This document shows positions 1 through 64,000 of a stretch of DNA of 64,000 nucleotides, piece after piece. The stretch covers positions 3,113,001 to 3,177,000 of the forward strand of contig NZ_CP059732.1 in assembly GCF_014117325.1 (NCBI RefSeq), read 5' to 3'. This DNA comes from Spirosoma foliorum (lineage in GTDB: Bacteria; Bacteroidota; Bacteroidia; Cytophagales; Spirosomataceae). The number at the start of each line of letters is the position of its first letter. Position 1 is the first letter of the stretch. The notes below the pieces were generated by a model. It saw only the letters and a program-made list of their open reading frames with translations. It did not search any database and was not told the origin of the DNA. The position numbers and the translations under genes are program-made.

Positions 1-618
1 AAAATCGCAGTGAATCTGGGTTACATCAACGGGTAGCTGCCCTACTGATTGGCAGGCATCTACCAGATATAACAGGTCGTATTCCCGGCAGATTTTCCCA
101 ATCGCTTCAACCGACTGCACCAGTCCAGAGTTTGTTGGCACATGGGTAACCGCCACAAGACGTGGCCGAAGCGTCTTAATTTTTTCGGCCATATCGGCCA
201 CCGATACACCACCCGTAGGTTCGTCCTCTGCCCGAACTAGTTCAATTCCAAACCTTTTTTGCAGCGATAAAAACGCAATCTGATTGGAAACATAATCGTT
301 CGTTGTGGTCAGGATTACATCACCTCGCTGAAACGGAATTGACGATAGTGCTTTGGCATAGGCATCAGTCGCACTGGCTGTTGCAGCAATATGATTCGCG
401 GTAGTGTTCAGTAAGTCAGCTGTCGAGGTATAAAATTCCTGAATGGCTTCTTGACGAGCTCCGGCAGCCTCATAGCCACCAATCTCGGCTTCTAAAGCAA
501 TATGTTGCGTTATGGCATCAATTACTGGTTTTGGCATCAGCGCTGCGCCCGCGTTGTTCACATGAACGACATGCTGAGTGCCGGGGGTATCGGCACGAAG
601 GGAAAGGAGATCAAGCAT
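1..618 (-). CDS. Class V aminotransferase (cysteine desulfurase/epimerase-like), partial
   Basis: Only the first 206 residues lie in the window; the gene runs off the left edge. The early loop VNNAGAALMP (residues 20-29), the segment THVPTNSGLV (158-167) and VDACQSVGQLPVDV (186-199) are typical of PLP-dependent class V aminotransferases. D187 would contact the pyridine nitrogen and Q190 the phenolic oxygen. The sequence stops just before the expected PLP-binding lysine, so catalytic competence cannot be judged. The substrate is open: SufS-type desulfurase and isopenicillin-N-epimerase-like enzymes share these motifs. The ATG at 618 is 5 bases from the end of the PIN toxin gene, so the two are probably cotranscribed. 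Confidence 0.85.
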   Translation of the reverse strand, partial: MLDLLSLRADTPGTQHVVHVNNAGAALMPKPVIDAITQHIALEAEIGGYEAAGARQEAIQEFYTSTADLLNTTANHIAATASATDAYAKALSSIPFQRGDVILTTTNDYVSNQIAFLSLQKRFGIELVRAEDEPTGGVSVADMAEKIKTLRPRLVAVTHVPTNSGLVQSVEAIGKICREYDLLYLVDACQSVGQLPVDVTQIHCDF

Positions 619-623
619 AAAAA

Positions 624-1001
624 TTACAATAAAACCGATGCCAGCGAAATAACCGCTAAGCCATCAACATCGGCAAAATCAGCCACATTATTTGTCAGAA
701 TTGGCTGATTATAAATCAGCCCTGTAGCCGCAATGATTGAATCACCTAGTGAGCGCTTGCGTTGCTGGCGTAATCGAATAGCTTTATTAATAATCTCATC
801 GGTAATTGGCAATAGCTTAGCACTACCTAAATATGCTTCAAACTTACGTTTGTCAATAGGGTCTAAGCGACTGAAACCTAAAACCTCAAGTGTAGAAATT
901 AGCGAAACCTGCACAATTTCCTGATTGGCCTGTAGATATCGAGCCAGCGATAAGTACTCTGGCTGTACGGAATAGATAATGATATTACTGTCTAAAATCA
1001 T
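624..1001 (-). CDS. PIN-domain ribonuclease toxin (VapC-like)
   Basis: A 125-residue single PIN domain, the usual length for VapC toxins. The acidic metal-binding positions are visible: D4 in LDSNIIIY, E39 in STLEVLG, D87 in SLGDSIIAA, and the LTNNVADF segment (102-109) at the fourth site. PIN toxins cleave RNA, often tRNA or rRNA; the target here is unknown. Its ATG overlaps the stop codon of the upstream 79-residue gene by 4 bases, the usual antitoxin-first layout with translational coupling. The family call is firm, but activity as a toxin is inferred from the arrangement. Confidence 0.88.
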   Translation of the reverse strand: MILDSNIIIYSVQPEYLSLARYLQANQEIVQVSLISTLEVLGFSRLDPIDKRKFEAYLGSAKLLPITDEIINKAIRLRQQRKRSLGDSIIAATGLIYNQPILTNNVADFADVDGLAVISLASVLL

Positions 1002-1237
1002 TCTTCCCGACCATGAAGCACTCTATCCCAACTGCGAATTTCCCGTTGCCACTCCGACGCATCACCGAAAGATTCTCCAGCTCCGCCCGATTGAATAATT
1101 TCCTCTAACACCTCTGCCAGAGTTGGCTTTTTTGATACTACCTTTTTTTCAATCAAATGTCCACCTAGCTTAGGAAGCAAAGAAAGCAGTATGGCTACGT
1201 TTTCTTCCGAATCTATTTCAATCAATAACTGGCTCAT
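998..1237 (-). CDS. Putative antitoxin of the PIN toxin
   Basis: A 79-residue acidic protein directly upstream of the PIN toxin and overlapping it by 4 bases. The N-terminus (SQLLIEIDSEENVAILLSLL) looks like a short beta-strand plus helix. The C-terminal part, with EVLEEIIQSGG and a tryptophan-containing tail, resembles the toxin-wrapping segment of small antitoxins. I do not recognise a named DNA-binding family such as AbrB or RHH with confidence. The antitoxin role comes from size, gene order and overlap. It starts 35 bases after hisD ends. Confidence 0.7.
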   Translation of the reverse strand: MSQLLIEIDSEENVAILLSLLPKLGGHLIEKKVVSKKPTLAEVLEEIIQSGGAGESFGDASEWQREIRSWDRVLHGREE

Positions 1238-1272
1238 AATTTTATCTTATTATGTTCAGCAAGATAACAAAA

Positions 1273-2562
1273 TCAGGCCGGATTTACTTCCGCAAGGCTT
1301 GCCAGTCGTAAACTCACAGCCCGCTTGTGGGCTTCCAAGGATTCGGCTTCGGCCATCGCTTCAACTACAGGGCCAACGTTTTGCAAACCTTCTGCAGTTA
1401 TGTGTTGAACCGTAATTTTCTTAACAAAGCTGTCTAACGACACACCGCTATAAGCCCGCGCAAACCCATTGGTTGGCAACGTATGATTGGTCCCCGATGC
1501 ATAATCACCGGCCGATTCGGGGGTATAGTTCCCCAGGAAAATAGAACCTGCATTAATGATTTTATCGGCAACTTCTTCTGCGTTTTCAATACTCAGGATT
1601 AAATGCTCGGCAGCGTAGTCGTTCAGCAGATCGATAGCATCCGTCTGGTTATCGAGCAAAATCATCTTGCTGTTTTCCAGCGCCTTACCAGCGAACTCTT
1701 GACGAGGGAGTCGGCTTAGCTGTGTGCTCAACGTCAGATTAACACTGCTCAGCAGCTTTTTACTGGTCGAAACCAGCAACACCTGACTATCGGCTCCATG
1801 CTCAGCCTGTGATAGTAGATCTGCCGCAACAAAGGCCGGGATAGCTGAGTCATCGGCATATACCGCAACTTCACTGGGTCCGGCTGGCATATCGATGGCC
1901 ATGCCCTCTTTGGCTACCAGCATTTTTGCCGCTGTCACGTATTGGTTACCTGGACCGAAAATTTTATAAACCTTTGGCACTGACTCCGTTCCATACGCCA
2001 TAGCCCCTATAGCTTGTGCGCCACCAATGCGAAATACCTTGGTTACACCCACTAATTTGGCAGCAAAGTAAATGGCAGGGTGATTGCTGGGCGTACAGAG
2101 AACAACTTCACGACAACCAGCTAATTGCGCAGGAATTCCCAACATCAGTACGGTGCTGAAAAGTGGTGCCGTTCCCCCTGGAATGTATAACCCAACCTTT
2201 TCGATACCTACGCTTTTGCGCCAGCAAATAACCCCTGGCATTGTTTCGATTTTCTCAACAGGCTGTTTTTGTCGCTCGTGAAACAACCGAATGTTCTGGT
2301 ACGCCTGCCGAATAGCGGCTTTCAGTTCATCGCTTAGTTGCGCTTCAGCGGCATCAAGTTCGTCAGGGTTAACCTGCAGTTGGCTGCTTTCCAGGTCTAT
2401 CTTGTCAAATTTCTTCGCTAGTTCAACCAAGGCAGCGTCGCCACCAGAACGAACCTGTGCCAGGATGGGAGCTACAGCAGCTTCAATCTGTTCGGTCGAT
2501 TGAACAGGCCGGGCTAGTAAAGCAGGCCATTCAGCGCGGGCAGGAAACGGGATGATGTTCAT
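1273..2562 (-). CDS. hisD: Histidinol dehydrogenase
   Basis: Cytoplasmic enzyme for the last two steps of histidine synthesis: NAD-dependent oxidation of L-histidinol to histidinal and then histidine. At 429 residues it has full family length. Hallmarks are the GLYIPGG loop (124-130), GPGNQYVTAAK (203-213), DMPAGPSEV (224-232), zinc ligands Q252 and H255 in SQAEHG, the catalytic pair E319-H320 in YAAEHLIL, D353, and H412 near the C-terminus. It lies 101 bases downstream of hisG on the same strand. The gap is filled by a purine-rich/pyrimidine-rich imperfect palindrome. Confidence 0.97.
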   Translation of the reverse strand: MNIIPFPARAEWPALLARPVQSTEQIEAAVAPILAQVRSGGDAALVELAKKFDKIDLESSQLQVNPDELDAAEAQLSDELKAAIRQAYQNIRLFHERQKQPVEKIETMPGVICWRKSVGIEKVGLYIPGGTAPLFSTVLMLGIPAQLAGCREVVLCTPSNHPAIYFAAKLVGVTKVFRIGGAQAIGAMAYGTESVPKVYKIFGPGNQYVTAAKMLVAKEGMAIDMPAGPSEVAVYADDSAIPAFVAADLLSQAEHGADSQVLLVSTSKKLLSSVNLTLSTQLSRLPRQEFAGKALENSKMILLDNQTDAIDLLNDYAAEHLILSIENAEEVADKIINAGSIFLGNYTPESAGDYASGTNHTLPTNGFARAYSGVSLDSFVKKITVQHITAEGLQNVGPVVEAMAEAESLEAHKRAVSLRLASLAEVNPA

Positions 2563-2569
2563 ATAATAA

Positions 2570-2660
2570 AGGAGGAAGGGAAGAAGGGGAAGAGCGGGAG
2601 GAGAGGGTTAATAAGCGGGCAATACCCTTCCTCCCTCTCCACCTTTTCTCCCCTCCCTCC
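2570..2660. repeat. Purine-rich/pyrimidine-rich imperfect palindrome between hisG and hisD
   Basis: The hisG–hisD gap holds a GGAGGAAGGG-type arm followed by a CCCTTCCTCCC-type arm around a short AT-containing centre. The arms can pair as a long imperfect GA/CT hairpin. It could attenuate or stabilise the transcript between the two his genes; that role is inference. Confidence 0.6.
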
Positions 2661-2663
2661 TTT

Positions 2664-3524
2664 TTAATAGATCATTTTCTCAATCGGGATCACCAGAATA
2701 CCTTCGGCACCAGCAGCGCGGATGGCTTCTATATTTTCCCAGAAATCGTTTTCGTTCAATACTGAATGAACCGAACTCCAGCCTTCGGTAGCCAATGGCG
2801 TTACCGTTGGGCTTTTCATGCCGGGCAGCAATGATGTTATCTGCCCAAGGGCATGGTTTGGGGCATTCAGTACAATGTACTTATTGTTTTTGGCAGCCTG
2901 AACCGACTTGATCCGGAACAGGAGCTTATCGACTAACGATTGTTTGTCGGCATCCAGTTCGGGGCGGGCAATAAGAATGGCTTCGGAACGGAAAATCGTT
3001 TCCACCTCTTTCAATCCATTGCTCAACAACGTACTCCCCGAACTGACAATATCACAGACCGCTTCGGCGAGGCCAATGCTTGGCGCAATTTCAACCGAGC
3101 CACTAATCTCATGAATCTCGGCTTTCACGCCTTGTTCAGCCAGATATTTACCTAATAAATTTGGGTAGGACGTGGCGATGTTTTTACCATCCAAATGTTG
3201 AATTCCAGTCCATTCAATACCGCGTGGAACTGCAATGGACAGGCGGCATTTGGAAAAGCCCAGCTTGTGAATCGTTGTCACCGGCCGACCGGTTTCGACG
3301 GCTACATTTTCGCCAACGATGCCTAGATCGGCTACGCCATCTTCAACGTAACCAGGAATATCGTCGTCACGCAGGAATAGGAATTCAGCGGGGAAGTTCG
3401 ACGAAATGGACTTGAGTTTACCGGTTCCGTAATCGAATCTGATACCACATTCTTTGAAAAGCTGGTATGAATCTTCGCTTAAACGACCGTTTTTTTGCAG
3501 GGCAATGCGTAATACAGAAGACAT
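2664..3524 (-). CDS. hisG: ATP phosphoribosyltransferase, long form
   Basis: First committed step of histidine synthesis, joining ATP and PRPP. From the ATG at 3524 (SSVLRIALQKNGRL) the protein has 286 residues, close to the E. coli long form. It should therefore carry its own C-terminal regulatory ACT-like domain (about 205-286) and need no HisZ. The PRPP-binding region is EAVCDIVSSGSTL. An upstream ATG at 3566 would add 14 residues encoded by a repetitive TATGAT-rich stretch and is unlikely to be the start. It heads the hisG–hisD unit; a possible promoter lies at 3642-3649. Confidence 0.96.
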   Translation of the reverse strand: MSSVLRIALQKNGRLSEDSYQLFKECGIRFDYGTGKLKSISSNFPAEFLFLRDDDIPGYVEDGVADLGIVGENVAVETGRPVTTIHKLGFSKCRLSIAVPRGIEWTGIQHLDGKNIATSYPNLLGKYLAEQGVKAEIHEISGSVEIAPSIGLAEAVCDIVSSGSTLLSNGLKEVETIFRSEAILIARPELDADKQSLVDKLLFRIKSVQAAKNNKYIVLNAPNHALGQITSLLPGMKSPTVTPLATEGWSSVHSVLNENDFWENIEAIRAAGAEGILVIPIEKMIY

Positions 3525-3924
3525 TAACTGAGGTATGATATAGGATGTATGATAGCGTCCATACACTACGTACTCGATTGATTGTCAGCAAAAAATCACT
3601 AGCAACCCACATGGTTCGCGATGATTTATGCAATCAGGGGGCAAAAGTACAGGAAAATGGACAGGTTTTTCGATATTTTGACGAGGCAACACGTAGTCGC
3701 ACGGGCTTAGTAGCCGCGATGATGGCGACGATGTCGGAAGGGAGAATGTGTAGCCCGTTGGGAAATCATGGCGCAAAGGTAAAAAAGAATTTCAGGACTT
3801 TCTGCAAAAAAACGCCTGTCACTTCTCATTCCTGAAACTAAAATCCTCGGCAATGGGTCTATTTATGCAGGCAGAAAAGCAGTGGGCCCGATAGACACAA
3901 CGAAGCATTCCAGTGAACCTTCTG
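3525..3924. other. Divergent intergenic region hisG / queE
   Basis: About 400 bases with no gene I can support. It holds the hisG leader, including a half-repeat at 3534-3556 of the TATGATGTATGAT vocabulary also seen at 19657 and 34411, the hisG -7 candidate, and at its right end the queE -7 box. A 96-codon open frame (3545-3835, plus strand) crosses it but shows no recognisable protein features. The hisG leader has no histidine-rich leader peptide. Confidence 0.6.
3642..3649 (-). promoter_or_regulatory. Candidate -7 box for hisG
   Basis: Read on the minus strand the bases are TACTTTTG, a full match to the Bacteroidota -7 box TAnnTTTG. It would start transcription about 110 bases upstream of the hisG ATG. 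No good -33 TTG element was found at the usual 19-base spacing, so support is partial. Confidence 0.4.
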
Positions 3925-3932
3925 TATCTTTG
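3925..3932 (+). promoter_or_regulatory. Candidate -7 box for queE
   Basis: TATCTTTG, a full match to TAnnTTTG. Transcription would begin near 3938, almost on top of the first ATG at 3936. Either the mRNA is leaderless or translation starts at the downstream ATG at 3996. No -33 TTG is seen at 19 bases. Confidence 0.5.
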
Positions 3933-3935
3933 TAT

Positions 3936-4580
3936 ATGCTTTTAGAACAGAATCAACAAACAACAATCGAATCGACAACTACCTCCCTGCCCGTCATGGA
4001 AGCTTTTTACACGCTTCAGGGCGAAGGTGCCCATTCAGGACGGGCCGCTTATTTTATCCGGCTTGGCGGGTGCGATGTAGGCTGCTTCTGGTGCGACGTC
4101 AAAGAATCCTGGGATGCCGACCTGCATCCGAAATTATCGATTCAGTCTATCGTTGATAGTGCCCTACAATATCCCGGACGAATGGCCGTCATTACAGGCG
4201 GAGAACCCCTCATGCACGACCTGACAGGGTTAACTTCCGCTTTGCAGGCAGCAGGATTTCAAACGAACATTGAAACCTCGGGCGTATGTCAGGCTGTTAC
4301 GGGTTCCTGGGATTGGATTTGTTTTTCGCCAAAGAAATTTAAAGCCCCCAACCCCGACATTTACAATAAAGCGGACGAGCTAAAAGTTATTATCTACAAT
4401 CAATCTGACTTTGCATTTGCCGAGTCGTTTGTGCCACATTTACGTCCCGATTGCAGGCTCTTTTTGCAAACTGAATGGGGGCGTTCCAATGAAATGCTAC
4501 CTCGTATCGTTGAATACGTAAAAGATCACCCGCAATGGCAAATTTCGTTGCAAACGCACAAGTACATGGATATTCCGTAA
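3936..4580 (+). CDS. queE: 7-carboxy-7-deazaguanine synthase
   Basis: Radical SAM enzyme of queuosine/7-deazaguanine synthesis; it contracts the ring of 6-carboxytetrahydropterin to 7-carboxy-7-deazaguanine. The conserved start of the fold is EAFYTLQGEGAHSGRAAYFIRL, followed by the cluster motif C-x3-C-x2-C (CDVGCFWCD). VITGGEPLMH is the SAM-binding GGE motif. From the ATG at 3936 it has 214 residues, near family length. The ATG at 3996 (MEAFYTLQGEG) is an equally plausible start and fits the promoter position better. It stands alone here, without other queuosine genes. Confidence 0.95.
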   Translation: MLLEQNQQTTIESTTTSLPVMEAFYTLQGEGAHSGRAAYFIRLGGCDVGCFWCDVKESWDADLHPKLSIQSIVDSALQYPGRMAVITGGEPLMHDLTGLTSALQAAGFQTNIETSGVCQAVTGSWDWICFSPKKFKAPNPDIYNKADELKVIIYNQSDFAFAESFVPHLRPDCRLFLQTEWGRSNEMLPRIVEYVKDHPQWQISLQTHKYMDIP

Positions 4581-4583
4581 GGA

Positions 4584-4673
4584 AATGGATAATGACTAAT
4601 GTACAATGGATAATGGAATTAAAGTATTGGAAACTCCTGTTCATTATTCATTTCACATTAGTCATTATCCATT
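4584..4673. repeat. Inverted repeat (ATGGATAATG family) overlapping the signal peptide of the next gene
   Basis: A perfect 19-bp arm at 4584-4602 is complementary to 4655-4673. The word ATGGATAATG/CATTATCCAT recurs at 36676-36760 and, degenerate, at 30998-31075. Here the element spans the queE–OmpA gap, and its right arm is translated as the core of the signal peptide of the following protein. Confidence 0.9.
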
Positions 4674-6526
4674 ATTCTTCCGCCCAAACTCCTAAAGCCC
4701 AGGAATTCTACGCACAGTCGATCAAGCTATTTGGTGAACGGAAAGCCGATGAAGCCATTCCGTTTATGGAGCAGGCGATCAAGCAAGACCCCAACTTTAC
4801 AGATGCCTATCTAAAACTCGGTCAGCTTTACGAATTCAAGAAACGGTACGACCCTGCTCTGGCGTCTTATCGGAGCGCCATAAAACTTCAACCCGATAAC
4901 CCTGCTTCTGGAGCCGCTTATCAGTCATTGAGCAATACTTTACTTCGATTGGGGCGATACAGCGAAGCACTCCCCTATCTCGAAAAATATCAGACGATGT
5001 TTGCCCCGCAATCGACGCAGGCCAAGCGAATTGCCCGCCAAATTGAAACCGCACGTTTTGCGCAGGAAGCCATGCAACATCCGCAGGCTGTCGAACCCAA
5101 ACCCCTATCGTCTGTTTTACAAACAACACCCTCTCAGTACTTTCCGGTGCTCACAGCCGATGAACAAACATTGGTTTTTACAGCGTTGAAACCAGAAGGT
5201 GATGAAGACTTAATGACGTCGACCTTCAACGGAGAAACCTGGTCACCCCCTACCTCACTTGCCACCAATATCAATACACCCGAAAACGAAGGCACAGCCA
5301 GTTTGTCGGCCGATGGGCGTACCATTGTGTTTACAGCTTGTCAGGGGCGCAAAGGATTCGGCAGTTGTGACTTGTATATGAGCCACAAAACGGGCAACGA
5401 CTGGTCGAATCCTGAAAATCTGGGCACGCCCATCAATTCGCGTTATTATGAGTCACAGCCAGCTTTGTCGGCTGATGGACGACAGCTTTATTTCGTATCA
5501 GATCGTCCTGGAGGCAAAGGGCGTCGCGACATCTGGCGAAGCGAACGGAGTGCCACTGGCGACTGGAACGAGCCCGTTAACTTGGGGGAACCCGTCAACA
5601 CACCGTTCAATGAGGCATCGCCTTTCATTCATCCGAACGGGCAGAGTTTGTTTTTTGCCTCAGAAGGGCATGTTGGCATGGGTGGCTATGATCTGTTTGT
5701 CGCCGACAATAGCGCATCGGGCTGGTCGGCCCCTGCGAACTTAGGCTATCCGATCAACAATTCAGAAGATCAGGCATCGTTGTTTGTCTCGGCCAATGGA
5801 ACTCGCGCCTATTACTCGTACGAAGAACAGAAAGATGGCGTTTCGCAGAAATCAAGGCTTTATGCATTCGACTTACCAGAGTCATTGCGCGAACGGGTCA
5901 AGCCGGTAACATACCTGAAAGGCGTGGTCACCGATGCAAAAACCAAGAAACCCCTCAATGCCAGCCTTGAGTTAATCGACTTAAAAACGAATCAAGTTGT
6001 TTCCCGTGTGCAAACAGACAGTCAGACCGGGCAGTATACAGCCGTATTACCAAGTGGCGGTGAATATGCCTTGTACGTAAGTCAGCCGGGCTACCTTTTC
6101 AAAAGCCTTTCCTTTGATTTTACCCAGAAAACGAAAGGTGATGGTTTGTCATTAACTGTACCGTTGGAACCAGCCGTATCGGGCACGTCGGCCAATGAAA
6201 CGCTAAATAATTTATTTTTCGAGTCAGGGCGCTATGACCTTGCCGAAAAATCCAAAACAGAACTTGACCGATTATCGACGTTTTTGCAGGCCAATCCAAC
6301 CCTCAAAGTTGAGATTTCGGGGCATACAGATGACAAAGGCGATGCGGCTGCCAACCTGGGACTCTCCCAAAAACGAGCCCAGGCCGTTGTCACTTACCTC
6401 GCCAAAGCAGGCATTGATGCGGGTCGTATTCGGGCGGTGGGTTATGGCAAAGCGCACCCGCTTGTTCCGAACACAACAGATGAGAACCGGCGACTTAACC
6501 GGCGCATCGAGTGGAAAATACAGTGA
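4613..6526 (+). CDS. PorE-like TPR–PD40–OmpA outer-membrane-associated protein
   Basis: From the ATG at 4613 the protein has 637 residues. In order: signal peptide (LLFIIHFTLVIIHYSSA, cut near residue 24), TPR units (about 25-150, e.g. AIKQDPNFTDAYLKLGQLYE), PD40/WD40-like beta-propeller repeats (about 165-410; repeated LSADGRxLxFxSDRPGG-type units), a carboxypeptidase-regulatory-like fold (about 425-510) and an OmpA domain (about 520-637; ISGHTDDKGD and NRRLNRRIEW bind peptidoglycan). This order matches PorE of the type IX secretion apparatus and its many paralogues, which link the outer membrane to peptidoglycan. There is no lipobox. Upstream ATGs at 4592 and 4535 also exist. Confidence 0.88.
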   Translation: MELKYWKLLFIIHFTLVIIHYSSAQTPKAQEFYAQSIKLFGERKADEAIPFMEQAIKQDPNFTDAYLKLGQLYEFKKRYDPALASYRSAIKLQPDNPASGAAYQSLSNTLLRLGRYSEALPYLEKYQTMFAPQSTQAKRIARQIETARFAQEAMQHPQAVEPKPLSSVLQTTPSQYFPVLTADEQTLVFTALKPEGDEDLMTSTFNGETWSPPTSLATNINTPENEGTASLSADGRTIVFTACQGRKGFGSCDLYMSHKTGNDWSNPENLGTPINSRYYESQPALSADGRQLYFVSDRPGGKGRRDIWRSERSATGDWNEPVNLGEPVNTPFNEASPFIHPNGQSLFFASEGHVGMGGYDLFVADNSASGWSAPANLGYPINNSEDQASLFVSANGTRAYYSYEEQKDGVSQKSRLYAFDLPESLRERVKPVTYLKGVVTDAKTKKPLNASLELIDLKTNQVVSRVQTDSQTGQYTAVLPSGGEYALYVSQPGYLFKSLSFDFTQKTKGDGLSLTVPLEPAVSGTSANETLNNLFFESGRYDLAEKSKTELDRLSTFLQANPTLKVEISGHTDDKGDAAANLGLSQKRAQAVVTYLAKAGIDAGRIRAVGYGKAHPLVPNTTDENRRLNRRIEWKIQ

Positions 6527-6621
6527 TTTACGATGTTCGATTTACGAATTATGATTTGGCTGACGCCAATACGACTCGCCTTCTATAAATCGTAATTCGC
6601 AAATCGAAGCGCGTAAATCAT
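6523..6621. repeat. Imperfect palindrome after the OmpA-family gene (TTGGCTGAC family)
   Basis: Arms at about 6523-6556 and 6587-6621 (GTGATTTACG... / ...CGTAAATCA) pair imperfectly around a centre that contains TTTGGCTGACG. The TTGGCTGA centre is shared with the palindromes at 7703-7782 and 32318-32386. It starts within the last bases of the upstream gene and probably serves as its terminator. Confidence 0.75.
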
Positions 6622-6650
6622 TGCTGTTTGCGGGATTTTTTTCAATTTTG
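6620..6650 (+). promoter_or_regulatory. Candidate trxB promoter
   Basis: TTG at 6621-6623, a 19-base spacer and CAATTTTG at 6643-6650 (one mismatch to TAnnTTTG) fit the Bacteroidota housekeeping promoter. Transcription would begin near 6656. The leader contains a small perfect hairpin at 6670-6685 (CTCCCTA-TT-TAGGGAG). Confidence 0.5.
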
Positions 6651-6723
6651 TGTACGTTGTCACAATGCGCTCCCTATTTAGGGAGTCGTATTTTTAGTTA
6701 CCAGGCAACTCATTTCCATTGCA

Positions 6724-7695
6724 ATGACTCCCGAACACGTTAAGTGCTTAATTATAGGTTCCGGCCCTGCCGGATATACAGCTGCTATTTATGCCTCACG
6801 GGCTAATATGAAACCCGTTCTGTATCAGGGCGAACAACCTGGTGGGCAGCTTACCATCACAAATGAAGTAGATAATTTCCCAGGCTATCCTAACGGCGTC
6901 AATGGTCCGCAAATGATGCAGGATCTGGAAGCACAGGCACGTCGCTTTGGTAGCGACATTCGCTATGGCCTGGTAACAAAAGTTATTTTCGCCGAGCAAC
7001 CCGGACCAGGGAACCCTCACCGGGCTATTGTTGACGACAAACACGAAATCACCGCCGACTCGGTTATTATTTCGACGGGTGCATCGGCTAAATGGCTCGG
7101 TCTCCCTTCCGAAATGCGGTTGAATGGCCGTGGTGTATCGGCTTGTGCGGTCTGTGATGGTTTCTTCTTCAGAGGCCAGGATGTGGCCATTGTTGGTGCG
7201 GGCGATACCGCTGCCGAAGAAGCCAGCTACTTAGCTAACCTCTGTCGCAAAGTATATATGCTGGTTCGTCGTGATGAAATGCGGGCGTCGCATTTTATGC
7301 AACAACGAGTTAAATCGGCCCATAATATCGAAATTCTTTATAACTCAGCAACGGAAGAGGTTCTGGGTGATGAAGACGTAACTGGAGTACTGGTAAAAAA
7401 TACCGTGACCGGAGAAACGCGCGTTTTAGACGTGACTGGCTTTTTCGTGGCAATTGGTCACAAACCCAATACAGACATTTTCCGGGACTATATCGAGCTG
7501 GATGACAACGGATACATTCTGACTGAGAAAGGAAGCACCCGAACTAATATACCTGGTGTATTTGCCTGCGGAGACGCCCAGGATAACATCTATCGTCAGG
7601 CTGTCACGGCAGCGGGTACAGGCTGTATGGCCGCCCTTGACGCAGAACGTTATTTAGTCACGCTGGAAATGCAGGGCGAAGAAATTGTTCATTAA
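6724..7695 (+). CDS. trxB: Thioredoxin-disulfide reductase
   Basis: FAD/NADPH enzyme that keeps thioredoxin reduced in the cytoplasm. At 323 residues it is typical low-molecular-weight TrxR. The FAD site is GSGPAGYTAAIYASRA (12-27), the redox centre C141-A-V-C144, the NADPH loop GAGDTAAEEASYL, and the second FAD motif GVFACGDAQD near the C-terminus. It has its own promoter candidate and is closed by a perfect 31-bp palindrome. Confidence 0.97.
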   Translation: MTPEHVKCLIIGSGPAGYTAAIYASRANMKPVLYQGEQPGGQLTITNEVDNFPGYPNGVNGPQMMQDLEAQARRFGSDIRYGLVTKVIFAEQPGPGNPHRAIVDDKHEITADSVIISTGASAKWLGLPSEMRLNGRGVSACAVCDGFFFRGQDVAIVGAGDTAAEEASYLANLCRKVYMLVRRDEMRASHFMQQRVKSAHNIEILYNSATEEVLGDEDVTGVLVKNTVTGETRVLDVTGFFVAIGHKPNTDIFRDYIELDDNGYILTEKGSTRTNIPGVFACGDAQDNIYRQAVTAAGTGCMAALDAERYLVTLEMQGEEIVH

Positions 7696-7702
7696 CAAAA
7701 CT

Positions 7703-7782
7703 AGTTTACCGTTTTCTGTTTACGGTTGGCTGATGCATCACCTTGCTCGCGTCAGCCAACCGTAAACAGAAAACGGTAAACT
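7703..7782. repeat. Perfect 31-bp inverted repeat after trxB
   Basis: Arm 7703-7733 (AGTTTACCGTTTTCTGTTTA...) is exactly complementary to 7752-7782, with an 18-base loop. The inner end TTGGCTGA is shared with the palindromes at 6523 and 32318. It fills most of the trxB–M23 gap and leaves 13 bases before the next ATG. Confidence 0.92.
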
Positions 7783-7795
7783 CATCTACTTATCG

Positions 7796-8866
7796 ATGAG
7801 AAGAACCGCTACACAGTGGCTATTGGCCATTGGGTGTTTGTGCATTACCGTAACGGCACAGGCTCAGGAGCGCGGGCGATTTAAAAATAACCTGCGTATC
7901 ACGCCCAAAAACGGAGCTAATCCGAATGCCCCGGTCGTCGAACAGCCGCAAAAAGCGGACGACCAATTTGATCAGGAACCAACTCAACTGCGCTTTAACA
8001 ACCAGTTTGAGCCGAAAAAAGAATTAAACCCGGTTGTTAGTGAAGATACCAGCCAGCTCGATCAGGGCGAAACCAGCGTTGTCGAAGTAATTGATTCGGT
8101 TCTGGTCGGTAACGAATGGGTGAAAATTGCCGATTACTACGCTGTCTGGGATTCCCGAACGGTTGATCCGTATAATATTAATCCGCTCGAATTCGACGAA
8201 ACGATTGATATTAAGCTGTACGACCCACCTGCCAACCGCTACTGGTCGGCCCCGCTGGACGAAGGTAAAATGACGTCGAATTTTGGGTTTCGCTGGGGAC
8301 GTTGGCATACAGGTACCGATCTTGACCTTGAAACCGGAAATCCGGTTTATTCTGCTTTCGACGGTATTGTGCGCGTAGTGGGCTGGGATGGGAATGGATA
8401 TGGTCGCTATGTATTGGTCCGGCATTACAACGGACTGGAAACACTTTACGGGCACATGTCGAAGCAAACCGTTGAGACAGGTCAACTCGTTAAAGCTGGA
8501 GACCAACTCGGTTTGGGAGGCAGTACAGGTCGTAGTTCTGGCCCTCACCTACACTTTGAGACCCGCTATGAAGGCAACCCGTTCAGCCCGCTCAATATCT
8601 TCTCGTTTCCGGAAAACACGATTAACTCGGATCATTTTCTGTTAACAGGTTCAGTTTGGGATTATCTGCGAGGAGGTCGATCGTCGTCATCATCCGAATC
8701 TAGCTCCCGGCCGCGCTTTAAACGGACTGTCTTGCATAAGGTTCGATCGGGTGAGACGCTTAGCTCCATAGCCGAGCGTTATGGAATGTCGTTATCGACA
8801 CTGAAGCGTAAAAACCACATATCAGGCTCACGGCTTCGGCCTGGACAAAAAATACGCGTACATTAA
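7796..8866 (+). CDS. Secreted M23 metallopeptidase with C-terminal LysM domain
   Basis: A 356-residue peptidoglycan hydrolase. Signal peptide at 1-23 (cut after AQA), a low-complexity charged linker to about 145, then the M23 (LytM) domain with zinc ligands H171 and D175 in HTGTDLD and the HLH motif 251-253 in GPHLHFE. H220 in YGHMS is the catalytic position. A LysM domain (about 313-356: KVRSGETLSSIAERYGMSL) binds glycan. All LytM zinc residues are present, so it is probably an active endopeptidase in cell-wall remodelling rather than an EnvC-type activator. Confidence 0.93.
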   Translation: MRRTATQWLLAIGCLCITVTAQAQERGRFKNNLRITPKNGANPNAPVVEQPQKADDQFDQEPTQLRFNNQFEPKKELNPVVSEDTSQLDQGETSVVEVIDSVLVGNEWVKIADYYAVWDSRTVDPYNINPLEFDETIDIKLYDPPANRYWSAPLDEGKMTSNFGFRWGRWHTGTDLDLETGNPVYSAFDGIVRVVGWDGNGYGRYVLVRHYNGLETLYGHMSKQTVETGQLVKAGDQLGLGGSTGRSSGPHLHFETRYEGNPFSPLNIFSFPENTINSDHFLLTGSVWDYLRGGRSSSSSESSSRPRFKRTVLHKVRSGETLSSIAERYGMSLSTLKRKNHISGSRLRPGQKIRVH

Positions 8867-8874
8867 GTGGTGTA

Positions 8875-8905
8875 TTGGATTTTCAGGAAATAACTACTAC
8901 CTTTG
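8875..8905 (+). promoter_or_regulatory. Promoter of rplU–rpmA
   Basis: TTGG at 8875-8878, a 19-base spacer and TACCTTTG at 8898-8905. This is the best match in the window to the Bacteroidota promoter TTTG-N19-TAnnTTTG. Transcription would start near 8911, 25 bases before the rplU ATG. Confidence 0.75.
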
Positions 8906-8935
8906 CACCCTCATTTCCAATTTCATACACAACAC

Positions 8936-9253
8936 ATGTACGCAATCGTAGAGATCGCAGGACAGCAATTCAAGATCCAGAAAGGTCGCACTATCTATAC
9001 CCACCGGTTAGAAGGCGATGTGGACGCTGCTCTTGCCTCCGACAAGGTGAAGGTTCTCCTTGTTGACAACGAAGGGAGCATTAGCATCGGTGCTCCGACC
9101 GTCGCTGGAGCGTCGGTATCCGCTAAAATCGTTGAACACCTGAAAGGCGAAAAAGTTATCGTCTTCAAGAAGAAGCGTCGGAAAGGTTACAAAAAGAAAA
9201 ATGGCCACCGTCAGTATCTGACGAAAGTCCTGATCGAAGACATCACTCTATAA
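8936..9253 (+). CDS. rplU: Ribosomal protein bL21
   Basis: 105 residues from the ATG at 8936 (YAIVEIAGQQFKIQKG), a standard L21 start. The basic C-terminal motif VFKKKRRKGYKKKNGHRQ is the rRNA-binding hallmark. An in-frame codon at 8903 lies inside the promoter and cannot be the start. It pairs with rpmA 98 bases downstream, the usual rplU–rpmA order. Confidence 0.98.
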   Translation: MYAIVEIAGQQFKIQKGRTIYTHRLEGDVDAALASDKVKVLLVDNEGSISIGAPTVAGASVSAKIVEHLKGEKVIVFKKKRRKGYKKKNGHRQYLTKVLIEDITL

Positions 9254-9351
9254 ACAGTTGTAAAGTTGTATAGTCAACAAGTGATAAAGTGATTTAGCAC
9301 AAAAACGTTAAAACTATATAACCCTATAACTTTAGAACTCTTTTAAAGACA

Positions 9352-9651
9352 ATGGCACACAAGAAAGGTGTAGGTAGTTCCAAAAACGGTCGCGATTCCC
9401 ACAGCAAGCGCCTGGGTGTAAAATTATTCGGCGGTCAGTCGGCTATTGCCGGCAATATCATCGTTCGCCAACGCGGTACGAAACACCATCCCGGCAAAAA
9501 CGTCGGTTTAGGTAAAGATTATACGCTCTTCGCTCTGGTAGCTGGTACTGTGAAATTCCGTCCAGGCCGCGATAGCCGCTCGTACGTGGATATCATCCCA
9601 GAAGGACCATCAGCTGTTGAAACAGTTCCTGTTGCTGAAGCAGCTGCTTAA
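9352..9651 (+). CDS. rpmA: Ribosomal protein bL27
   Basis: 99 residues, beginning [15 protein letters not shown] as in classical L27, so no cleaved N-terminal extension is present. The conserved core [21 protein letters not shown] is complete. The C-terminal tail ([16 protein letters not shown]) is a short alanine-rich extension. It is followed by two hairpins that should end the operon. Confidence 0.98.
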
Positions 9652-9658
9652 ATTCTAA

Positions 9659-9691
9659 AAACCTATAAGGTTTTGAAAACCTTATAGGTTT
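9659..9691. repeat. Perfect 16-bp hairpin after rpmA
   Basis: AAACCTATAAGGTTTT at 9659-9674 and its exact complement at 9676-9691 surround one base. The flanking A and T runs would let it act as a bidirectional terminator. Confidence 0.85.
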
Positions 9692-9700
9692 GAAAGCAAG

Positions 9701-9732
9701 AACCCGTTTAACAATCGTTAAGCGGGTTTTTT
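9701..9732 (+). terminator. Rho-independent terminator of rplU–rpmA
   Basis: Stem AACCCGTTTAAC / GTTAAGCGGGTT (one mismatch) with loop AATC, followed by a T run that ends at 9732. Confidence 0.85.
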
Positions 9733-9818
9733 CATTTGTAAAAACTAAAAAATCAGTCAAGCTGTTACTTTCCTACTACTACCGGCCCTTGTACCGGTGA
9801 ACTGAAACTTTCCTGACA

Positions 9819-10421
9819 ATGAATTCTACGCTAAACCGTCCCGTATCCATTTTTACGGAAGGAAGTCCCAATCCGAACTCGATGAAGTTCGTCGTTAATT
9901 TTGAGCTTGTACCCTCTGGACTTTCATTCGACTACGCAACACCGGGTGACACGCTCCTCGAAGGAAAAGCATCGCCTTTGGCTGTCGCTCTTTTTGGCTT
10001 TGAGTTTGTCCGTCGGGTGTTTATTTCGGGAAATTTCGTGACCGTCACGAAAGACGACGAAACCGATTGGGATGAAGTTTTATTTGAGATTAAGTTATTC
10101 CTGAAAGAGTATTTTGGTGACCAGAAGCCCGTATTTGCTCAACGGACTATGGATGTGAATAGCACCAAACTTGATATGGATTCCGAAACGGTACAGAAAA
10201 TAAAAGCTGTCCTGGATCAATACATCAAACCAGCTGTTGAGTCAGACGGTGGGGCTATTAATTTTTATTCGTTCGACGAACCCAGTGGTACGGTTAAGGT
10301 ATTGCTGCAAGGTTCATGTAGCGGTTGCCCTTCTTCCACGCTTACGCTGAAAGCTGGTATCGAAAACCTACTCACTCGTCTGGTGCCTGAGGTGAAACTT
10401 GTGGAAGCAGAAGGGGTCTAA
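9819..10421 (+). CDS. NifU/Nfu-type iron–sulfur cluster scaffold
   Basis: A 200-residue protein with an N-terminal Nfu domain (about 9-98, containing TEGSPNPNSMKFVV) and a C-terminal NifU domain (about 120-198). The cluster ligands C167-S-G-C170 lie in LLQGSCSGCPSS. Nfu proteins carry Fe–S clusters to client enzymes in the cytoplasm. The layout is that of bacterial/mitochondrial Nfu with an intact CxxC. It stands alone after the ribosomal operon terminators. Confidence 0.93.
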   Translation: MNSTLNRPVSIFTEGSPNPNSMKFVVNFELVPSGLSFDYATPGDTLLEGKASPLAVALFGFEFVRRVFISGNFVTVTKDDETDWDEVLFEIKLFLKEYFGDQKPVFAQRTMDVNSTKLDMDSETVQKIKAVLDQYIKPAVESDGGAINFYSFDEPSGTVKVLLQGSCSGCPSSTLTLKAGIENLLTRLVPEVKLVEAEGV

Positions 10422-10749
10422 AAAATTCTATTAGTCAGTAGATCAGCTTTTAAAACAGGGCTATCAGTGGCCTGTACTTGAAACAGCAGTCATCCCAAAT
10501 TTTGTGGGGATGGTAATAAAAGAACCTCCTTTCTTCGTTTTGGGCAACATCAAAACCAGATCGGAGGTCTTTTTATGCCCAAGACATACCAGCGATAAAA
10601 AGGAGATTTTTCCTCCAAAGTCATCAGCCACGACCTTTTTAGCGACCAAAGCCCAACACTAAGTCAGTAACTTCTTCCGCAGTAAGAAGTGGACAGCACT
10701 TCTGTTATAGCAGTCCGCCGTTACGGATGATAGGTGTATGGAATCGCCA
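10422..10749. other. Convergent gap after the Nfu gene
   Basis: 328 bases without a recognisable gene. It contains a small hairpin at 10491-10511 (ATCCC/GGGAT) and a terminator-like structure at 10520-10574. A 61-codon frame on the minus strand (10464-10649) has no protein-like features I recognise. Confidence 0.5.
10520..10574 (+). terminator. Terminator-like hairpin downstream of the Nfu gene
   Basis: AAGAACCTCC (10520-10529) pairs with GGAGGTCTTTTT (10563-10574), and the T run sits on the 3' side for the plus strand. The 33-base loop is long for a simple terminator. Confidence 0.45.
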
Positions 10750-11121
10750 TTAAACACGATCTGAAGCCTGCTCCTTTTCATTTGCCATTCTTTTCAAATC
10801 GTTCAGACCCCAGTCCTGCATCACATACAAAATAGGAATTAGCGATTGACCGTATTCCGTAACCTTGTATTCGACGCGTGGTGGAATTTCGGGATAAATG
10901 ATCCGCTCAAGAATACCATCTTCTTCCAGCTCCCGCAATTGATTAACCAGCATTTGCTTGCTGATAGCGGGCACCGCTTTTTGTAGCCGGCTAAACCGAT
11001 TGCAATTTTTACTGATGGCATAAATCAGTAACGGTTTCCACTTGCCGCCTATCCGGTTCAGACAATGGGTAACCGGACAATTGTTCGGGTTAAAATCCTT
11101 GTTCTTTCTCGAATTTTCCAT
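10750..11121 (-). CDS. HxlR-family transcriptional regulator
   Basis: 123 residues with the HxlR winged-helix pattern: C15-P-V-x2-C20-LNRIGGKWKPLLIY, then a recognition region around RFSRLQKAVPAISKQMLVNQLRELEEDG, and the wing IIYPEIPPRVEYKVTEYG. C15 and C20 are conserved positions; in several family members a cysteine here senses electrophiles or oxidants. The gene is divergent from the APCDD1-like gene and the two promoters overlap. It most likely represses itself and the divergent gene, and possibly the aldo/keto reductase beyond it. Confidence 0.93.
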   Translation of the reverse strand: MENSRKNKDFNPNNCPVTHCLNRIGGKWKPLLIYAISKNCNRFSRLQKAVPAISKQMLVNQLRELEEDGILERIIYPEIPPRVEYKVTEYGQSLIPILYVMQDWGLNDLKRMANEKEQASDRV

Positions 11122-11135
11122 TAGTCTAAAAAAAT

Positions 11136-11145
11136 GTACTAGTAC
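11136..11145. promoter_or_regulatory. 10-bp palindrome, candidate HxlR operator
   Basis: GTACTAGTAC is a perfect palindrome 15 bases upstream of the HxlR ATG, in the transcribed leader just after the divergent promoters. HxlR-family regulators commonly bind GTAC/AGTA-containing dyads, so autoregulation is a reasonable inference. Confidence 0.45.
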
Positions 11146-11161
11146 CGGTTATCTTGACTAC

Positions 11162-11192
11162 TTGTCACTTATAGACAAAGGTAACAACTTTG
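11162..11192. promoter_or_regulatory. Overlapping divergent promoters (HxlR gene / APCDD1-like gene)
   Basis: Minus strand: 11176-11183 reads TACCTTTG, a full -7 match for the HxlR gene. Plus strand: TTGT at 11162-11165, a 19-base spacer and CAACTTTG at 11185-11192 (one mismatch) for the divergent gene. The two boxes lie within 10 bases of each other, so one bound repressor could block both. Confidence 0.6.
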
Positions 11193-11285
11193 CTTGCGCT
11201 AAAACGGGCAGTTGACTATTGGTACCCAAAAGACCTCCAGGCACCCTATGCACGTCCAAAACGAGACTTCTAACAATACAAGGAA

Positions 11286-11852
11286 ATGACAGTCGATCAA
11301 GTTAAACAATCTATTCTGGGCAGTTGGAAAAGCATCGCTCCTGAAATCCGACCAAGCATCAGCAAAAGCACCGACGGCAGCATGAAGCCGTTTTACCTCA
11401 CGCGGGATTTCACCTATTTAGCCGATGACAAATTTGAGCTTGTCGTAGTTAATTCTGCCGATGCCTATGGCAAAGTGCCCTTGGTAAGAATGACCATTAA
11501 AGGACACGTACTTTGGCAAGGCCCGCACCCGATTGCGGAAGGTGCCCAAAAAATAGACTTTATTGCCGACGAGGCCTATGAAGTAACACCCTTACTACAA
11601 GGGTTTGCCGACGCCATGCACCAACTCGCCAGTCATGGATTTGTCCAATGGGAAGTAAACGGAACACAAAGTATTCTGGGGAAAGCCTTTCCTCCATTTG
11701 GGCTCATCGACGGGCAAATCTTCGCCGAATTTGACTTGATTTATGTATTGAACGATCTATTATTCTGGGGGGCACGGAATGTAGATGGGCGCGGTTTCGA
11801 TACAGAAGCAAACCGACCAACCAATTTGCAGATCCCGATGATCCGAAAATGA
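11286..11852 (+). CDS. APCDD1-like domain protein (hypothetical)
   Basis: 188 residues, no signal peptide or membrane segment. The pattern ILGSWKS...YLTRDFTYLADDKFEL...IKGHVLWQGPHPIAEGAQKIDF...YEVTPLLQGF resembles the APCDD1 fold (W near the start, a tR-x-F strand, G-x-x-x-x-x-GxxxIAEGA-x-x-DF). Animal APCDD1 proteins bind lipids and inhibit Wnt; the role of bacterial versions is unknown to me. It is divergent from the HxlR regulator and followed 123 bases later by an aldo/keto reductase, so a detoxification or stress link is plausible but unproven. Confidence 0.55.
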   Translation: MTVDQVKQSILGSWKSIAPEIRPSISKSTDGSMKPFYLTRDFTYLADDKFELVVVNSADAYGKVPLVRMTIKGHVLWQGPHPIAEGAQKIDFIADEAYEVTPLLQGFADAMHQLASHGFVQWEVNGTQSILGKAFPPFGLIDGQIFAEFDLIYVLNDLLFWGARNVDGRGFDTEANRPTNLQIPMIRK

Positions 11853-11975
11853 GGGTTTTCTGTATCCAAATCGGCACTGCCCCGTTCTGGATACAACAAC
11901 AAGAGATTGGGCTACTTTTTTCAGGGCGAGGACGCTGACATTTGTTTCCGTAAAACTCAAACGTAAAACGTAAAC

Positions 11976-12986
11976 ATGAGCAGTCTCAAACAAATTGAAT
12001 TAGGCAGTCAGGGACTTGTTGTTCCAGCCATTGGCCTGGGATGCATGGGCATGACCAAGATTGCAGGTATGGATATTTATGGGAAAGCCGACGAAGCGGA
12101 ATCGATTGCGACCATTCACCGCTCGCTGGAACTAGGGGGAAATTTCCTGGATACAGCTGATTTATATGGTCCGCTGGCTAACGAACGACTCATTGCCAAA
12201 GCCATCAAAGGAAGCCGCGACAAATACATCATCGCCACCAAATTCGGCTACGAAATTGATGATAATGAACAGCTTACCTGGCGTATAAACGGCCAACCAG
12301 CCTACGTAAAAAAAGCCATCGAGCGATCCCTTAAAAACTTGGGCACCGATTACATTGACTTGTATTATCTGCATCGGCTAGACCCTAATACGCCCATCGA
12401 AGACACGGTTGGTGCCATGGCCGATCTCATTAAAGAAGGTAAGATTGGCTACATCGGTCTCTCTGAAGTATCGGCAGCTACGATAAAAAAAGCCCACCAG
12501 GTCCATCCACTGACCGCAGTGCAAACGGAGTATTCATTTTTTGAACGGAGCGTGGAAGAAGAGGGTATTTTGGCTACACTTCACGAACTCGGAATTGGTT
12601 TTGTCGCTTATTCACCAGTGGGTCGTGGGTTTTTAACCGGATCGATCCAAAGTCCGGACGATTTCCCAGAGAATGATTTCAGACGAGGAATTCCCCGTTT
12701 TCAGGGCGAACAGTTTTATAAGAACATTGACTTGGTCAACGCCATTAAAGCGCTGGCTGAAACAAAAGGAATTACGCCTTCGCAATTGGCCATAGCCTGG
12801 ATCATCTCGAAAGGATATGTGCCCATTCCAGGAACAAAACGGAGAACGTATGTAGCCGAAAATATTGCCGCAACGGACATTACGCTGACTGCCGAAGAAC
12901 TGGAGAAACTGGAAGCAATCGTACCACTCGGTGTATCAACCGGCGACCGGTATGATGCCGCTGGTATGTCGATGGTGGGTTTGTAG
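11976..12986 (+). CDS. Aldo/keto reductase
   Basis: 336 residues, a single TIM-barrel NADPH-dependent carbonyl reductase. The catalytic tetrad is visible: D59 (FLDTAD), Y64 (LYG), K89 (ATKFGY) and H133 (YLHRLD). The NADPH-binding end has IPGTKRRTYVAENI. The N-terminus GSQGLVVPAIGLGCMGM is typical of the YakC/AKR13 type of aldehyde/ketone reductases. With an HxlR regulator upstream and an AraC regulator downstream, a role against reactive aldehydes is likely; the substrate cannot be told. Confidence 0.95.
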   Translation: MSSLKQIELGSQGLVVPAIGLGCMGMTKIAGMDIYGKADEAESIATIHRSLELGGNFLDTADLYGPLANERLIAKAIKGSRDKYIIATKFGYEIDDNEQLTWRINGQPAYVKKAIERSLKNLGTDYIDLYYLHRLDPNTPIEDTVGAMADLIKEGKIGYIGLSEVSAATIKKAHQVHPLTAVQTEYSFFERSVEEEGILATLHELGIGFVAYSPVGRGFLTGSIQSPDDFPENDFRRGIPRFQGEQFYKNIDLVNAIKALAETKGITPSQLAIAWIISKGYVPIPGTKRRTYVAENIAATDITLTAEELEKLEAIVPLGVSTGDRYDAAGMSMVGL

Positions 12987-13002
12987 TTCACCTCACCCCC
13001 GG

Positions 13003-13028
13003 CCCCTCTCCTGTTTTCAGGAGAGGGG
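13003..13028. terminator. Hairpin after the aldo/keto reductase
   Basis: CCCCTCTCCTG (13003-13013), loop TTTT and CAGGAGAGGGG (13018-13028) form a perfect 11-bp stem. There is no long T run. Confidence 0.65.
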
Positions 13029-13076
13029 TGAAACGCTGGGAATGAAAAATGCTCAAAATCAGATAATCTTGTAGTC

Positions 13077-13997
13077 ATGAAAAAGGAAATGAATCAGCCC
13101 CATATTATCAATTCTATCTCTGAATGGCATGGCATAGCTGCCTTACCAAAGCCAGAGCATCCATTGATCAGTCTGATTCATCATGCCGATGTACCAGTTG
13201 TTTCAGACCAATACTGGAAAGGCAATGTTATTAACCTTTACATCATTTCGATTAAGAAGGACTTCAAAGGCAAGCTGAAATACGGCAAAAATTACTACGA
13301 CTTTGATGAAGGCACCATGACGTTTCTTTCGCCGGGTCAAGTGCTCGCCGTTGAAGAAGACGATAGTCGAGATTGTTCCGGTTGGTCTCTTCTCATTCAC
13401 CCTGACTTCATCAGAGGTTATCCATTAGAAAAGACGATCAAGACCTATGGTTTCTTTTCCTATGAGGTTACCGAGGCCTTGCACCTGTCGGATAAAGAAG
13501 ACGCCCTGATCGAATCGTTAATCCGAAATATTGAACAGGAATATCATTCGTCTATCGACAGTTATAGTCAGGATGTTATGGTGGCCCATCTTGATTTGCT
13601 GCTCAATTATGCTAATCGGTTTTACAACCGCCAATTTATTACCCGTAAGCACGCCAGTCATGATCTGTTGACTAACCTGGAAGGCTTGTTAACCGATTAT
13701 TTTAATAGCACGAAAGTACAGGAAATGGGGTTGCCAACAGTTCACTATATTTCCGATGCTCTCAATGTCTCTCCGAATTATCTGAGCGATTTATTGAGGA
13801 AACTAACGGGGCAAAGCACCCAGCAGCATATCCAGAATAAACTGATTGAGAAAGCGAAGGAAACACTGACCACAACCTCTCTGTCTGTCAGTGAAATAGC
13901 ATACCAGCTCGGCTTTGAATACCCTCAGTCATTCAACAAACTCTTCAAAAGCAAGACGCAGCTTTCTCCACTCGAATTCAGGCAATCGTTTAATTAA
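13077..13997 (+). CDS. AraC-family transcriptional regulator
   Basis: 306 residues: an N-terminal cupin-like sensing half (about 40-130, KLKYGKNYYDFDEGTMTFLSPGQVLAV) and a C-terminal double helix-turn-helix (about 205-302). The latter has YISDALNVSPNYLSDLLRKLTGQS and the family signature SVSEIAYQLGFEYPQSFNKLFKSKTQLSPLEFR split across its second half. It is encoded just after the aldo/keto reductase on the same strand, so that gene may be its target. A weak -7 candidate (TAATCTTG, 13064-13071) lies right before the ATG. Confidence 0.94.
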   Translation: MKKEMNQPHIINSISEWHGIAALPKPEHPLISLIHHADVPVVSDQYWKGNVINLYIISIKKDFKGKLKYGKNYYDFDEGTMTFLSPGQVLAVEEDDSRDCSGWSLLIHPDFIRGYPLEKTIKTYGFFSYEVTEALHLSDKEDALIESLIRNIEQEYHSSIDSYSQDVMVAHLDLLLNYANRFYNRQFITRKHASHDLLTNLEGLLTDYFNSTKVQEMGLPTVHYISDALNVSPNYLSDLLRKLTGQSTQQHIQNKLIEKAKETLTTTSLSVSEIAYQLGFEYPQSFNKLFKSKTQLSPLEFRQSFN

Positions 13998-14040
13998 TGA
14001 TGGTGGGAACGTAGACGTTTGCACCATCTATTCCTTTGTT

Positions 14041-14218
14041 CGGCGTAGTCTCTGGACTACGCCAAGGCGTTATCCGGTCTCCGACCGGAGTGAGTTAGAA
14101 GAACCGGTCGGAGACCGGATAACACCCGAACGTAGTATTGACTACGTTCAACGGGGGCTGGTAATCATAATTCTATCGGCCAGAGGCCGGAGAATAGTCG
14201 GCACGAACGTAGACGTTC
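14041..14218. repeat. Cluster of nested hairpins (CCGGTCGGAGACCGG family)
   Basis: The convergent gap holds several palindromes in a row: CGGCGTAGTC / GACTACGCC at 14041-14063, a perfect 20-bp stem 14069-14088 / 14104-14123 built on CCGGTCTCCGACCGG, and GAACGTAG/CTACGTTC at 14128-14150. A hairpin with CGGCCAGAGGCCGG follows at about 14177-14190, and GAACGTAGACGTTC at 14205-14218. CCGGTC-N3-GACCGG recurs at 26137-26151, there also near a CTACGCCGAAC word. Confidence 0.88.
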
Positions 14219-14224
14219 GCGCCA

Positions 14225-16756
14225 TTATCGCCGAATAAATACCCCAGGATGCGCACCAGTCGCTTTCTGATCCTGATACACCAGCTTTCCAGCTACCCAA
14301 ACGGCTTCAATGCCGGTTGAGAGCGCACTGCTCTCGCCAATGCGAGCATTGTCCTGCACGGTGTCTGGATTAAGTAGCACCAAATCCGCAAAATAACCCG
14401 GCGTAATTAGTCCCCGATTTTTAAGGCCAAGGTGTTCCGCCGTTAGGCCCGTCATTTTATAAATGGCTGTTTCGAGTGGCATCAATTTCTGGTCGCGGAC
14501 GTATCGACCTAATACCCGCGTAAAGGCGCCATAGCCGCGCGGATGCCCTCCGTAGGCACCGTCGGAACAGATATTGGTATGCGACCAGGCTAGAAAATTT
14601 TTCACATCCGGCTCATCCATAGACTTTCCCATAATACCCTCTACACCTTCGGCGTCTGGATTTTTCTGCGCAAATGCCGACGCTTCGGCTACTAAACCCA
14701 TCAGCGTTTGAGCCGGTTTTTCATTTCGAAGTTGAGCAATGTTGCCAACGGTTTTTCCAGCATAAGCGGGGTTAGCAGCAAACCTAACCAGTACCGATTG
14801 GGTTGGGTCGAACAGTTGATTGACCGCAAATTCAGCGCTTGTAGCATTGGTATAATCACGTTTGGGGAACAACACGCGTATCGTCGACATCCAGTAATCA
14901 TACGGATAGCAATCGGCGGTGATGTTTACTCCCTGAGCACGCGCCCGTTCCAGTTGGGCAAGTACTTGCGATGATTGCCCCCATTTGTCGCGCAGGGCAA
15001 TTTTCAGGTGCGAAATCTGAACAGGCATTTTCGTTGCCCGGCCAATCTCAATGATTTCGTCGATGGCATCATCAATCAGTACGTCCTCACTACGTATGTG
15101 GCTGATATAACGACCACCCGAATCGGCAGCGGCCTGCGCCAGTTGAATGACCTCATCGCGATTCGAGAAAAACGCTTCTTCATACTCCAACCCCGTCGAT
15201 AAGCCCAGCGAGCCTTTACTCATTTCAGTTCGTAACAAAGCCTTCATCTTGTCAACCTCCTCCGGTTTGGCTGTTCGGAAGAGTCCATTGGCTCCCAGGG
15301 CTTTCTGCCGCAGCGTAGCGTGCCCCGTGTAGGTTGCAATGTTAACGGCAACAGGATTCCGCTTCAATTGAGCCTGCAACGAATCAATCCAGTAGCTACC
15401 GCCATCCTGCCCAGACACGATAGTTGTAATCCCCTGATTAACAACGGCCAGCGCATCTGGTTGCTTGTTCAGTCCACCCACATGGTGGCTGTGGCTATCG
15501 ATAAAACCGGGTGCCAGCACAAAGCCTTTCCCATCCGTGACCGATTCATTCGGAAAGGCTGTTAATTCGCCAATCTCCCAGATTCTATCGTTTCGAAGGC
15601 GAACGGCAGCTTTTCGAGGAGTTGCGCCTGTTCCATCGATAAGTTGAACATTCGTAATCAAGTGTGTTTGTGGCAATTGTGGCGCTTTTCCTTCAAATGC
15701 TTCCCGAACAATTCTCCCAGCAGCATTGCCTCCATTGGTCAACAGAATCAGCGTCTGCTTTTTGTCGGTATACCGAATAATCATGGTCCGAAAGCCCACC
15801 CAGCTGCCCGTATGCATGAGCACCTTAGCACTATCGTCTATCATCCAGCCAAAACCATATGGATAGGTGGTTGCATCATTCAGTTTAACCGGGGTAAACG
15901 CTTCCTTAAGTGTAGCCGCTTTCACTAGTTTTTCTGTATAAAGCGCCTGGCTCCAGGTCAATAAATCGTTGGCCGACGAATAGACATTTCCATCCCCAAT
16001 AACACCATCAAGCCGGATCAGGTCATCCGGCACATTTTTTCCATTCTCTCGTCGGAACCCATAAACCCGGTTACGAGGCATGGTACTGCTTTTGTGGTAA
16101 TAGATATAGGTATTCTTGAGCTTGAGCGGCTTCACAATATTTTTATCGAAAAATGTTTCGATGGGCATACTGCCAACCTTCGTAATGATCGAACCGAGTA
16201 ACACATAACCCGTGTTGCAATACTCCCACCGATCGCCGGGCTGAAAGATGACTTCGGGTTGGTGTTGATGCAGCAATTGAAGCATACTATCGTTGGTTAG
16301 CGTATCGAGTGGGCCAGTATATTTCTGCGCCAGATCGAAATATTCGGGAAGTCCGGAGGTGTGGTTGAGCAAATCACGTACAGTAATCGTGGCGTAAGGA
16401 AAATCAGGCAAATAGGTTTGCACAGGCTCCTCATAGCTCAATTTACCCCGCTCCTGTAACTGCATGATCATCATCGCAATAAACTGCTTCGATACAGACG
16501 CCAGGTTAAAGGCTGAGTTGGTTGTCAGTGGTTCATTCGTCGTACTATTACCCGTACCTAATGCTTTCGTATAAAGCACTTTACCCTTTTCGGCAACCAG
16601 CACAACCCCATTGAACATGGCCCGGTTATAGAGCACGGTTAGAGTTGAATCAAGCGTTTTGAGATTGGGTGCCAGCAATGGCGTTCCCTTTTGGCCAAAC
16701 GCATAGGAAAAGCTAATCAGGAAAGCAAGGAGAGGAAGGTGTAAAATTCGGTTCAT
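14225..16756 (-). CDS. Secreted serine hydrolase (beta-lactamase fold) fused to N-acyl-D-amino-acid deacylase
   Basis: 843 residues. Signal peptide 1-21 (ends SYAFGQ). Residues about 30-345 are a class C beta-lactamase/DD-peptidase fold with all three motifs: S87-V-S-K90, Y179-C-N181 and H315-T-G317. Residues about 365-840 form an amidohydrolase of the D-aminoacylase type: VLAPGFIDSHSHH (413-425), GITTIVSGQDG, SHIRSED, PVQISHLKIA and ICSDGAYGG. The first half could release D-residues from peptides or muropeptides and the second remove N-acyl groups from D-amino acids. The pair acting in sequence in the periplasm is inference. The start overlaps the Lrp gene stop by 4 bases. Confidence 0.92.
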   Translation of the reverse strand: MNRILHLPLLAFLISFSYAFGQKGTPLLAPNLKTLDSTLTVLYNRAMFNGVVLVAEKGKVLYTKALGTGNSTTNEPLTTNSAFNLASVSKQFIAMMIMQLQERGKLSYEEPVQTYLPDFPYATITVRDLLNHTSGLPEYFDLAQKYTGPLDTLTNDSMLQLLHQHQPEVIFQPGDRWEYCNTGYVLLGSIITKVGSMPIETFFDKNIVKPLKLKNTYIYYHKSSTMPRNRVYGFRRENGKNVPDDLIRLDGVIGDGNVYSSANDLLTWSQALYTEKLVKAATLKEAFTPVKLNDATTYPYGFGWMIDDSAKVLMHTGSWVGFRTMIIRYTDKKQTLILLTNGGNAAGRIVREAFEGKAPQLPQTHLITNVQLIDGTGATPRKAAVRLRNDRIWEIGELTAFPNESVTDGKGFVLAPGFIDSHSHHVGGLNKQPDALAVVNQGITTIVSGQDGGSYWIDSLQAQLKRNPVAVNIATYTGHATLRQKALGANGLFRTAKPEEVDKMKALLRTEMSKGSLGLSTGLEYEEAFFSNRDEVIQLAQAAADSGGRYISHIRSEDVLIDDAIDEIIEIGRATKMPVQISHLKIALRDKWGQSSQVLAQLERARAQGVNITADCYPYDYWMSTIRVLFPKRDYTNATSAEFAVNQLFDPTQSVLVRFAANPAYAGKTVGNIAQLRNEKPAQTLMGLVAEASAFAQKNPDAEGVEGIMGKSMDEPDVKNFLAWSHTNICSDGAYGGHPRGYGAFTRVLGRYVRDQKLMPLETAIYKMTGLTAEHLGLKNRGLITPGYFADLVLLNPDTVQDNARIGESSALSTGIEAVWVAGKLVYQDQKATGAHPGVFIRR

Positions 16757-17226
16757 GAATGACTTGATTTAGTGGGAGTCGGCACTACTGTTGACTGTTT
16801 AACCGTGTAAAGGGCAATGGCACTGCTATGGACACGAATCATTGAAAGCCGGGCCAGTTGTTGCAGAAACTGAGCATACTCTTTAATGTCGTGCATCAAC
16901 ACTTTCAGCTGATAATCAATCGTTCCGGCTAGATGGTAGGCTTCCAGCACATCGGGCATCTGGCGAACACTCTCTTCGAATTCATTAATATTTTCGGGCG
17001 TATAATCCGGCATCGATACATTACAAAAGACAACCAACGATCGACCCACTTTTTCAGCATCGACCAAAGCCACATAATTGGCTATCACCCCGTCGCGCTC
17101 CATCCGCTTGATTCGTTCAAAAATAGGCGTGGTGGTCATGCCTAACTGCTCTGCCAAATCCTTGATGGTCAGTTTGGCATTCTGCTGTAATAAAGTCAGC
17201 AAGCGTAAATCAATATCATCGAGCAT
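16753..17226 (-). CDS. Lrp/AsnC-family transcriptional regulator
   Basis: 157 residues: an N-terminal helix-turn-helix (DIDLRLLTLLQQNAKLTIKDLAEQLGMTTTPIFERIKRME region, residues 3-42) and a C-terminal RAM/AsnC effector domain (about 70-145). It is the first gene of a two-gene unit; its stop codon overlaps the ATG of the deacylase fusion. A near-consensus Lrp box lies 51 bases upstream, in the gap shared with the divergent DUF1611 operon. It is therefore the natural switch of both arms, probably responding to an amino acid ligand. Confidence 0.94.
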   Translation of the reverse strand: MLDDIDLRLLTLLQQNAKLTIKDLAEQLGMTTTPIFERIKRMERDGVIANYVALVDAEKVGRSLVVFCNVSMPDYTPENINEFEESVRQMPDVLEAYHLAGTIDYQLKVLMHDIKEYAQFLQQLARLSMIRVHSSAIALYTVKQSTVVPTPTKSSHS

Positions 17227-17276
17227 AGTCTGCGTAGCATGCTATTCTTTTCAAGACTGGAATCTTACTCTCTAAA

Positions 17277-17289
17277 AGAATAATATTCT
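17277..17289. promoter_or_regulatory. Candidate Lrp-type operator
   Basis: AGAATAATATTCT is a near-palindrome that matches 12 of 13 positions of the E. coli Lrp core AGHAWATTWTDCT. It sits between the divergent Lrp gene and DUF1611 gene. A second dyad, ATTCTTTT (17244-17251) / AAAAGAAT (17274-17281), overlaps it. Control of both operons by the adjacent Lrp protein is inference. Confidence 0.6.
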
Positions 17290-17383
17290 AACCAGTTAAA
17301 AAAGCTATTATTTTATTCAGACAATTTACTGATTATAAGAACAAACTCATAGATTTAAGAAAAAATATAGAACAATTAAGCAA

Positions 17384-18448
17384 ATGAGTAATCGGGCTAT
17401 TCTGCTTACCGATGGCATATTAAGTACCCCTAATGCCAAAACCGCTCACGGTCTGATTCGTGGTACGGATCGCTATACGGTAGTAGGCGTTATCGACGCC
17501 CCTACCGCCGGACAGGATGCTGGTGTTGTGCTTGACGGCACAGCTCGTAACATTCCAGTCTTTGCATCGGTCGATGAAGCGCTGGCGCAACTTGGCGATG
17601 TTTCTTTTGCCATTGTTTCGGTGGCTACGAGTGGTGGAGTGCTTCCACCAACCATGTTAACCGATATTCGCCATAGCCTGGAGCGAGGTCTATCAATCGT
17701 CAATGGCTTACATGAATTTCTAAGTGAGAAACCTGACCTGGTAGCGTTAGCGCGGCAGTATGGCGGCCAACTTATTGACGTTCGACGACCGAAATCCCGT
17801 CAGGAACTGCACTTCTGGACGGGCGAAATAAATCAGATTACAGCGCCTATCATCGCCGTTATGGGTACCGACTGTGCACTCGGAAAGCGCACCACCACCC
17901 GACTGATCCGGGAAGCCTGCGGTCGACAGGGACTCAATGCGCAAATGATTTATACCGGCCAGACGGGTTGGTTGCAGGGTGTCAAATACGGGTTTATTTT
18001 CGATTCGACGCTGAATGATTTTGTATCGGGCGAACTCGAACACGCACTCGTATCCTGCTGGCGCGAAACCAGTGCCGATGTTCTGCTGATTGAAGGGCAG
18101 GCTTCTCTCCGAAATCCAAGCGGGCCTTGTGGTTCTGAGTTTCTGGTATCCGGCAATGCCCGACATGTTGTGCTGGTGCATGCCCCCACCCGAACGTTCT
18201 ATGACCATGAAGAACATTGGGGTCGTATTCCGCCCGTCGAGTCGGAGATCAACCTTATCAAGGCGTATGGCTCAAAAGTCATCGCATTAGCCTTGAATAC
18301 AGAAGGGTGCAGTCGAGAGGAAGCGTTTGCGTATCAAAAGCAGTATGCGACTCAACTCGGTATTCCTGTTTTGTTACCACTTGAAGAAGGTGTCGACGCG
18401 ATTGTGCCTGTCATTCAAACCTTAACCGCTACCACTCATGCGCATTAA
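17384..18448 (+). CDS. DUF1611 protein, DgcN-like (D-glutamate N-acetyltransferase-like)
   Basis: 354 residues with the DUF1611 layout: an N-terminal Rossmann-like half (1-130) and a C-terminal P-loop half with the GTDCALGKRTT motif (161-171), TGQTGWLQG and LIEGQASLRNP. In marine bacteria and archaea the characterised family member DgcN N-acetylates D-glutamate, and its partner DgcA then racemises the product. The gene overlaps the epimerase gene by 11 bases, which supports the same pairing here. The exact substrate in this organism is inferred. Confidence 0.85.
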   Translation: MSNRAILLTDGILSTPNAKTAHGLIRGTDRYTVVGVIDAPTAGQDAGVVLDGTARNIPVFASVDEALAQLGDVSFAIVSVATSGGVLPPTMLTDIRHSLERGLSIVNGLHEFLSEKPDLVALARQYGGQLIDVRRPKSRQELHFWTGEINQITAPIIAVMGTDCALGKRTTTRLIREACGRQGLNAQMIYTGQTGWLQGVKYGFIFDSTLNDFVSGELEHALVSCWRETSADVLLIEGQASLRNPSGPCGSEFLVSGNARHVVLVHAPTRTFYDHEEHWGRIPPVESEINLIKAYGSKVIALALNTEGCSREEAFAYQKQYATQLGIPVLLPLEEGVDAIVPVIQTLTATTHAH

Positions 18449-19505
18449 CGCCGTCCGTGCTTATTGCCGGGACCTTACGCTAACCAAACCATATACTATC
18501 GCTTACCAAACGATTTCGGCGGTCGAAAACGTCTTTCTGGAAATCGAACTGGCTAATGGAATTATTGGTATTGGGGCCGCCAATCCCTCGCCCGAGGTCG
18601 TGGGCGAATCTCCCGATCAGGCGCTACAAAACTTGCAAAGTGAATGGGTAACCAGTCTGGTTGGGCGCGACATTCGTCTGTTCAATACCCTCCTTAACGA
18701 AGCTGCTGACCACTTTGCCAATGCTCCCGGCACGCTGGCTGCACTGGATATTGCGTTGCACGATACCTTTGGTCAGTTTCTGGGCATTCCGATTGTTCAA
18801 TTTTATGGTCAGCAGATTCACGCGCTACCTACTTCGGTTACCATTGGCATCATGAATGTAGCCGATACATTGGCTGAAGCTACTACTTTTTATGAACAGG
18901 GATTTCGGGTTTTAAAAGTCAAAACGGGCCTTGATGTAGCCGAAGACGTGGAGCGTATTCACAAACTACGCGAGAAGTTCGGGAGTAAATTCACTATACG
19001 GGTCGACGCCAATCAAGGGTATTCCCTTGCTGATTTACAGCAATTTCTGACAGCAACCCAATCTGCTGCGATCGAATTGATTGAGCAACCGTTGCCTGTG
19101 GGACTGGAACAGGACCTTTTAGCCTTACCCGCTGCAACGAGAAGCCTACTTGCTGCCGACGAATCCCTAAAAGGCCCGGAGGCAGCTCTCGGATTGGCAC
19201 AACAACCCCAACCCTTTGGCATTTTCAACATCAAGCTCATGAAATGCGGAGGCATTCGGGCGGCCCTCGACATTGCGACCATTGCGAAGCCCGCTAAAAT
19301 CTCCCTATTTTGGGGTTGCAACGACGAAAGTCGAGTAAGTATAACGGCGGCCTTACATGCGGCATTTGCCTGTCCAAATACCCGCTATATCGACCTCGAT
19401 GGCAGTTTAGATCTCGCCGAAGACATTGTTTCCGGCGGATTTACTCTCGAAAACGGTCTCATGCGCCCAAGTGCAGGAGCGGGATTAGGGCTGAATCGTT
19501 TGTAA
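18438..19505 (+). CDS. Dipeptide epimerase-like enolase superfamily enzyme (DgcA-like)
   Basis: 355 residues of the muconate-lactonising subgroup. The acid–base lysines are K160 and K266 (KVKTG and NIKLMKCGG), and the metal ligands D190 (RVDANQGY), E216 (IEQP) and D241 (AADES). This is the pattern of L-Ala-D/L-Glu epimerases and of the N-acetyl-D-glutamate racemase DgcA. All catalytic residues are present. Translation overlaps the DUF1611 gene, so the two products are probably made in equal amounts. Either muropeptide L-Ala-D-Glu epimerisation or N-acetyl-D-Glu racemisation fits. Confidence 0.92.
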   Translation: MRINAVRAYCRDLTLTKPYTIAYQTISAVENVFLEIELANGIIGIGAANPSPEVVGESPDQALQNLQSEWVTSLVGRDIRLFNTLLNEAADHFANAPGTLAALDIALHDTFGQFLGIPIVQFYGQQIHALPTSVTIGIMNVADTLAEATTFYEQGFRVLKVKTGLDVAEDVERIHKLREKFGSKFTIRVDANQGYSLADLQQFLTATQSAAIELIEQPLPVGLEQDLLALPAATRSLLAADESLKGPEAALGLAQQPQPFGIFNIKLMKCGGIRAALDIATIAKPAKISLFWGCNDESRVSITAALHAAFACPNTRYIDLDGSLDLAEDIVSGGFTLENGLMRPSAGAGLGLNRL

Positions 19506-19510
19506 TTTAC

Positions 19511-19595
19511 TTTTTGATTCTCGCCGGGTTAAAACCCAGCGCATCTTATTTATTCTGTGTTTTGCGCCGGGTTTTAACCCAGCGAGAATCAAAAA
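19511..19595. repeat. Inverted repeat, TCGCCGGGTTAAAACCCAGC family, copy 1
   Basis: A 33-base arm at 19511-19543 pairs with 19563-19595 with two mismatches. Arms and loop (ATTCTGTGTTTT) are shared with 47488-47574, so this is a dispersed element and not just a local hairpin. Confidence 0.92.
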
Positions 19596-19656
19596 TAAAG
19601 AGAGACCTATTTAGGCGCTTATTTAAATCGATTCAATAAGCCCGTGGGTACAACCT

Positions 19657-19680
19657 CATATATCATACATCATACATCCC
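19657..19680. repeat. Single half-repeat (CATATATCATACATC vocabulary)
   Basis: CATATATCATACATCATACA-type sequence directly before the N-demethylase ATG at 19685, with no complementary partner nearby. The same words form a full palindrome at 34411-34475, and another half sits at 3534-3556 upstream of hisG. Confidence 0.5.
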
Positions 19681-19684
19681 AAAA

Positions 19685-20614
19685 ATGCTCCCCTATTTCC
19701 CTTTTGGCCAACAGTTTAACGATAAAATGGGAACTCGCCCATTGCTCGAAAGCGATCGGCTGATTGACGTGGATGAGCATTATTCAGGTCAAATTGGGCT
19801 CAAGCGAACGCTATTGACCGAATTACCCGCTTATTATTTCCAGACGCAGTCCGGCTATGAAACCGCGCATTGGGAGGTATTAGCGTTAGTTCTGGAAAAT
19901 CTGGTCCGATTTGCCCCTGATTCATTTACGCTTCATCAGAATGGAGCAAACTGGGTATGGCAAAATCATCTCCTAAATGAAGAAACAGTATTTACCTTCG
20001 GTGATTCAGAGTCTCTACCTATCAATCCGCTTGATTGGGTAGGTCGTCAGGTTCAGGAAGATCTACTTCTTCTCGCAGGTAATGACGCCCAATTAGTTTC
20101 GGGCCAGCTTTGTTTTGCGAATGATTGGAGTCTTGACGAGAAACTAGGCTTACCGTTCTCGCAAATCCATGCGCCTATTGTTTCCATTGTTGAGCCTATG
20201 ATGCGGGCTGCACAAATGCTTATGGAACGACTGCCCATCGGACGCCCGATTTGGCGACTGAATTGGAGTGTAAAAGTGAGTGATCAACTGGATATGACCA
20301 GCCGCCATACGGCGACGATACACCAACTACTCACCAACCGTCTACCCTTCTTACCCCCCGACACGATTGGTAATCAGCTTTATATCCGCGTTGAGCGACA
20401 AACACTCACCCGATTGCCCCGTTCAGGAGCTATTCTATTTAGCATTCATACCTATCAAAATCTGCTCGCCAATGAAGCCAGTGATCCAGAACGTGCGGCC
20501 CGAATGGCACAGGTTTTCAGTACGACTCCCCCGGCTTTGCTTGCTTATAAAAGCATGACCCATTTTATGCCCGAGCTACTCGCCTATTTAACCAGACAGT
20601 CAGAAATAAACTAA
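19685..20614 (+). CDS. Haem-dependent oxidative N-demethylase family protein (DUF3445)
   Basis: 309 residues, no signal peptide. DUF3445 features are visible: MGTRPLLESDRLIDVDEHY near the start, GQLCFANDWSLDEKLGLPFSQIHAPIVS in the middle, and WRLNWSVK and RVERQTLTRLPRSGAILFSIHTY toward the end. The characterised family enzyme is a haem/PAS-like protein that removes methyl groups from secondary amines. Within this locus it may strip methyl groups from N-methylated amino acids. It is separated from the epimerase by a palindrome, so it may not be on the same transcript. Confidence 0.85.
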   Translation: MLPYFPFGQQFNDKMGTRPLLESDRLIDVDEHYSGQIGLKRTLLTELPAYYFQTQSGYETAHWEVLALVLENLVRFAPDSFTLHQNGANWVWQNHLLNEETVFTFGDSESLPINPLDWVGRQVQEDLLLLAGNDAQLVSGQLCFANDWSLDEKLGLPFSQIHAPIVSIVEPMMRAAQMLMERLPIGRPIWRLNWSVKVSDQLDMTSRHTATIHQLLTNRLPFLPPDTIGNQLYIRVERQTLTRLPRSGAILFSIHTYQNLLANEASDPERAARMAQVFSTTPPALLAYKSMTHFMPELLAYLTRQSEIN

Positions 20615-20686
20615 GCCCATCGGCAAATCAAATCTATTTTCCCGCCTTAAAACAAGTATTTATTCCGTATTATTACGATCCTATAG

Positions 20687-20694
20687 AATCTTTG
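20687..20694 (+). promoter_or_regulatory. Weak -7 box candidate for the permease
   Basis: AATCTTTG matches TAnnTTTG at 7 of 8 positions, 33 bases upstream of the permease ATG. No -33 TTG is seen at the right spacing. Confidence 0.35.
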
Positions 20695-20727
20695 TGTGCT
20701 TTTTACCTAAAGAACCAAACAACGTTC

Positions 20728-22113
20728 ATGAGTAAACTTTCACGCTCGATCGAGTTGCGACCAGCCATTTTATTAGTTGTCAGCGGCATTGTTGGATCGG
20801 GAGTTTTCAAGAAAGTCGCACCGATGGCGGCTGAATTAGGTTCACCGTTGCTGGTGCTGGCTTGTTGGATAGCCGCCGGTGTTGTTAGTCTGACGGGAGC
20901 ACTCACCTATGCTGAAATGGCGGGTATGTTTCCTCAATCGGGTGGCGAGTATGCCTATTTCAAGAAAGTGTATGGGCGTTTATTTGCCTTCCTGTATGGC
21001 TGGGGCGCATTTACCGTCATGCGAACGGCTACAATTGCCGCCCTCGCGCACATTTTTGGCCAATCATTAATTTCCTTAACAAGTCTACAGGGCGATTCTG
21101 TCGAACTGGCGGTTAAATGTGTAGCTACTGGCCTTATTACCTTTTTAAGTCTACTTAATTACCGGGGTGTTACGTTTGCCGAAGGGCTAAGTCGTGGCCT
21201 TATCTACCTGACGTTCACGGCCGTTGCGGTTATTGCGTTTCTGGGGTTCACAGCAAAAACGGGTAGTATTGATCATCTTACCCAATCCATTCCGGTAAGC
21301 GCTACAGCTGCGCACGGGAGTTTACTAGGCTCACTCGTTGTGGCGTCGCTGGGTGCATTCTGGGGGTATGACGGCTGGAATCAGATTGCTTACATTGGGG
21401 AAGAAGTCAAAAATCCGCAACGAAATCTACCCATTGCTCTTGGCGTTGGAACGGCTATCGTCGTCCTGATTTATGTATTGCTGAATATTGTCTATGTATA
21501 CGTACTGCCCATCGGTCAACTAGCTGGACTCGCTAGTTCACCCGGCAAAATTGCGGCTGTTGAGGTTGTTCGGGAAGCAGCAGGTTGGGCTGGAGCGCTC
21601 TTTATTTCAATTCTAATCCTGGTAACAACGTCGAACTCGACCAATGCGTCAATCCTGATGCCGGCCCGTGTTTTTTATGCGATGGCCAGAGATGGGCTGT
21701 TTTTTAAAGCCGCAGCCGTTATCCACCCCCGCTTCAAAACGCCATCAGTCGCTATTTTGCTACAGTCCCTGTGGGCTGTAATTCTGGTGTGGTCTGGGAG
21801 TTTCGATCAGTTAACAGATATGCTGGTCTTTGCCTCGTTTATTTTCTACGGAGCCACCGCTTTCGGCGTACTTTTACTTCGCTATAAACAACCGGACCTG
21901 CATCGGCCTTATCGAGTTATTGGATACCCAGTTGTACCGGCCTTTTTCTGTGGCTGCTGCGCCTTGCTGGTCATTATGACCCTCATCAACCAACCACGTG
22001 AAGCATTAACGGGACTGGGATTGATTTCAACAGGGTTACCCTTTTACTGGTTCTGGAAATCCAAACCGCCGGTAATCGAATCAGATCGTGTGGATGCTGT
22101 AGATACAATTTGA
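20728..22113 (+). CDS. APC-family amino acid permease
   Basis: 461 residues from the ATG at 20728 (SKLSRSIELRPAILLVVSGIVGSGVFKK). About 12 membrane spans; the first carries the APC signature GIVGSGVF and the third region AGMFPQSGGEYAYFKKVYG. The SLGAFWGYDGWNQIAYIGEEVKNPQRNLP segment is typical of LAT/serine–threonine exchanger-like members (TM6). It lies downstream of the N-demethylase and probably imports the amino acids on which the locus acts; the substrate cannot be told from sequence. The frame is open further upstream (20692), but the ATG at 20728 suits the family N-terminus. Confidence 0.93.
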   Translation: MSKLSRSIELRPAILLVVSGIVGSGVFKKVAPMAAELGSPLLVLACWIAAGVVSLTGALTYAEMAGMFPQSGGEYAYFKKVYGRLFAFLYGWGAFTVMRTATIAALAHIFGQSLISLTSLQGDSVELAVKCVATGLITFLSLLNYRGVTFAEGLSRGLIYLTFTAVAVIAFLGFTAKTGSIDHLTQSIPVSATAAHGSLLGSLVVASLGAFWGYDGWNQIAYIGEEVKNPQRNLPIALGVGTAIVVLIYVLLNIVYVYVLPIGQLAGLASSPGKIAAVEVVREAAGWAGALFISILILVTTSNSTNASILMPARVFYAMARDGLFFKAAAVIHPRFKTPSVAILLQSLWAVILVWSGSFDQLTDMLVFASFIFYGATAFGVLLLRYKQPDLHRPYRVIGYPVVPAFFCGCCALLVIMTLINQPREALTGLGLISTGLPFYWFWKSKPPVIESDRVDAVDTI

Positions 22114-22211
22114 ACTGCATGATTCCACAATTTATTGGCTCCATAATTAGCTAAAGGTACCTGTCTCCTTTACTAGCAAACAGGCGTTTACAAACAACCA
22201 GTTTCGAGTTC

Positions 22212-23981
22212 ATGCCCTTTACCCTAACTAACTCCCGCCGACTTTATCCTGCACTACTGGCGTTGTTGTTCACAATCACCGCACTGGCTCAGCCAGTTTT
22301 GCCGCAAAAAGAGCGGTTAGCCTGGTGGAAGGCTGCCCGCTTTGGCCTGTTTATTCACTGGGGTCCAGTGACGCTGACGGGAAAAGAAATAAGCTGGTCG
22401 CGGAATGAGTATGGCAAAAGCCGGTATGATTCGCTTTATCGCCGATTCAACCCCACCCGCTTCAACGCAAAGGAATGGGTAGCGCAGGCGAAAGCAGGGG
22501 GTATGAAATACGTTGTCCTGACAGCCAAACATCATGATGGTTTCTGTCTGTGGAATACACAAACGTCGCCGTATAACATCATGTCAGCTCCCTTCGGGCG
22601 GGACGTTTGTAAAGAACTGGCCGATGCCGTTCATGAAGCAGGTCTTAAACTCGGCTGGTATTTCTCGTTAGCCGATTGGAAAGACCCGGACTGCCGCAAT
22701 CCTGTCAGCAATAGCGCATTTACCGACCGGATGAAGGCCCAGCTCACCGAATTGTTGACCAATTATGGGAAGGTAAGTTTGTTGTGGTTCGATTACGAGG
22801 GATCTCCTTCTCCCGCCAACCCGAAACCCATTTATGAACTCGCTCATCGACTCCAGCCAGGTATCATTCTGAACAATCGACTGGAAGCGTTCACTCCCGA
22901 CGAGTCTCACAGCCAACCCGGCAAGTATGGTGATTACACAACTCCCGAAGGGTTTGTGGCTGGCTTTGGCCAAACACCCTGGGAAACCTGTACGAATCTG
23001 GGACATCAGTGGGCCTGGAAATTTGGCGATACGCCCCGTAGTCTGCGAGAAACCGTCCATACGCTCCTTCGTTGTGTTGGCAGCAACGGCAATTTACTGC
23101 TCAATGTTGGTCCCGATAGCCTGGGGCAGTTCCCTCCTCTTTTCGCCAACCGTCTTCGCGAACTCGGAAACTGGATTTCTCCCCGATCAGAAGCTATTTA
23201 TGGCACCTTGGGTGGTCCTTATACCCCAACCGATTCCTACGTTTGTACGCAAAAGGGCAACACCATTTACGTACACGTATTGTCAGGTACAGAAGTGACT
23301 GTCACATTGCCATCTCTTCCCGCTACGATCAAACAGGCCACCTTACTAGACGGCCGTCCAGTCGCTTTTAGGCAAGAGAAAAACAAGCTACTCTTAACTG
23401 TTCCGTTGGCGATGCGTGACTCTATTGCAACCATCATCGCTCTCACACTTGATCGACCAGCGGCTACGGTTCCTCTTATTCGACCCTTCACAAAAACAGG
23501 TTCATTGGCGTATGGGAAGGTAGCTACGGCCTCCAGTCAACTTAGCCATTTTTTGCACAATGCGGCTGCCGCTGTAGACGATGATCCGAAAACCTATTGG
23601 AAGTTGGGGCGACGGACAGATGTTGACTTCGATACCTATTATGGACAGGACCTCTCGTTTCAATCGCCTGCCTTACAAGCGCTATACAATCCGACTGGCT
23701 GGCTAGAAGTAGACTTGGGGAAACCGCAACGGGTTGGCGAAGTGCTTGTTCGTGATTTCTCTTCGACGCCAAATTCAGAACCAGTCGCCCAAATTAGTCG
23801 GTTTGCGATTCAGTATCAGAAAGGGAACGACTGGGTGACTGTAGCGCAGGGGCAGCAACCTGGCGCCAATTGGCAGCAAACCATTTCACCAATTACAGCC
23901 CAACGCTTCCGGCTCATTATTCAAGAGTCTGTTGGCAGTATTGGCATCCGCGAATTCGAGCTGTTTCCGCCAAAACAATAA
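22212..23981 (+). CDS. Secreted alpha-L-fucosidase (GH29) with C-terminal discoidin-like domain
   Basis: 589 residues. Signal peptide 1-27 (ends ITALAQ). GH29 catalytic barrel from about 33 to 340: RFGLFIHWG (43-51), TAKHHDGFCLW (104-114), and the nucleophile D194 in LLWFDYEG. A beta-sandwich follows, then about 430-589 a discoidin (F5/8 type C) carbohydrate-binding fold with VDDDPKTYWKLG and GWLEVDLGKPQRVGEVLVRD. It would cleave fucose from glycans in the periplasm or outside. No SusC/SusD or other glycan genes adjoin it, so it is a stand-alone glycosidase. Confidence 0.95.
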   Translation: MPFTLTNSRRLYPALLALLFTITALAQPVLPQKERLAWWKAARFGLFIHWGPVTLTGKEISWSRNEYGKSRYDSLYRRFNPTRFNAKEWVAQAKAGGMKYVVLTAKHHDGFCLWNTQTSPYNIMSAPFGRDVCKELADAVHEAGLKLGWYFSLADWKDPDCRNPVSNSAFTDRMKAQLTELLTNYGKVSLLWFDYEGSPSPANPKPIYELAHRLQPGIILNNRLEAFTPDESHSQPGKYGDYTTPEGFVAGFGQTPWETCTNLGHQWAWKFGDTPRSLRETVHTLLRCVGSNGNLLLNVGPDSLGQFPPLFANRLRELGNWISPRSEAIYGTLGGPYTPTDSYVCTQKGNTIYVHVLSGTEVTVTLPSLPATIKQATLLDGRPVAFRQEKNKLLLTVPLAMRDSIATIIALTLDRPAATVPLIRPFTKTGSLAYGKVATASSQLSHFLHNAAAAVDDDPKTYWKLGRRTDVDFDTYYGQDLSFQSPALQALYNPTGWLEVDLGKPQRVGEVLVRDFSSTPNSEPVAQISRFAIQYQKGNDWVTVAQGQQPGANWQQTISPITAQRFRLIIQESVGSIGIREFELFPPKQ

Positions 23982-24020
23982 TTCGGTCAGGATCACTCAT
24001 TGAACTGATCCTGACCGAAT
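23981..24020. terminator. Bidirectional terminator between fucosidase and rhodanese-like genes
   Basis: ATTCGGTCAGGATCA (23981-23995) pairs perfectly with 24006-24020 around a 10-base loop. The stem begins in the fucosidase stop codon. Confidence 0.88.
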
Positions 24021-24053
24021 TGCAATCGTGTTTATTTTAATCAAAAACCCCGT

Positions 24054-24503
24054 CTAATCAATTACCGGATAGTCTTTATCGATCCAGTCGGTTTTGAGAT
24101 TTTTGCTTATATTCAACAGTTTATGATTTTTGAACCCCAATTCATTGAGTTTCGTAAACGCTGGACGCACATTGGGGCATTTCGCAAATGGGCAGCAACC
24201 GCAGTAAATAACAATCTGACGGCTCTTGGATTCTTTACTCAGTAGCTTCTCCAGTTTAGCCAGATTTTCGACTTCACTACCCGGCCCAACTCCGATCGAT
24301 GTTTTAATGGTAGCTGCTGGTCCAATGCTGATGATAAGCGGCTGGGCAGCTTTTGTGTCATTGATAGTAGCCGCCAGATCAGATGGCTCCAGTAGTTGTG
24401 CGGGTGTCCAGGGTTCAGCTTTTTTCCAACCGACCTGCACAAGTAATACTCCTATTAGCAACGCAGCGAGCGCAAGGGAGAAACGAATTGTTTTTGACTT
24501 CAT
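24054..24503 (-). CDS. Rhodanese-like protein, membrane-anchored or exported
   Basis: 149 residues with an N-terminal hydrophobic segment (FSLALAALLIGVLLVQVGW, 8-26) that may be an anchor or uncleaved signal. The C-terminal half looks like a rhodanese fold: QIVIYCGCCPFAKCPNVRPAF, then KLNELGF and LKTDWIDKDYPV. The active-site loop carries three cysteines (CGCCPFAKC) in place of the usual single one, as in a known Bacteroidota subfamily. Its ATG overlaps the stop of the AcpH-like gene by 4 bases. A sulfur-transfer or thiol-redox role is likely, substrate unknown. Confidence 0.75.
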   Translation of the reverse strand: MKSKTIRFSLALAALLIGVLLVQVGWKKAEPWTPAQLLEPSDLAATINDTKAAQPLIISIGPAATIKTSIGVGPGSEVENLAKLEKLLSKESKSRQIVIYCGCCPFAKCPNVRPAFTKLNELGFKNHKLLNISKNLKTDWIDKDYPVID

Positions 24504-25105
24504 AAGCTGGCGAGCAACGATGCTCGTGTTTCGTTACAATGTTCAACTAAAGCAGGCCAAAAATACTTGAAATGCATGGCAATCTGATCGTAATAAGCCG
24601 TAAAATCCTCAATGGCCGTATCTAATCCCGATGGGTAAGCCGTCCGGCTGGCAACGCCTTTCAACGAGCGATCAATCCCTTCGGTAAACTGATAATTTGT
24701 AAGCCAGTCCTGCCGAATCATATAGTCGGCCATTCGGGCAGGTGCAGACGGTAATAAAGCCCGATTTCCCGTCAGCGTTTGGTAAAAATAAGAAACAAAG
24801 TCTGTCAGGGGCTCCCCCGTTAGCGCTTGAAAATTAACAGCGAGGAAGTGATCAAAAAAAATATCGACAGCGGCACCTGCGTATTTATGACAACGAGGAT
24901 GAAGAATATCCCGCACAGCGGCCACATTGGGATGCGCATCTGTAAAGCTATCAATGGCCCGATGCAATCGAACACCAGCCACCACACCGGGCGTCAGGTG
25001 ATGGCGAAAACTGCTGGGATCTCCTTTTATAAAATCGCCAATAAAATTACCAATGAGTAGCTCCGTGTGTCGGTTCGATAAATAAGCGTGTGCCAGAATA
25101 TTCAT
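24500..25105 (-). CDS. Acyl carrier protein phosphodiesterase family (AcpH/DUF479)
   Basis: 201 residues. The N-terminus NILAHAYLSNRHTELLIGNFIGDFIKG and VRLHRAIDSFTDAHP carry the conserved His and Asp residues of AcpH, an HD-like metal phosphodiesterase. In E. coli AcpH removes 4'-phosphopantetheine from ACP; that activity is not established for Bacteroidota homologues. The gene overlaps its neighbours by 4 bases on each side, so the three-gene operon is translationally coupled. Confidence 0.88.
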   Translation of the reverse strand: MNILAHAYLSNRHTELLIGNFIGDFIKGDPSSFRHHLTPGVVAGVRLHRAIDSFTDAHPNVAAVRDILHPRCHKYAGAAVDIFFDHFLAVNFQALTGEPLTDFVSYFYQTLTGNRALLPSAPARMADYMIRQDWLTNYQFTEGIDRSLKGVASRTAYPSGLDTAIEDFTAYYDQIAMHFKYFWPALVEHCNETRASLLASL

Positions 25106-25635
25106 GACGCCACCTGCTCCATAGCTGGAACTACGCCTGATACGTATCGCTCCACCGTAACCCCAAACCGACGCAGGAAATCAACGCCTTCGTCGGAAGG
25201 AATACCCTTATATTCGGCGTAGGAGTTCAGGTAAACAACTCGGGCAATTTTCATACTATAAATAATTCGGGCACAGGCAATACAGGGCGACAGTGTCACA
25301 TAGATTGTTGACCCTTCAATTTCTGAGCCATTTTTAGCGGCATACAAGATTGCATTCTGCTCGGCATGTAGCGCTAATGAGCACGAACCTTTTGAGTCGC
25401 GGGGGCAACCTACACCTGGAAATTCCTCATCGCAGTTGTGTGTACCGGCTGGAGGTCCATTATAGCCAATCGAAATAATACGGGTATCACGGGTCAATAC
25501 AGCACCTACTTGCGCCTTAATACAGTGTGAACGTTTCGCCAGATTTACGGCTAGATCCATGAAAATATCATCGAACCGAGGGCGAGCCGCTTTAGGGTTG
25601 GCATCAGAAATTGGGGGAACGGATACTGGTGTCAT
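25102..25635 (-). CDS. Deoxycytidylate deaminase family protein
   Basis: 177 residues, zinc-dependent cytidine-deaminase fold. Zinc and proton-shuttle motifs are H90-A-E92 in LALHAEQNAI and P117-C118-x2-C121 in SPCIACAR. A further zinc-type region, HNCDEEFPGVGCPR, is typical of dCMP deaminases of the ComEB type. It would convert dCMP to dUMP and feed dTMP synthesis. It is the first gene of the deaminase–AcpH–rhodanese operon. A -7-like TGTATTTG (25662-25669, minus) lies upstream with one mismatch. Confidence 0.92.
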   Translation of the reverse strand: MTPVSVPPISDANPKAARPRFDDIFMDLAVNLAKRSHCIKAQVGAVLTRDTRIISIGYNGPPAGTHNCDEEFPGVGCPRDSKGSCSLALHAEQNAILYAAKNGSEIEGSTIYVTLSPCIACARIIYSMKIARVVYLNSYAEYKGIPSDEGVDFLRRFGVTVERYVSGVVPAMEQVAS

Positions 25636-25748
25636 GCTATAAAGGTACGCGCTGAATTAGGCAAATACAGGTTAGTTAGGCATTAAACTTGCCCAATGTC
25701 ATCTATTGAACAATTAAACAGCAATATGATTCCTCTTTCCAATTTAGG

Positions 25749-26045
25749 ATGACTTGTCTGGTGACCTCTAAACATTCTTTTTCTCTGTATTTTCTTGCCA
25801 AGTTATGTAAGGTACTATACGCAAACTTCCTCGGTGATTATCGTATTGACATTCACTTCTCAGATGGTAAGCAACGAATTGTGGATTTCGAAGATGCCTT
25901 TAGCAAATTACAAGGCTACTATGCTCAGTACCGCCTGCCTGCTTTATTTCAAAAATTCACAATCGACAATGGCAACTTAGTTTGGGGAGAAGATTGGGAG
26001 ATCATTTACCCAACCTGGGATTTGTATGAAGGGGAAACTGGATAG
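25749..26045 (+). CDS. DUF2442 protein
   Basis: 98 residues. The core from about residue 27 (NFLGDYRIDIHFSDGKQRIVDFEDAF) to WGEDWEIIYPTWDLYEG is a complete DUF2442 domain, including the final W-x-x-x-x-D-LY pattern. The first 26 residues are poorly matched to the family, so the true start could lie further in. DUF2442 proteins are often encoded beside DUF4160 toxins, but no such partner is seen here, so it may be an orphan antitoxin-like gene. Confidence 0.75.
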   Translation: MTCLVTSKHSFSLYFLAKLCKVLYANFLGDYRIDIHFSDGKQRIVDFEDAFSKLQGYYAQYRLPALFQKFTIDNGNLVWGEDWEIIYPTWDLYEGETG

Positions 26046-26278
26046 GCTATGGTGAAATAATTGATGGATACTTTTTCATCTCTCCCTCTATCAAGCTCCA
26101 GTTTATTTACTAAATATAAAAGTTTACTATATCACACCGGTCAGAGACCGGAAAACGCCACGACGTGGTCAAAGACTACGCCGAACTAGGGAATAACAAA
26201 AAGCTCTGCCAAGTTTCCTCAGCAGAGCTTTTCAAAAATCAGATCAATCAGATAAAATCCAATAAATCCCGGTTCTAA
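26046..26278. other. Convergent gap DUF2442 / dnaK
   Basis: AT-rich at first, then the CCGGTCAGAGACCGG palindrome (26137-26151), a CACGACGTGG dyad (26159-26168), a CTACGCCGAAC word shared with 14041-14063, and finally the dnaK terminator at 26199-26232. No gene. Confidence 0.6.
26199..26232 (-). terminator. dnaK terminator
   Basis: GCAGAGCTTTT on the minus strand closes an 11-bp stem (26199-26209 / 26222-26232), followed on that strand by further T residues. It lies 47 bases after the dnaK stop. Confidence 0.85.
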
Positions 26279-28198
26279 CTATTTCACTTCTTCGTAAGGA
26301 ACATCCGAGACATTGTCACCAGCAGGTTGACCCTGTCCGGCGCCATCGGCGTTTCCAGCGAAACCAGCGCCATCAGCAGGGTTAGCCCCATTAGTAGCGT
26401 TGTACATTTCCTGTGAAGCCGTTGCCCAAGCAGCGTTCAGACCTTCCAGGGCGCTGTCGATAGCAGCAGCGTCACGAGAAGCGTGAGCCGTGCGGAGCGT
26501 TGTCAGCGCAGCTTCGATACCCGATTTATTGCCTTCCGACAATTTATCACCGTACTCTTTCAGTTGCTTCTCGGTTTGGAAGATCATCGAGTCAGCCGCG
26601 TTGACTTTCTCAATTTTCTCACGTTCTGCTTTATCGGCTGCTTCGTTCGCTTTGGCTTCTTCGCGCATCCGGTTGATTTCTGTTTCGGTCAGACCGCTCG
26701 ACGCTTCAATCCGGATTTTCTGCTCCTTACCTGTGCCTTTATCTTTGGCCGTTACGTGCAGAATACCGTTGGCATCTACGTCGAAGGTCACTTCAATTTG
26801 AGGCACACCACGAGGTGCTGGTGGAATATCGGACAGGATAAACCGGCCTAACTGGCGGTTTTGAGCAGCCATTGGACGCTCACCCTGAAGGATATTGATT
26901 TCAACGCTTGGCTGGTTGTCCGATGCTGTCGAATAGGTTTCTACTTTCTTGCTTGGAATCGTTGTGTTAGCGTCCACCATTTTGGTGAATACGCCACCCA
27001 TCGTTTCAATACCCAGCGAAAGCGGAATCACGTCGAGCAATAGAACATCTTTCACTTCACCCGTCAATACACCACCCTGAATAGCAGCACCAATCGCTAC
27101 AGCTTCATCGGGGTTAACGGCTTTCGAAGGTTTCTTACCGAATAGTTTTTCAACTTCTTCCTGCACTTTAGGAATCCGTGTCGAACCACCTACCAGAATA
27201 ACTTCGTCGATCTGACTAGCCGATAGACCCGAGTTTTTCAGGGCACGACGGCAAGGCTCCAGGCTACGTTGAATTAGCGAATCAGCTAATTGCTCGAATT
27301 TCGCCCGGCTCAGCGTACGTACCAAGTGTTTGGGGATACCATTCACTGGCATGATATAAGGTAGGTTGATTTCCGTCGAGTTTGAGCTAGACAGTTCAAC
27401 TTTCGCTTTTTCAGCGGCTTCTTTCAACCGTTGCAGGGCCATTGGGTCCTGACGCAAGTCGATGCCTTCATCTTTCTTGAACTCATCGGCGAGCCAGTTG
27501 ATGATTACCTGATCGAAGTCGTCACCACCAAGGTGTGTATCACCATCGGTCGATTTTACTTCAAACACGCCATCACCCAGTTCCAGAATCGAGATATCGA
27601 ATGTACCGCCACCAAGGTCAAATACAGCGATTTTCTGATCGTGGTTGGTTTTATCCAGACCATACGCCAGCGCAGCTGCAGTTGGCTCGTTGATGATCCG
27701 TTTTACATCCAGACCAGCAATCGCACCAGCTTCTTTTGTAGCCTGACGTTCAGCATCGTTAAAGTAAGCAGGAACCGTAATAACGGCTTCTGTTACGGTT
27801 TGGCCGAGGTAATCTTCGGCTGTCTGCTTCATTTTTTGCAGAATCAGCGCCGAAAGTTCCTGTGGTGTATATTGACGATCACCAATTTTAACGCGGGGCG
27901 TACCATTTGGGCCGTTTTCAACGTCGTAAGCAACGTTTTTAATTTCATTCGTAACCTCACTGTAGCGTTTTCCCATGAAACGCTTGATCGAGGAAATTGT
28001 ATGTTTCGGGTTGGTGATGGCCTGGCGTTTGGCGGGAGCGCCTACTTTGCGTTCGCCGTTGCCGTTGTCCATAAACGCAACTACCGACGGAGTTGTCCGT
28101 GCGCCTTCGGAGTTGGGGATAACAACCGGCTCGTTGCCTTCCATCACGGCCACGCACGAGTTCGTGGTGCCTAAGTCAATACCAATAATTTTTCCCAT
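26279..28198 (-). CDS. dnaK: Hsp70 chaperone DnaK
   Basis: 639 residues from the ATG at 28198 ([17 protein letters not shown]). The ATPase domain (1-385) has [45 protein letters not shown] and [15 protein letters not shown]. The substrate domain (about 395-505) and helical lid follow, and the protein ends in a glycine-rich tail with EEVK, the nucleotide-exchange/co-chaperone end. An in-frame upstream ATG (28258) would add 20 residues not found in DnaK. No grpE or dnaJ adjoins. A dyad 94 bases upstream may be its heat-shock control site. Confidence 0.98.
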
Positions 28199-28291
28199 AA
28201 CTGGTTTAGTTTCTTTAATATGCTGTGTGTATTCTGACAGACATAACCTATCTATCAATACAAATGCCAGCCAGGAAAATTGTTTGATTTG

Positions 28292-28306
28292 CTGTCAGAT
28301 TGGCAG
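28292..28306. promoter_or_regulatory. Candidate stress operator upstream of dnaK
   Basis: CTGTCA-GAT-TGGCAG is an inverted repeat with a 3-base spacer and one mismatch. A further CTGACAG copy lies at 28234-28240, closer to the gene. No CIRCE element is present. The link to heat-shock control is inferred from position. Confidence 0.4.
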
Positions 28307-28372
28307 AATAATTGACTAAATGGGGTCATATTGACGCGTCGAGCGAAGCATGAATGAAAAACATGGCAGACC

Positions 28373-29218
28373 TTATTTGCTCCCCTGAATAATAAGCGTA
28401 CTAAACGGCAGAGCCAACTCGCCATTCCCATACTTTTCCTTCAGTAGAGCCCAAACCTCTTCTTTTATTCGATTGATTGTTTCTGAATCTGTCTGTTTCA
28501 ACGCTGCGACCACCGGCGCTGCAACTTCATTCATATTAGTCCAATATTCGTCAGGACTCGAATAAATCACCTGACCAGATAAAACCGTTTCCGTTACTCC
28601 GGATAAACCAGCCGCTTCCAGCAACCCTGAAATTATACCTGGTTGAGCGCAACGGAACATACCTGGCGCTCCCTGCGGAGGGGGCGGCAATTGCAATGCT
28701 CGATTGATAACGCCCATCAGCAAACCTATCCAGGCATTATCCGCTGGCCCCGCCCAGACCGACGTTGCCAATCGGCCATTGGGCCTAAGTACTCGAACCA
28801 GTTCTCGAGCTGCCTGAGCCATATCGGGAAAAAACATAAAGCCCATCCGACAGCTAACTGCATCGAAACTAGTATCCGCAAACGGTAGCTTACTGACATC
28901 CGCAACTTGAGTTGTATAATTAGTCAGCCCTGACTGCTGGGCTTTTTCCGCAGCAATCGACAGCATGTTTTCAGATAAGTCTGTCCCAATTACGCTGCCT
29001 TTTGTTACGATGGACGCAATCGTCAGGCCTGGTTCACCGGTTCCGGTAGCAACATCCAGAACAGTATCTCGCTCGTTAAGATCGATCGCTCTTATAATTG
29101 CATCGCCCATCGGTTGTAAAAACCGCATCGTAAAATCATCCCATTTTTTCCAGCCAGGGGCAAACTGGTTCCATACCGCCCGTTGTTGCTCGCGAATTAT
29201 ATCTTCAGAAGTCTGCAT
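28373..29218 (-). CDS. Class I SAM-dependent methyltransferase (UbiE-like)
   Basis: 281 residues from the ATG at 29218 (QTSEDIIREQQRAVWNQFAPGWKKWD). SAM motif I is TVLDVATGTGEPG, the acidic motif GTDLSENML, motif II LPFADTSFDAVSCRMG, and then ARELVRVLRPNGRLATSVWAG, as in Methyltransf_11/UbiE small-molecule methyltransferases. An alternative ATG at 29230 lies only about 5 bases after the predicted transcription start, which favours 29218. The substrate is unknown and no pathway genes flank it. Confidence 0.9.
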   Translation of the reverse strand: MQTSEDIIREQQRAVWNQFAPGWKKWDDFTMRFLQPMGDAIIRAIDLNERDTVLDVATGTGEPGLTIASIVTKGSVIGTDLSENMLSIAAEKAQQSGLTNYTTQVADVSKLPFADTSFDAVSCRMGFMFFPDMAQAARELVRVLRPNGRLATSVWAGPADNAWIGLLMGVINRALQLPPPPQGAPGMFRCAQPGIISGLLEAAGLSGVTETVLSGQVIYSSPDEYWTNMNEVAAPVVAALKQTDSETINRIKEEVWALLKEKYGNGELALPFSTLIIQGSK

Positions 29219-29240
29219 GAGAATAAGCATAAGGTATATT

Positions 29241-29248
29241 CAAATGTA
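29241..29248 (-). promoter_or_regulatory. -7 box candidate for the methyltransferase gene
   Basis: Reads TACATTTG on the minus strand, a full match to TAnnTTTG. Start of transcription would be near 29235. Confidence 0.5.
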
Positions 29249-29304
29249 ACATCCTGATAGTAAGCCCTATTCCGAGTATTGATGCAACGGCATTAAGAAA
29301 CAAT

Positions 29305-29355
29305 AAATCCTCCTGGAGGAATCCGATATGAGTCGAATTACCTCAGGAGGATTTT
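29305..29355 (-). terminator. Terminator of the DUF937-like gene
   Basis: AAATCCTCCTG (29305-29315) pairs with CAGGAGGATTT (29344-29354). On the minus strand the stem ends in AGGATTT-type sequence 28 bases after the stop codon. Confidence 0.75.
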
Positions 29356-29383
29356 GTATATACCTGCTTGTATGGTTTAGAAA

Positions 29384-29944
29384 TTATTTACCGAACAGAC
29401 TGCCCAGACCACCCAGCATACCGCCCAGACCACCACCACTGCTATTACCGCCACCACCTTGTGTAGCTACGCGCAACAGATCGTTCATATCGAGTTTACC
29501 ATCAGCCATAGCCGAACCAGCCATACCCATCCAGTCAATACCTTGTTGACCTGTAGCAGCACCTAAAATACTGTTACCATCAACGGTTGAATCGTTCGGA
29601 TCTGCTGCTTTGTTCATCAATTTGCTCAGTACAATCGGAACCAATGTACTGGCTACAGACATCGCAACTTGGGGAGAAATTCCTAATTTCTCCATCAGGT
29701 TTTGCTCAACATGGCTCTGAACACCTTGTGTAACCGGACTTTGGTGAATATTGCCACCGCCATTAACAACCATACCCAACAAATTACCCAGACCACCGCC
29801 CTGTGCTTGTTGGCCCAGGCCACTCAGGATGCTACTGGTCACGGTCTGCATTACGCTGTCGTTTTGGCTATTTGGAATGGCCGGGTTGTTAATAACCGCC
29901 TGGCCTGCTTGTTGCTGAACCAGATTCATCAATGTTTCGAACAT
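29384..29944 (-). CDS. DUF937-like glycine-rich protein
   Basis: 186 residues, cytoplasmic by prediction (no signal). It alternates glycine-rich stretches (GGGLGNLLGMVVNGGG; GGGGNSSGGGLGGMLGGLGSLFGK at the end, partly repetitive) with helices. The segment VEQNLMEKLGISPQVAMSVASTLVPIVLSKLMNK resembles the DUF937 helical repeat, found in small proteins of unknown function. A later EF-like ADGKLDMNDLLR may bind calcium or simply be a helix cap. Function unknown. Confidence 0.7.
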   Translation of the reverse strand: MFETLMNLVQQQAGQAVINNPAIPNSQNDSVMQTVTSSILSGLGQQAQGGGLGNLLGMVVNGGGNIHQSPVTQGVQSHVEQNLMEKLGISPQVAMSVASTLVPIVLSKLMNKAADPNDSTVDGNSILGAATGQQGIDWMGMAGSAMADGKLDMNDLLRVATQGGGGNSSGGGLGGMLGGLGSLFGK

Positions 29945-30040
29945 GACTAGTTTGTTTTTAAACTGTTAAACGGAATAGGTTTAGTTAATACCCCGCGTTA
30001 AAATTAGATAGATTCTACTGGATACTTCAACCTGAATCGG

Positions 30041-30048
30041 TTAATTTG
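30041..30048 (+). promoter_or_regulatory. -7 box candidate for the NuiA-like gene
   Basis: TTAATTTG, 7 of 8 positions of TAnnTTTG, with CTGG at 30018-30021 at 19-base spacing as a weak -33 element. The start codon follows 23 bases later. Confidence 0.35.
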
Positions 30049-30070
30049 TCCCGAATCCATTTTCACGCTT

Positions 30071-30511
30071 ATGACGAACGAAGAGCCGAAAAGTAGCGAG
30101 CCTACATCAGAAAATAAATTGTTTACCGAACAGGCAAATCCATTACTTACTGATTTACTTTATCCTAGCGAGTCGGATGAGCCGATCGAGACGGTGACGT
30201 GTTATTTAAAACAGGCCGAGCCTCTTACGGTTAGCCAGATCAAAGATTGGCAAATGCTACCTCCATCAGTATATGTTGAAGAGACGCCAGAAACCGATTT
30301 TTGGAAACCTGTTAGTACCGATCAGGATTGGTACGGCGATGAAGAAAAAGCTCGTACTGCCAAATTTCAGCAGCTGAAAAAATTGGCCGAAAATGAATTG
30401 ACCGTTCGGCAGGTATTTCGGGTAGGCGAGTCCGAAATGGATGTTTATTTACTTGGTCTTCAGAAAAACGGAGAACGGGCGGGTATCAAGACTAAAATTG
30501 TTCAAACCTAG
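30071..30511 (+). CDS. Nuclease A inhibitor (NuiA)-like protein
   Basis: 146 residues, acidic, no signal peptide. The core LLTDLLYPSESDEPIETV matches the start of the NuiA fold (LLYPSESD-x-P is its hallmark). The end, VYLLGLQKNGERAGIKTKIVQT, matches the closing strands (vY-GxxxxGxxAGlkT). In Anabaena NuiA blocks the sugar-non-specific nuclease NucA by inserting its C-terminus into the active site. No nuclease gene is adjacent, so the partner is unknown. It may guard against a self-made or injected nuclease. Confidence 0.8.
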   Translation: MTNEEPKSSEPTSENKLFTEQANPLLTDLLYPSESDEPIETVTCYLKQAEPLTVSQIKDWQMLPPSVYVEETPETDFWKPVSTDQDWYGDEEKARTAKFQQLKKLAENELTVRQVFRVGESEMDVYLLGLQKNGERAGIKTKIVQT

Positions 30512-30514
30512 GGG

Positions 30515-30600
30515 TAGTAATAGGAGCGAGGAGTGAGTAATAGGAGGGTTGACGCATATACAGCGTTTCTCCTATTACTCACTCCTCGCTCCTATTACTA
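30515..30600. terminator. Perfect 32-bp palindrome between the NuiA-like gene and rplT
   Basis: Arm 30515-30546 (TAGTAATAGGAGCGAGGAGT...) is exactly complementary to 30569-30600. It separates convergent genes and ends 10 bases from the rplT stop; a bidirectional terminator role is likely. Confidence 0.88.
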
Positions 30601-30610
30601 GATTCTCTGT

Positions 30611-30955
30611 TTACTTCACTTGTTCCACAACAGCAGAAAATGCTTCTGGGTGGTTCATGGCCAGATCAGCCAATACTTTACGGTTGAGTTCGATGCCTGA
30701 TTTATTCAGAGCACCCATCAGAGCCGAGTACGACAATCCGTGAATCCGGGCACCAGCGTTGATACGCTGAATCCAGAGTGAACGGAAATTGCGCTTCTTC
30801 GTTTTACGGTCGCGGTAAGCGTATCCTAAACCTTTTTCGACAGCGTTCTTAGCAACTGTCCAAACATTTTTACGCCGACCATAATAACCTTTGGCCAGCT
30901 TCATTACTTTTTTCCGACGCGCCCGTGAGGCAACGTGATTGACGGAACGTGGCAT
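30611..30955 (-). CDS. rplT: Ribosomal protein bL20
   Basis: 114 residues with the complete L20 sequence pattern: [29 protein letters not shown] at the start and [18 protein letters not shown] at the end. L20 is an early 23S rRNA-binding assembly protein. It is third in the infC–rpmI–rplT order but separated from rpmI by 181 bases holding a degenerate palindrome and a GC hairpin. Confidence 0.98.
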
Positions 30956-30997
30956 TGTATGTTAGTTGTTTTTTGACGACAGGCGGGAAGATGAACG

Positions 30998-31075
30998 CAT
31001 AATGTGTAATGAATAAAGTATAATGGCCGAGACCATTTCAATATTCATTTTGCATTATCCATTATTCATTCCTCT
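30998..31075. repeat. Degenerate ATGGATAATG-family palindrome between rpmI and rplT
   Basis: AATGTGTAATGAATAAAG-type left arm and TTGCATTATCCATTATTCAT right arm pair imperfectly. The words match the perfect palindromes at 4584-4673 and 36676-36760. Confidence 0.6.
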
Positions 31076-31108
31076 TGTAAGGCCCGGCATCGGGTGAAAC
31101 GTGAAACC

Positions 31109-31131
31109 AGGACGCAACCGCGTCCTTTTTT
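31109..31131. other. GC hairpin in the rpmI–rplT leader
   Basis: AGGACGC-AACC-GCGTCCT followed by T residues on the plus strand. For the minus-strand ribosomal transcript it lies just after rpmI and lacks the T run. It could be a processing or L20-control structure, or a terminator for antisense transcription. Confidence 0.4.
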
Positions 31132-31136
31132 GTCCC

Positions 31137-31331
31137 TTAGACGTTCAGCAACGCTTTAATGCGACGCTCATCTGGACCATCAACCAAGGCAGCGTGCACT
31201 AAATTGCGCTTCTGTTTGGTTGTTTTTTTCGTCAAAATATGACTGTGGAAGGCATGCTTCCGTTTGATTTTTCCGGTGCCGGTCAGCTTGAAACGCTTTT
31301 TGGCGGCCGAATTGGTTTTTACTTTTGGCAT
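31137..31331 (-). CDS. rpmI: Ribosomal protein bL35
   Basis: 64 residues from the ATG at 31331 ([32 protein letters not shown]), a standard L35. An in-frame ATG at 31394 would add 21 hydrophobic residues and overlaps the promoter box, so it is rejected. It has its own -7 box and lies 289 bases from infC across a 56-bp palindrome. Confidence 0.98.
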
Positions 31332-31372
31332 TGCAGTAACCCGCTTTATGGAAAAAATAAGTAAACAGGCCG

Positions 31373-31380
31373 CAAAGATA
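31373..31380 (-). promoter_or_regulatory. -7 box of rpmI–rplT
   Basis: Minus strand reads TATCTTTG, a full TAnnTTTG match. Predicted start near 31367, 36 bases before the rpmI ATG. A TTGC (31396-31399) lies upstream, but at about 15 rather than 19 bases. Confidence 0.55.
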
Positions 31381-31517
31381 CGAAAAAAGTCCATAGCAAC
31401 TCGCCTATTATCAATATGAATTGAATCAGATGGTTTTGGTTAGCAGTAGACATTCAATTACTAGTATCGATAAACGACTTTGGCCCCTTAGCAAACAAGA
31501 CACTGAGGCTGGGATAT

Positions 31518-31573
31518 GCACAAAAGCCCCATGCCGCTAGTTCAATTGAACTAGCGGCATGGGGCTTTTGTGC
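31518..31573. terminator. Perfect 56-bp palindrome between infC and rpmI
   Basis: The whole 56 bases read the same on both strands, from GCACAAAAGCCCC to GGGGCTTTTGTGC around a TTCAATTGAA centre. The arms contain CCCC/TTTTGTGC, so the RNA forms a 20-plus-bp stem with U-rich flanks. It lies 47 bases after the infC stop and should terminate the infC transcript. Confidence 0.92.
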
Positions 31574-31620
31574 GTTATGAGAAATGGTAAGCGTGCTTTT
31601 CAGATAAAAAAGCCGCTACA

Positions 31621-32178
31621 TTATTTCTTAGGAACTACTACTTTGGGCGACAGAAACATGCTCATGCGCTTGCCTTCAAGTTTGGGCTCTGCTTCAATTT
31701 TGCCGTAGTCTTCCAAACCTTTAGAGAAACGTTCCAGCAGTTGAAATCCCCGATCTTTGAAAACAATAGCCCGGCCTACAAACTGAACATAGGCTTTTAC
31801 TTTTGCGCCTTCTTTAAGGAAGTTAATGGCGTGTTTTAGCTTAAAATCAAAGTCGTGATCGTCGGTGTTAGGACCGAATCGAATTTCTTTAATAACAACT
31901 TTCGTCGCATTGGCCTTGATTTCTTTCTGCTTTTTCTTTTGCTCGTACTTGAACTTAGAGTAGTCAACGATACGACAAACAGGCGGCACGGCATTAGGCG
32001 ACACCTCAACCAGGTCGAGGTTTTGTGCTTTGGCCATCGCCTGAGCTTTATTTATTTCGTAGATTCCCTGCTCTACATTTTCACCGACCACCCGAACTTC
32101 ACGGGCAAGTATGCGTTCATTGACTTTGTAGGGTTCTTCAACCACGCGACGGGGTGGTCTGCGTTGGGGTAATGCCAT
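31621..32178 (-). CDS. infC: Translation initiation factor IF-3
   Basis: 185 residues from an ordinary ATG ([22 protein letters not shown]). The N-domain has [56 protein letters not shown], recognisable in parts as the IF-3 N-terminal signature. The C-domain has [25 protein letters not shown], which binds the 30S platform. Enterobacterial infC uses AUU to self-regulate; here the start is ATG. It lies 220 bases downstream of thrS. Confidence 0.98.
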
Positions 32179-32317
32179 AAATTGTGTTTAGGGTAACGAA
32201 TTAGATTGAAATGGGCTTTTACACTGATTTAGGTAAAAGTCGCTTGGATAACATTGTGATTTCTAAAAAGTTCGGGAAGCTATTGAAAATACGAATGGGA
32301 AACAAGTTTGAGGTTTA

Positions 32318-32386
32318 TAGTTTGTGGTTCGTAGTTGGCTGACAAATCAATTTTAGACACGTCAGCCAACTACGAACCACAAACTA
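32318..32386. repeat. Perfect 26-bp palindrome between thrS and infC
   Basis: TAGTTTGTGGTTCGTAGTTG... at 32318-32343 is exactly complementary to 32361-32386; weaker pairing extends outward. The inner TTGGCTGAC/GTCAGCCAA is shared with 6523 and 7703. Confidence 0.9.
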
Positions 32387-32398
32387 CTAACTTTAAAC

Positions 32399-34342
32399 TC
32401 AAAGCTTCACTTCTGCCTGGAACGTCTTGACAAACTCTTCTATGCTCATGCTGCCGAGATCGCCCTGGCCTTTCCGCCGGACGGATACTTTACCATCGGC
32501 TGCTTCTTTCTCGCCAACAACGAGCATATACGGAACCTTGTTCACTTCCGCATCGCGAATTTTACGGCCAATTTTTTCGTCACGTAAATCAACGAAACCA
32601 CGAATATCCTGCTCCTGTAAGCTGAAATACAAGTCGTTAGCGTAGTCTTCGTATTTTTCCGAAATCGGTAGAATAGCAATTTGATCGGGCGAGAGCCAAA
32701 GTGGGAAATTCCCCCCTGAGTTCTCAATCAGAATCGCAATAAACCGCTCCATCGAACCGAATGGCGCCCGGTGAATCATAACCGGACGGTGCTTTTGGTT
32801 ATCAGCGCCGATGTATTCCAGCTCAAATCGATTCGGCAGGTTGTAATCAACCTGGATTGTACCCAACTGCCACTTACGACCAAGCGCATCACGTACCATG
32901 AAATCAAGCTTAGGACCATAGAAGGCCGCTTCGCCCAACTCGGTTACGGTTGGAAGCCCTTTTTCAGCAGCAGCTTCGATAATAGCCGATTCAGCTTTTT
33001 CCCACAGGTCATCCGAACCGATATACTTCGTACTGTTTTCTGGGTCACGTAACGAAATCTGAGCGCTGTAATCCGAAAATCCGAGTGATTTAAAGACGTA
33101 CAACACCAAATCAATCACCTTCATGAACTCTTCTTTCACCTGATCGGGGCGACAGAAGATGTGCGCGTCGTCCTGTGTGAATCCACGAACCCGTGTCAGT
33201 CCGTGTAATTCACCCGATTGCTCATAGCGATATACAGTACCAAATTCGGCTAATCGCAATGGTAAGTCACGGTAAGAACGTGGTTTGGTTTTATAAATCT
33301 CGCAGTGGTGCGGGCAGTTCATGGGCTTCAGCAAGAACTCTTCGTTGGGATCGGGAGTTTTAATCGGCTGGAACGAATCTTCACCGTATTTCTCCCAGTG
33401 ACCCGAAGTCACGTACAATTGCTTGCTGCCAATGTGGGGCGTTACTACCTGTAGATAACCTGCCCGCGATTGTGCTTTCCGTAGAAAATTCTCCAGACGT
33501 TCCCGCAACATGGTACCTTTCGGCAACCATAATGGAAGCCCCGCTCCCACTTTCTCCGAAAAAGCAAACAATTCCAACTCTTTCCCTAACTTACGGTGGT
33601 CACGCTTTTTAGCCTCCTCAAGTAAGAACAGGTAGTCGTCCAGTTCTTTCTGTTTCGGATAGGTAACCGCGTAAATTCGGGTTAACTGTTTATTTTTCTC
33701 ATTGCCGCGCCAGTAAGCACCAGCCACGTTCATGAGTTTAGCTGCTTTGATAAAGCCCGTATTTGGAATGTGCGGGCCACGGCATAAATCCGTAAAATCC
33801 CCCTGTGTGTAGAACGTAATGCTTCCGTCCTCCAAGCCCTCGAGCAAGTCGAGTTTGTAGGGGTCTCCTTTCTCCTCAAAATAAGCAATAGCATCAGCTT
33901 TGCTCATCGGCTTGCGGATGTACTGTTGTTTCTGGCGAGCCAGCTCCAGCATTTTATCTTCTACCTTCTTGAAGTCCTCCTGAGAAAACGGCTTTCCACC
34001 GAGGTCAACATCATAGTAGAATCCCGTTTCGATGGCAGGACCAATTCCAAATTTCGTACCTGGATACAACGCTTCGAGCGCTTCGGCCAGTAAGTGCGCC
34101 GATGAGTGCCAGAAGGTTGCTTTCCCTTCAGCGTCGTTCCACGTCAAAAGCTGAACGTTCGCATCCTGATCAATGGGGCGCGTGGCATCCTGCACCACAC
34201 CGTTTACTTTGGCGGCCAATACGTTACGAGCCAGCCCTTCACTAATTTGAGCGGCAATATCCAACCCAGAGCTTCCTTTGGGATACTGTCGAACGCTACC
34301 GTCTGGCAGCGTCACGCGGATTTGTTCGTCCTGCGCAATCAT
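32399..34342 (-). CDS. thrS: Threonyl-tRNA synthetase
   Basis: 647 residues, full length. TGS domain (about 5-68), editing domain with H79-x3-H83 (HSSAH) and C187/H191 (DLCRGPH), then the class II catalytic core with the zinc cysteine in [10 protein letters not shown], motif 2 [26 protein letters not shown] in part, and motif 3 [11 protein letters not shown]. The anticodon domain follows ([14 protein letters not shown] region). It charges threonine onto tRNA-Thr. It sits upstream of infC, as in many bacteria, but a palindrome divides the two genes. Confidence 0.98.
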
Positions 34343-34410
34343 ACTTTACACTAATTTATTTGTGGGCACCCGCAGCTTACCTACAACTGTAAGCCACTTA
34401 CTTTTTATGT

Positions 34411-34475
34411 ATGATGTAAGATATATGATGTATGATTTTCTCACGAGAAGTTATACATCATATATCTTACATCAT
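34411..34475. repeat. Perfect 22-bp palindrome between the TPR gene and thrS
   Basis: ATGATGTAAGATATATGATG... at 34411-34432 is complementary to 34454-34475. Single arms of the same vocabulary occur at 3534-3556 and 19657-19680. Confidence 0.88.
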
Positions 34476-34478
34476 AAA

Positions 34479-35771
34479 TCAATTTAACGGTTTTACGGTT
34501 CGTTTTAGCGAATCGCTGGAATTAGTTGTTACGCGTTGCTTCGGCTGAATCGTCGAAATATTAACGCGGGTTGTATCAAGCACAGCCCGGCTTCTCGTCG
34601 GCGTTATTGGTTTAGCCACCGTATCGGGCAAAAATAAGGAGTTATACGAACTTTGTGCGTATTGTCTTCGCTGAGATCGCCATAAACCTGCAACAGCCTG
34701 TTGATCTGTTGCATTTTGCGAGGTTGCTTTAGTGTAGGCGGCTATCGCTAATTCATATTGCCCCATTTGTTCATGACAATAACCAATGTATGTATCAATA
34801 CGTGGAAACTGAGGGCGTAGTTGCAGAACTCGCTGATAATTTGCCAACGCCGAATAATAATTTCGATATTTCTGACTGATCAATCCCATCTGAAAATAGG
34901 ACTGATAGTAATTGGGCTGCACCTTCACAGTCTGCTGATAATAAATCATGGCACTATCAAGCTTTCCCTCGGTATGGTAAATCATCCCACGGCCATAATA
35001 CAGTTTAGCATTATTTGGGAAGTAGCGTAGCGCCTGTTCATTATAAACAAGAGCGGAGTTCAAATCGCCTAATGTCCGGTATATGGACGACAGTTGATTA
35101 TAGGTTTCCAGATACCGGGGTTTCAGCCGCAACGACTGTTCATACAGAACCAAGGCCTGCGCCGTATCGCCCTGCCGAGCGGCCATGAGTCCATTAAAAA
35201 AATAAGCTTCACCATCGTAAGGAGCCATCTGCAGAGCTTTAGCAACGTAGAGTTTCGCCTTATCGAACTGGTTTTGCTGTTGTAACAAATCACCCTGCAA
35301 GGCATACAATTCAGGCGTGTCGATCCCGAGGATTTCGGCTCGTTGAGCGTTCTGAAGTGCTTTATCAGGCTGTTGCAATGCCCGTAGAATCTGGGCACGG
35401 GTCAGGTAAAACGACCCAATATTATCATCCCGGTTGATGGCTTCATCGATATCCGACAAGGCGTCGCTCACACGACCCATAGCTAGCAAAAGAACAGCGC
35501 GTTTGGCATAGGCTGATGACGATGACGACTGATTAATAGCGTTTGTTAGGGCACGCAGAGCGCCTTCAACCCGACTACTATCGCCCGGTTTTGGATAATC
35601 GGGAATGTGCGTCGTTTGCCGATTATCGTCGCTACAGGAAACTAGAAAAGATACCATAAAGAGTGAAAGTGCGAATGTGCGAATGCGTGAATACCATCCG
35701 GCACTAACCTGTCGCTCTTCACCGCTCCGGCGGCCCGGTCTTTCACTCTTTCGCTCTTGAACCATTTTCAT
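34479..35771 (-). CDS. TPR-repeat lipoprotein
   Basis: 430 residues. The hydrophobic segment IRTFALSLFMVSFLVSC (30-46) ends in a lipobox-like FLVSC, so the mature protein probably starts at C46 and is lipid-anchored. Eight or more tetratricopeptide units follow (about 60-370), such as AIDTAL-type helices DIDEAINRDDNIGSFYLTRAQIL and ALVYNEQALRYFPNNAKLYYGRG. The C-tail is basic and Thr-rich. The 29 residues before the hydrophobic core (QERKSERPGRRSGEERQ...) are encoded by a repeat element. The ATG overlaps the stop of the methyltransferase gene by 4 bases. The role is probably protein–protein scaffolding. Confidence 0.85.
   Translation of the reverse strand: MKMVQERKSERPGRRSGEERQVSAGWYSRIRTFALSLFMVSFLVSCSDDNRQTTHIPDYPKPGDSSRVEGALRALTNAINQSSSSSAYAKRAVLLLAMGRVSDALSDIDEAINRDDNIGSFYLTRAQILRALQQPDKALQNAQRAEILGIDTPELYALQGDLLQQQNQFDKAKLYVAKALQMAPYDGEAYFFNGLMAARQGDTAQALVLYEQSLRLKPRYLETYNQLSSIYRTLGDLNSALVYNEQALRYFPNNAKLYYGRGMIYHTEGKLDSAMIYYQQTVKVQPNYYQSYFQMGLISQKYRNYYSALANYQRVLQLRPQFPRIDTYIGYCHEQMGQYELAIAAYTKATSQNATDQQAVAGLWRSQRRQYAQSSYNSLFLPDTVAKPITPTRSRAVLDTTRVNISTIQPKQRVTTNSSDSLKRTVKPLN
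35659..35750. repeat. Repeat element inside the 5' end of the TPR lipoprotein gene
   Basis: AAGAGTGAAAG (35659-35669) is complementary to CTTTCACTCTT (35740-35750). Between them, 35722-35740 carries a 19-base word (CCGCTCCGGCGGCCCGGTC) that also occurs in both arms of the 43190-43313 palindrome. Related AAAGAGTG/GAGCGAAAGAG words form the palindrome at 37203-37258. Confidence 0.8.
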
Positions 35772-36661
35772 GACGAAAATCGATAAAATACCCCTAAAGG
35801 TAACCGTTTCTGCGCCTGGTCGGCCAAGGCTAATTCACCCCATTCCAGATTAGGAACATCACCGAATAAGGGCTGCATTAGATTTTCCAGAATCAAGGAT
35901 GAGAACCCGAGCGAATATAGATTAATAATAAAGAAAAAATCGTCACGATCGAGCAGATCAGCGCAGGATTTTAGCAAGTCATTGAGTTGTTCTTCAAGCA
36001 CCCATTTTTCGCCATCGGGTCCACGCCCATAGGCAGGTGGGTCAAGAATAATGCCATTATACTTGTTTCCCCGTCGAACCTCCCGCCGAACATACTTCAC
36101 CGCATCCTCAACTACCCAGCGAATATTATCTAACTCACTGTGATCCATGTTCTCGCGAGCCCAACTAATAACCGGTTTCACGGCATCGACATGAGTAACG
36201 TCGGCTCCAGCCTGGCGAGCCGCCAGCGAAGCGCCCCCCGTATAGGCAAACAAATTCAGCACCTTAGGGCGGGGGGTATTGGCCGAAATGGCCTTTACCT
36301 TTTCGTAGATATACACCCAGTTATCGGCCTGCTCGGGAAATAGTCCAACGTGTTTGAAGGTAGTTAGGGCCAGTTTAAACTTCAGATTCAATCCACTTTG
36401 CCGAAACGTGACATACCAGGGGTCACGCATGCTGGGCTTGGTTTGCCAGTCACCCCGTTCCGGCGATTGTCGGTCACGACGGAAAACAGCCTGGGCCTGA
36501 CGTTCCCAATCCTGATCAGACAACGACTTATCCCAAATGGCCTGCGGCTCAGGGCGCGACAATATAAAATCGCCAAATCGTTCGAGTTTCTGAAAATTAC
36601 CCGAGTCGATCAGTTCGTATTCAGCCCAGGGTTTGGGGGTGATAAGTTGGATGTTTGTCAT
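35768..36661 (-). CDS. Class I SAM-dependent methyltransferase, RlmI/RlmK-like
   Basis: 297 residues. The SAM site is VLNLFAYTGGASLAARQAGADVTHVDA, followed by DNIRWVVEDAVKYVRRE and the catalytic-type motif GIILDPPAYGRGPDGEKW. DPPxYGRG is the pattern of the COG1092-type rRNA methyltransferases and relatives. It lacks an N-terminal PUA domain; residues 1-110 are a distinct beta-rich region. A 23S rRNA base is the likely substrate by family, unproven. It is the first gene of a unit with the TPR lipoprotein. Confidence 0.88.
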   Translation of the reverse strand: MTNIQLITPKPWAEYELIDSGNFQKLERFGDFILSRPEPQAIWDKSLSDQDWERQAQAVFRRDRQSPERGDWQTKPSMRDPWYVTFRQSGLNLKFKLALTTFKHVGLFPEQADNWVYIYEKVKAISANTPRPKVLNLFAYTGGASLAARQAGADVTHVDAVKPVISWARENMDHSELDNIRWVVEDAVKYVRREVRRGNKYNGIILDPPAYGRGPDGEKWVLEEQLNDLLKSCADLLDRDDFFFIINLYSLGFSSLILENLMQPLFGDVPNLEWGELALADQAQKRLPLGVFYRFSS

Positions 36662-36675
36662 TGATTAAATGTACA

Positions 36676-36760
36676 ATGGATAATGTACAATGAAGAATGG
36701 ATAATGTATGAAGATGAATCTAGTAACCGGACTCTCCATTCTTCATTGTACATTATCCAT
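36676..36760. repeat. Perfect 25-bp palindrome (ATGGATAATG family) after the EVE gene
   Basis: 36676-36700 (ATGGATAATGTACAATGAAG...) is exactly complementary to 36736-36760. The right arm covers the last codons and the TAA stop of the EVE gene (ends at 36753). Confidence 0.92.
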
Positions 36761-37172
36761 TAGAAATCTGCCCCATTTTTAAAATTAATTCAAACTCGTC
36801 GGCCCGAACGGGCATTACCGACAGGCGAGATTGTCTGATGAGGCTCAGATTTTCCAGTAATGGTTCAGCTTTGATTTGCGAGAGTGGTACAAGTTTGTCT
36901 AACGCCATAACGGGCTCTAGCTCCACAACAACCCAGCGTAAATCGTCGGGTGAGGTTGGATCAGGATAGGCCTCCTTACTCACTTTGGCCAGACCAACCA
37001 CGCCTATGTTGGTGACGCTATGATAAAACAATACCTGATCGCCTAGTTGCATGGCTTTCAGGTTGTTTCGTGCCTGATAGTTACGAACGCCGTCCCACAC
37101 GGCCTTTCCTTGTTCAATAAAATGAGTCCACCCGTATACATCGGGTTCGGACTTAACAAGCCAGTAATTCAA
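36753..37172 (-). CDS. EVE-domain protein (TTG start proposed)
   Basis: From a TTG at 37172 the protein has 139 residues and begins NYWLVKSEPDVYGW, the exact family N-terminus. EVE proteins are PUA-like readers of modified bases in DNA or RNA. Further marks are WDGVRNYQARNNLKAMQLGDQVLFYHS and GLAKVSKEAYPDP. An ATG at 37253 would add 27 residues, but that ATG lies inside a palindrome and the extra residues look random. Both ends of the gene therefore touch repeat elements: the upstream ATG at one, the stop codon at the other. Confidence 0.9.
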   Translation of the reverse strand: MNYWLVKSEPDVYGWTHFIEQGKAVWDGVRNYQARNNLKAMQLGDQVLFYHSVTNIGVVGLAKVSKEAYPDPTSPDDLRWVVVELEPVMALDKLVPLSQIKAEPLLENLSLIRQSRLSVMPVRADEFELILKMGQISNG

Positions 37173-37202
37173 TTTTGAATGATAGGGTGACCGCCGAAGC
37201 GG

Positions 37203-37258
37203 AGTGAATGAGCGAAAGAGTGGGAAGGCGGAGTTTTTCACTCTTTCGCTCATTCACT
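37203..37258. repeat. Perfect 20-bp palindrome between the DinB and EVE genes
   Basis: AGTGAATGAGCGAAAGAGTG at 37203-37222 is complementary to 37239-37258. Shares words with 35659-35750. Confidence 0.9.
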
Positions 37259-37271
37259 CTTTCGCTCTTTA

Positions 37272-37853
37272 TCAATAATAATCGTCGTGCTCCTGGCTGC
37301 TACCAAAAGGAGACCCGTATTCATCTATATCATCGTCGTTAAAACGTGAGCCTCCTCCTTTGAAAGAGAGTGCCTTATACAGAATCATAATCTGCCCGGT
37401 ATGGTACATATCATGGTTGATAATGCCGTGTAGCATGTCGTAATAGGTGTAGTCACGACCGGGAACGATATCTTCCAGGAACTCATCGTCATCGCGTTTG
37501 TCGAGTTCATTGATAAGCTCCTCCTGGCTGAGGCTCAACTCCATTTCAAGGGCTTCCCACTCGAAATCATCAATTTTGTCGGGCAGAGCCCCAAAGTTTT
37601 TGTCAGGGGTTGTAATATCAAACGTCTCATCGCCCTGCATCTTTTTGACACAGAATATGCGCCAGCTCGTCATGTGGAAGACCAGTTCGGCAATGCTATG
37701 TGTATTGGGAGCAATCCGTTTTCCAGCCATTTCGGGCGTAACGCCCCGCAATACATCAACTACCGATGGGCCATGCCAGGCTTCTTCGCCTTCATATGTC
37801 GTGTTTAAGAGGTCGATGATGCGGATCAATTCGTCGTTTGGTACCATAGTCAA
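37272..37853 (-). CDS. DinB-family protein
   Basis: 193 residues, a four-helix DinB/YfiT-like fold. The metal-site histidines are H in IAELVFHMTSWR (about 75) and the pair in IINHDMYHTGQIMILYKAL (about 159 and 163). DinB proteins are metal-dependent thiol S-transferases (bacillithiol type and others) or DNA-damage-associated proteins; no specific role can be given. The C-terminus is Asp/Tyr rich. It stands alone, followed by a palindrome and the EVE gene. Confidence 0.88.
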   Translation of the reverse strand: MTMVPNDELIRIIDLLNTTYEGEEAWHGPSVVDVLRGVTPEMAGKRIAPNTHSIAELVFHMTSWRIFCVKKMQGDETFDITTPDKNFGALPDKIDDFEWEALEMELSLSQEELINELDKRDDDEFLEDIVPGRDYTYYDMLHGIINHDMYHTGQIMILYKALSFKGGGSRFNDDDIDEYGSPFGSSQEHDDYY

Positions 37854-38267
37854 TGAATGGTTGAGTTAGTTAATGCTGCAGATAATGACCTTCTCAGGTG
37901 CACGTTTCATCCTCGCAAACAGGGACTCTTCCCTTAAATCAGTTCGTTGGTTTAAAAAATTTGGGCTACACTCAGTACTAATAATCCTGACCTACGTTGG
38001 TCTACTCTATTTGTAACCAATAATATCAAAGCTTACCAATAAAATCTTATTTTCTGAGCGGCCTCACAAAGGTAGCCAATATTGATCGCCTTGCGAAACA
38101 AACACGTTAAACACATCATCGACATGGCCTCAACAATCTTCATAACACTATGACTAACAACTACTAATAGAGTGGCATGTTTTATGCATGAAACTAATTG
38201 TATGTTTTCGTATACATAGTATAACGAAATCAAAAAGTAAAAACTTAAGTGGAGAATAACGATAATT
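37854..38267. other. Divergent gap DinB / Wzi-like
   Basis: 414 AT-rich bases. No gene, long palindrome or convincing promoter was found. A TATGTTTT at 38201-38208 is the nearest thing to a -7 box for the Wzi-like gene. A 66-codon minus frame (38033-38233) looks random. Confidence 0.5.
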
Positions 38268-39788
38268 ATGAGTCAATTTGGTAATATACTTCTACTTCTC
38301 CCTTGTTTTTTGTGGTCGGTTTTGTGTTTTGGGCAGACTGATAAACAACTTCATTACCATACTGAAGTCGATACTTATTTTGCCACATCGGGCCAAACTC
38401 CGTTTTGGCTACGAGCCAATCAATATGGAATCGTCGCAAAAGATCAGGCATTTATGACTGTTCGGCAAGGCCTACGCGTCGATTATCATGAATCACCAAA
38501 AACTAAACTCGACAGTCTTCGGGCGGCCAATCGACGTATCGACTGGGGCTGGGGAGCCGAAGCGGTATTTAATGCTGGCTACAACTATAAATTATTAATT
38601 CCGGAGGCCTACGTAAAAGTGAGGTTTGGTAAAAATTTTGAAGTCTGGGCAGGCCGACGCCGTGAACTAATCGGATTAGTCGACTCCACGCTCACATCGG
38701 GTTCGTACGCCTGGTCGGGCAATACGCTACCCATGGCTAAAATCCAGATTGCGATTAACGACTACCTTCCCCGCAATAGTTTATTTGGCTTCAAGGGCTT
38801 TTACGCACATGGCTGGTTTGAGGAAGATCGCTTTGTCAATAATACGATGCTCCACCAAAAAGCCCTCTACGGTCGGTTTGGCAAACCGCACTGGCGGCTC
38901 AAACTTTTCGCGGGGATCAATCACGAGGTTATGTGGGGAGGGAATACCGAACGTTTGCCAGGATCGGTTATTAAAAACAATCAGTTACCTAATCAATTCA
39001 GTGATTATATCAATGTTGTCACAGCCGTCACACTGGGAAACCGAACCGATATCGACACGAATCGGGTCAGTGAATTTGATCGAAAAAATCGGATCGGGAA
39101 TCACCTCGGCACAGTCGACCTAGCGTTTGAATACACGGCTCGTTCGTTTTCGATCTTCGCTTATCGGCAAAATATCTACGAGGATGGTTCTCTATTCTAT
39201 CTTACTAATATTCAGGATGGCTTAAACGGACTACGGATTCGCAATCGGCGTCCCCGGAATCCCAACGGTTTACAAATTCAGGACATCCTGTTCGAATATC
39301 TGTACACCGAAAGTCAGGGGGGAAATTTATTTCTGGAAAATGACGCCCATCGAGGCCGCGATAATTATTTCAATCATTCACAATATCAGGATGGCTGGTC
39401 GCGCTATGGCCTCACCATGGGTACTCCCTTTATCAGTCCATCGACCGACAGTCGTAGTAATCTTCCCCGCTACAGTTTTACAAATAATAATCGGGTATCA
39501 GTCATGCATTTGGGACTTTCAGGGCAGATGCTCGACTTTTTTCAGTTTCAGGTAAAAGCCTCTTACAGTACGAATCTCGGCACCTATGAGGTTCCGTTCG
39601 ACAAACCGGTACATCAATTCTCGTCGGTTCTGTCAATAGCCGCTCCACTTGCCATCCTCAACGGGGTAACAGCGAATGCATCGGTAGCTACTGACATTGG
39701 CGATCTGTATGATAACAGTGTCGGCTTTTTTATTGGTATTCGGAAAGAAGGGCGGAGCAAGAAACGACAATCCGGCGACTTTGATTAG
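38268..39788 (+). CDS. Wzi-family capsule assembly outer-membrane beta-barrel protein
   Basis: 506 residues. Signal peptide (LLLLPCFLWSVLCFGQ, cut near residue 23). The family N-terminus is YHTEVDTYFATSGQTPFWLRANQYGIV. Alternating aromatic beta-strands follow (KLLIPEAYVKVRFGKNFEVWAGRRRE, LGTVDLAFEYTARSFSIFAYRQNIYED) as in the 18-strand barrel of E. coli Wzi. Wzi binds capsule polysaccharide at the cell surface. No capsule genes flank it, and Bacteroidota genomes often carry several stand-alone copies. Confidence 0.88.
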   Translation: MSQFGNILLLLPCFLWSVLCFGQTDKQLHYHTEVDTYFATSGQTPFWLRANQYGIVAKDQAFMTVRQGLRVDYHESPKTKLDSLRAANRRIDWGWGAEAVFNAGYNYKLLIPEAYVKVRFGKNFEVWAGRRRELIGLVDSTLTSGSYAWSGNTLPMAKIQIAINDYLPRNSLFGFKGFYAHGWFEEDRFVNNTMLHQKALYGRFGKPHWRLKLFAGINHEVMWGGNTERLPGSVIKNNQLPNQFSDYINVVTAVTLGNRTDIDTNRVSEFDRKNRIGNHLGTVDLAFEYTARSFSIFAYRQNIYEDGSLFYLTNIQDGLNGLRIRNRRPRNPNGLQIQDILFEYLYTESQGGNLFLENDAHRGRDNYFNHSQYQDGWSRYGLTMGTPFISPSTDSRSNLPRYSFTNNNRVSVMHLGLSGQMLDFFQFQVKASYSTNLGTYEVPFDKPVHQFSSVLSIAAPLAILNGVTANASVATDIGDLYDNSVGFFIGIRKEGRSKKRQSGDFD

Positions 39789-39816
39789 ATGCGAGACTAT
39801 ACAGCTATTTTTTATT

Positions 39817-39889
39817 TAACCGCAGAGAACGCAAAGGTCTCAAAGGAATTAATCAAATTCCTTTGAGACCTTTGCGTTCTCTGCGGTTA
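39817..39889. terminator. Perfect 34-bp palindrome between Wzi-like and CAP genes
   Basis: 39817-39850 (TAACCGCAGAGAACGCAAAG...) is exactly complementary to 39856-39889 around a 5-base loop (AATCA). Convergent genes on both sides; it ends 9 bases from the CAP gene stop. Confidence 0.93.
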
Positions 39890-39897
39890 GGTTACTA

Positions 39898-40503
39898 TTA
39901 CCTACGGGTACCGAAATCGGTTACCCAATAGTGTTTGTAGGTACTACTTGCCGAATAGCCATAGCCTACGCCTACATTTTTAAAATTGGCGCTCATAATA
40001 TTTTGGCAGTGCCCCGTTGACGCTAGCCAGCCTGCCACAACGGCTTGTGGTGTAGAATAGCCAGCGGCAATGTTTTCGCCCGCTGCTCTCCAGATATAAC
40101 CTTCGCGGGTCATACGGTCCCAGGGCATTGAGCCATCCCGACCGGTATGACTGAAGTAGTTATAGGTAGCCAGATCAACCGCAAATTTGTCGGAAGCAGT
40201 GTTCAATTGAGTATCTAAAGTCAAAGCTGGAACAGCCGGATAAGTTGTTGTGCCACATTTGCAGGGTTTAGAACGAGCCGCATTAATGTAGTTTAATACT
40301 TGTTGTTGCTGATCCGTTGTAGCAGCCGCAGCGCGTGCCCCTGCCAGATCTGGAGTGACCGCTGAAGTACCAATGTCGGAGCCATTCTCCTTGTAAACCG
40401 ACGATGAAACAGGCGCTGGCGTTTGCGTAGTTTCCCGATCCGATTGGCACGATACAGAAGCCCACAGTAGAGCAGATACACCTATAAAGCAAATAGTCTT
40501 CAT
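39898..40503 (-). CDS. CAP-domain (SCP/PR1-like) lipoprotein
   Basis: 201 residues. The signal ends in a lipobox (SVSC, C19), so it is probably lipid-anchored. A Thr/Ala-rich linker leads to the CAP domain (about 68-201): VLNYINAARSKPCKCG, DLATYNYFSHTGRDGSMPWDRM, AAGENIAAGY, AVVAGWLASTGHCQNIMSANFKNVGVGY and HYWVTDFG. The His and Glu positions of the CAP cavity (FSHTG, GENIA, STGHC) are all present. Function of bacterial CAP proteins is mostly unknown; lipid binding or extracellular protein interaction is likely. Confidence 0.9.
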   Translation of the reverse strand: MKTICFIGVSALLWASVSCQSDRETTQTPAPVSSSVYKENGSDIGTSAVTPDLAGARAAAATTDQQQQVLNYINAARSKPCKCGTTTYPAVPALTLDTQLNTASDKFAVDLATYNYFSHTGRDGSMPWDRMTREGYIWRAAGENIAAGYSTPQAVVAGWLASTGHCQNIMSANFKNVGVGYGYSASSTYKHYWVTDFGTRR

Positions 40504-40875
40504 ATAGTATAATTGAAGGTTAATTGTATATTAAACGGTATTATATTTTGTTTTATTGAAACTAATTATAAAAATACTTAAATATTTTGTTTATCAAATA
40601 CCCAAATAGTAATAATAAAAATACCTAGTCCCGTTTATTGTTTTTTTTAGTTACTCATATTTACACCGCTCTTAAACAAACCTTGCTTAGTAGCAAGCTA
40701 TTCAAGTTATCCTCTACGTGAATTGGGGGATTCGGTTGTACCTACAGGCTTCGGCCGGTGTTTTGGATCATGCAATACGGGCTGAAGCCCGTAGGTACAA
40801 TCTAATCACCTAGGACATCCACATAATAGCAAACGTTTTATCAGACAAAATGAGTGGTTTTCAGGTTATCGATGT
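40504..40875. other. Divergent gap CAP / quinone oxidoreductase
   Basis: 372 bases: a very AT-rich first half (AAAATACTTAAATATTTT dyad near 40571) and a palindrome at 40736-40800. No gene or clear promoter. Confidence 0.55.
40736..40800. repeat. Palindrome upstream of the quinone oxidoreductase
   Basis: TTGTACCTAC (40736-40745) pairs with GTAGGTACAA (40791-40800), extended inward by GGCTTCGGCC / GGGCTGAAGCC with mismatches. Confidence 0.8.
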
Positions 40876-41850
40876 ATGAAAGCAGTTCGTATAATCCGAC
40901 AAGACGATAGCAACATACTTCAACTACAGGAATGCCCTATTCCACCACTCGAACCTGGACAGGTATTGATTCGAGTTCGGGCGGCTGGCGTCAATAGAAG
41001 CGATATTCTCTTACGGGAAGGGGGTTATGGAACAGACCCGATCGGTCAGATTCCGGGACTTGAAGTTGCTGGAATTATTGAGCAATGTGGGCCTAACACC
41101 AGTCGATGGCAAATTGGGGATCGGGTTTGTGCGCTCATTGCTGGCGGTGGCTATGCGGACTATGTCGCTGTCGATGAGCGGCATTGCCTGCCTATTCCGG
41201 CAGGTTTATCCTTTGTTGAAGCAGCTTCCTTACCCGAAACTGTTCTGACTGTCTGGTCAACGGTTTTCCAGTGGGCACATCTGACAACGGGTGAAAACTT
41301 TCTTATTCATGGTGGAAGCAGTGGAATTGGCGTCACGGCCATTCAGCTGGCGAAAGCATTCGGAGCAACTGTCTATGCAACGGCAGGCAGTAAAGAAAAA
41401 TGTGCTACCTGCGAACAGTTAGGGGCCACTAAATGCGTCAATTATAAAGAAGAAGACTTTGAAAAAGCGCTTGCGGACGTGGGCATCAACGTTGTGCTCG
41501 ACATGGTTGGGGGCGATTATACCCCTAAAAATCTCCGGCTACTCGCTACCGATGGACGACTGATGTTTATCAATGCCATGAAAGGTGCCGATAGTCAGAT
41601 CCATATTCCAACCCTGATGCAAAAACGGATTACGCTTAGCGGCAGTATGCTCAAACCACGCGACGCCCAGTTTAAAGCCGATCTGGTTGCGGATGTCCAA
41701 GAGAGAGTTTGGCTATTAGTAATCGATGGTCGCCTGAAGCCTATTGTTTACCGGACTTTTCCGCTGGCAGAAGCCGCTCAGGCACAAGCGTTGATGGCAA
41801 CTGGTGAACACATTGGTAAAATCATCCTTGATATTCTTGAAGGCGAATAA
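40876..41850 (+). CDS. NAD(P)H-quinone oxidoreductase-like, medium-chain reductase (zinc-free)
   Basis: 324 residues. GroES-like N-domain (VLIRVRAAGVNRSDILLREGGYG, GLEVAGIIEQCGP) and a Rossmann domain with FLIHGGSSGIGVTAIQLAKAFGA (about 142-165) and VVLDMVGGDY. The zinc-ligand cysteines of alcohol dehydrogenases are missing, as in QOR/PIG3-type quinone reductases. It probably reduces quinones or enones with NADPH. It is closed by a hairpin at 41860-41936. Confidence 0.93.
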   Translation: MKAVRIIRQDDSNILQLQECPIPPLEPGQVLIRVRAAGVNRSDILLREGGYGTDPIGQIPGLEVAGIIEQCGPNTSRWQIGDRVCALIAGGGYADYVAVDERHCLPIPAGLSFVEAASLPETVLTVWSTVFQWAHLTTGENFLIHGGSSGIGVTAIQLAKAFGATVYATAGSKEKCATCEQLGATKCVNYKEEDFEKALADVGINVVLDMVGGDYTPKNLRLLATDGRLMFINAMKGADSQIHIPTLMQKRITLSGSMLKPRDAQFKADLVADVQERVWLLVIDGRLKPIVYRTFPLAEAAQAQALMATGEHIGKIILDILEGE

Positions 41851-41859
41851 CTTATAGGC

Positions 41860-41936
41860 AAAAGTGGATGGAAAACCGTGCCACGGTTCTTTCATGATGT
41901 TTAAATAAACCGTGGCACGGCTTCCCATCCACTTTT
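41860..41936. repeat. Imperfect palindrome after the quinone oxidoreductase
   Basis: AAAAGTGGATGG (41860-41871) pairs with 41925-41936; an inner ACCGTGCCACGGTT pairs with AACCGTGGCACGG. Likely terminator. Confidence 0.85.
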
Positions 41937-41973
41937 GAGAAAGTCCTAACTAACTGTAAACCATACAAATGTT

Positions 41974-41981
41974 TACCTTTG
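41974..41981 (+). promoter_or_regulatory. -7 box of the DUF2071 gene
   Basis: TACCTTTG, full match to TAnnTTTG; start near 41987, 25 bases before the ATG at 42012. It overlaps an in-frame TTG at 41979, which rules that codon out as the start. The -33 region is weak. Confidence 0.55.
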
Positions 41982-42011
41982 GCTCATGGAAAACTGGCCT
42001 TCCTGACCCCT

Positions 42012-42734
42012 ATGGCAACTACTTTTCTCAACGCCGAATGGCGAAATCTAATCTTTGCCAACTATGCCCTCGATCGTCGGGTACTGGCGCCCCTTGTTCC
42101 ATACGGCACCGAACTCGACGAGTTTAACGGCGTATGCTACGCGAGTCTGGTAGGGTTTTATTTCCAGAATGTAAAACTGCTGGGTCGTGTGCCAGTGCCC
42201 TTCCATCGGGAGTTTGAAGAGTTCAACTTACGGTTTTATGTCCGACGGAAATCGCCCACTGGCTGGAGACGCGGTGTCGTATTTGTGAAAGAGTTGGTCC
42301 CCAAATTCGCCATTTCTCTGGTAGCCAATACACTATATGGCGAACCTTATGAAACGCACCCCATGCGCCATCGTTGGGATATTCAGGAACATGTCCAACA
42401 TATTGAGTATGAGTGGGAAGTTGACTCTCACTGGAACCGTATTCGGGTCAGTGCCGACCGAATCGGACATACGCTTGTGGCCGAAAGTGAGGAAGCCTTT
42501 ATCACCGAACATTACTGGGGTTATACACGACGGGGTGATGAACGTACATCAGAATATGAAGTTGTTCACCCGCCCTGGAACATCTACCCAGTAAAGACCT
42601 ACGACGTTCGCTGCGATGTAGCCACTCTCTACGGAACTGACTTTGTACCGTTTTTTGAGCATCCACCCGTTTCGGTATTTCTGGCCGATGGGTCAGCGGT
42701 TACCGTCAAATCGGGCGATGAAATAGACCACTGA
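42012..42734 (+). CDS. DUF2071 (YqjF-like) protein
   Basis: 240 residues from the ATG at 42012 (ATTFLNAEWRNLIFANYALD). Conserved family parts are LAPLVPYGTELDEFNGVCYASLVGFYF, EFEEFNLRFYVRR and GVVFVKELVPKFAISLVANTLYGEPYETHPM. The fold resembles acetoacetate decarboxylase-like barrels, and no catalytic function is established. Cytoplasmic. It has its own promoter and no operon partner. Confidence 0.88.
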   Translation: MATTFLNAEWRNLIFANYALDRRVLAPLVPYGTELDEFNGVCYASLVGFYFQNVKLLGRVPVPFHREFEEFNLRFYVRRKSPTGWRRGVVFVKELVPKFAISLVANTLYGEPYETHPMRHRWDIQEHVQHIEYEWEVDSHWNRIRVSADRIGHTLVAESEEAFITEHYWGYTRRGDERTSEYEVVHPPWNIYPVKTYDVRCDVATLYGTDFVPFFEHPPVSVFLADGSAVTVKSGDEIDH

Positions 42735-42796
42735 TTTTCAGCAATATAAGCTATCATTTCACGCTTAAAAATCATAATAATCACCAGTCAATTTGC

Positions 42797-42827
42797 TTGA
42801 TAAAGTGCGATAAAACTCGTATATTTA
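42797..42827 (+). promoter_or_regulatory. Promoter candidate of the 83-residue gene
   Basis: TTGA at 42797-42800, 19 bases, then TATATTTA at 42820-42827 (one mismatch in TAnnTTTG). Start near 42833, 22 bases before the ATG. Confidence 0.5.
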
Positions 42828-42854
42828 ATATAGAAAATCAATCAATTACACCGT

Positions 42855-43106
42855 ATGCAAACGCAGCCAATAGCCCCAGAAAGTCCATTCTTACCAAGTC
42901 CAGAAAACTTTCTGAATGATGTTGAAAACTGCCTCAGTTTGTACACGCTCAACGTGTTAAAAGACCGGTTAGTTAGCCAGCATCAGACTAATCCTCAGAT
43001 CAACACCGAAGCCTACGATGCCATCTGGAAAGCTATGCATCGGAAGTCATGGAAGCTTAAAGGCAAATGGAACAAATACCGTCATCGCTTTCTGGCTAAT
43101 TCTTAA
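42855..43106 (+). CDS. Small hypothetical protein, 83 residues
   Basis: I do not recognise a family. The N-terminus is proline-rich (TQPIAPESPFLPSPENF); the rest should be helical with a strongly basic tryptophan-containing end (AIWKAMHRKSWKLKGKWNKYRHRF), which might bind nucleic acid or membrane. A fair promoter upstream and non-random composition support a real gene. The nested palindrome of 43124-43404 follows directly. Confidence 0.55.
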   Translation: MQTQPIAPESPFLPSPENFLNDVENCLSLYTLNVLKDRLVSQHQTNPQINTEAYDAIWKAMHRKSWKLKGKWNKYRHRFLANS

Positions 43107-43123
43107 AAAGGAACTGTTCATCA

Positions 43124-43404
43124 TTTTTGTCATTCCGACGCCGGGAGGAAGCTTAGGAATGAGCCTGTTTAGGATTTCAGTTCGAGAGCATTTTTGTCAT
43201 CCCGACGCAGGACCGGGCCGCCGGAGCGGGGATATTCTGTAGCCGGAAGTTTTTCAGTCTAATCCGAATATCCCCGCTCCGGCGGCCCGGTCCTGCGTCG
43301 GGATGACAAAAATCACTCAACTCTTATCCTTTTTCAAAATCCTAAACAGGTTCATTGACAAATAAGCTGCTTTAAGCTTCATCCTGGCGTCGGAATGACA
43401 AAAA
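43124..43404. repeat. Three-level nested palindrome with a perfect 48-bp inner stem
   Basis: Outer arms with TTTTGTCATTCCGACGCC (43125-43142) pair with GGCGTCGGAATGACAAAA near 43385-43402. A middle pair GCCTGTTTAGGATTT (43162-43176) matches AAATCCTAAACAGG near 43338. The inner stem 43190-43237 is exactly complementary to 43266-43313. Outer and inner arms are themselves related (TTTTGTCAT-TCCGACGC / TTTTGTCATCCCGACGC), as if one copy inserted into another. It fills the gap between convergent genes. Confidence 0.93.
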
Positions 43405-43458
43405 ACAATCTAGATTTTCTTTACTCTGTCCCTTGGTGGTTAAAATCCGCGCGACTAG

Positions 43459-45540
43459 TTAATGTGTTAGCCAAACCTGCTGCGTGAAAGCACCATTGAC
43501 GGCCGCATCCCAAAACTCAACTCGTACCCAGGTTCTATTTTTGAGATTCGTTGTAAAGTTAAATGCCTGTTTGCCAAAGGGTAACGTATTCGTTAAATCA
43601 ATCCGTTCACGAAATACCTGCTTGCCATCACCGGATATAATTTCAGCAAACGTTAGCGGAAATGTCCAGTTAACATTCAGATTGATCGTTGCTTTTCCAT
43701 CGGCAGGCAGTTGCAGTGTCTCCCCCGCCCCTTTGCCGTTGACCGTGAATTTGGGTAGCATAATTTCACCCGTTGTTACGAAGAATTTCCCCTGCTTCAT
43801 CACATCCAGAACGGGTTGCCAGCCTTTACTGTATTCGGGTAGTTTATCCAGTTGTAGGTAATTGACATTCAGGTGGGCGTAGGTTTCGTTCTCTGGCTCC
43901 ATCGAAAAAATGTCCGACTCAGCGATGACGTGTTTTTTCAAGCCCCAATTGGCCATATCGTCCATCAGGTCTAACACCCGTCGACTCAATCTTGGCTCCG
44001 ACAAATCGGCGGGAATATTTTTCCAGGCGGCCCCAAAAAAGTGGTCGGATTTATAGAATTCTTCGTCTCTGTATTGATCCGGGAAACCTGTTGATCCTTT
44101 CGTTCGGGCGTGGGCTGTCCAGGCAAGGCCATTTTCGACCTGCAGAAGCTTCAGCATATCGTTTTTATCGGCAATGCGATATACTTTTCCGTAGGTTGGA
44201 TCGTCTGTTACAAATGGCATATCAGGCTTTCGGGACATAATCCAGTACACCGGCTTTGGAAAGAAGTCCAGCCAGTGCCCTCCGAAAAAATTGTTAGGTT
44301 CTTCTCCCGGAAGCAGCAGAAAATCACTGTCAGAGAGTCGTTTGCACTCACCGAAAAGCGTTTTGAGTTCAAGTAATCGCTGATCATCAGGCCCTTTGGG
44401 GTGTCCCGGTCCATGAAACTCGGCCAGATGCACAATATTGACACCAGCGTTTTTGAACACCTTCACAAAGTTAGGCACTTCGGGCACCGGCTTTCCCGCC
44501 AGCACCGTGTTCATGGTATGCTCGTTGTGAAAGTGGCTCGACATCGTTTTGTATCCTGACACCACCGGGTACTTGTCGTTGTGCGTGAATCGCTTGACTT
44601 CGTCAAGAGCTTTAGCGGGGGTATCGGCGCTCAGCAGGCAGAAAAAGTTTAGTCGTTGCTGGGTTCCTGGAGGGGCGTTGACCCAGGGAACCCAACGTCT
44701 ATCACCCATTAAATCCTGCCGGATACCAATACCAAAATCAGGAATCAGGCTCCGATACTTGGTCCCATACCACGTAAAATCAAGGTTGTAGGCTTCATCC
44801 AGCGGATAGAAATACTGGTGTGGTGCGGGAAAAACGGCCAGACTTCCGCTCTTGGTAACGCCAATAATTGTTCGGTATTTAACCGCCTGGGCTTTATTAG
44901 GCAGATTCAGGTCAGCGGCAATACTCTGCATATTGTTGTCCGTATCGGCCCAGGCCAATGTGTTCCACACAGGCTGCTTCGTCACTAATCCTGCGTCGTA
45001 CAGAATGGCCGTTGAGTCCACTTCGGTGGCCATTACGGCAGCCACATTAATCAATGGGCTACCTGCATACACTGTAATTTCAAGTGCCCCACTAAAGGTA
45101 GCCGCTTTTACTTCTGAGAGCCGCACTACCGTCCGTGTGCCGATGGTTTTGACGCTGGCAGCCCGCTTGGTCAACTCAACCGCGTAGGATTTATGGGGCA
45201 ACTTATTGGTCTTGTCGAAAAAGATATTCCAGCCATTTTGAGAGACTAAATCCCGCTTACCAATAGTCAGCACGAAGGCAGGGTCCAGCTCTTTCACAAT
45301 CTCATGAACTTTGCCTTGCTGGGTTAACTGAATGCTGCTGAAGAGTGGTTTTGCCTGGTTGAGATTGAGGACAAGTTTAGCCGTTTCTTTCCCCTTGGCA
45401 GGCCAGCTTATCACCAAACTGTTTCCCTGACTCGTTACACTCGTACCACTCTTTTTCTGGTAACCAGACAAATCTACCGGCAGTTGTGCGTGAGCAACCT
45501 GGCAAATCAGCCCTGCTAAAATCAATAGCCGTAGCTTCAT
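43459..45540 (-). CDS. Secreted PHP/CehA-like metallohydrolase-like protein
   Basis: 693 residues from the ATG at 45540 (signal KLRLLILAGLICQVAHAQ). The N-terminal half (about 25-335) is beta-rich. The segment SSHFHNEHTMNTVLAGK to VNIVHLAEFHGPGHPKGPDD, then LLPGEEPNNFFGGHWLDFF and TAHARTKGSTGFPD, carry His/Asp/Glu residues in the order of PHP-fold metal-dependent phosphoesterases (CehA/McbA type). The C-terminus is an Ig-like beta domain (VEFWDAAVNGAFTQQVWLTH end). Substrate unknown. An in-frame ATG at 45576 is before the signal peptide and unlikely. Confidence 0.6.
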   Translation of the reverse strand: MKLRLLILAGLICQVAHAQLPVDLSGYQKKSGTSVTSQGNSLVISWPAKGKETAKLVLNLNQAKPLFSSIQLTQQGKVHEIVKELDPAFVLTIGKRDLVSQNGWNIFFDKTNKLPHKSYAVELTKRAASVKTIGTRTVVRLSEVKAATFSGALEITVYAGSPLINVAAVMATEVDSTAILYDAGLVTKQPVWNTLAWADTDNNMQSIAADLNLPNKAQAVKYRTIIGVTKSGSLAVFPAPHQYFYPLDEAYNLDFTWYGTKYRSLIPDFGIGIRQDLMGDRRWVPWVNAPPGTQQRLNFFCLLSADTPAKALDEVKRFTHNDKYPVVSGYKTMSSHFHNEHTMNTVLAGKPVPEVPNFVKVFKNAGVNIVHLAEFHGPGHPKGPDDQRLLELKTLFGECKRLSDSDFLLLPGEEPNNFFGGHWLDFFPKPVYWIMSRKPDMPFVTDDPTYGKVYRIADKNDMLKLLQVENGLAWTAHARTKGSTGFPDQYRDEEFYKSDHFFGAAWKNIPADLSEPRLSRRVLDLMDDMANWGLKKHVIAESDIFSMEPENETYAHLNVNYLQLDKLPEYSKGWQPVLDVMKQGKFFVTTGEIMLPKFTVNGKGAGETLQLPADGKATINLNVNWTFPLTFAEIISGDGKQVFRERIDLTNTLPFGKQAFNFTTNLKNRTWVRVEFWDAAVNGAFTQQVWLTH

Positions 45541-45632
45541 AAATCGTCTCCGTTTTGACCCACATAAGGGAATCATTAGGAGAATCTAATGCAGAAACTT
45601 ACTGAGCTGATAATCGTACTATTTGCCAAAAG

Positions 45633-46511
45633 CTATTGAACAAACGCTCGTAGTCGATTAGCCACCTCGTCAGGAGCCTCTTCAGGTGCGTAGTGACCGC
45701 TACCCGGAATAATTTGCCCGCTAACATTGACTAACCCACTTTCTCGAAAACCCGTCAGATAGTCTTCAATAGTTCCGTATTCATGCTCTCCTCGCAGGTA
45801 CAGCAGGGGTGTTTGAACGAGTTCTCCTTTAGCAGCAATATTCTCCTTTTCATCCTGTCCAAAGGCTCGATACCACTCAAAACCAGTATGAAGCGCATCA
45901 TAACTGGCATAGGCTTCGGCATACGCATTCCGGGCCTGCTCGTCGATCTTATCGGGCTTCGCGGAGATGGTGTTGAAGAAATAATCGAAATAGATGCGTT
46001 GTTTCCCCATTACCAACGCTTCGGGCAAATCGGGAATGGAGTGAAAGGGAAAGTGCCAGATGTGCGGATTCTGTTTCACTAAATTCCAGGGATCAACTCC
46101 TGGAACAACGACATTCATAATGACCGCCCTGGCGAGATCGGTTGGGTATGCCCGCAAAAAAGCATAAGTAACCATACCTCCGAGATCATGCCCAACTAAG
46201 GTTACGTTCGTCAGTCCTAGTTCGGCAAGTACACCCTTTACATAATGAGCAATGGTGAGTGTGTCATTAGTCGGAATTTTTTCAGACTCGCCAATCCCCG
46301 GCAAATCAATAGCCAGCGTGTAGAATTCATCAGCCAGAGATGTCATCACATTTCGGAATGCCAGCCAACTTTGGGGAAAGCCATGTAAAAACAATACAGC
46401 GGGTTTGGTTGCTTGCCCAGCCGAAATCACATGTATAGACACGCCATCTACGGTTACTTGATTGTGTTGAAATGACGGTTCAGGGCGCGTCTTATCAGAG
46501 TTGGTCGTCAT
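45633..46511 (-). CDS. Alpha/beta hydrolase, epoxide hydrolase/haloalkane dehalogenase-like
   Basis: 292 residues. Oxyanion motif H43-G-F-P in FLHGFPQSW, nucleophile D109 in VGHDLGGMV (Asp rather than Ser, as in epoxide hydrolases and dehalogenases), and the C-terminal catalytic histidine in GSGHYAPEEAPDEV. Cytoplasmic. It overlaps the end of the YjbR gene by 17 bases, so the two form an operon with YjbR first. Substrate unknown. Confidence 0.92.
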   Translation of the reverse strand: MTTNSDKTRPEPSFQHNQVTVDGVSIHVISAGQATKPAVLFLHGFPQSWLAFRNVMTSLADEFYTLAIDLPGIGESEKIPTNDTLTIAHYVKGVLAELGLTNVTLVGHDLGGMVTYAFLRAYPTDLARAVIMNVVVPGVDPWNLVKQNPHIWHFPFHSIPDLPEALVMGKQRIYFDYFFNTISAKPDKIDEQARNAYAEAYASYDALHTGFEWYRAFGQDEKENIAAKGELVQTPLLYLRGEHEYGTIEDYLTGFRESGLVNVSGQIIPGSGHYAPEEAPDEVANRLRAFVQ

Positions 46512-46851
46512 AATTTGGTCGGACTAGGTCTGCCAACTTCTTCGGTGCGACTTCACAATAAGCAGCCATTAGAGCGTCGAGCAGCGTTTCTTCGTTTACC
46601 TTCTGTAAACTGACCAATGTCCATCCCTGTTTTCCCCATTTATTAGGCACTGGATAGATAACCGTCCGATCAAATGTTGAGAAAAGGTCCTGATCAATTT
46701 CTGATAATTTCAGACAACACCGATTTTCTTTGGCATTGAGCGTTACAACAACCTTCTTTCCTACTTTAAACGACGTTTTGTCGAAGTGAGGCCCTTCGGT
46801 CATTTGGGGAAACGACAGGGCCATTTCCCGGAATCTCTCGATCTCCACCAT
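46495..46851 (-). CDS. MmcQ/YjbR-family protein
   Basis: 118 residues, complete domain: ALSFPQMTEGPHFDKTSFKVGKKVVVTLN, CLKLSEIDQDLFS, VPNKWGKQGWTLVSLQKVNEETLLDALMAAYCEVAPKKLADLV. YjbR proteins have a CyaY-like fold and may bind DNA; their role is unsettled. First gene of an operon with the alpha/beta hydrolase. Confidence 0.92.
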   Translation of the reverse strand: MVEIERFREMALSFPQMTEGPHFDKTSFKVGKKVVVTLNAKENRCCLKLSEIDQDLFSTFDRTVIYPVPNKWGKQGWTLVSLQKVNEETLLDALMAAYCEVAPKKLADLVRPNYDDQL

Positions 46852-46919
46852 GAGTTAACGCGTATTCAGTTTGTTTTCAGAAGAACCTGTTCTGCGATTA
46901 TAAAATTTCATTCTAATCA

Positions 46920-46927
46920 CAAAGATA
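46920..46927 (-). promoter_or_regulatory. -7 box of the YjbR–hydrolase operon
   Basis: Minus strand reads TATCTTTG, a full match; start near 46914, about 63 bases before the YjbR ATG. TTGG upstream is at 14 rather than 19 bases. Confidence 0.5.
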
Positions 46928-46982
46928 GTTGAGGACCCAGACCAAGGATTAGATCACTGGATGTCAAACAATTAAAATTTCG

Positions 46983-47486
46983 ATGATCCGTTCTGCCAGT
47001 AGAACTAAATCGAATTATATCATGCCATCAGCCCTCCTTGCCTTAAGCTTCTTCTATTACTCAGTTACGAGTGCTCAACCCATCGTTGATCAACAACCAG
47101 TATCAAATAAAAACTGGTCAATTTTTCTTCAAGCTATTCACAACGATCCAGCTTTGTCTAAAAAGCTAGGTCAGTCAATGACACCTGATCAGTGGGGTAA
47201 GCAGCAAACCAGCCCTAAAAATCAGGACGCTCCTGTGGTGGGCGTAAGTTGGCATCAAGCTTTAGCGTACTGCGAATGGCGTAGCGTAACGGCTACCTAT
47301 TTACTCACGCACGCAAAAATAGCTCCTTATCAAACCATGCAGATGGCAAATGCATCTGCCAAGACGCTGGTTACCTATCGTCTTCCCAGTGAACAGGAAT
47401 GGAAAAAATTCGCTAGTCATTTTACTAGTAAAGCGAATTCGGGTATAAGCTTTCACTGCGTTCGTTCTATCAAAAGAGTGGCTTAG
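46983..47486 (+). CDS. Shortened SUMF1/FGE-sulfatase-domain protein, exported
   Basis: 167 residues with a signal-like N-terminus (ALLALSFFYYSVTSAQ, cut near residue 32). It keeps landmarks of the formylglycine-generating-enzyme fold: APVVGVSWHQALAYCEWRS, VTYRLPSEQEWKKFASHF and a closing HCVRS like the family's FRCV. The 150 or so residues normally between EEW and FRC are missing. Gliding/type IX secretion proteins GldJ and GldK use this fold without catalysis; this short form may be a structural relic or a small adaptor. Not expected to be an active FGE. Confidence 0.7.
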   Translation: MIRSASRTKSNYIMPSALLALSFFYYSVTSAQPIVDQQPVSNKNWSIFLQAIHNDPALSKKLGQSMTPDQWGKQQTSPKNQDAPVVGVSWHQALAYCEWRSVTATYLLTHAKIAPYQTMQMANASAKTLVTYRLPSEQEWKKFASHFTSKANSGISFHCVRSIKRVA

Positions 47487-47487
47487 T

Positions 47488-47574
47488 ATTTATCATTCTC
47501 GCCGGGTAAAACCCAGCGCAGCTCATCCATTCTGTGTTTTTGCGCCGGATTTTAACCCGGCAAGAATGATAAAT
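47488..47574. repeat. Inverted repeat, TCGCCGGGTTAAAACCCAGC family, copy 2
   Basis: Left arm 47488-47520 and right arm 47541-47574 pair with a few mismatches. Stem and loop words (CATTCTGTGTTTTTGCGCC) match the 19511-19595 element. Confidence 0.9.
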
Positions 47575-47589
47575 CTACAGAACACTAGT

Positions 47590-47681
47590 TCATTCCTTTT
47601 GCTCCAATAACTGCTTCAGTGCCTTTTTCCCATCCTCGTTACTGGGGCAGAGTTGTCAATTTGCATTTTGATCGTCGCCAT
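47590..47681 (-). pseudogene. Possible frameshifted small-gene remnant
   Basis: On the minus strand an ATG at 47681 opens MATIKMQIDNSAPV, and a second frame ends NEDGKKALKQLLEQKE before a TGA at 47590. Each half looks protein-like, and a one- or two-base shift near 47645 would join them into a small protein of about 30 residues. No family recognised; a chance match is quite possible. Confidence 0.25.
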
Positions 47682-47847
47682 CGTTGCGCGCTTATTGTCA
47701 AAATCAACTCGACCTATTAACGGTTGATGTCTTACCCGTACTGCTGAGTAAATCTAAAAAAACGAACCAAATTCGTCACATGGGTTTGTTATGCCTTATT
47801 AGTAGATGATTCCCAACCCACCTTTGTGAAAGCCGTCTCACTTATGG

Positions 47848-47894
47848 GAGGGTTTATTGAGAGGCCCCACTTTGTGCCACCTCAATAAACCCTC
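47848..47894. terminator. Hairpin downstream of the giant secreted protein
   Basis: GAGGGTTTATTGAG (47848-47861) pairs exactly with 47881-47894. It is the likely terminator for the minus-strand gene that ends at 47921. Confidence 0.75.
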
Positions 47895-47920
47895 TCACTA
47901 GTCCTCTTTTATAGAACATC

Positions 47921-50900
47921 TCACAAGCCCGTTATAATGCGAGCGTACACATTGTTGGCTAAATTGCCATCATACGTCATGGTCAGATCATCGGCCACAT
48001 TGACCGAGATGCTGGCCGTACTGCCTGAATTCGCACTCGTTCGGGTGATGCTAAAGCCTAGGCTCGATTCGCCCCCACCGTTAATAAAGGCTCCTGAATT
48101 CATTGTCAGAGTCATTTGCCGGGCCGACAGTGAATTGGTTATTGTCCACTGGCTGTTATCGACTGGGACGATACTTCCCCCTGATACCTGGATACTGGTT
48201 AGACTTGAGGCAAACGAAAGCGTATAGCCGATAGGGGCGGTGATGGTAATGGTCACATTGCCTGATGAGGTGGGCAAGCCCCCCACTTCAAACACATTGA
48301 CCAGAAAGTTACCCACGCTGCCTGGGGCAGCAAAGTTGGCCTGGGGTAACTCCAGAGTCACCGTCAGGTCCGCCCCACTCACCGCCACGCTGGCCGTAGC
48401 AGTACAGCCTGTTGGATTGGTTAGTGTTACGGAGTAGACGCCACTGGTTGTTACCGAGATTACCTGGGTAGTGGCACCGGTTGACCAAAGAAACGTCCCA
48501 CTTCCTACGGCTGTCAGACTCACTAAAGGGGTGGAGTTGGTCAGTGTGGCACTGGATGGGCTGATGCTCACCGAGGCCGCTATAACGTTTTGGCCCACCG
48601 TCGTGCTAGTAGTGCTCACACAGCCATTTGCATCACCCACGGTAACTGAGTAGGTGCCTGGACTGCTCACCGTGCGCGTGTTGCCACTTCCCGGCACTAG
48701 CTGGCCACTACTATTGGTAAAGCTATAGCTGGCCCCGCCCGAAGCCGTCAGCGTCACGCTGGTCTGTGTGCAGGTCAGGGGGCCGTTGTTGATCAGACTT
48801 GCGGTAGGTAAGCTATTTACGATCAGACTCGTAGTGGCCGTCACTACCTGTCCTCCGCTGGTCACCGTGAGCGTAAAGGTTTGTACACCCGAACCAAGGG
48901 CTGTTTGTACGACACTAAAGGCGGTTGCTGTCGTCGGGCCTGGACTGACAACCGGAGTTCCCCCATTGGAAAGCGACCAGTCATAATTGTTCGTTATGTT
49001 GCCTATCGTAGCCGTAAAGGTGATGGGGCTACCCGCGCAAACCGACTGAGAACTAGCCATAAAACCCGTAATGGTGGGAGTTAGTGACGCAGCCGGATTA
49101 ACCGTCAGGTTGTAAGCTGTGCTGGCTACTCCCACACAGCCGTTCTGGTCCTGGGCACTCACCAGCACCGAGTAGCTGCCCGCTACCGTGGGGGTGCCAC
49201 TCAACACGCCCGTGCCCGACACACTCAGGCTGGCTGGCAGGTTACTGCTCACTACACTGAAGCTGTAGGCCCCACTGCCACCACTGGCCGTGAACGACTG
49301 ACTAAAGCCCTGCCCTGCGGTAGCCGTGCTGACAGCCGGGTTGGCCACCGTTAGCGTGGTGGGGTTGCCCTGGTACTCATAGGCACCCCGGTCAATGACT
49401 CCGTTGTTGTACTGACGGGCGTTACCGGCCAAATCCGTAGCCGGACCACTCACCCCACTATAGGCCTGATTGCTGCCCGTGTTGATAGCTGGTGAGCAAG
49501 CCGCCAGTTGAGTGGACGTCGTGGAGGCAAAGGGCGAGACGGTGGTGGTCAGGTTGTTGCCCCCATCGGTGTAGCCCGTCACGCCGGGCTCGAACACACT
49601 GTAGCTGGCCGACAGGCTGGCTCCGTTTGTCAGCACAAAGGTGTTGGCACCCCCGTTGTTGAACAGCACCGAGTTGACCAGTTGACTCCTCGCCCCATCC
49701 GCATACACCACGCGCCCCTGGGGAGCCTGGTTGCCCTGGAACGAACTGTTAGTCACCAGCAGATTACCCTCGGCATAGATAGCTCCGCCCTGCACAGCCG
49801 CCCGATTGTCTATAAACGAACAGTTGATTAGACGGGTACTGTTCGTATTTAACCCTAAAGCTCCCGCACGACCATTGGTAGCCGTATTACTCACAAAGGA
49901 CGTATTAATCAGGGTGGGTGAGGCATTCAAGTTGTCCACAAATACGGCTCCACCCTCATAGCCGCCACTACGGTTACCGCTAAAAACGCAGCCGGTCAGA
50001 TCGAGCGTCAAGGCTTGACTACCACTACCGCCCAGATAGATCGCGCCCCCATCACCTGAAGCCGAGTTACCCGTAAAGGAGCAGTCATGGGCCACCAGGC
50101 TAGCGCCACTGGCGAAGTAAATTGCCCCGCCATCGTCATCAGTGACGGAGTTGCCCACAAACTGGCAGCGGGTAAGGACGATTGAACCCGCGGTGAAATG
50201 GAAAATCCCAGCAGCTGCACCCGATGTATTGTTCTGCACCACACAGTCTGTCATCTCCAGTTGAACAGTGGCACCACTTACGTTATAAATACACCCGTAG
50301 TTAGAAATAGTGTTATCCCGGAAGGTACTACCCGTAATCGTAAGCCGAATGTTGCCCTGATAATTTTGGATAATGCCCCCTCCAGAATCGGTTATCTTGC
50401 CATCAAACAAGCTACTGGCTATGGTCACGCTACAGGTACCTGTGTTGCCCAACGCAGTACCGTTATTACTTGTCCCGCCATCGCCAAAGCGGCAGTTGGT
50501 GATGCTGAGGTTACCGTTTTGGTTGTAGATGCCCCCCCCTGCATTGCTGCCATTGTTCTCCACAAAGTAGCAGTTGCGAATGGCAGGGCTACTCCCTACA
50601 TTGTAAAGCCCTCCCCCTTGGTTACTCCCAATGGGGAGGGCATTGGAGGCATTACCCCGCGTGACGACAAAGCCATCCAGCACAGCACTGGCCGTGAGGC
50701 CCGGCTCACTTCGCACCACATGAGCGCTGTTGTCACTGGTATACCCCGAATCGCCGGGTGTGCCAATATCGCCCGAGAGGGTGCTGCTGGAGGGTTGCCC
50801 CGTGACGGGGTTGACCGCCGGTCGCTGACTTACCGCTGTTTCAACCCCTGTAAAGCCGCCGTAAATGGCTATGCCCTCTTTCATTACAAAACTAATATTC

Positions 50901-53881
50901 ACATCGGTTCCGGTGGTGGGTTTGTAGATGCCCTGAGCCACCCAGACCTGAGCCCCACAATTAGCGGCTGTGTTGATGGCCGTTTGCAGGGCCGTACCGC
51001 TGAAGGCATTGGTCCAACTGCTGCCATCCTGCAAACCCGCTCCGGTTTGGGTCACGTACACCACCGTCCCGCAGGGCAGAGCCGCAGAGTTCACCGTCAG
51101 GTTGTAGGCCGCGCTGGCTACGCCCACACAACCGTTCTGGTCCTGGGCACTCACCAGCACTGAGTAGCTGCCTGCCACCGTGGGGGTGCCACTCAGCACC
51201 CCACTAGCCGACAGACTCAGGCTGGTGGGTAAGTTGCCACTGACCACACTAAAACTGTAGACTCCACTGCCGCCACCACTGGCTGTAAAACTCTGGCTGA
51301 AAGGCTGATTGGCCATAGCCGTCGTGACGCTGGGGTTACCTACGGTTAGGCTGCTGGGGTTATTCTGATACTCGTAGGCGCCCCGATCGATGACACCGCC
51401 GTTGTACTGGCGAGCATTACCAGCTATATCTGTAGTTGGCCCATTCACTGCGGTATAGGCCTGATTGCTGCCCGTGTTGATAGCCACTGAGCAGTCCCGC
51501 AGTTGGGCACTGGTGGCCGACACGAAGGAGGAGCCGGTGGTGGTCTGGTTGCCCGGTCCGCTGGTATAGCCAGTGGTGGCCTGGTCGAGCAGACTGTATT
51601 GAACGGTTACGTTGAGCACCGAATTAGCATTCGCTTTCGTAAAGGTGTTCGCTCCTCCGGTATTCCACAGCACACAGTTTGTAAACCGGATGTCATTCTG
51701 AGAAAGCCCATTCGTGTTCGTGGCAACAACTCCTGTTGGAAGGTTCAGAAACGAACAGTTGATAAATGCGGACTGATCAGTGGAATTAGCCTGAGATAGG
51801 ATAAGAAAAGGGAAACCGGGACTGTTCACGTTATTGGCAATGACACAATTCACAAACTGGGGAGCAACCACTGGTGAAACACCCGAAGAATAATCATTTC
51901 CCTGATTGAATACCAGTGCAATTGGGTTGTCACGGAACACACAGTTTATGAAACTGGGGCTGGTAATTCCCCCTTTTATAGCCGTGTTAACTACAGAAAG
52001 ACTGCTATTATTACCAGTAAACAACAGGTTCCGATACTGCGGGCTGCTCTCACTGCCGAATTGTAATTCGGGCGAGGTTTCATTTGTATTGCCATTACTG
52101 TTGTTCATGACGGCTCCAAATGATGAACCCGAGGTGGGCGGGGTGATAACAACTCCATCCAGAATAGCTGTGCTGGTGAGCCGACGCGTGTTGTAAATAA
52201 GGAAATAGGAATTGTTTGCCGAAGTACCATCGCCATCGACATCTGCTGAAAGGGTCGTTGAGGAAGGGTTGCTCAGGGTGATAGGAGGCCGTTGACTTAG
52301 GTCCGTTTCGGTGCCGTCAAAGCCCCCGTAAATGGCCACATCCGGCAGCATAGAAAAAGCATCATTGAGGTTGAGACTCGATCTTGGCTTATACGCCCCC
52401 CGGGCAATCCAGATCTCGCGCAGACTACCCAGGCAGGGGTACTTTAGCGCTGACTGCAAATCCGTAAAGGCATCCTGCCAGCTCACCCCCGTGTTGGCCC
52501 CACTGGCATTGGCTTTCACATACAGACGGACCACGCCCGGCTGGCCCACCGTCAGGCTGGTCATCGCCGTGGCTGACTGGCCACCATTGCTCACGGTTAG
52601 CGTATAGGTCTGTACACCGGAGCCGCTGGCGGTCAGACTCTGGCTGAAATTGCCGGTAGCTGTACCAGACAGTGGACTGCTGCCATTGGTCAGGGTGTAG
52701 TTATAACTGCTCGTGACGTTGCCCACTGTAGCCGTGAAGGTGACGGGACTACTGGCGCAAACCAGGTTCGGACTACCAGTCAGGTCCGCGATGGCAGGCG
52801 TTGGCGACGCCGGATCGCAATAAGCTACTCCTCCGTTGGTAGCCGCATAGATAACATCCCCGGCCACGTATACCCCACTCACGAAGTTATTTCCTAACCC
52901 GTTGGCAGTCGTGTAATTGGTAAACGTATTCCCCCGGTCGGTAGAGATACTCAGTCCGCCCTGTACGGCTGCGTAAACCGTATTTCCCAGCACAAACACG
53001 CCGTTAGCCGGATTGCTCCCACTGGCCAGACCCAGGCCACTGTTATCTTTGGTTCGGGTGGTAAAGGAAGTACCGCCGTTGGTGGAAATGCCCAACCCAG
53101 CGTTCACGGCCGCGTAGACAGTGGTGCTACTGGGTCCCGACACGGCATACACCCCATTTACGGTCGTGGTGATCAGGCCATTGGTCCGGTTAACGAAGGA
53201 GGTGCCCCCGTTAGTCGAGATGCTCACGCCACTATTCGTGGCGGCATAGACGGTCGTACTGCCAGGCCCCGATACCGCATATACGCCGTTCACGGCATTA
53301 CTACCCAGGCCGTTGCTGGTTGTCCGGTTAACAAAAGTCGTCCCACCGTCGGTTGACACGCTCAGGCCACCGTTTGTGGCGGCATAGACGGTCGTGCTGC
53401 CGGGGCCCGACACCGCATATACGCCGTTTACGGAAACACTGCCCAGGCCGTTGGTTCGATTCGTGAAGGAGGTGCCCCCGTCGGTCGAGATGCTCAGGCC
53501 ACCGCTGGTAGCGGCATAAATAACGCTGTTTAGTACAAATACGCCGTTGACCCGGTTATCTCCCAGGCCACTGTTGCCAATAAGACGGTTGGTGAACGTA
53601 CTGCCGCCATCGGTCGAGATACCCAGCCCTGAGTTAGTGGCTGCATACACACTCGCGCTCGTGGGACCGGCTACGGCAAAAATGCCATAAATGGTGTTGC
53701 TGGCCAGACTACTATTGGTGACGTCGATGGTAGTGTACGTACTGCAGGTGGGGCCGTTCTGAGCAAAGGTTGCTAACTGGGTGCTGAAGCACAGCAGGAG
53801 AAGCAAACTAAACCGGTGACGTAAATGATTGGCAGGTCTAAACAACCTAAAAAGAAGTAAAAATGGGTAGTCGTTTTTCAT
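47921..53881 (-). CDS. Giant secreted protein: Asp-box propeller, two beta-helices, Ig-like/putative-Ig modules
   Basis: 1986 residues with a signal peptide (LLLLLCFSTQLATFAQ, cut near 41). Order: seven blades of about 45 residues, each with TVYAATxGGLSISTDGGTSF-type sequence (Asp-box S-x-D-x-G-x-T-F; about 50-365); an Ig-like domain (PTPAIADLTG...); a right-handed beta-helix (VKANASGANTGVSWQDAF onward); a putative-Ig module (GVLSGTPTVAGSYSVLVSAQD); a second beta-helix with many cysteine-containing N-x-GG turns; a second, near-identical putative-Ig module; two more Ig-like units; and a final beta domain ending YARIITGL. No T9SS C-terminal sorting domain is seen. Likely a surface adhesin or polysaccharide-binding protein. 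Confidence 0.88.
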   Translation of the reverse strand: MKNDYPFLLLFRLFRPANHLRHRFSLLLLLCFSTQLATFAQNGPTCSTYTTIDVTNSSLASNTIYGIFAVAGPTSASVYAATNSGLGISTDGGSTFTNRLIGNSGLGDNRVNGVFVLNSVIYAATSGGLSISTDGGTSFTNRTNGLGSVSVNGVYAVSGPGSTTVYAATNGGLSVSTDGGTTFVNRTTSNGLGSNAVNGVYAVSGPGSTTVYAATNSGVSISTNGGTSFVNRTNGLITTTVNGVYAVSGPSSTTVYAAVNAGLGISTNGGTSFTTRTKDNSGLGLASGSNPANGVFVLGNTVYAAVQGGLSISTDRGNTFTNYTTANGLGNNFVSGVYVAGDVIYAATNGGVAYCDPASPTPAIADLTGSPNLVCASSPVTFTATVGNVTSSYNYTLTNGSSPLSGTATGNFSQSLTASGSGVQTYTLTVSNGGQSATAMTSLTVGQPGVVRLYVKANASGANTGVSWQDAFTDLQSALKYPCLGSLREIWIARGAYKPRSSLNLNDAFSMLPDVAIYGGFDGTETDLSQRPPITLSNPSSTTLSADVDGDGTSANNSYFLIYNTRRLTSTAILDGVVITPPTSGSSFGAVMNNSNGNTNETSPELQFGSESSPQYRNLLFTGNNSSLSVVNTAIKGGITSPSFINCVFRDNPIALVFNQGNDYSSGVSPVVAPQFVNCVIANNVNSPGFPFLILSQANSTDQSAFINCSFLNLPTGVVATNTNGLSQNDIRFTNCVLWNTGGANTFTKANANSVLNVTVQYSLLDQATTGYTSGPGNQTTTGSSFVSATSAQLRDCSVAINTGSNQAYTAVNGPTTDIAGNARQYNGGVIDRGAYEYQNNPSSLTVGNPSVTTAMANQPFSQSFTASGGGSGVYSFSVVSGNLPTSLSLSASGVLSGTPTVAGSYSVLVSAQDQNGCVGVASAAYNLTVNSAALPCGTVVYVTQTGAGLQDGSSWTNAFSGTALQTAINTAANCGAQVWVAQGIYKPTTGTDVNISFVMKEGIAIYGGFTGVETAVSQRPAVNPVTGQPSSSTLSGDIGTPGDSGYTSDNSAHVVRSEPGLTASAVLDGFVVTRGNASNALPIGSNQGGGLYNVGSSPAIRNCYFVENNGSNAGGGIYNQNGNLSITNCRFGDGGTSNNGTALGNTGTCSVTIASSLFDGKITDSGGGIIQNYQGNIRLTITGSTFRDNTISNYGCIYNVSGATVQLEMTDCVVQNNTSGAAAGIFHFTAGSIVLTRCQFVGNSVTDDDGGAIYFASGASLVAHDCSFTGNSASGDGGAIYLGGSGSQALTLDLTGCVFSGNRSGGYEGGAVFVDNLNASPTLINTSFVSNTATNGRAGALGLNTNSTRLINCSFIDNRAAVQGGAIYAEGNLLVTNSSFQGNQAPQGRVVYADGARSQLVNSVLFNNGGANTFVLTNGASLSASYSVFEPGVTGYTDGGNNLTTTVSPFASTTSTQLAACSPAINTGSNQAYSGVSGPATDLAGNARQYNNGVIDRGAYEYQGNPTTLTVANPAVSTATAGQGFSQSFTASGGSGAYSFSVVSSNLPASLSVSGTGVLSGTPTVAGSYSVLVSAQDQNGCVGVASTAYNLTVNPAASLTPTITGFMASSQSVCAGSPITFTATIGNITNNYDWSLSNGGTPVVSPGPTTATAFSVVQTALGSGVQTFTLTVTSGGQVVTATTSLIVNSLPTASLINNGPLTCTQTSVTLTASGGASYSFTNSSGQLVPGSGNTRTVSSPGTYSVTVGDANGCVSTTSTTVGQNVIAASVSISPSSATLTNSTPLVSLTAVGSGTFLWSTGATTQVISVTTSGVYSVTLTNPTGCTATASVAVSGADLTVTLELPQANFAAPGSVGNFLVNVFEVGGLPTSSGNVTITITAPIGYTLSFASSLTSIQVSGGSIVPVDNSQWTITNSLSARQMTLTMNSGAFINGGGESSLGFSITRTSANSGSTASISVNVADDLTMTYDGNLANNVYARIITGL
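49098..51505. repeat. Roughly 400-bp direct duplication inside the giant gene
   Basis: 49098-49510 and 51091-51505 are clearly homologous over their length. Both encode the end of a beta-helix (ACSPAINTGSNQAY / DCSVAINTGSNQAY, RQYNNGVIDRGAYEYQ / RQYNGGVIDRGAYEYQ) followed by a putative-Ig module. The copies are diverged at many third positions, so the duplication is not recent. Confidence 0.85.
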
Positions 53882-54181
53882 AACAGGTAAGCGTTTGGTT
53901 GACGGGTATCCCCGGCAGTGTTACCACCTCCTCGGGATTGGCCCCTTTGCCTGGCAAGTAGCGAAGGGGCGTATTGAGCCGCTAGCCCATTTGTTGCATC
54001 CAATAGCTTATTTGTTGCATGCACAAAAAAACCGTTAAAAATGGGTTCAGAAGTAGGCGATCAATGGGGGACATTTTTTGCCGCCGTGCTGAATCAGGTT
54101 CAGACTGCTATGAACCTATAGGCCAATCAAGTTGAACATTCTCCGAATACCAACCCCAAAAACAGCTGAGTCGTACCTGAT
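53882..54181. other. Regulatory gap between the giant gene and the hybrid kinase gene
   Basis: 300 bases. CCCCTTTGCC / GCGAAGGGG (53943-53969) can form a hairpin in the giant gene's leader, and two 11-bp direct repeats lie at 53989 and 54010. No TAnnTTTG box was found for the giant gene. Confidence 0.6.
53989..54020. promoter_or_regulatory. Direct repeats 21 bp apart, candidate operator of the hybrid kinase/AraC regulator
   Basis: ATTTGTTGCAT occurs at 53989-53999 and again, identical, at 54010-54020. The 21-bp period is two helical turns, the spacing expected for two AraC-type DNA-binding domains on one face of DNA. It lies 108-139 bases upstream of the giant gene and just past the hybrid kinase gene. 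Confidence 0.6.
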
Positions 54182-57100
54182 TTAGTCGTCTTTCCGGCTG
54201 GTCGGCACGTCCCTGACCAGACCGTACTGAGAGGGCAGCACGCCATAGCGTTCCTGGAACACTTTGGCAAAATACGACAGGTGTTCGAAGCCCACGGCGT
54301 AAGCAATCTGCGTGATACTCTCCTGACCCAGGGCCAGCAGCTCGGCCGCTTTGGCGAGTCGAATATCCCGGATGAAGTCAACGGCGGTCGTATTGGTCAG
54401 GGCTTTCAGTTTTCGATAAAGCTGCGCCCGGCTCAGGCCAATTGCATCGGCCAGGGCCTCAACGCCAAAGTTCGGGTTACTCAGGTTTTGATTCACCACG
54501 ACCGTCAGCCGGTCGATAAATTGCTGCTCCACCTGCAACAGTGCCGGTTCAGTTGGCCTGAGCGGTTCGGTGCTAAGGGGGGCTGATCCGGACTTACCAG
54601 TCGTAAACCGTTGGTAAAGGCGTTGCCGCTGCTGAATCAGATTGCGCACCCGAGCCTGAATTTCGGCCTGGTGGAAGGGCTTAGTCAGGTAGTCGTCGGC
54701 CCCCAAATCAAAGCCTTCAATGCGGTCTTCCAGCGTCGCTTTGGCCGTGAGCATCACCACCGGAATATGGCTGGTGGCTTCCTGCGTTTTCAGGGCTTTA
54801 CAAAAACCGAAGCCATCGAGCCGGGGCATCATCAGGTCGCAAATAACGATATTGGGTAGGCTTGCGGTGGCTTTTTGCAATCCCTCCTCCCCATCCTGGG
54901 CTTCGAGGATCTGGTAGTCGGCGGCAAAGATGCTGTGGATGTAAGCCCGGATATCGGCATTATCGTCGATGATGAGCAGGATATTGTCGGTGGTGGGCGT
55001 TGACGTCTCCGTGTTTTCCAATCCTTCGGCTTGTGTCTCTACAGGTCGCGGATAAGGGTTGGCGGTTGGGTGCGTCTGTGAGGATATTGACCGAGGAGAG
55101 GAGGCAATGTTCACCTCAGGGGTCGAAGCCGGGGGCGTCGTTTTCGCTATCGGCAGCGTTACTATAAACGTAGTGCCAACGCCTTTGGTACTGGAAACGT
55201 CAATATGGCCATCCAGCACTTTCACCAACTCATGAACCAGAGCCAGCCCGATGCCCGTGCCTTCGTAGGGCCGGATGTTTTTTCCATCGACCACACCAGA
55301 AGACCCCTGGTAGAACCGCTCGAAAATATGCGGGAGCTTGTCAACCTCAATGCCGACACCGGTATCAGATATTTTGATAATTAGAGGAGTATACGCCTGC
55401 TCCGGATATTGCACCGTCATACTGACGGCTTTATCTGCGGGGGTGAATTTAAAGGCGTTGCCCAGCAGGTTAGTCACGATCTTCTCCACTTTGTCGCGGT
55501 CGAAACTGGTCCATTGTTCGTATACATTCTGGCTAAAGGTGAATGTAATCTGGCGGCTTTCGGCCAGCGAACTGAACGAACTGGTCAGCATGCGGAAGAA
55601 AGCGGCCATGTCACCCGGTTCAGTTTCGGCCCGAAGCTGTCCGGCTTCGAGTTTACTTAGGTCGAGGAGTTGGTTGATCAAACTTAGTAGCCGGTTGGCA
55701 TTTCGTTGGAGCACCGAAAAACGGCTGTCATGGGTGTAATCCTGGGCCATTTGCTCTACAGGGCCCAGAATCAACGTCAACGGTGTGCGGAACTCATGGG
55801 AGATATTCGCAAAAAACTGCGTTTTGAGGGCGTCGAGCTCAGCCAGTCGACTCGCTTCTTTCTGTTCAAAACTAACCTGTTGATGTAGTAACAATCGCTG
55901 TTTCTGGAAACGGTACAATTGCCAGCCAACAAACGAAAGTAGGCTAAGGTAACCTAGATAAGCCCACCAGGTGCGGTAGAACGGTGGATGGACCTGAATG
56001 CGAAGTTTGACCGGTTTACTCCAGTTCAGCCCATCGGCAGACCCGACCATCTGCAGCGTGTACTGCCCACTGGGCAATTGGGCGTAATTGGCAAACCGAT
56101 TCGTACCGGCCTCCACCCAGGTCTGGTCGATGCCCTCAAGCCGATAGCGATAGCGGTTCTTGGCCGGATTGGTAAAATTCATCACCGCGAACTCCAGCGT
56201 AATTAAATTCTGGTTGTGCGCCAGGTCGATATGGGTGGTATTTTCGACACTTTGACTTAAAATTCCGTCAGCTCCCCCCACCGTTATGGATTCACTATTG
56301 ATTTTCAGGTTAACCAGATGGGCTTGCGGAGGAGCCCCCGCTTTACCCGCTACATCCTTCGCCCGAAATGCTGTCAGCCCATTGACCCCACCGAAAAGTA
56401 ACTCTCCAGATGCCGTTTTGAAGTAAGAGCCCGTGTTAAACTCATCATCCTGGAGGCCATCGGCTTTGGAATAGGTGCGAAACGTGAATGTTCTCGGGTT
56501 AAACTGGGCGAGTCCCCGGTTGGTACTCATCCAGAGGTTATTGAATTCGTCGGTCAGGATACCATAAACGACTTTGTTGGGCAAGCCCTGCGCTTCCGTA
56601 AAATGGCGAAACTGTCCCGATTGTTTATCAAGCCGATCTAATCCCCCGCCTTTGGTACCGACCCACAGGTATCGGTTTGGTTCGTTCGGATCATCGACTG
56701 CACTCGATACAACATCATGGCTCAGGCTCAGCCGATCCGTAATGCTATTTTTGTACATAGCGAAAGAAGGGTTGATCTTGTTCAAATCAGCTCTAACCAA
56801 TCCTCTGGCCGTACCGATCCAGAGCGTACCCGCCTGGTCAAAATATAAGGCACTCACTTCTATTTCAGCTCCACTTTGGGGAAGCAGGTGCCCATAGCTA
56901 AATACCGCGAAGGTTTCCGTTTTGGGATCGAACTGCAGAAGTTTACCATTGATGGCTCCAATCCAAAGCCGACCCGCCTGATCTTCCACCGTCTGATTAA
57001 GATACGTCCCAAACGCAGTTTTGGGAGGAAGCTTGTAGCGCATCAGCAATTGCCCAGTGGGTGCGTACTTGAGCAATTGATGTATTTTTTTATTGTAGTC

Positions 57101-58369
57101 AATACTTGACACCCAGAAAAAACCGGCTTTACTCTGCATCAGGAAGTTCTGCTGTGGGCCGTTTCCCGAATTCGCTTTAGCCAGGAACGGAACAATTCGG
57201 TTGTTGGCCTGGTCAAGCTGAGCATAGGATAAGAAGTGGCGAACAAAGGTGCGCCCTAGTTGGTCCTGATAGAGATAAGTAAGGGATCTAGTAGGCAAAA
57301 AAGCCTTGAATTGATTGATTTTTGGATTAAATACCCGTATCCCATAGCCCATTGTGCCGATCCAGATCGAACCTGTCTGGTCTTTCATTAAGGTTGTCAG
57401 GCCAATCGCGCCGGGCGGTATAGCAGTGAATGCATTATTTGCCGTCAAACTGTCCTGCGCAAAAAGTTGATCGGGCGTCATGAGCCAGAGGTGCTCCAAG
57501 GTGACCACCGCTACCGTATTGGCATCGAGAAACTCCACCAGCGCACCGGTGGTTACACCGGGTAAGCTTATTACTTTATGGCTTCCCCGCCACCAGCCGT
57601 GAATATGCTGTTGTCTAGTCGAAAACCAATAGTCACCTTGGGCGTCATCATCTCCCAGGTTCCAGTCGCTCACCGCCAGGTTGGGTGGGCGATTTACAGG
57701 TCGCATACCACTCATGTGTCGCCAGTTGATGGCGCACATACCATAGGTGGTTCCAACAGTGGCTGTGCCATCAGGTCGGAATTGGATATGGTGTGCTGAT
57801 GCATTGGTTGCCATTCTAGCCAGCGTAATGGAGTTAAACCGGGCCTGACTCGTAAAATTGGCCTTATCCGGGAAGCTGGTTTTCAAGTGAGCAGGCAGCG
57901 TAATTCTAAAAAGTTTGTCCTGATCCGTGTTCACCCAAATGTTGCCATCCAGATCTTCCGCCAGCAAACGTACTTCATGATTGCCTGCGCCGGGCGAATT
58001 TGTATCGCGAATGTCGATGTGATAAAACCGCTGGGTTTGTGCATCGTAGAGGTTCAGCCCCTGGTTGAGCGTACCCACCCAAAGGCGCCCCCGCCTGTCG
58101 ATCAACAGGGCTGTACAGGTATTGTCTGAGAGGCTGAATTCATTATAGGGATCGTGGGTGAAGACCGTGAAATTGTGACCATCGTAGCGGTTGAGTCCGT
58201 CTTTGGTGGCTATCCATATAAAGCCCTTATAGTCTTGTTTAAGGTCGTAGATCATACCCTGCGACAGGCCATCTGAAATAGTCAGTTCCTTCCAACCTTG
58301 AGCCTTAGGCTGGGCAAAGAGGCTAAATGGAAAGAAAATAACGAAGAGTAGAAAGGAAAAGGTACGCAT
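54182..58369 (-). CDS. Hybrid two-component system protein (Reg_prop, Y_Y_Y, HisKA, HATPase, REC, AraC)
   Basis: 1395 residues with a signal peptide (FLLFVIFFPFSLFAQ). A periplasmic sensor of two seven-bladed Reg_prop propellers (about 25-720; repeated GxIWIATKDGLNRYD-type strands) and a Y_Y_Y domain (about 725-790) precede one membrane span (WWAYLGYLSLLSFVGWQLY, about 800). Then come a histidine kinase with H858 in ISHEFRTPL and an HATPase, a receiver domain with D1178 in VICDLMMPRLDG and K in TKPF, and a C-terminal AraC helix-turn-helix (about 1290-1395). All phosphotransfer residues are present. Such proteins usually sense glycan fragments and switch on adjacent genes; here the nearest candidate is the giant secreted protein. 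Confidence 0.96.
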   Translation of the reverse strand: MRTFSFLLFVIFFPFSLFAQPKAQGWKELTISDGLSQGMIYDLKQDYKGFIWIATKDGLNRYDGHNFTVFTHDPYNEFSLSDNTCTALLIDRRGRLWVGTLNQGLNLYDAQTQRFYHIDIRDTNSPGAGNHEVRLLAEDLDGNIWVNTDQDKLFRITLPAHLKTSFPDKANFTSQARFNSITLARMATNASAHHIQFRPDGTATVGTTYGMCAINWRHMSGMRPVNRPPNLAVSDWNLGDDDAQGDYWFSTRQQHIHGWWRGSHKVISLPGVTTGALVEFLDANTVAVVTLEHLWLMTPDQLFAQDSLTANNAFTAIPPGAIGLTTLMKDQTGSIWIGTMGYGIRVFNPKINQFKAFLPTRSLTYLYQDQLGRTFVRHFLSYAQLDQANNRIVPFLAKANSGNGPQQNFLMQSKAGFFWVSSIDYNKKIHQLLKYAPTGQLLMRYKLPPKTAFGTYLNQTVEDQAGRLWIGAINGKLLQFDPKTETFAVFSYGHLLPQSGAEIEVSALYFDQAGTLWIGTARGLVRADLNKINPSFAMYKNSITDRLSLSHDVVSSAVDDPNEPNRYLWVGTKGGGLDRLDKQSGQFRHFTEAQGLPNKVVYGILTDEFNNLWMSTNRGLAQFNPRTFTFRTYSKADGLQDDEFNTGSYFKTASGELLFGGVNGLTAFRAKDVAGKAGAPPQAHLVNLKINSESITVGGADGILSQSVENTTHIDLAHNQNLITLEFAVMNFTNPAKNRYRYRLEGIDQTWVEAGTNRFANYAQLPSGQYTLQMVGSADGLNWSKPVKLRIQVHPPFYRTWWAYLGYLSLLSFVGWQLYRFQKQRLLLHQQVSFEQKEASRLAELDALKTQFFANISHEFRTPLTLILGPVEQMAQDYTHDSRFSVLQRNANRLLSLINQLLDLSKLEAGQLRAETEPGDMAAFFRMLTSSFSSLAESRQITFTFSQNVYEQWTSFDRDKVEKIVTNLLGNAFKFTPADKAVSMTVQYPEQAYTPLIIKISDTGVGIEVDKLPHIFERFYQGSSGVVDGKNIRPYEGTGIGLALVHELVKVLDGHIDVSSTKGVGTTFIVTLPIAKTTPPASTPEVNIASSPRSISSQTHPTANPYPRPVETQAEGLENTETSTPTTDNILLIIDDNADIRAYIHSIFAADYQILEAQDGEEGLQKATASLPNIVICDLMMPRLDGFGFCKALKTQEATSHIPVVMLTAKATLEDRIEGFDLGADDYLTKPFHQAEIQARVRNLIQQRQRLYQRFTTGKSGSAPLSTEPLRPTEPALLQVEQQFIDRLTVVVNQNLSNPNFGVEALADAIGLSRAQLYRKLKALTNTTAVDFIRDIRLAKAAELLALGQESITQIAYAVGFEHLSYFAKVFQERYGVLPSQYGLVRDVPTSRKDD

Positions 58370-58851
58370 TGACTAACGAATTGACCCTTAAAATACGCAA
58401 ATTTGATCATATCCGATTTACTCAATATGCTTGAGTGATTAAATCCAGGGATTAGCCGAGGTTTATCCTCATTCACCTTACAGGGACCATTCGTACCGGT
58501 TGTTATCCATTGAGTTGGATCGTATGCTACGGAATTGGGTTGACAGCTATTAAAACCATAAAGCCAAGCACAACTAAAAACTGCCCGTTTACATGCCAAA
58601 TAAATGAAGGGGACATCTGATTATTCCTTTGTCCCAGTTAGGAGCGTTTTTGCGAGGTTGAGCTATTGTAAAGCGGCCAATACAATTTATTAATGCGTTC
58701 ACTCACTTCCCAATCCCACAACGCTAGGGGGCGGATACAGGGGGATAAAACCACCTGCCTTTTTAGAAATAGATAAGATAATGCTACTGTTAAACTATAT
58801 TTTTAGTTTATATTTGATCTTCCGTGTTACCTCACTTAATCTGGAGCTAAA
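58370..58851. other. Divergent gap hybrid kinase / TlpA-like
   Basis: 482 bases. Apart from a small ACTCAA / TTGAGT dyad (58420-58436) near the kinase gene start and the TlpA-like promoter (58809-58816), nothing was recognised. No gene. Confidence 0.55.
58809..58816 (+). promoter_or_regulatory. -7 box of the TlpA-like gene
   Basis: TATATTTG, full match to TAnnTTTG; start near 58822, 30 bases before the ATG. CTG at 58787-58789 is a weak -33 element at about 19 bases. Confidence 0.55.
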
Positions 58852-60312
58852 ATGAAATCATTACAGACTGCTTTCATGCTCGTTTTTAGTTTAACCATCT
58901 GTATGGCCCAGTCTAAAGAAGCATCGCTTCCGAAACTGAATCTAGCCGGGGTGCTTACTCTTCACATTAAGTCAGTACCACAAGTGGAAACTCTTCCTAT
59001 AAAGTTAGATACCTATCATAGCTTCCCCCAGTATGATGTAAATTCGGTTCGAGACTCCATAACCGTTGACCGAAACGAGATTTATCTAAACAGCCCATTC
59101 AGAACGGTAGGCCACTCTTTTCTTACGATTGCCGATTCCACCTATCAGATACTTGGGGCTCCTGGGGATACAATTCATCTACTCATTTTAGCTAAACGCG
59201 GGGAAAACCCTACTCAGTCATTTATCACATTCGAGGGTAAAAACAACGAAATTCAACAGTATTATCAAGCCAAGACACGACTACTGAATGCCCCCCTGCA
59301 AACTTGCATGAATGAAGGAATGCGGGCTGCCAATCTCGTTCCTTTTAAGAAAATGATGGATGAAACCTACCAGAAACAGGATCAGTTCTGGATGGATTAT
59401 CAGAAGAAGAACACCTTACCCAATTGGTTCAAAACGTACGAAACAAACGTACTGAACTATTCAGACGCCTGGCTTAGGGTGTATATGGTTTGGTACCAGA
59501 CCGAGTATCAAAAGAAAAAACAGGTGATTCCGGCTTCCTATTACGAGTTTAATAGTCGAATCAAGGTGAAGAACCTGACGGCGTTGTACCAGTATGACTA
59601 TCTGCGATTTTTGCGGGAACACCTCTTCTGGCAGATACGCCAAGCCGAACCAAAACCTTCATCACAAGCCCTGATAGATTACGCCAAAAAGGAATTGGGG
59701 CAAAACGCGAGTTCTTTTTTTGAAATCTGGGAATTGAGCGGCTCAGTAGATAATCCCAATTGGGTTGAGACAAAATTCAAAAAACAATTTCCTGCTCAGT
59801 ACCAATACTTGGTTGATTACATCAAACAACGCGCCACTAGCAATGTGAAGCTATTACGGTCAGGTGATAAAGCACCCAATTTCGCATTGGTCAATGCGAC
59901 TGATTCGCTGATCACGCTTAGTCAGTACAAAGGTCAGGTGGTCTACCTAAGTTTCTGGTTCACGACCTGTGGGGGCTGCATTCAGGAAATGCCCTATGAG
60001 AACAAACTGGTTGAGCAGTTTAAGGGTAAACCCGTCAAAATTGTTAGTATCTGCGTTGGCACACCAGGAGCGGCCGATAACGAACAATTGCTCAAATGGA
60101 AAGCGGCATCGAAACGGTTTGGGCTAAAAACCATTGATCTGTACGCTAACCGTGCCTGGACCAAAACATTGAGTGAGAAATACATCGTGAGCGTCTACCC
60201 GCATTATGTGTTGATTGGCGCTGACGGAACGATTATTGAAAACTTCGCCGAGCGACCCAGTCAGGGCATTTCCGCAAAAATCGAAAAAGCTCTAGCCGCA
60301 GCGGGCTACTAA
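58852..60312 (+). CDS. TlpA-like thioredoxin-fold protein with N-terminal accessory domain
   Basis: 486 residues. Signal peptide (MLVFSLTICMAQ, cut near 20). An N-terminal beta-domain of the DUF4369-like kind (about 30-115) and a helical middle lead to a TlpA/AhpC-type thioredoxin domain (about 340-486): GDKAPNFALVNATDSLITLSQYKGQVVYLSFWFTTCGGCIQEMP. The redox pair is C373-G-G-C376 and the cis-proline is in SVYPHYVLIG. Exported thiol–disulfide reductase of the periplasm; client unknown. Own promoter, no operon partner. Confidence 0.92.
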   Translation: MKSLQTAFMLVFSLTICMAQSKEASLPKLNLAGVLTLHIKSVPQVETLPIKLDTYHSFPQYDVNSVRDSITVDRNEIYLNSPFRTVGHSFLTIADSTYQILGAPGDTIHLLILAKRGENPTQSFITFEGKNNEIQQYYQAKTRLLNAPLQTCMNEGMRAANLVPFKKMMDETYQKQDQFWMDYQKKNTLPNWFKTYETNVLNYSDAWLRVYMVWYQTEYQKKKQVIPASYYEFNSRIKVKNLTALYQYDYLRFLREHLFWQIRQAEPKPSSQALIDYAKKELGQNASSFFEIWELSGSVDNPNWVETKFKKQFPAQYQYLVDYIKQRATSNVKLLRSGDKAPNFALVNATDSLITLSQYKGQVVYLSFWFTTCGGCIQEMPYENKLVEQFKGKPVKIVSICVGTPGAADNEQLLKWKAASKRFGLKTIDLYANRAWTKTLSEKYIVSVYPHYVLIGADGTIIENFAERPSQGISAKIEKALAAAGY

Positions 60313-60619
60313 AGATTATAATTTGATGTAGGCAGTCTTCAACTAAGGTTGTAACCGAATTTTAAAGGCAGATCTATGTAAGCTTACTCGTCTCCTATTA
60401 GAGAGCCGCCTTTCGAGAGAATAAATCAACAATTAGTTGTTCCGATCAATACGCTTCAACTTATTACTCGATAAATAAATCAATCAGAATGAGACCAGAC
60501 CGATCCGTTGGGTTGGCTTGTTCAGCAAAACACGAAAAAGTATACCCGAAACCCAGATATACTTTCCCCAACTACCAACCTATAATGAACCGTAACCTCA
60601 CTGGACCGATTCAACGGCT
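60313..60619. other. Convergent gap after the TlpA-like gene
   Basis: 307 bases of AT-rich sequence with no gene, promoter or long palindrome. The right end runs into the permease-tail remnant. Confidence 0.5.
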
Positions 60620-60673
60620 TTATTCACTTTGTAAACTCCTCACCGGATTGACCAAGGCGGCTTGTTTACGATG
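60620..60673 (-). pseudogene. Tail remnant of an FtsX-type permease
   Basis: On the minus strand these bases read RKQAALVNPVRSLQSE and a TAA stop. The intact neighbour ends SIKAALMNPVNSLRSE, the family's standard C-terminus. Only this tail remains, 11 bases downstream of the DUF2807 gene; upstream codons run straight into a stop. It is what is left after deletion of a second permease gene. Confidence 0.75.
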
Positions 60674-60684
60674 CTGACGAGAGC

Positions 60685-61296
60685 TTATTTAGCGACGTTA
60701 ATAACCTGGCCTTGCCCGGAGTTAATCTCTTTAATAGCTTGAGCATTAACCCGCAACGTAGCGTTGGCCGTTTGCGAGAGCAACTCGTCCGCACGCACAT
60801 CGCCATTGGCCGCACTAACCACATTGAAAGTTGTGACTTATCCCCGCAGCCTTACAGTACCATTCGCTTCGTTGACTAAGTCGAACCACTCACCGCTCAA
60901 CCCTTGTATCAGCACATCATTGTTGGACCCGTGTCTGAATCCAATGAGTTGGGGCGTTCGGATAGTAACACGGATCGTTGATTTGCTGATCCAGAATGGT
61001 TTACCTGATGGCTCGGCGAAGGATAGTTTCAGGATGTCGTTCTGCTGGTCAATGCGCAAGTACGGGCGCAGATTATCGTCAAGGCTGATAGCTACTGAGG
61101 ATTCATTGCCGCCAACCTCAACGGCTATAGTTGCCGGAAACTGTTGCGTCTGAATCTCGCTGAAGGGGGCAACCGGTTTGGTTTCCCGTACAATCCATCC
61201 GCTGCCGCGCACTTCCTGTGAGGAACTGTATTTAGAATCTTGGGCTTGGATACTGAGCGATAAAAGCCAGGTAAAAGCGAATAATGTCGTTTTCAT
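60685..61296 (-). pseudogene. DUF2807 (head-GIN) exported protein, interrupted by an in-frame stop
   Basis: Frame 61296-60838 encodes 152 residues: signal peptide (LFAFTWLLSLSIQAQ) and the start of a DUF2807 beta-solenoid (GSGWIVRETKPVAPFSEIQTQ, KSTIRVTIRTPQLIGFRHGSNNDVLIQG). It stops at TAA 60838-60840. The same frame continues for 50 more codons (FNVVSAANGDVRADELL ... GQGQVINVAK) to a second TAA at 60685, which completes a normal domain. A point mutation to stop is the simplest reading; a sequencing error is possible. It follows the FtsX permease by 17 bases, in one operon. Confidence 0.8.
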
Positions 61297-61313
61297 AAAA
61301 GTGCGTTGATAGA

Positions 61314-63956
61314 TTATTCAGAACGTAATGAGTTGACCGGGTTCATCAAGGCGGCTTTGATGCTCTGGAAACTGACTGTTAACAAAGCAACGGCAATAAT
61401 GAGCAGACCAGCCAACACAAATACCCACCAATGAATGTCAATTTTATACGCAAATCCCTGCAGCCACTTGTCTATTAGATACCACGTTAACGGGGCGGCA
61501 ATAAGAATACCGATGAGTACCAGTTTAATAAAGCTTCCCGAAAGTAACCCGACCAGGTTACTGACGGATGCTCCCAATACTTTCCGGATACCAATTTCCT
61601 TGGTCCGTATTTTTGATTCATGGACAACCAATCCAAACAGGCCCAGACACGAAATGATGATAGCCAGCCCGGAAAAACCATTCAGAATTCCGCTCATGTT
61701 GTCTTCTTTGGTATAGAGGGCATCTACTCGTTCATCCAGAAAACTGTAACTAAACAGCGTGTTAGGAGCGAGCTTTTCAACAGTATTCTTCAGGAAAGCG
61801 ACGGCCTCCTGCGGGTTTCCAGGCTTAATTTTGACTAGCAAGTTTCCACTAAACTGTGGTTTGTATTCCAGCACTAGCGGTTCGACTTGATTATGAAGCG
61901 ACGCAAAGTTGAAATCCCGCACAAGGCCAATTACTTTTCCTTGCCGTTTATCTGAATCGTTTACGACAATGGCTCCTACCGGATTTTTCAGTCCCAGTAG
62001 CTCGACGGCTCTCTCGTTGATGATGAACGATGCCGAATCATTAAATTGATGGGAAAAATTTCGACCTTCTTTAAGCTTGATTTGCAACACATTCAGATAA
62101 TCCTCATCAACCCGCGCGACTTTTACGGAAGGGTAATCTTTTCCGGCTGGTGGGTTAAGTGGCGTTACAGATTCAACGCTTAGATCATCACCGATCAGGT
62201 TGGACGACTGAGCCACCGCCAAAATAGAATGATTACGCGTCAGTTCGTTTTTAAAAAGCTCCGTATTAACCAATACCTTCTCTTTAAATTTTCCATATAG
62301 CTTCACAATAAGCACCTGTTCCTTATCAAAGCCCAATTGTTTGTTTCGGAGCAAATTCATCTGCTGATAGATCAGAATCGTAGCCATAATCAGAAATGCC
62401 GATACTACAAATTGGGCGACAATCAGGCTTTTTCGTAACAAACTGGCCGAAGATTTAGGGAGTTTGTCGGCTTTAAGTGACGTGATGGGTTCAAAGTGAG
62501 AAATGAACAGGGACGGAAACAGGCCTGATAGCAAACCGATAGAAAGCACAATCAAACCAATGATCAGCAGATTGTCAGGTCGGAAGATTTCCCAGGCCGA
62601 AACCTGTTTACCCGCCAGGCTATTGTAAAAAGGCAACGCTATTTCATACAGGCAGATCGCCATTAAACTGGCCAGTAAGGTGAGAATGAAGGCTTCGCCC
62701 AAAAACTGTCCGATAACTTGACTCTTGCGAGCTCCCAACACTTTCCGCATACCTACCTCTTTTGCCCGTCTAAGCGCCTGCGTCGTAAACAGATTGATAA
62801 AATTGAAGCAGGCAATTAGCAGGATTAGTACTTCGGCCGCAATAAAAATATAGATGTAAACAATGTTGCTGTTAGCACCCATCTCCTGAATCAGATTCGA
62901 TTTGAGATGGATGTCGGTTAGTGGTTGAAAACGAACCGTCCTAGCGAATTCCGTTGTCTCCCGAACGTCTTTTTCATTTCCGGGAGCGTAATAGGTGAGG
63001 AGAAAATCCATTAGCCGCTTTTCGGCTTTGGCCACATCGTCTTTGTGGCGAAATAACACGTACGTCCAGCCAAACATCCACCCTTTATTACCTGTCAAGC
63101 TCTCGGGAACGTACTTGTAAAAGGTCGGCATGGACGCCAGATAATCAAACTTTAAATGGGTGTTTTCAGGCAAATTCTCAATGACTGCTTTCACCCATAA
63201 CTCTTCATTGCTATCAAAAATCAGCTTTCGTCCAATGGGATTTCGTTTGCCAAAAAACTTCGCCGCCATTTTCTGGGTAATCACAATCGAGGCTGGCTCT
63301 GCCAACGCCCGAATCGGATTCCCGGCTACCGTTTTCAGGCTAAAAACGGGTACGGCCGACGAATCCGCAAAATAGCCGGTGCTTTCGCCCTGTTCGTTGA
63401 ATTCCGAATTTACAACCCGCGTTCCCCGACTTGAAAACCGTACAATCTGTTCAATATCTGGAAAATAAGGCTTCATTGCGCCCGCTAAGGGAGGAGATGA
63501 CTTCGACCACTCCGTTGTAGCAACCCGGTAAATCCGGTCATAATTCTGAAAGTCTTTCTCATAGCTAAGCTCTTCTTTAATGTGAAGCGTTAACAACAGT
63601 CCACATGAAATTCCTAAAGCGAGGCCCAGCAGATTGAAAACGCTATACACCTTTTGCTTAAAAAGGTTTCGCAGGGCGATTTTGAAATAGTTCTGAAACA
63701 TGTCGGGGTGAAGAATTGAGGGGTGAGTGTATTGATTGCTTTGTTGGCGTCGGCGCACAAACGGGGGCAACACCGACACCACATTGAGCACGTACCTCAG
63801 TGTAGCCTGGGTTGGACCCGCCCGATTGTACCAGTAGACATACAGCTCATCAAGGTCGCCCTCGACTTCTTCCAGTGTATTAGCCGGGTGCAGCCAAGTT
63901 AGTAGGCAGTGAGCCCAACGCGGTGGGGTTGGCTTGTGTTGGTTTGATCGCTTCAT
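61314..63956 (-). CDS. FtsX/MacB-type ABC transporter permease with N-terminal extension
   Basis: 880 residues. Residues 1-75 are a short cytoplasmic prefix (WAHCLLTWLHPANTLEEVEGDLDELYVYWYNR) found on many Cytophagales permeases. From about 86 (MFQNYFKIALRNLFKQKVYSVFNLLGLALG) comes the MacB periplasmic core domain between TM1 and the first FtsX triple, and then the whole unit repeats; it ends AALMNPVNSLRSE. Both FtsX halves carry the REVGMRKVLGARKSQV / KEIGIRKVLGASVSNL motif that couples to the ATPase. No ATPase gene is in the window. These systems move peptides or lipoprotein signals across the envelope; the role here is unknown. Confidence 0.93.
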   Translation of the reverse strand: MKRSNQHKPTPPRWAHCLLTWLHPANTLEEVEGDLDELYVYWYNRAGPTQATLRYVLNVVSVLPPFVRRRQQSNQYTHPSILHPDMFQNYFKIALRNLFKQKVYSVFNLLGLALGISCGLLLTLHIKEELSYEKDFQNYDRIYRVATTEWSKSSPPLAGAMKPYFPDIEQIVRFSSRGTRVVNSEFNEQGESTGYFADSSAVPVFSLKTVAGNPIRALAEPASIVITQKMAAKFFGKRNPIGRKLIFDSNEELWVKAVIENLPENTHLKFDYLASMPTFYKYVPESLTGNKGWMFGWTYVLFRHKDDVAKAEKRLMDFLLTYYAPGNEKDVRETTEFARTVRFQPLTDIHLKSNLIQEMGANSNIVYIYIFIAAEVLILLIACFNFINLFTTQALRRAKEVGMRKVLGARKSQVIGQFLGEAFILTLLASLMAICLYEIALPFYNSLAGKQVSAWEIFRPDNLLIIGLIVLSIGLLSGLFPSLFISHFEPITSLKADKLPKSSASLLRKSLIVAQFVVSAFLIMATILIYQQMNLLRNKQLGFDKEQVLIVKLYGKFKEKVLVNTELFKNELTRNHSILAVAQSSNLIGDDLSVESVTPLNPPAGKDYPSVKVARVDEDYLNVLQIKLKEGRNFSHQFNDSASFIINERAVELLGLKNPVGAIVVNDSDKRQGKVIGLVRDFNFASLHNQVEPLVLEYKPQFSGNLLVKIKPGNPQEAVAFLKNTVEKLAPNTLFSYSFLDERVDALYTKEDNMSGILNGFSGLAIIISCLGLFGLVVHESKIRTKEIGIRKVLGASVSNLVGLLSGSFIKLVLIGILIAAPLTWYLIDKWLQGFAYKIDIHWWVFVLAGLLIIAVALLTVSFQSIKAALMNPVNSLRSE

Positions 63957-64000
63957 AAGCCACTTAGCGTCAACGACCGAGGGGGAATTAATTGCCAGAG
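63957..64000. other. Upstream end of the permease gene
   Basis: 44 bases with no recognisable feature before the window edge. Confidence 0.3.

What the first reader, a model, noticed from the sequence alone, without database searches (positions are those of the whole stretch)
14225..22113. Six-gene locus for D- and N-modified amino acids under a shared Lrp switch
Seen: a secreted serine-hydrolase/D-aminoacylase fusion and an Lrp gene (minus strand) are divergent from DUF1611, an epimerase-like enolase, a DUF3445 N-demethylase and an APC permease (plus strand). Known: DUF1611 (DgcN) and its enolase partner (DgcA) convert D-glutamate through N-acetyl-D-glutamate to the L form; DUF3445 enzymes remove N-methyl groups. 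Inference: the locus releases D- or N-methyl residues outside the cell, imports them and turns them into ordinary amino acids. I know of no described system that joins all six parts.
Basis: partly seen in the sequence, partly recalled or inferred. Interest (0 to 1): 0.8.

Follow-up and report, generated by a model that had tools for sequence, protein, structure and literature searches.

The report
D-amino-acid salvage locus with Lrp operator
A conserved bacterial gene set, apparently switched by its own regulator, that probably breaks down peptides carrying mirror-image (D) amino acids outside the cell and flips the building blocks into the usual form inside; related sets occur in several phyla, but the exact substrate has not been shown.

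Summary
The pair DUF1611 + enolase is adjacent in 32 of 32 Spirosomaceae loci; the fusion (21), permease (22) and Lrp (12) recur around it. The N-demethylase-like gene is lineage-specific (4 of 32) but sits in 19 of 20 Spirosoma loci and once moved together with the permease.

The Lrp switch gains support: a palindrome in a spacer of constant length. The secreted fusion keeps its S12 motifs; its D-aminoacylase domain has Asp for the metal-ligand Cys.

Most likely: Lrp-controlled salvage of D-residues from cell-wall-like peptides. D-Glu and N-methyl substrates remain unproven.

The parts
14225..16756 (-). Secreted fusion: N-terminal S12 serine hydrolase (penicillin-recognising type) + C-terminal D-aminoacylase-like amidohydrolase
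   Evidence: PF00144 and PF07969/PF01979. S12 motifs SVSK/YCN/HTG intact. Amidohydrolase HxH, His, His and catalytic Asp kept; the Cys metal ligand is Asp (GQDG) here and in the 35 other Spirosomaceae rows aligned (one of them the window's own copy)
16753..17226 (-). Lrp/AsnC-family regulator
   Evidence: PF13404/PF13412 + PF01037; adjacent in 12 of 32 family loci and 7 of 20 Spirosoma loci
17236..17248 (.). Second, weaker site of the putative Lrp operator pair (AGCATGCTATTCT), 41 bp from the main site
   Evidence: Spacing 41 is the best pair in 6 of 7 lrp-bearing Spirosoma loci; seldom the best pair in other genera
17277..17289 (.). Palindrome AGAATAATATTCT, putative Lrp operator in the divergent region
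   Evidence: Only match with <=1 mismatch in the window, expected 0.10; 3 exact sites in the 8.85-Mb genome, reversed control 0; <=1 mismatch in 7 of 7 lrp-bearing Spirosoma loci
17384..18448 (+). DUF1611 protein, P-loop dethiobiotin-synthetase-like C-terminal domain; clade distinct from DgcN
18438..19505 (+). Enolase-superfamily dipeptide epimerase, M. capsulatus type
19685..20614 (+). HODM alpha-like (DUF3445) protein, Spirosoma/Fibrella-specific member
   Evidence: PF11927 209 bits; 5lte E 1.7e-44; within about 2.3 kb of DUF1611 in 19 of 20 DUF1611-bearing genus genomes, one of them a fragment at a contig end
20692..22113 (+). APC/LAT-type amino-acid permease (ATG alternative start at 20728)
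   Evidence: PF13520; best structures a consensus xCT-type chain 7ccs, 6f2g, cystine/glutamate transporter, LAT1; 22 of 32 family loci

Best explanation
The locus is an Lrp-controlled module that salvages D-amino acids from cell-wall-like D/L-peptides. Step 1 (inferred): the secreted fusion trims such peptides with its S12 domain and frees D-residues from their N-acyl or aminoacyl group with its D-aminoacylase-like domain. Step 2 (inferred): the LAT-type permease brings them in. Step 3 (inferred): DUF1611, a P-loop enzyme with a dethiobiotin-synthetase-like domain, masks the amino group of the D-residue at the cost of ATP, by acylation or by linking an amino acid; the dipeptide epimerase inverts the alpha carbon of the masked residue; a cell peptidase unmasks the L-form. 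Lrp senses the amino-acid product and sits on palindromes between the divergent arms (inferred). In Spirosoma an HODM-like haem protein is coupled to the permease and probably handles a modified (perhaps N-methyl) part of the imported pool. Shown here: gene content, conservation, active-site residues, conserved palindrome. Not shown: any reaction, substrate or DNA binding.
For: DUF1611-enolase adjacent in 32/32 family loci, with fusion 21, APC 22, Lrp 12. In 69 of 80 named enolase loci (Bacteroidota, Proteobacteria, Planctomycetota, Cyanobacteriota, Desulfobacterales and others) DUF1611 is within 1.5 kb. Recurrent neighbours, Pfam-typed on one representative each (counts): class-A beta-lactamase-like hydrolase (cluster c7, directly upstream in 16 loci), M14 carboxypeptidase (c25, 7), and singly a beta-lactamase2-M14 fusion, S13 DD-carboxypeptidase, NamZ muramidase, GH3-beta-lactamase fusion. 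Desulfopila L123: Lrp - enolase - DUF1611 - D-aminoacylase - oligopeptide-binding protein; L134 has the same gene clusters in that order. Enolase matches the M. capsulatus dipeptide epimerase solved with L-Arg-D-Lys. Fusion active sites kept. Operator. DUF1611 fold: remote DgcN and dethiobiotin synthetase.
Against: No substrate or reaction is tested. The 16 c7 and 7 c25 loci come from related Cytophagales/Hymenobacteraceae, so they are few independent events; the Methylococcus locus has no cell-wall gene typed beside it (malic enzyme, the one neighbour typed), and other typed neighbours are unrelated (Rho, GAF/PAS, GDPD, nucleoside gate, copper monooxygenase; two without a family). Residue 24 of the enolase, the Arg position of B. 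subtilis AEE, varies among close relatives (Q, N, Y, K, R). An invariant Arg in the amidohydrolase insertion (R633) may sit at the specificity position of N-acyl-D-Glu deacylase, favouring an acidic residue (with PMC12017989; by spacing only). DxD is also present beside true DgcN. 11 of 80 enolase loci show no DUF1611, some at contig ends. A shared fold does not show ATP-dependent acylation.
Confidence: 0.45

Rival explanations
1. Dipeptide salvage without masking: L-Xaa-D-Yaa dipeptides are imported or made in the cell, the epimerase turns them into L,L-dipeptides, peptidases finish the job, and DUF1611 has a side role (regulation, repair or energising).
For: The enolase belongs with a structurally solved dipeptide epimerase. 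Desulfobacterota loci carry an oligopeptide-binding protein beside the set (typed in L123; by cluster in L134). 11 of 80 enolase loci show no DUF1611.
Against: DUF1611 adjacency is the most constant feature (32/32; 69/80), which argues for a direct role. In Spirosoma the transporter is an amino-acid, not a peptide, permease.
Confidence: 0.22
2. One reading: a DgcN/DgcA pathway, D-Glu to N-acetyl-D-Glu to N-acetyl-L-Glu, fed by the secreted deacylase.
For: Remote homology of both proteins to DgcN and DgcA, and an enolase beside each of the four true DgcN loci L069-L072. DxD shared. R633 of the deacylase domain may be an N-acyl-D-Glu specificity Arg (with PMC12017989). Some sources name relatives of the fusion N-acyl-D-aspartate/D-glutamate deacylase.
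Against: 131.5 vs 480 bits and 130.2 vs 400 bits; separate supported clade; DgcN active-site segments differ; DgcA keeps an Arg in the 20s loop that the window enolase lacks.
Confidence: 0.13
3. N-methyl amino acids are the main target: HODM demethylates them and the rest is a generic amino-acid operon.
For: HODM adjoins in 19 of 20 Spirosoma loci and travels with the permease in G419 (L244).
Against: The unit is conserved without HODM in 28 of 32 family loci. No DmmA-like_N domain in the genome, whereas dimethylamine monooxygenase needs dmmABC (passages of PMC5520151; that HODM is kin to this system is recalled). HODM genes outside the locus with typed neighbours: GH18 plus the permease (L244), SusD and a glucoamylase-like gene (L246), glucoamylase-like (L247), and in L245 an NHL/beta-propeller gene and a DUF6169 gene.
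Confidence: 0.07

Closest known systems
DgcN-DgcA D-glutamate pathway (NF041892, NF042940; structure 7xrj)
   Different: Scores far below both cut-offs; different clade; different active-site segments; different 20s loop in the enolase
Methylococcus capsulatus dipeptide epimerase (3ro6, 3rit)
   Different: Residue 24 is Gln, not Arg; activity of the window protein untested
D-aminoacylases (1m7j, 3gip), subtype V amidohydrolases
   Same: Catalytic Asp, both metal His, HxH, and the Lys and Arg motifs that bind acyl and carboxylate
   Different: The Cys metal ligand is Asp; fused to an S12 domain; apparently secreted
HODM alpha-like N-demethylase (5lte, DUF3445)
   Same: Homology over residues 24-304, E 1.7e-44
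   Different: No DmmA-like_N domain found in the genome; located in a D-residue operon
Cell-wall peptide recycling by L-Ala-D/L-Glu epimerase (B. subtilis 1jpm)
   Same: Epimerase beside cell-wall-type hydrolases in several lineages; an annotators' name beginning 'Protein often near L-alanine' (cut; rest recalled)
   Different: Below the AEE model cut-off (187.8 vs 500 bits); 30% identity to 1jpm

Membership tests
DgcN (NF041892) | Score above curated cut-off 480 bits | tested here: not met
   131.5 bits; four true DgcN in Bacteroidota reach 540-561
DgcN (NF041892) | Falls in the DgcN clade | tested here: not met
   DgcN clade 100/100; window in another 28-row clade 100/99 (long branches are flagged there)
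DgcA (NF042940) | Score above curated cut-off 400 bits | tested here: not met
   130.2 bits; two other own-genome enolases score 222.7 and 168.1, also below
DgcA | N-acetyl-D-Glu racemase activity | not testable with these tools
   needs enzyme assay
Dipeptide epimerase (M. capsulatus type) | Catalytic Lys pair, metal Asp/Glu/Asp, second Lys, DxD | tested here: met
   K160, K162, D190, E216, D241, K266/K269, D319, D321 invariant in A2 (roles by alignment to AEE, partly recalled); DxD alone does not discriminate
Dipeptide epimerase (M. capsulatus type) | Closest solved relative is a dipeptide epimerase | tested here: met
Dipeptide epimerase (M. capsulatus type) | Epimerises dipeptides | not testable with these tools
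   needs enzyme assay
L-Ala-D/L-Glu epimerase (NF041118) | Score above curated cut-off 500 bits | tested here: not met
   187.8 bits
Subtype V amidohydrolase / D-aminoacylase | Cys/His/His metal site | tested here: not met
   Asp in place of Cys, His/His kept; definition from PMC12017989 (passages)
Subtype V amidohydrolase / D-aminoacylase | Catalytic Asp and acyl/carboxylate-binding Lys and Arg | tested here: met
   ICSDGA...HPR and SHLK motifs; the other listed ligands were not all aligned
S12 serine peptidase | SxxK, YxN, H/KTG | tested here: met
   SVSK, YCN, HTG; changed in L047, domain absent in L055
HODM alpha-like | PF11927 above its gathering score | tested here: met
   209.1 vs 25 bits
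Dimethylamine monooxygenase (dmmABC) | Partner subunits present | tested here: inconclusive
   No DmmA-like_N in the own genome; other subunits not searched
Lrp/AsnC | AsnC HTH and ligand domain | tested here: met
   PF13404, PF01037
Lrp/AsnC | Binds the divergent region | not testable with these tools
   conserved palindromes only

The most novel reading that the evidence does not exclude
The DUF1611 clade of this locus is a new ATP-dependent enzyme with a dethiobiotin-synthetase-like domain that links an acyl or aminoacyl group to D-amino acids, so that the neighbouring dipeptide epimerase can invert them: a one-way, PLP-free mask-epimerise-unmask route from D- to L-amino acids used in many phyla, with HODM extending it in Spirosoma to N-methyl D-peptides such as nonribosomal peptides of cyanobacteria.
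Probability: 0.15. Interest if true: 0.82.

Novelty: new variant of a known kind. Interest (0 to 1): 0.52.

Why it matters
D-amino acids are a large store of poorly degradable nitrogen, recovered (established knowledge, recalled) mainly by racemases, oxidases or the DgcN route. This locus ties a domain of unknown function to a class of dipeptide epimerases, one of them known from a crystal structure, and to a secreted hydrolase with an unusual metal site. It also gives a candidate regulator-operator pair, so the substrate can be found by asking what Lrp senses and what two purified enzymes do together.

Tried and rejected
DxD as a mark of dipeptide rather than N-acetyl substrates: rejected, because enolases beside true DgcN also have it. 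Residue 24 as a specificity reader: inconclusive, variable among relatives. HODM as a chance passenger: rejected within Spirosoma (19 of 20), though most of the family lacks it. Own-genome paralogues (L253, L254) as part of the system: not pursued; a PLP aminotransferase and an amidohydrolase lie beside them. The other two exact operator sites in the genome (L256, L258) lie just inside the 5' ends of mechanical ORFs. A Lrp consensus recalled from E. coli matched no better than chance over the window (14 vs 11.2 expected), so the claim rests on the locus-specific palindrome. That motif was read from the lrp-bearing loci and its general form AGMAWAWTWTKCT was widened after seeing other genera, so the shuffle fractions (200 shuffles a locus) are partly circular; the contrast with loci lacking lrp is the better test. 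Whether those genomes keep lrp elsewhere was not searched. Promoter and terminator scans gave no excess over shuffles. Rfam (gathering threshold) and tRNA scans were empty. Three papers asked for by identifier are not held (the DgcN paper, Lukk 2012, Kalyanaraman 2008); what is said of them is recalled.

Literature searched for prior description: DUF1611 (2 papers, unrelated by title and abstract start), DgcN/DgcA, dipeptide epimerase and context (20 of 26 listed), N-acetyl-D-glutamate, HODM (20 of 119 listed), Methylococcus epimerase, D-glutamate/DgcN (10 of 347 listed), D-aminoacylase with epimerase (10 of 20 listed). No title or abstract start listed describes this set; only open-licence papers are held. 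Passages only were seen of PMC12363236, PMC10845958, PMC5808125, PMC5520151 and PMC13338154; passages and section 10 of PMC12017989.
Full report
What is there. No NCBIfam model reaches its cut-off for these proteins in the rows shown: DUF1611 scores 131.5 bits for DgcN (cut-off 480), the enolase 130.2 for DgcA (400) and 187.8 for L-Ala-D/L-Glu epimerase (500) (for the fusion 25 of 85 rows were shown).

Is it a unit? The DUF1611 protein occurs in 32 of 121 genomes of the family. In stretches of 13-20 kb around all 32, the enolase is near in 32 (next gene in 31; in L046 one esterase ORF intervenes), the permease in 22, the fusion in 21, Lrp in 12 and HODM in 4 (counted within 5 ORFs at 40% identity or more). 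In 16 of the 21 the fusion is upstream on the DUF1611 strand; in 5 it is divergent, as in the window. Within the genus, 20 of 36 genomes have DUF1611 and 24 of 36 have HODM. HODM lies within about 2.3 kb of DUF1611 in 19 of the 20, one of these a fragment at a contig end. The exception, G419, has fusion-DUF1611-enolase at one place and HODM-permease together about 180 kb away (L237, L244). So HODM belongs to the Spirosoma locus and is tied to the permease rather than to the inverting pair. Over the 20 genus loci the permease is present in 18, the fusion in 17, Lrp in 7, and the complete six-gene set in 7. Where the fusion is missing (L229, L230, L235), only L235 was typed: a PLP beta-eliminating-lyase family gene.

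Beyond the family. In the phylum sample, 30 of 60 DgcN-model matches were fetched as loci; of the 13 of the window's score class (L086-L098) 11 have an enolase match in the 1.5-kb flanks, as do all 4 true DgcN loci; of the 13 middle-class loci (L073-L085) one does, L084. An alignment headed by the solved M. capsulatus epimerase found 80 named loci (80 was the limit, more exist). DUF1611 is within 1.5 kb in 69 of 80. The Methylococcus locus L099, whose enolase is 86% identical to the crystallised one, has DUF1611 directly upstream. Neighbours were typed by Pfam on 20 proteins that I chose: a class-A beta-lactamase-like hydrolase (cluster c7, directly upstream in 16 loci), M14 carboxypeptidase (c25, 7 loci), a beta-lactamase2-M14 fusion (L158), S13 DD-carboxypeptidase (L118), NamZ muramidase (L156), a GH3-beta-lactamase fusion (L131; by cluster also L156), an S12 hydrolase (L112), D-aminoacylase-type amidohydrolase (L109), amidase (L130), Lrp/AsnC and an oligopeptide-binding protein (both L123). 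The rest are unrelated or blank: Rho, GAF/PAS, GDPD, malic enzyme (L099 itself), a sub-threshold Redoxin, copper monooxygenase, nucleoside gate, and two with no family. Desulfopila L123 shows Lrp - enolase - DUF1611 - D-aminoacylase - oligopeptide-binding protein; L134 carries the same clusters in the same order. The c7 and c25 loci are from related Cytophagales lineages, so they are few independent events. The theme that recurs is peptides with D-residues, most plausibly from cell walls.

The fusion. Among 41 aligned rows (homologues with over 380 matched residues, the window present twice) the S12 motifs are intact in the window. They are changed in L047, and L055 lacks the domain, so the amidohydrolase part is the more constant one. 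That part keeps HxH, two metal His, the catalytic Asp and the Lys and Arg motifs of D-aminoacylases, but the Cys ligand is Asp (GQDG) in all 36 Spirosomaceae rows. The two Desulfobacterota relatives keep Cys (GNCG); of three other distant rows one has GQDG and two neither. PMC12017989 defines subtype V by Cys/His/His and ties specificity to a Leu/Arg/Gln position. An Arg (R633), kept in the 36 Spirosomaceae rows, may lie at that position, judged by spacing from an inferred AfDam Ser289, a hint of an acidic substrate.

The switch. Seven Spirosoma loci with an adjacent lrp keep a 155-157 bp spacer. Each holds AGAATAWTATTCT with at most 1 mismatch; of 12 loci with the fusion divergent from DUF1611 and no lrp beside it, 2 do, 3 have 2 mismatches and 7 have more. 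A partner site 41 bp away is the best pair in 6 of 7. In 10 loci of other genera with lrp divergent from the fusion, a widened motif fits exactly in 9 and with 1 mismatch in 1, but a 41-42 bp pair is the best pair in only one. The exact palindrome occurs 3 times in 8.85 Mb, the reversed control 0; the other two lie just inside ORFs. The sequence at 17277-17289 was read directly.

HODM. It is homologous to 5lte over residues 24-304. The genome has one copy and no DmmA-like_N domain; dimethylamine monooxygenase needs dmmABC (passages of PMC5520151). N-demethylation remains possible, not shown.

Verdict. The D-residue theme and the Lrp switch are strengthened, DgcN/DgcA membership fails the tests available, and N-methyl chemistry is open. 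The most likely function is Lrp-controlled salvage of D-residues from cell-wall-like peptides, with DUF1611 masking and the epimerase inverting. The DUF1611-epimerase link itself seems to have been seen by annotators (a name cut short, completed from recall).

Noticed in passing
L069-L072: True DgcN genes (540-561 bits) with an adjacent enolase occur in 4 of 296 sampled Bacteroidota, separate from the window's DUF1611 type.
   Followed up: partly
L253, L254: The window's genome has two more AEE-like enolases, one beside a PLP aminotransferase, one after an amidohydrolase and near a beta-lactamase-like gene; both score higher for DgcA than the window's enolase, though below the cut-off.
   Followed up: partly
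L062:6985-11718: A related DUF1611-enolase pair follows SusD and a carbon-nitrogen hydrolase, suggesting outer-membrane import of the substrate.
   Followed up: no
L046:9544-14588: Here an esterase lies between DUF1611 and the enolase and an M20 peptidase follows, a candidate for the unmasking step.
   Followed up: no
L073-L083, L085: A DUF1611 class of middle DgcN score (223-262 bits) shows no enolase match within the 1.5-kb flanks.
   Followed up: no
L244, L246, L247: HODM genes outside the locus sit after a GH18 gene (with the permease) or after a glucoamylase-like gene and, in L246, SusD.
   Followed up: partly
window 22212-23981: An alpha-L-fucosidase follows the permease on the same strand; among the 17 further genus stretches it directly follows the permease only in L227 and L228.
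   Followed up: partly
L120, L124: An enolase of this clade without DUF1611 lies just after rho in L120 (Flexithrix); the same upstream cluster is in L124.
   Followed up: no
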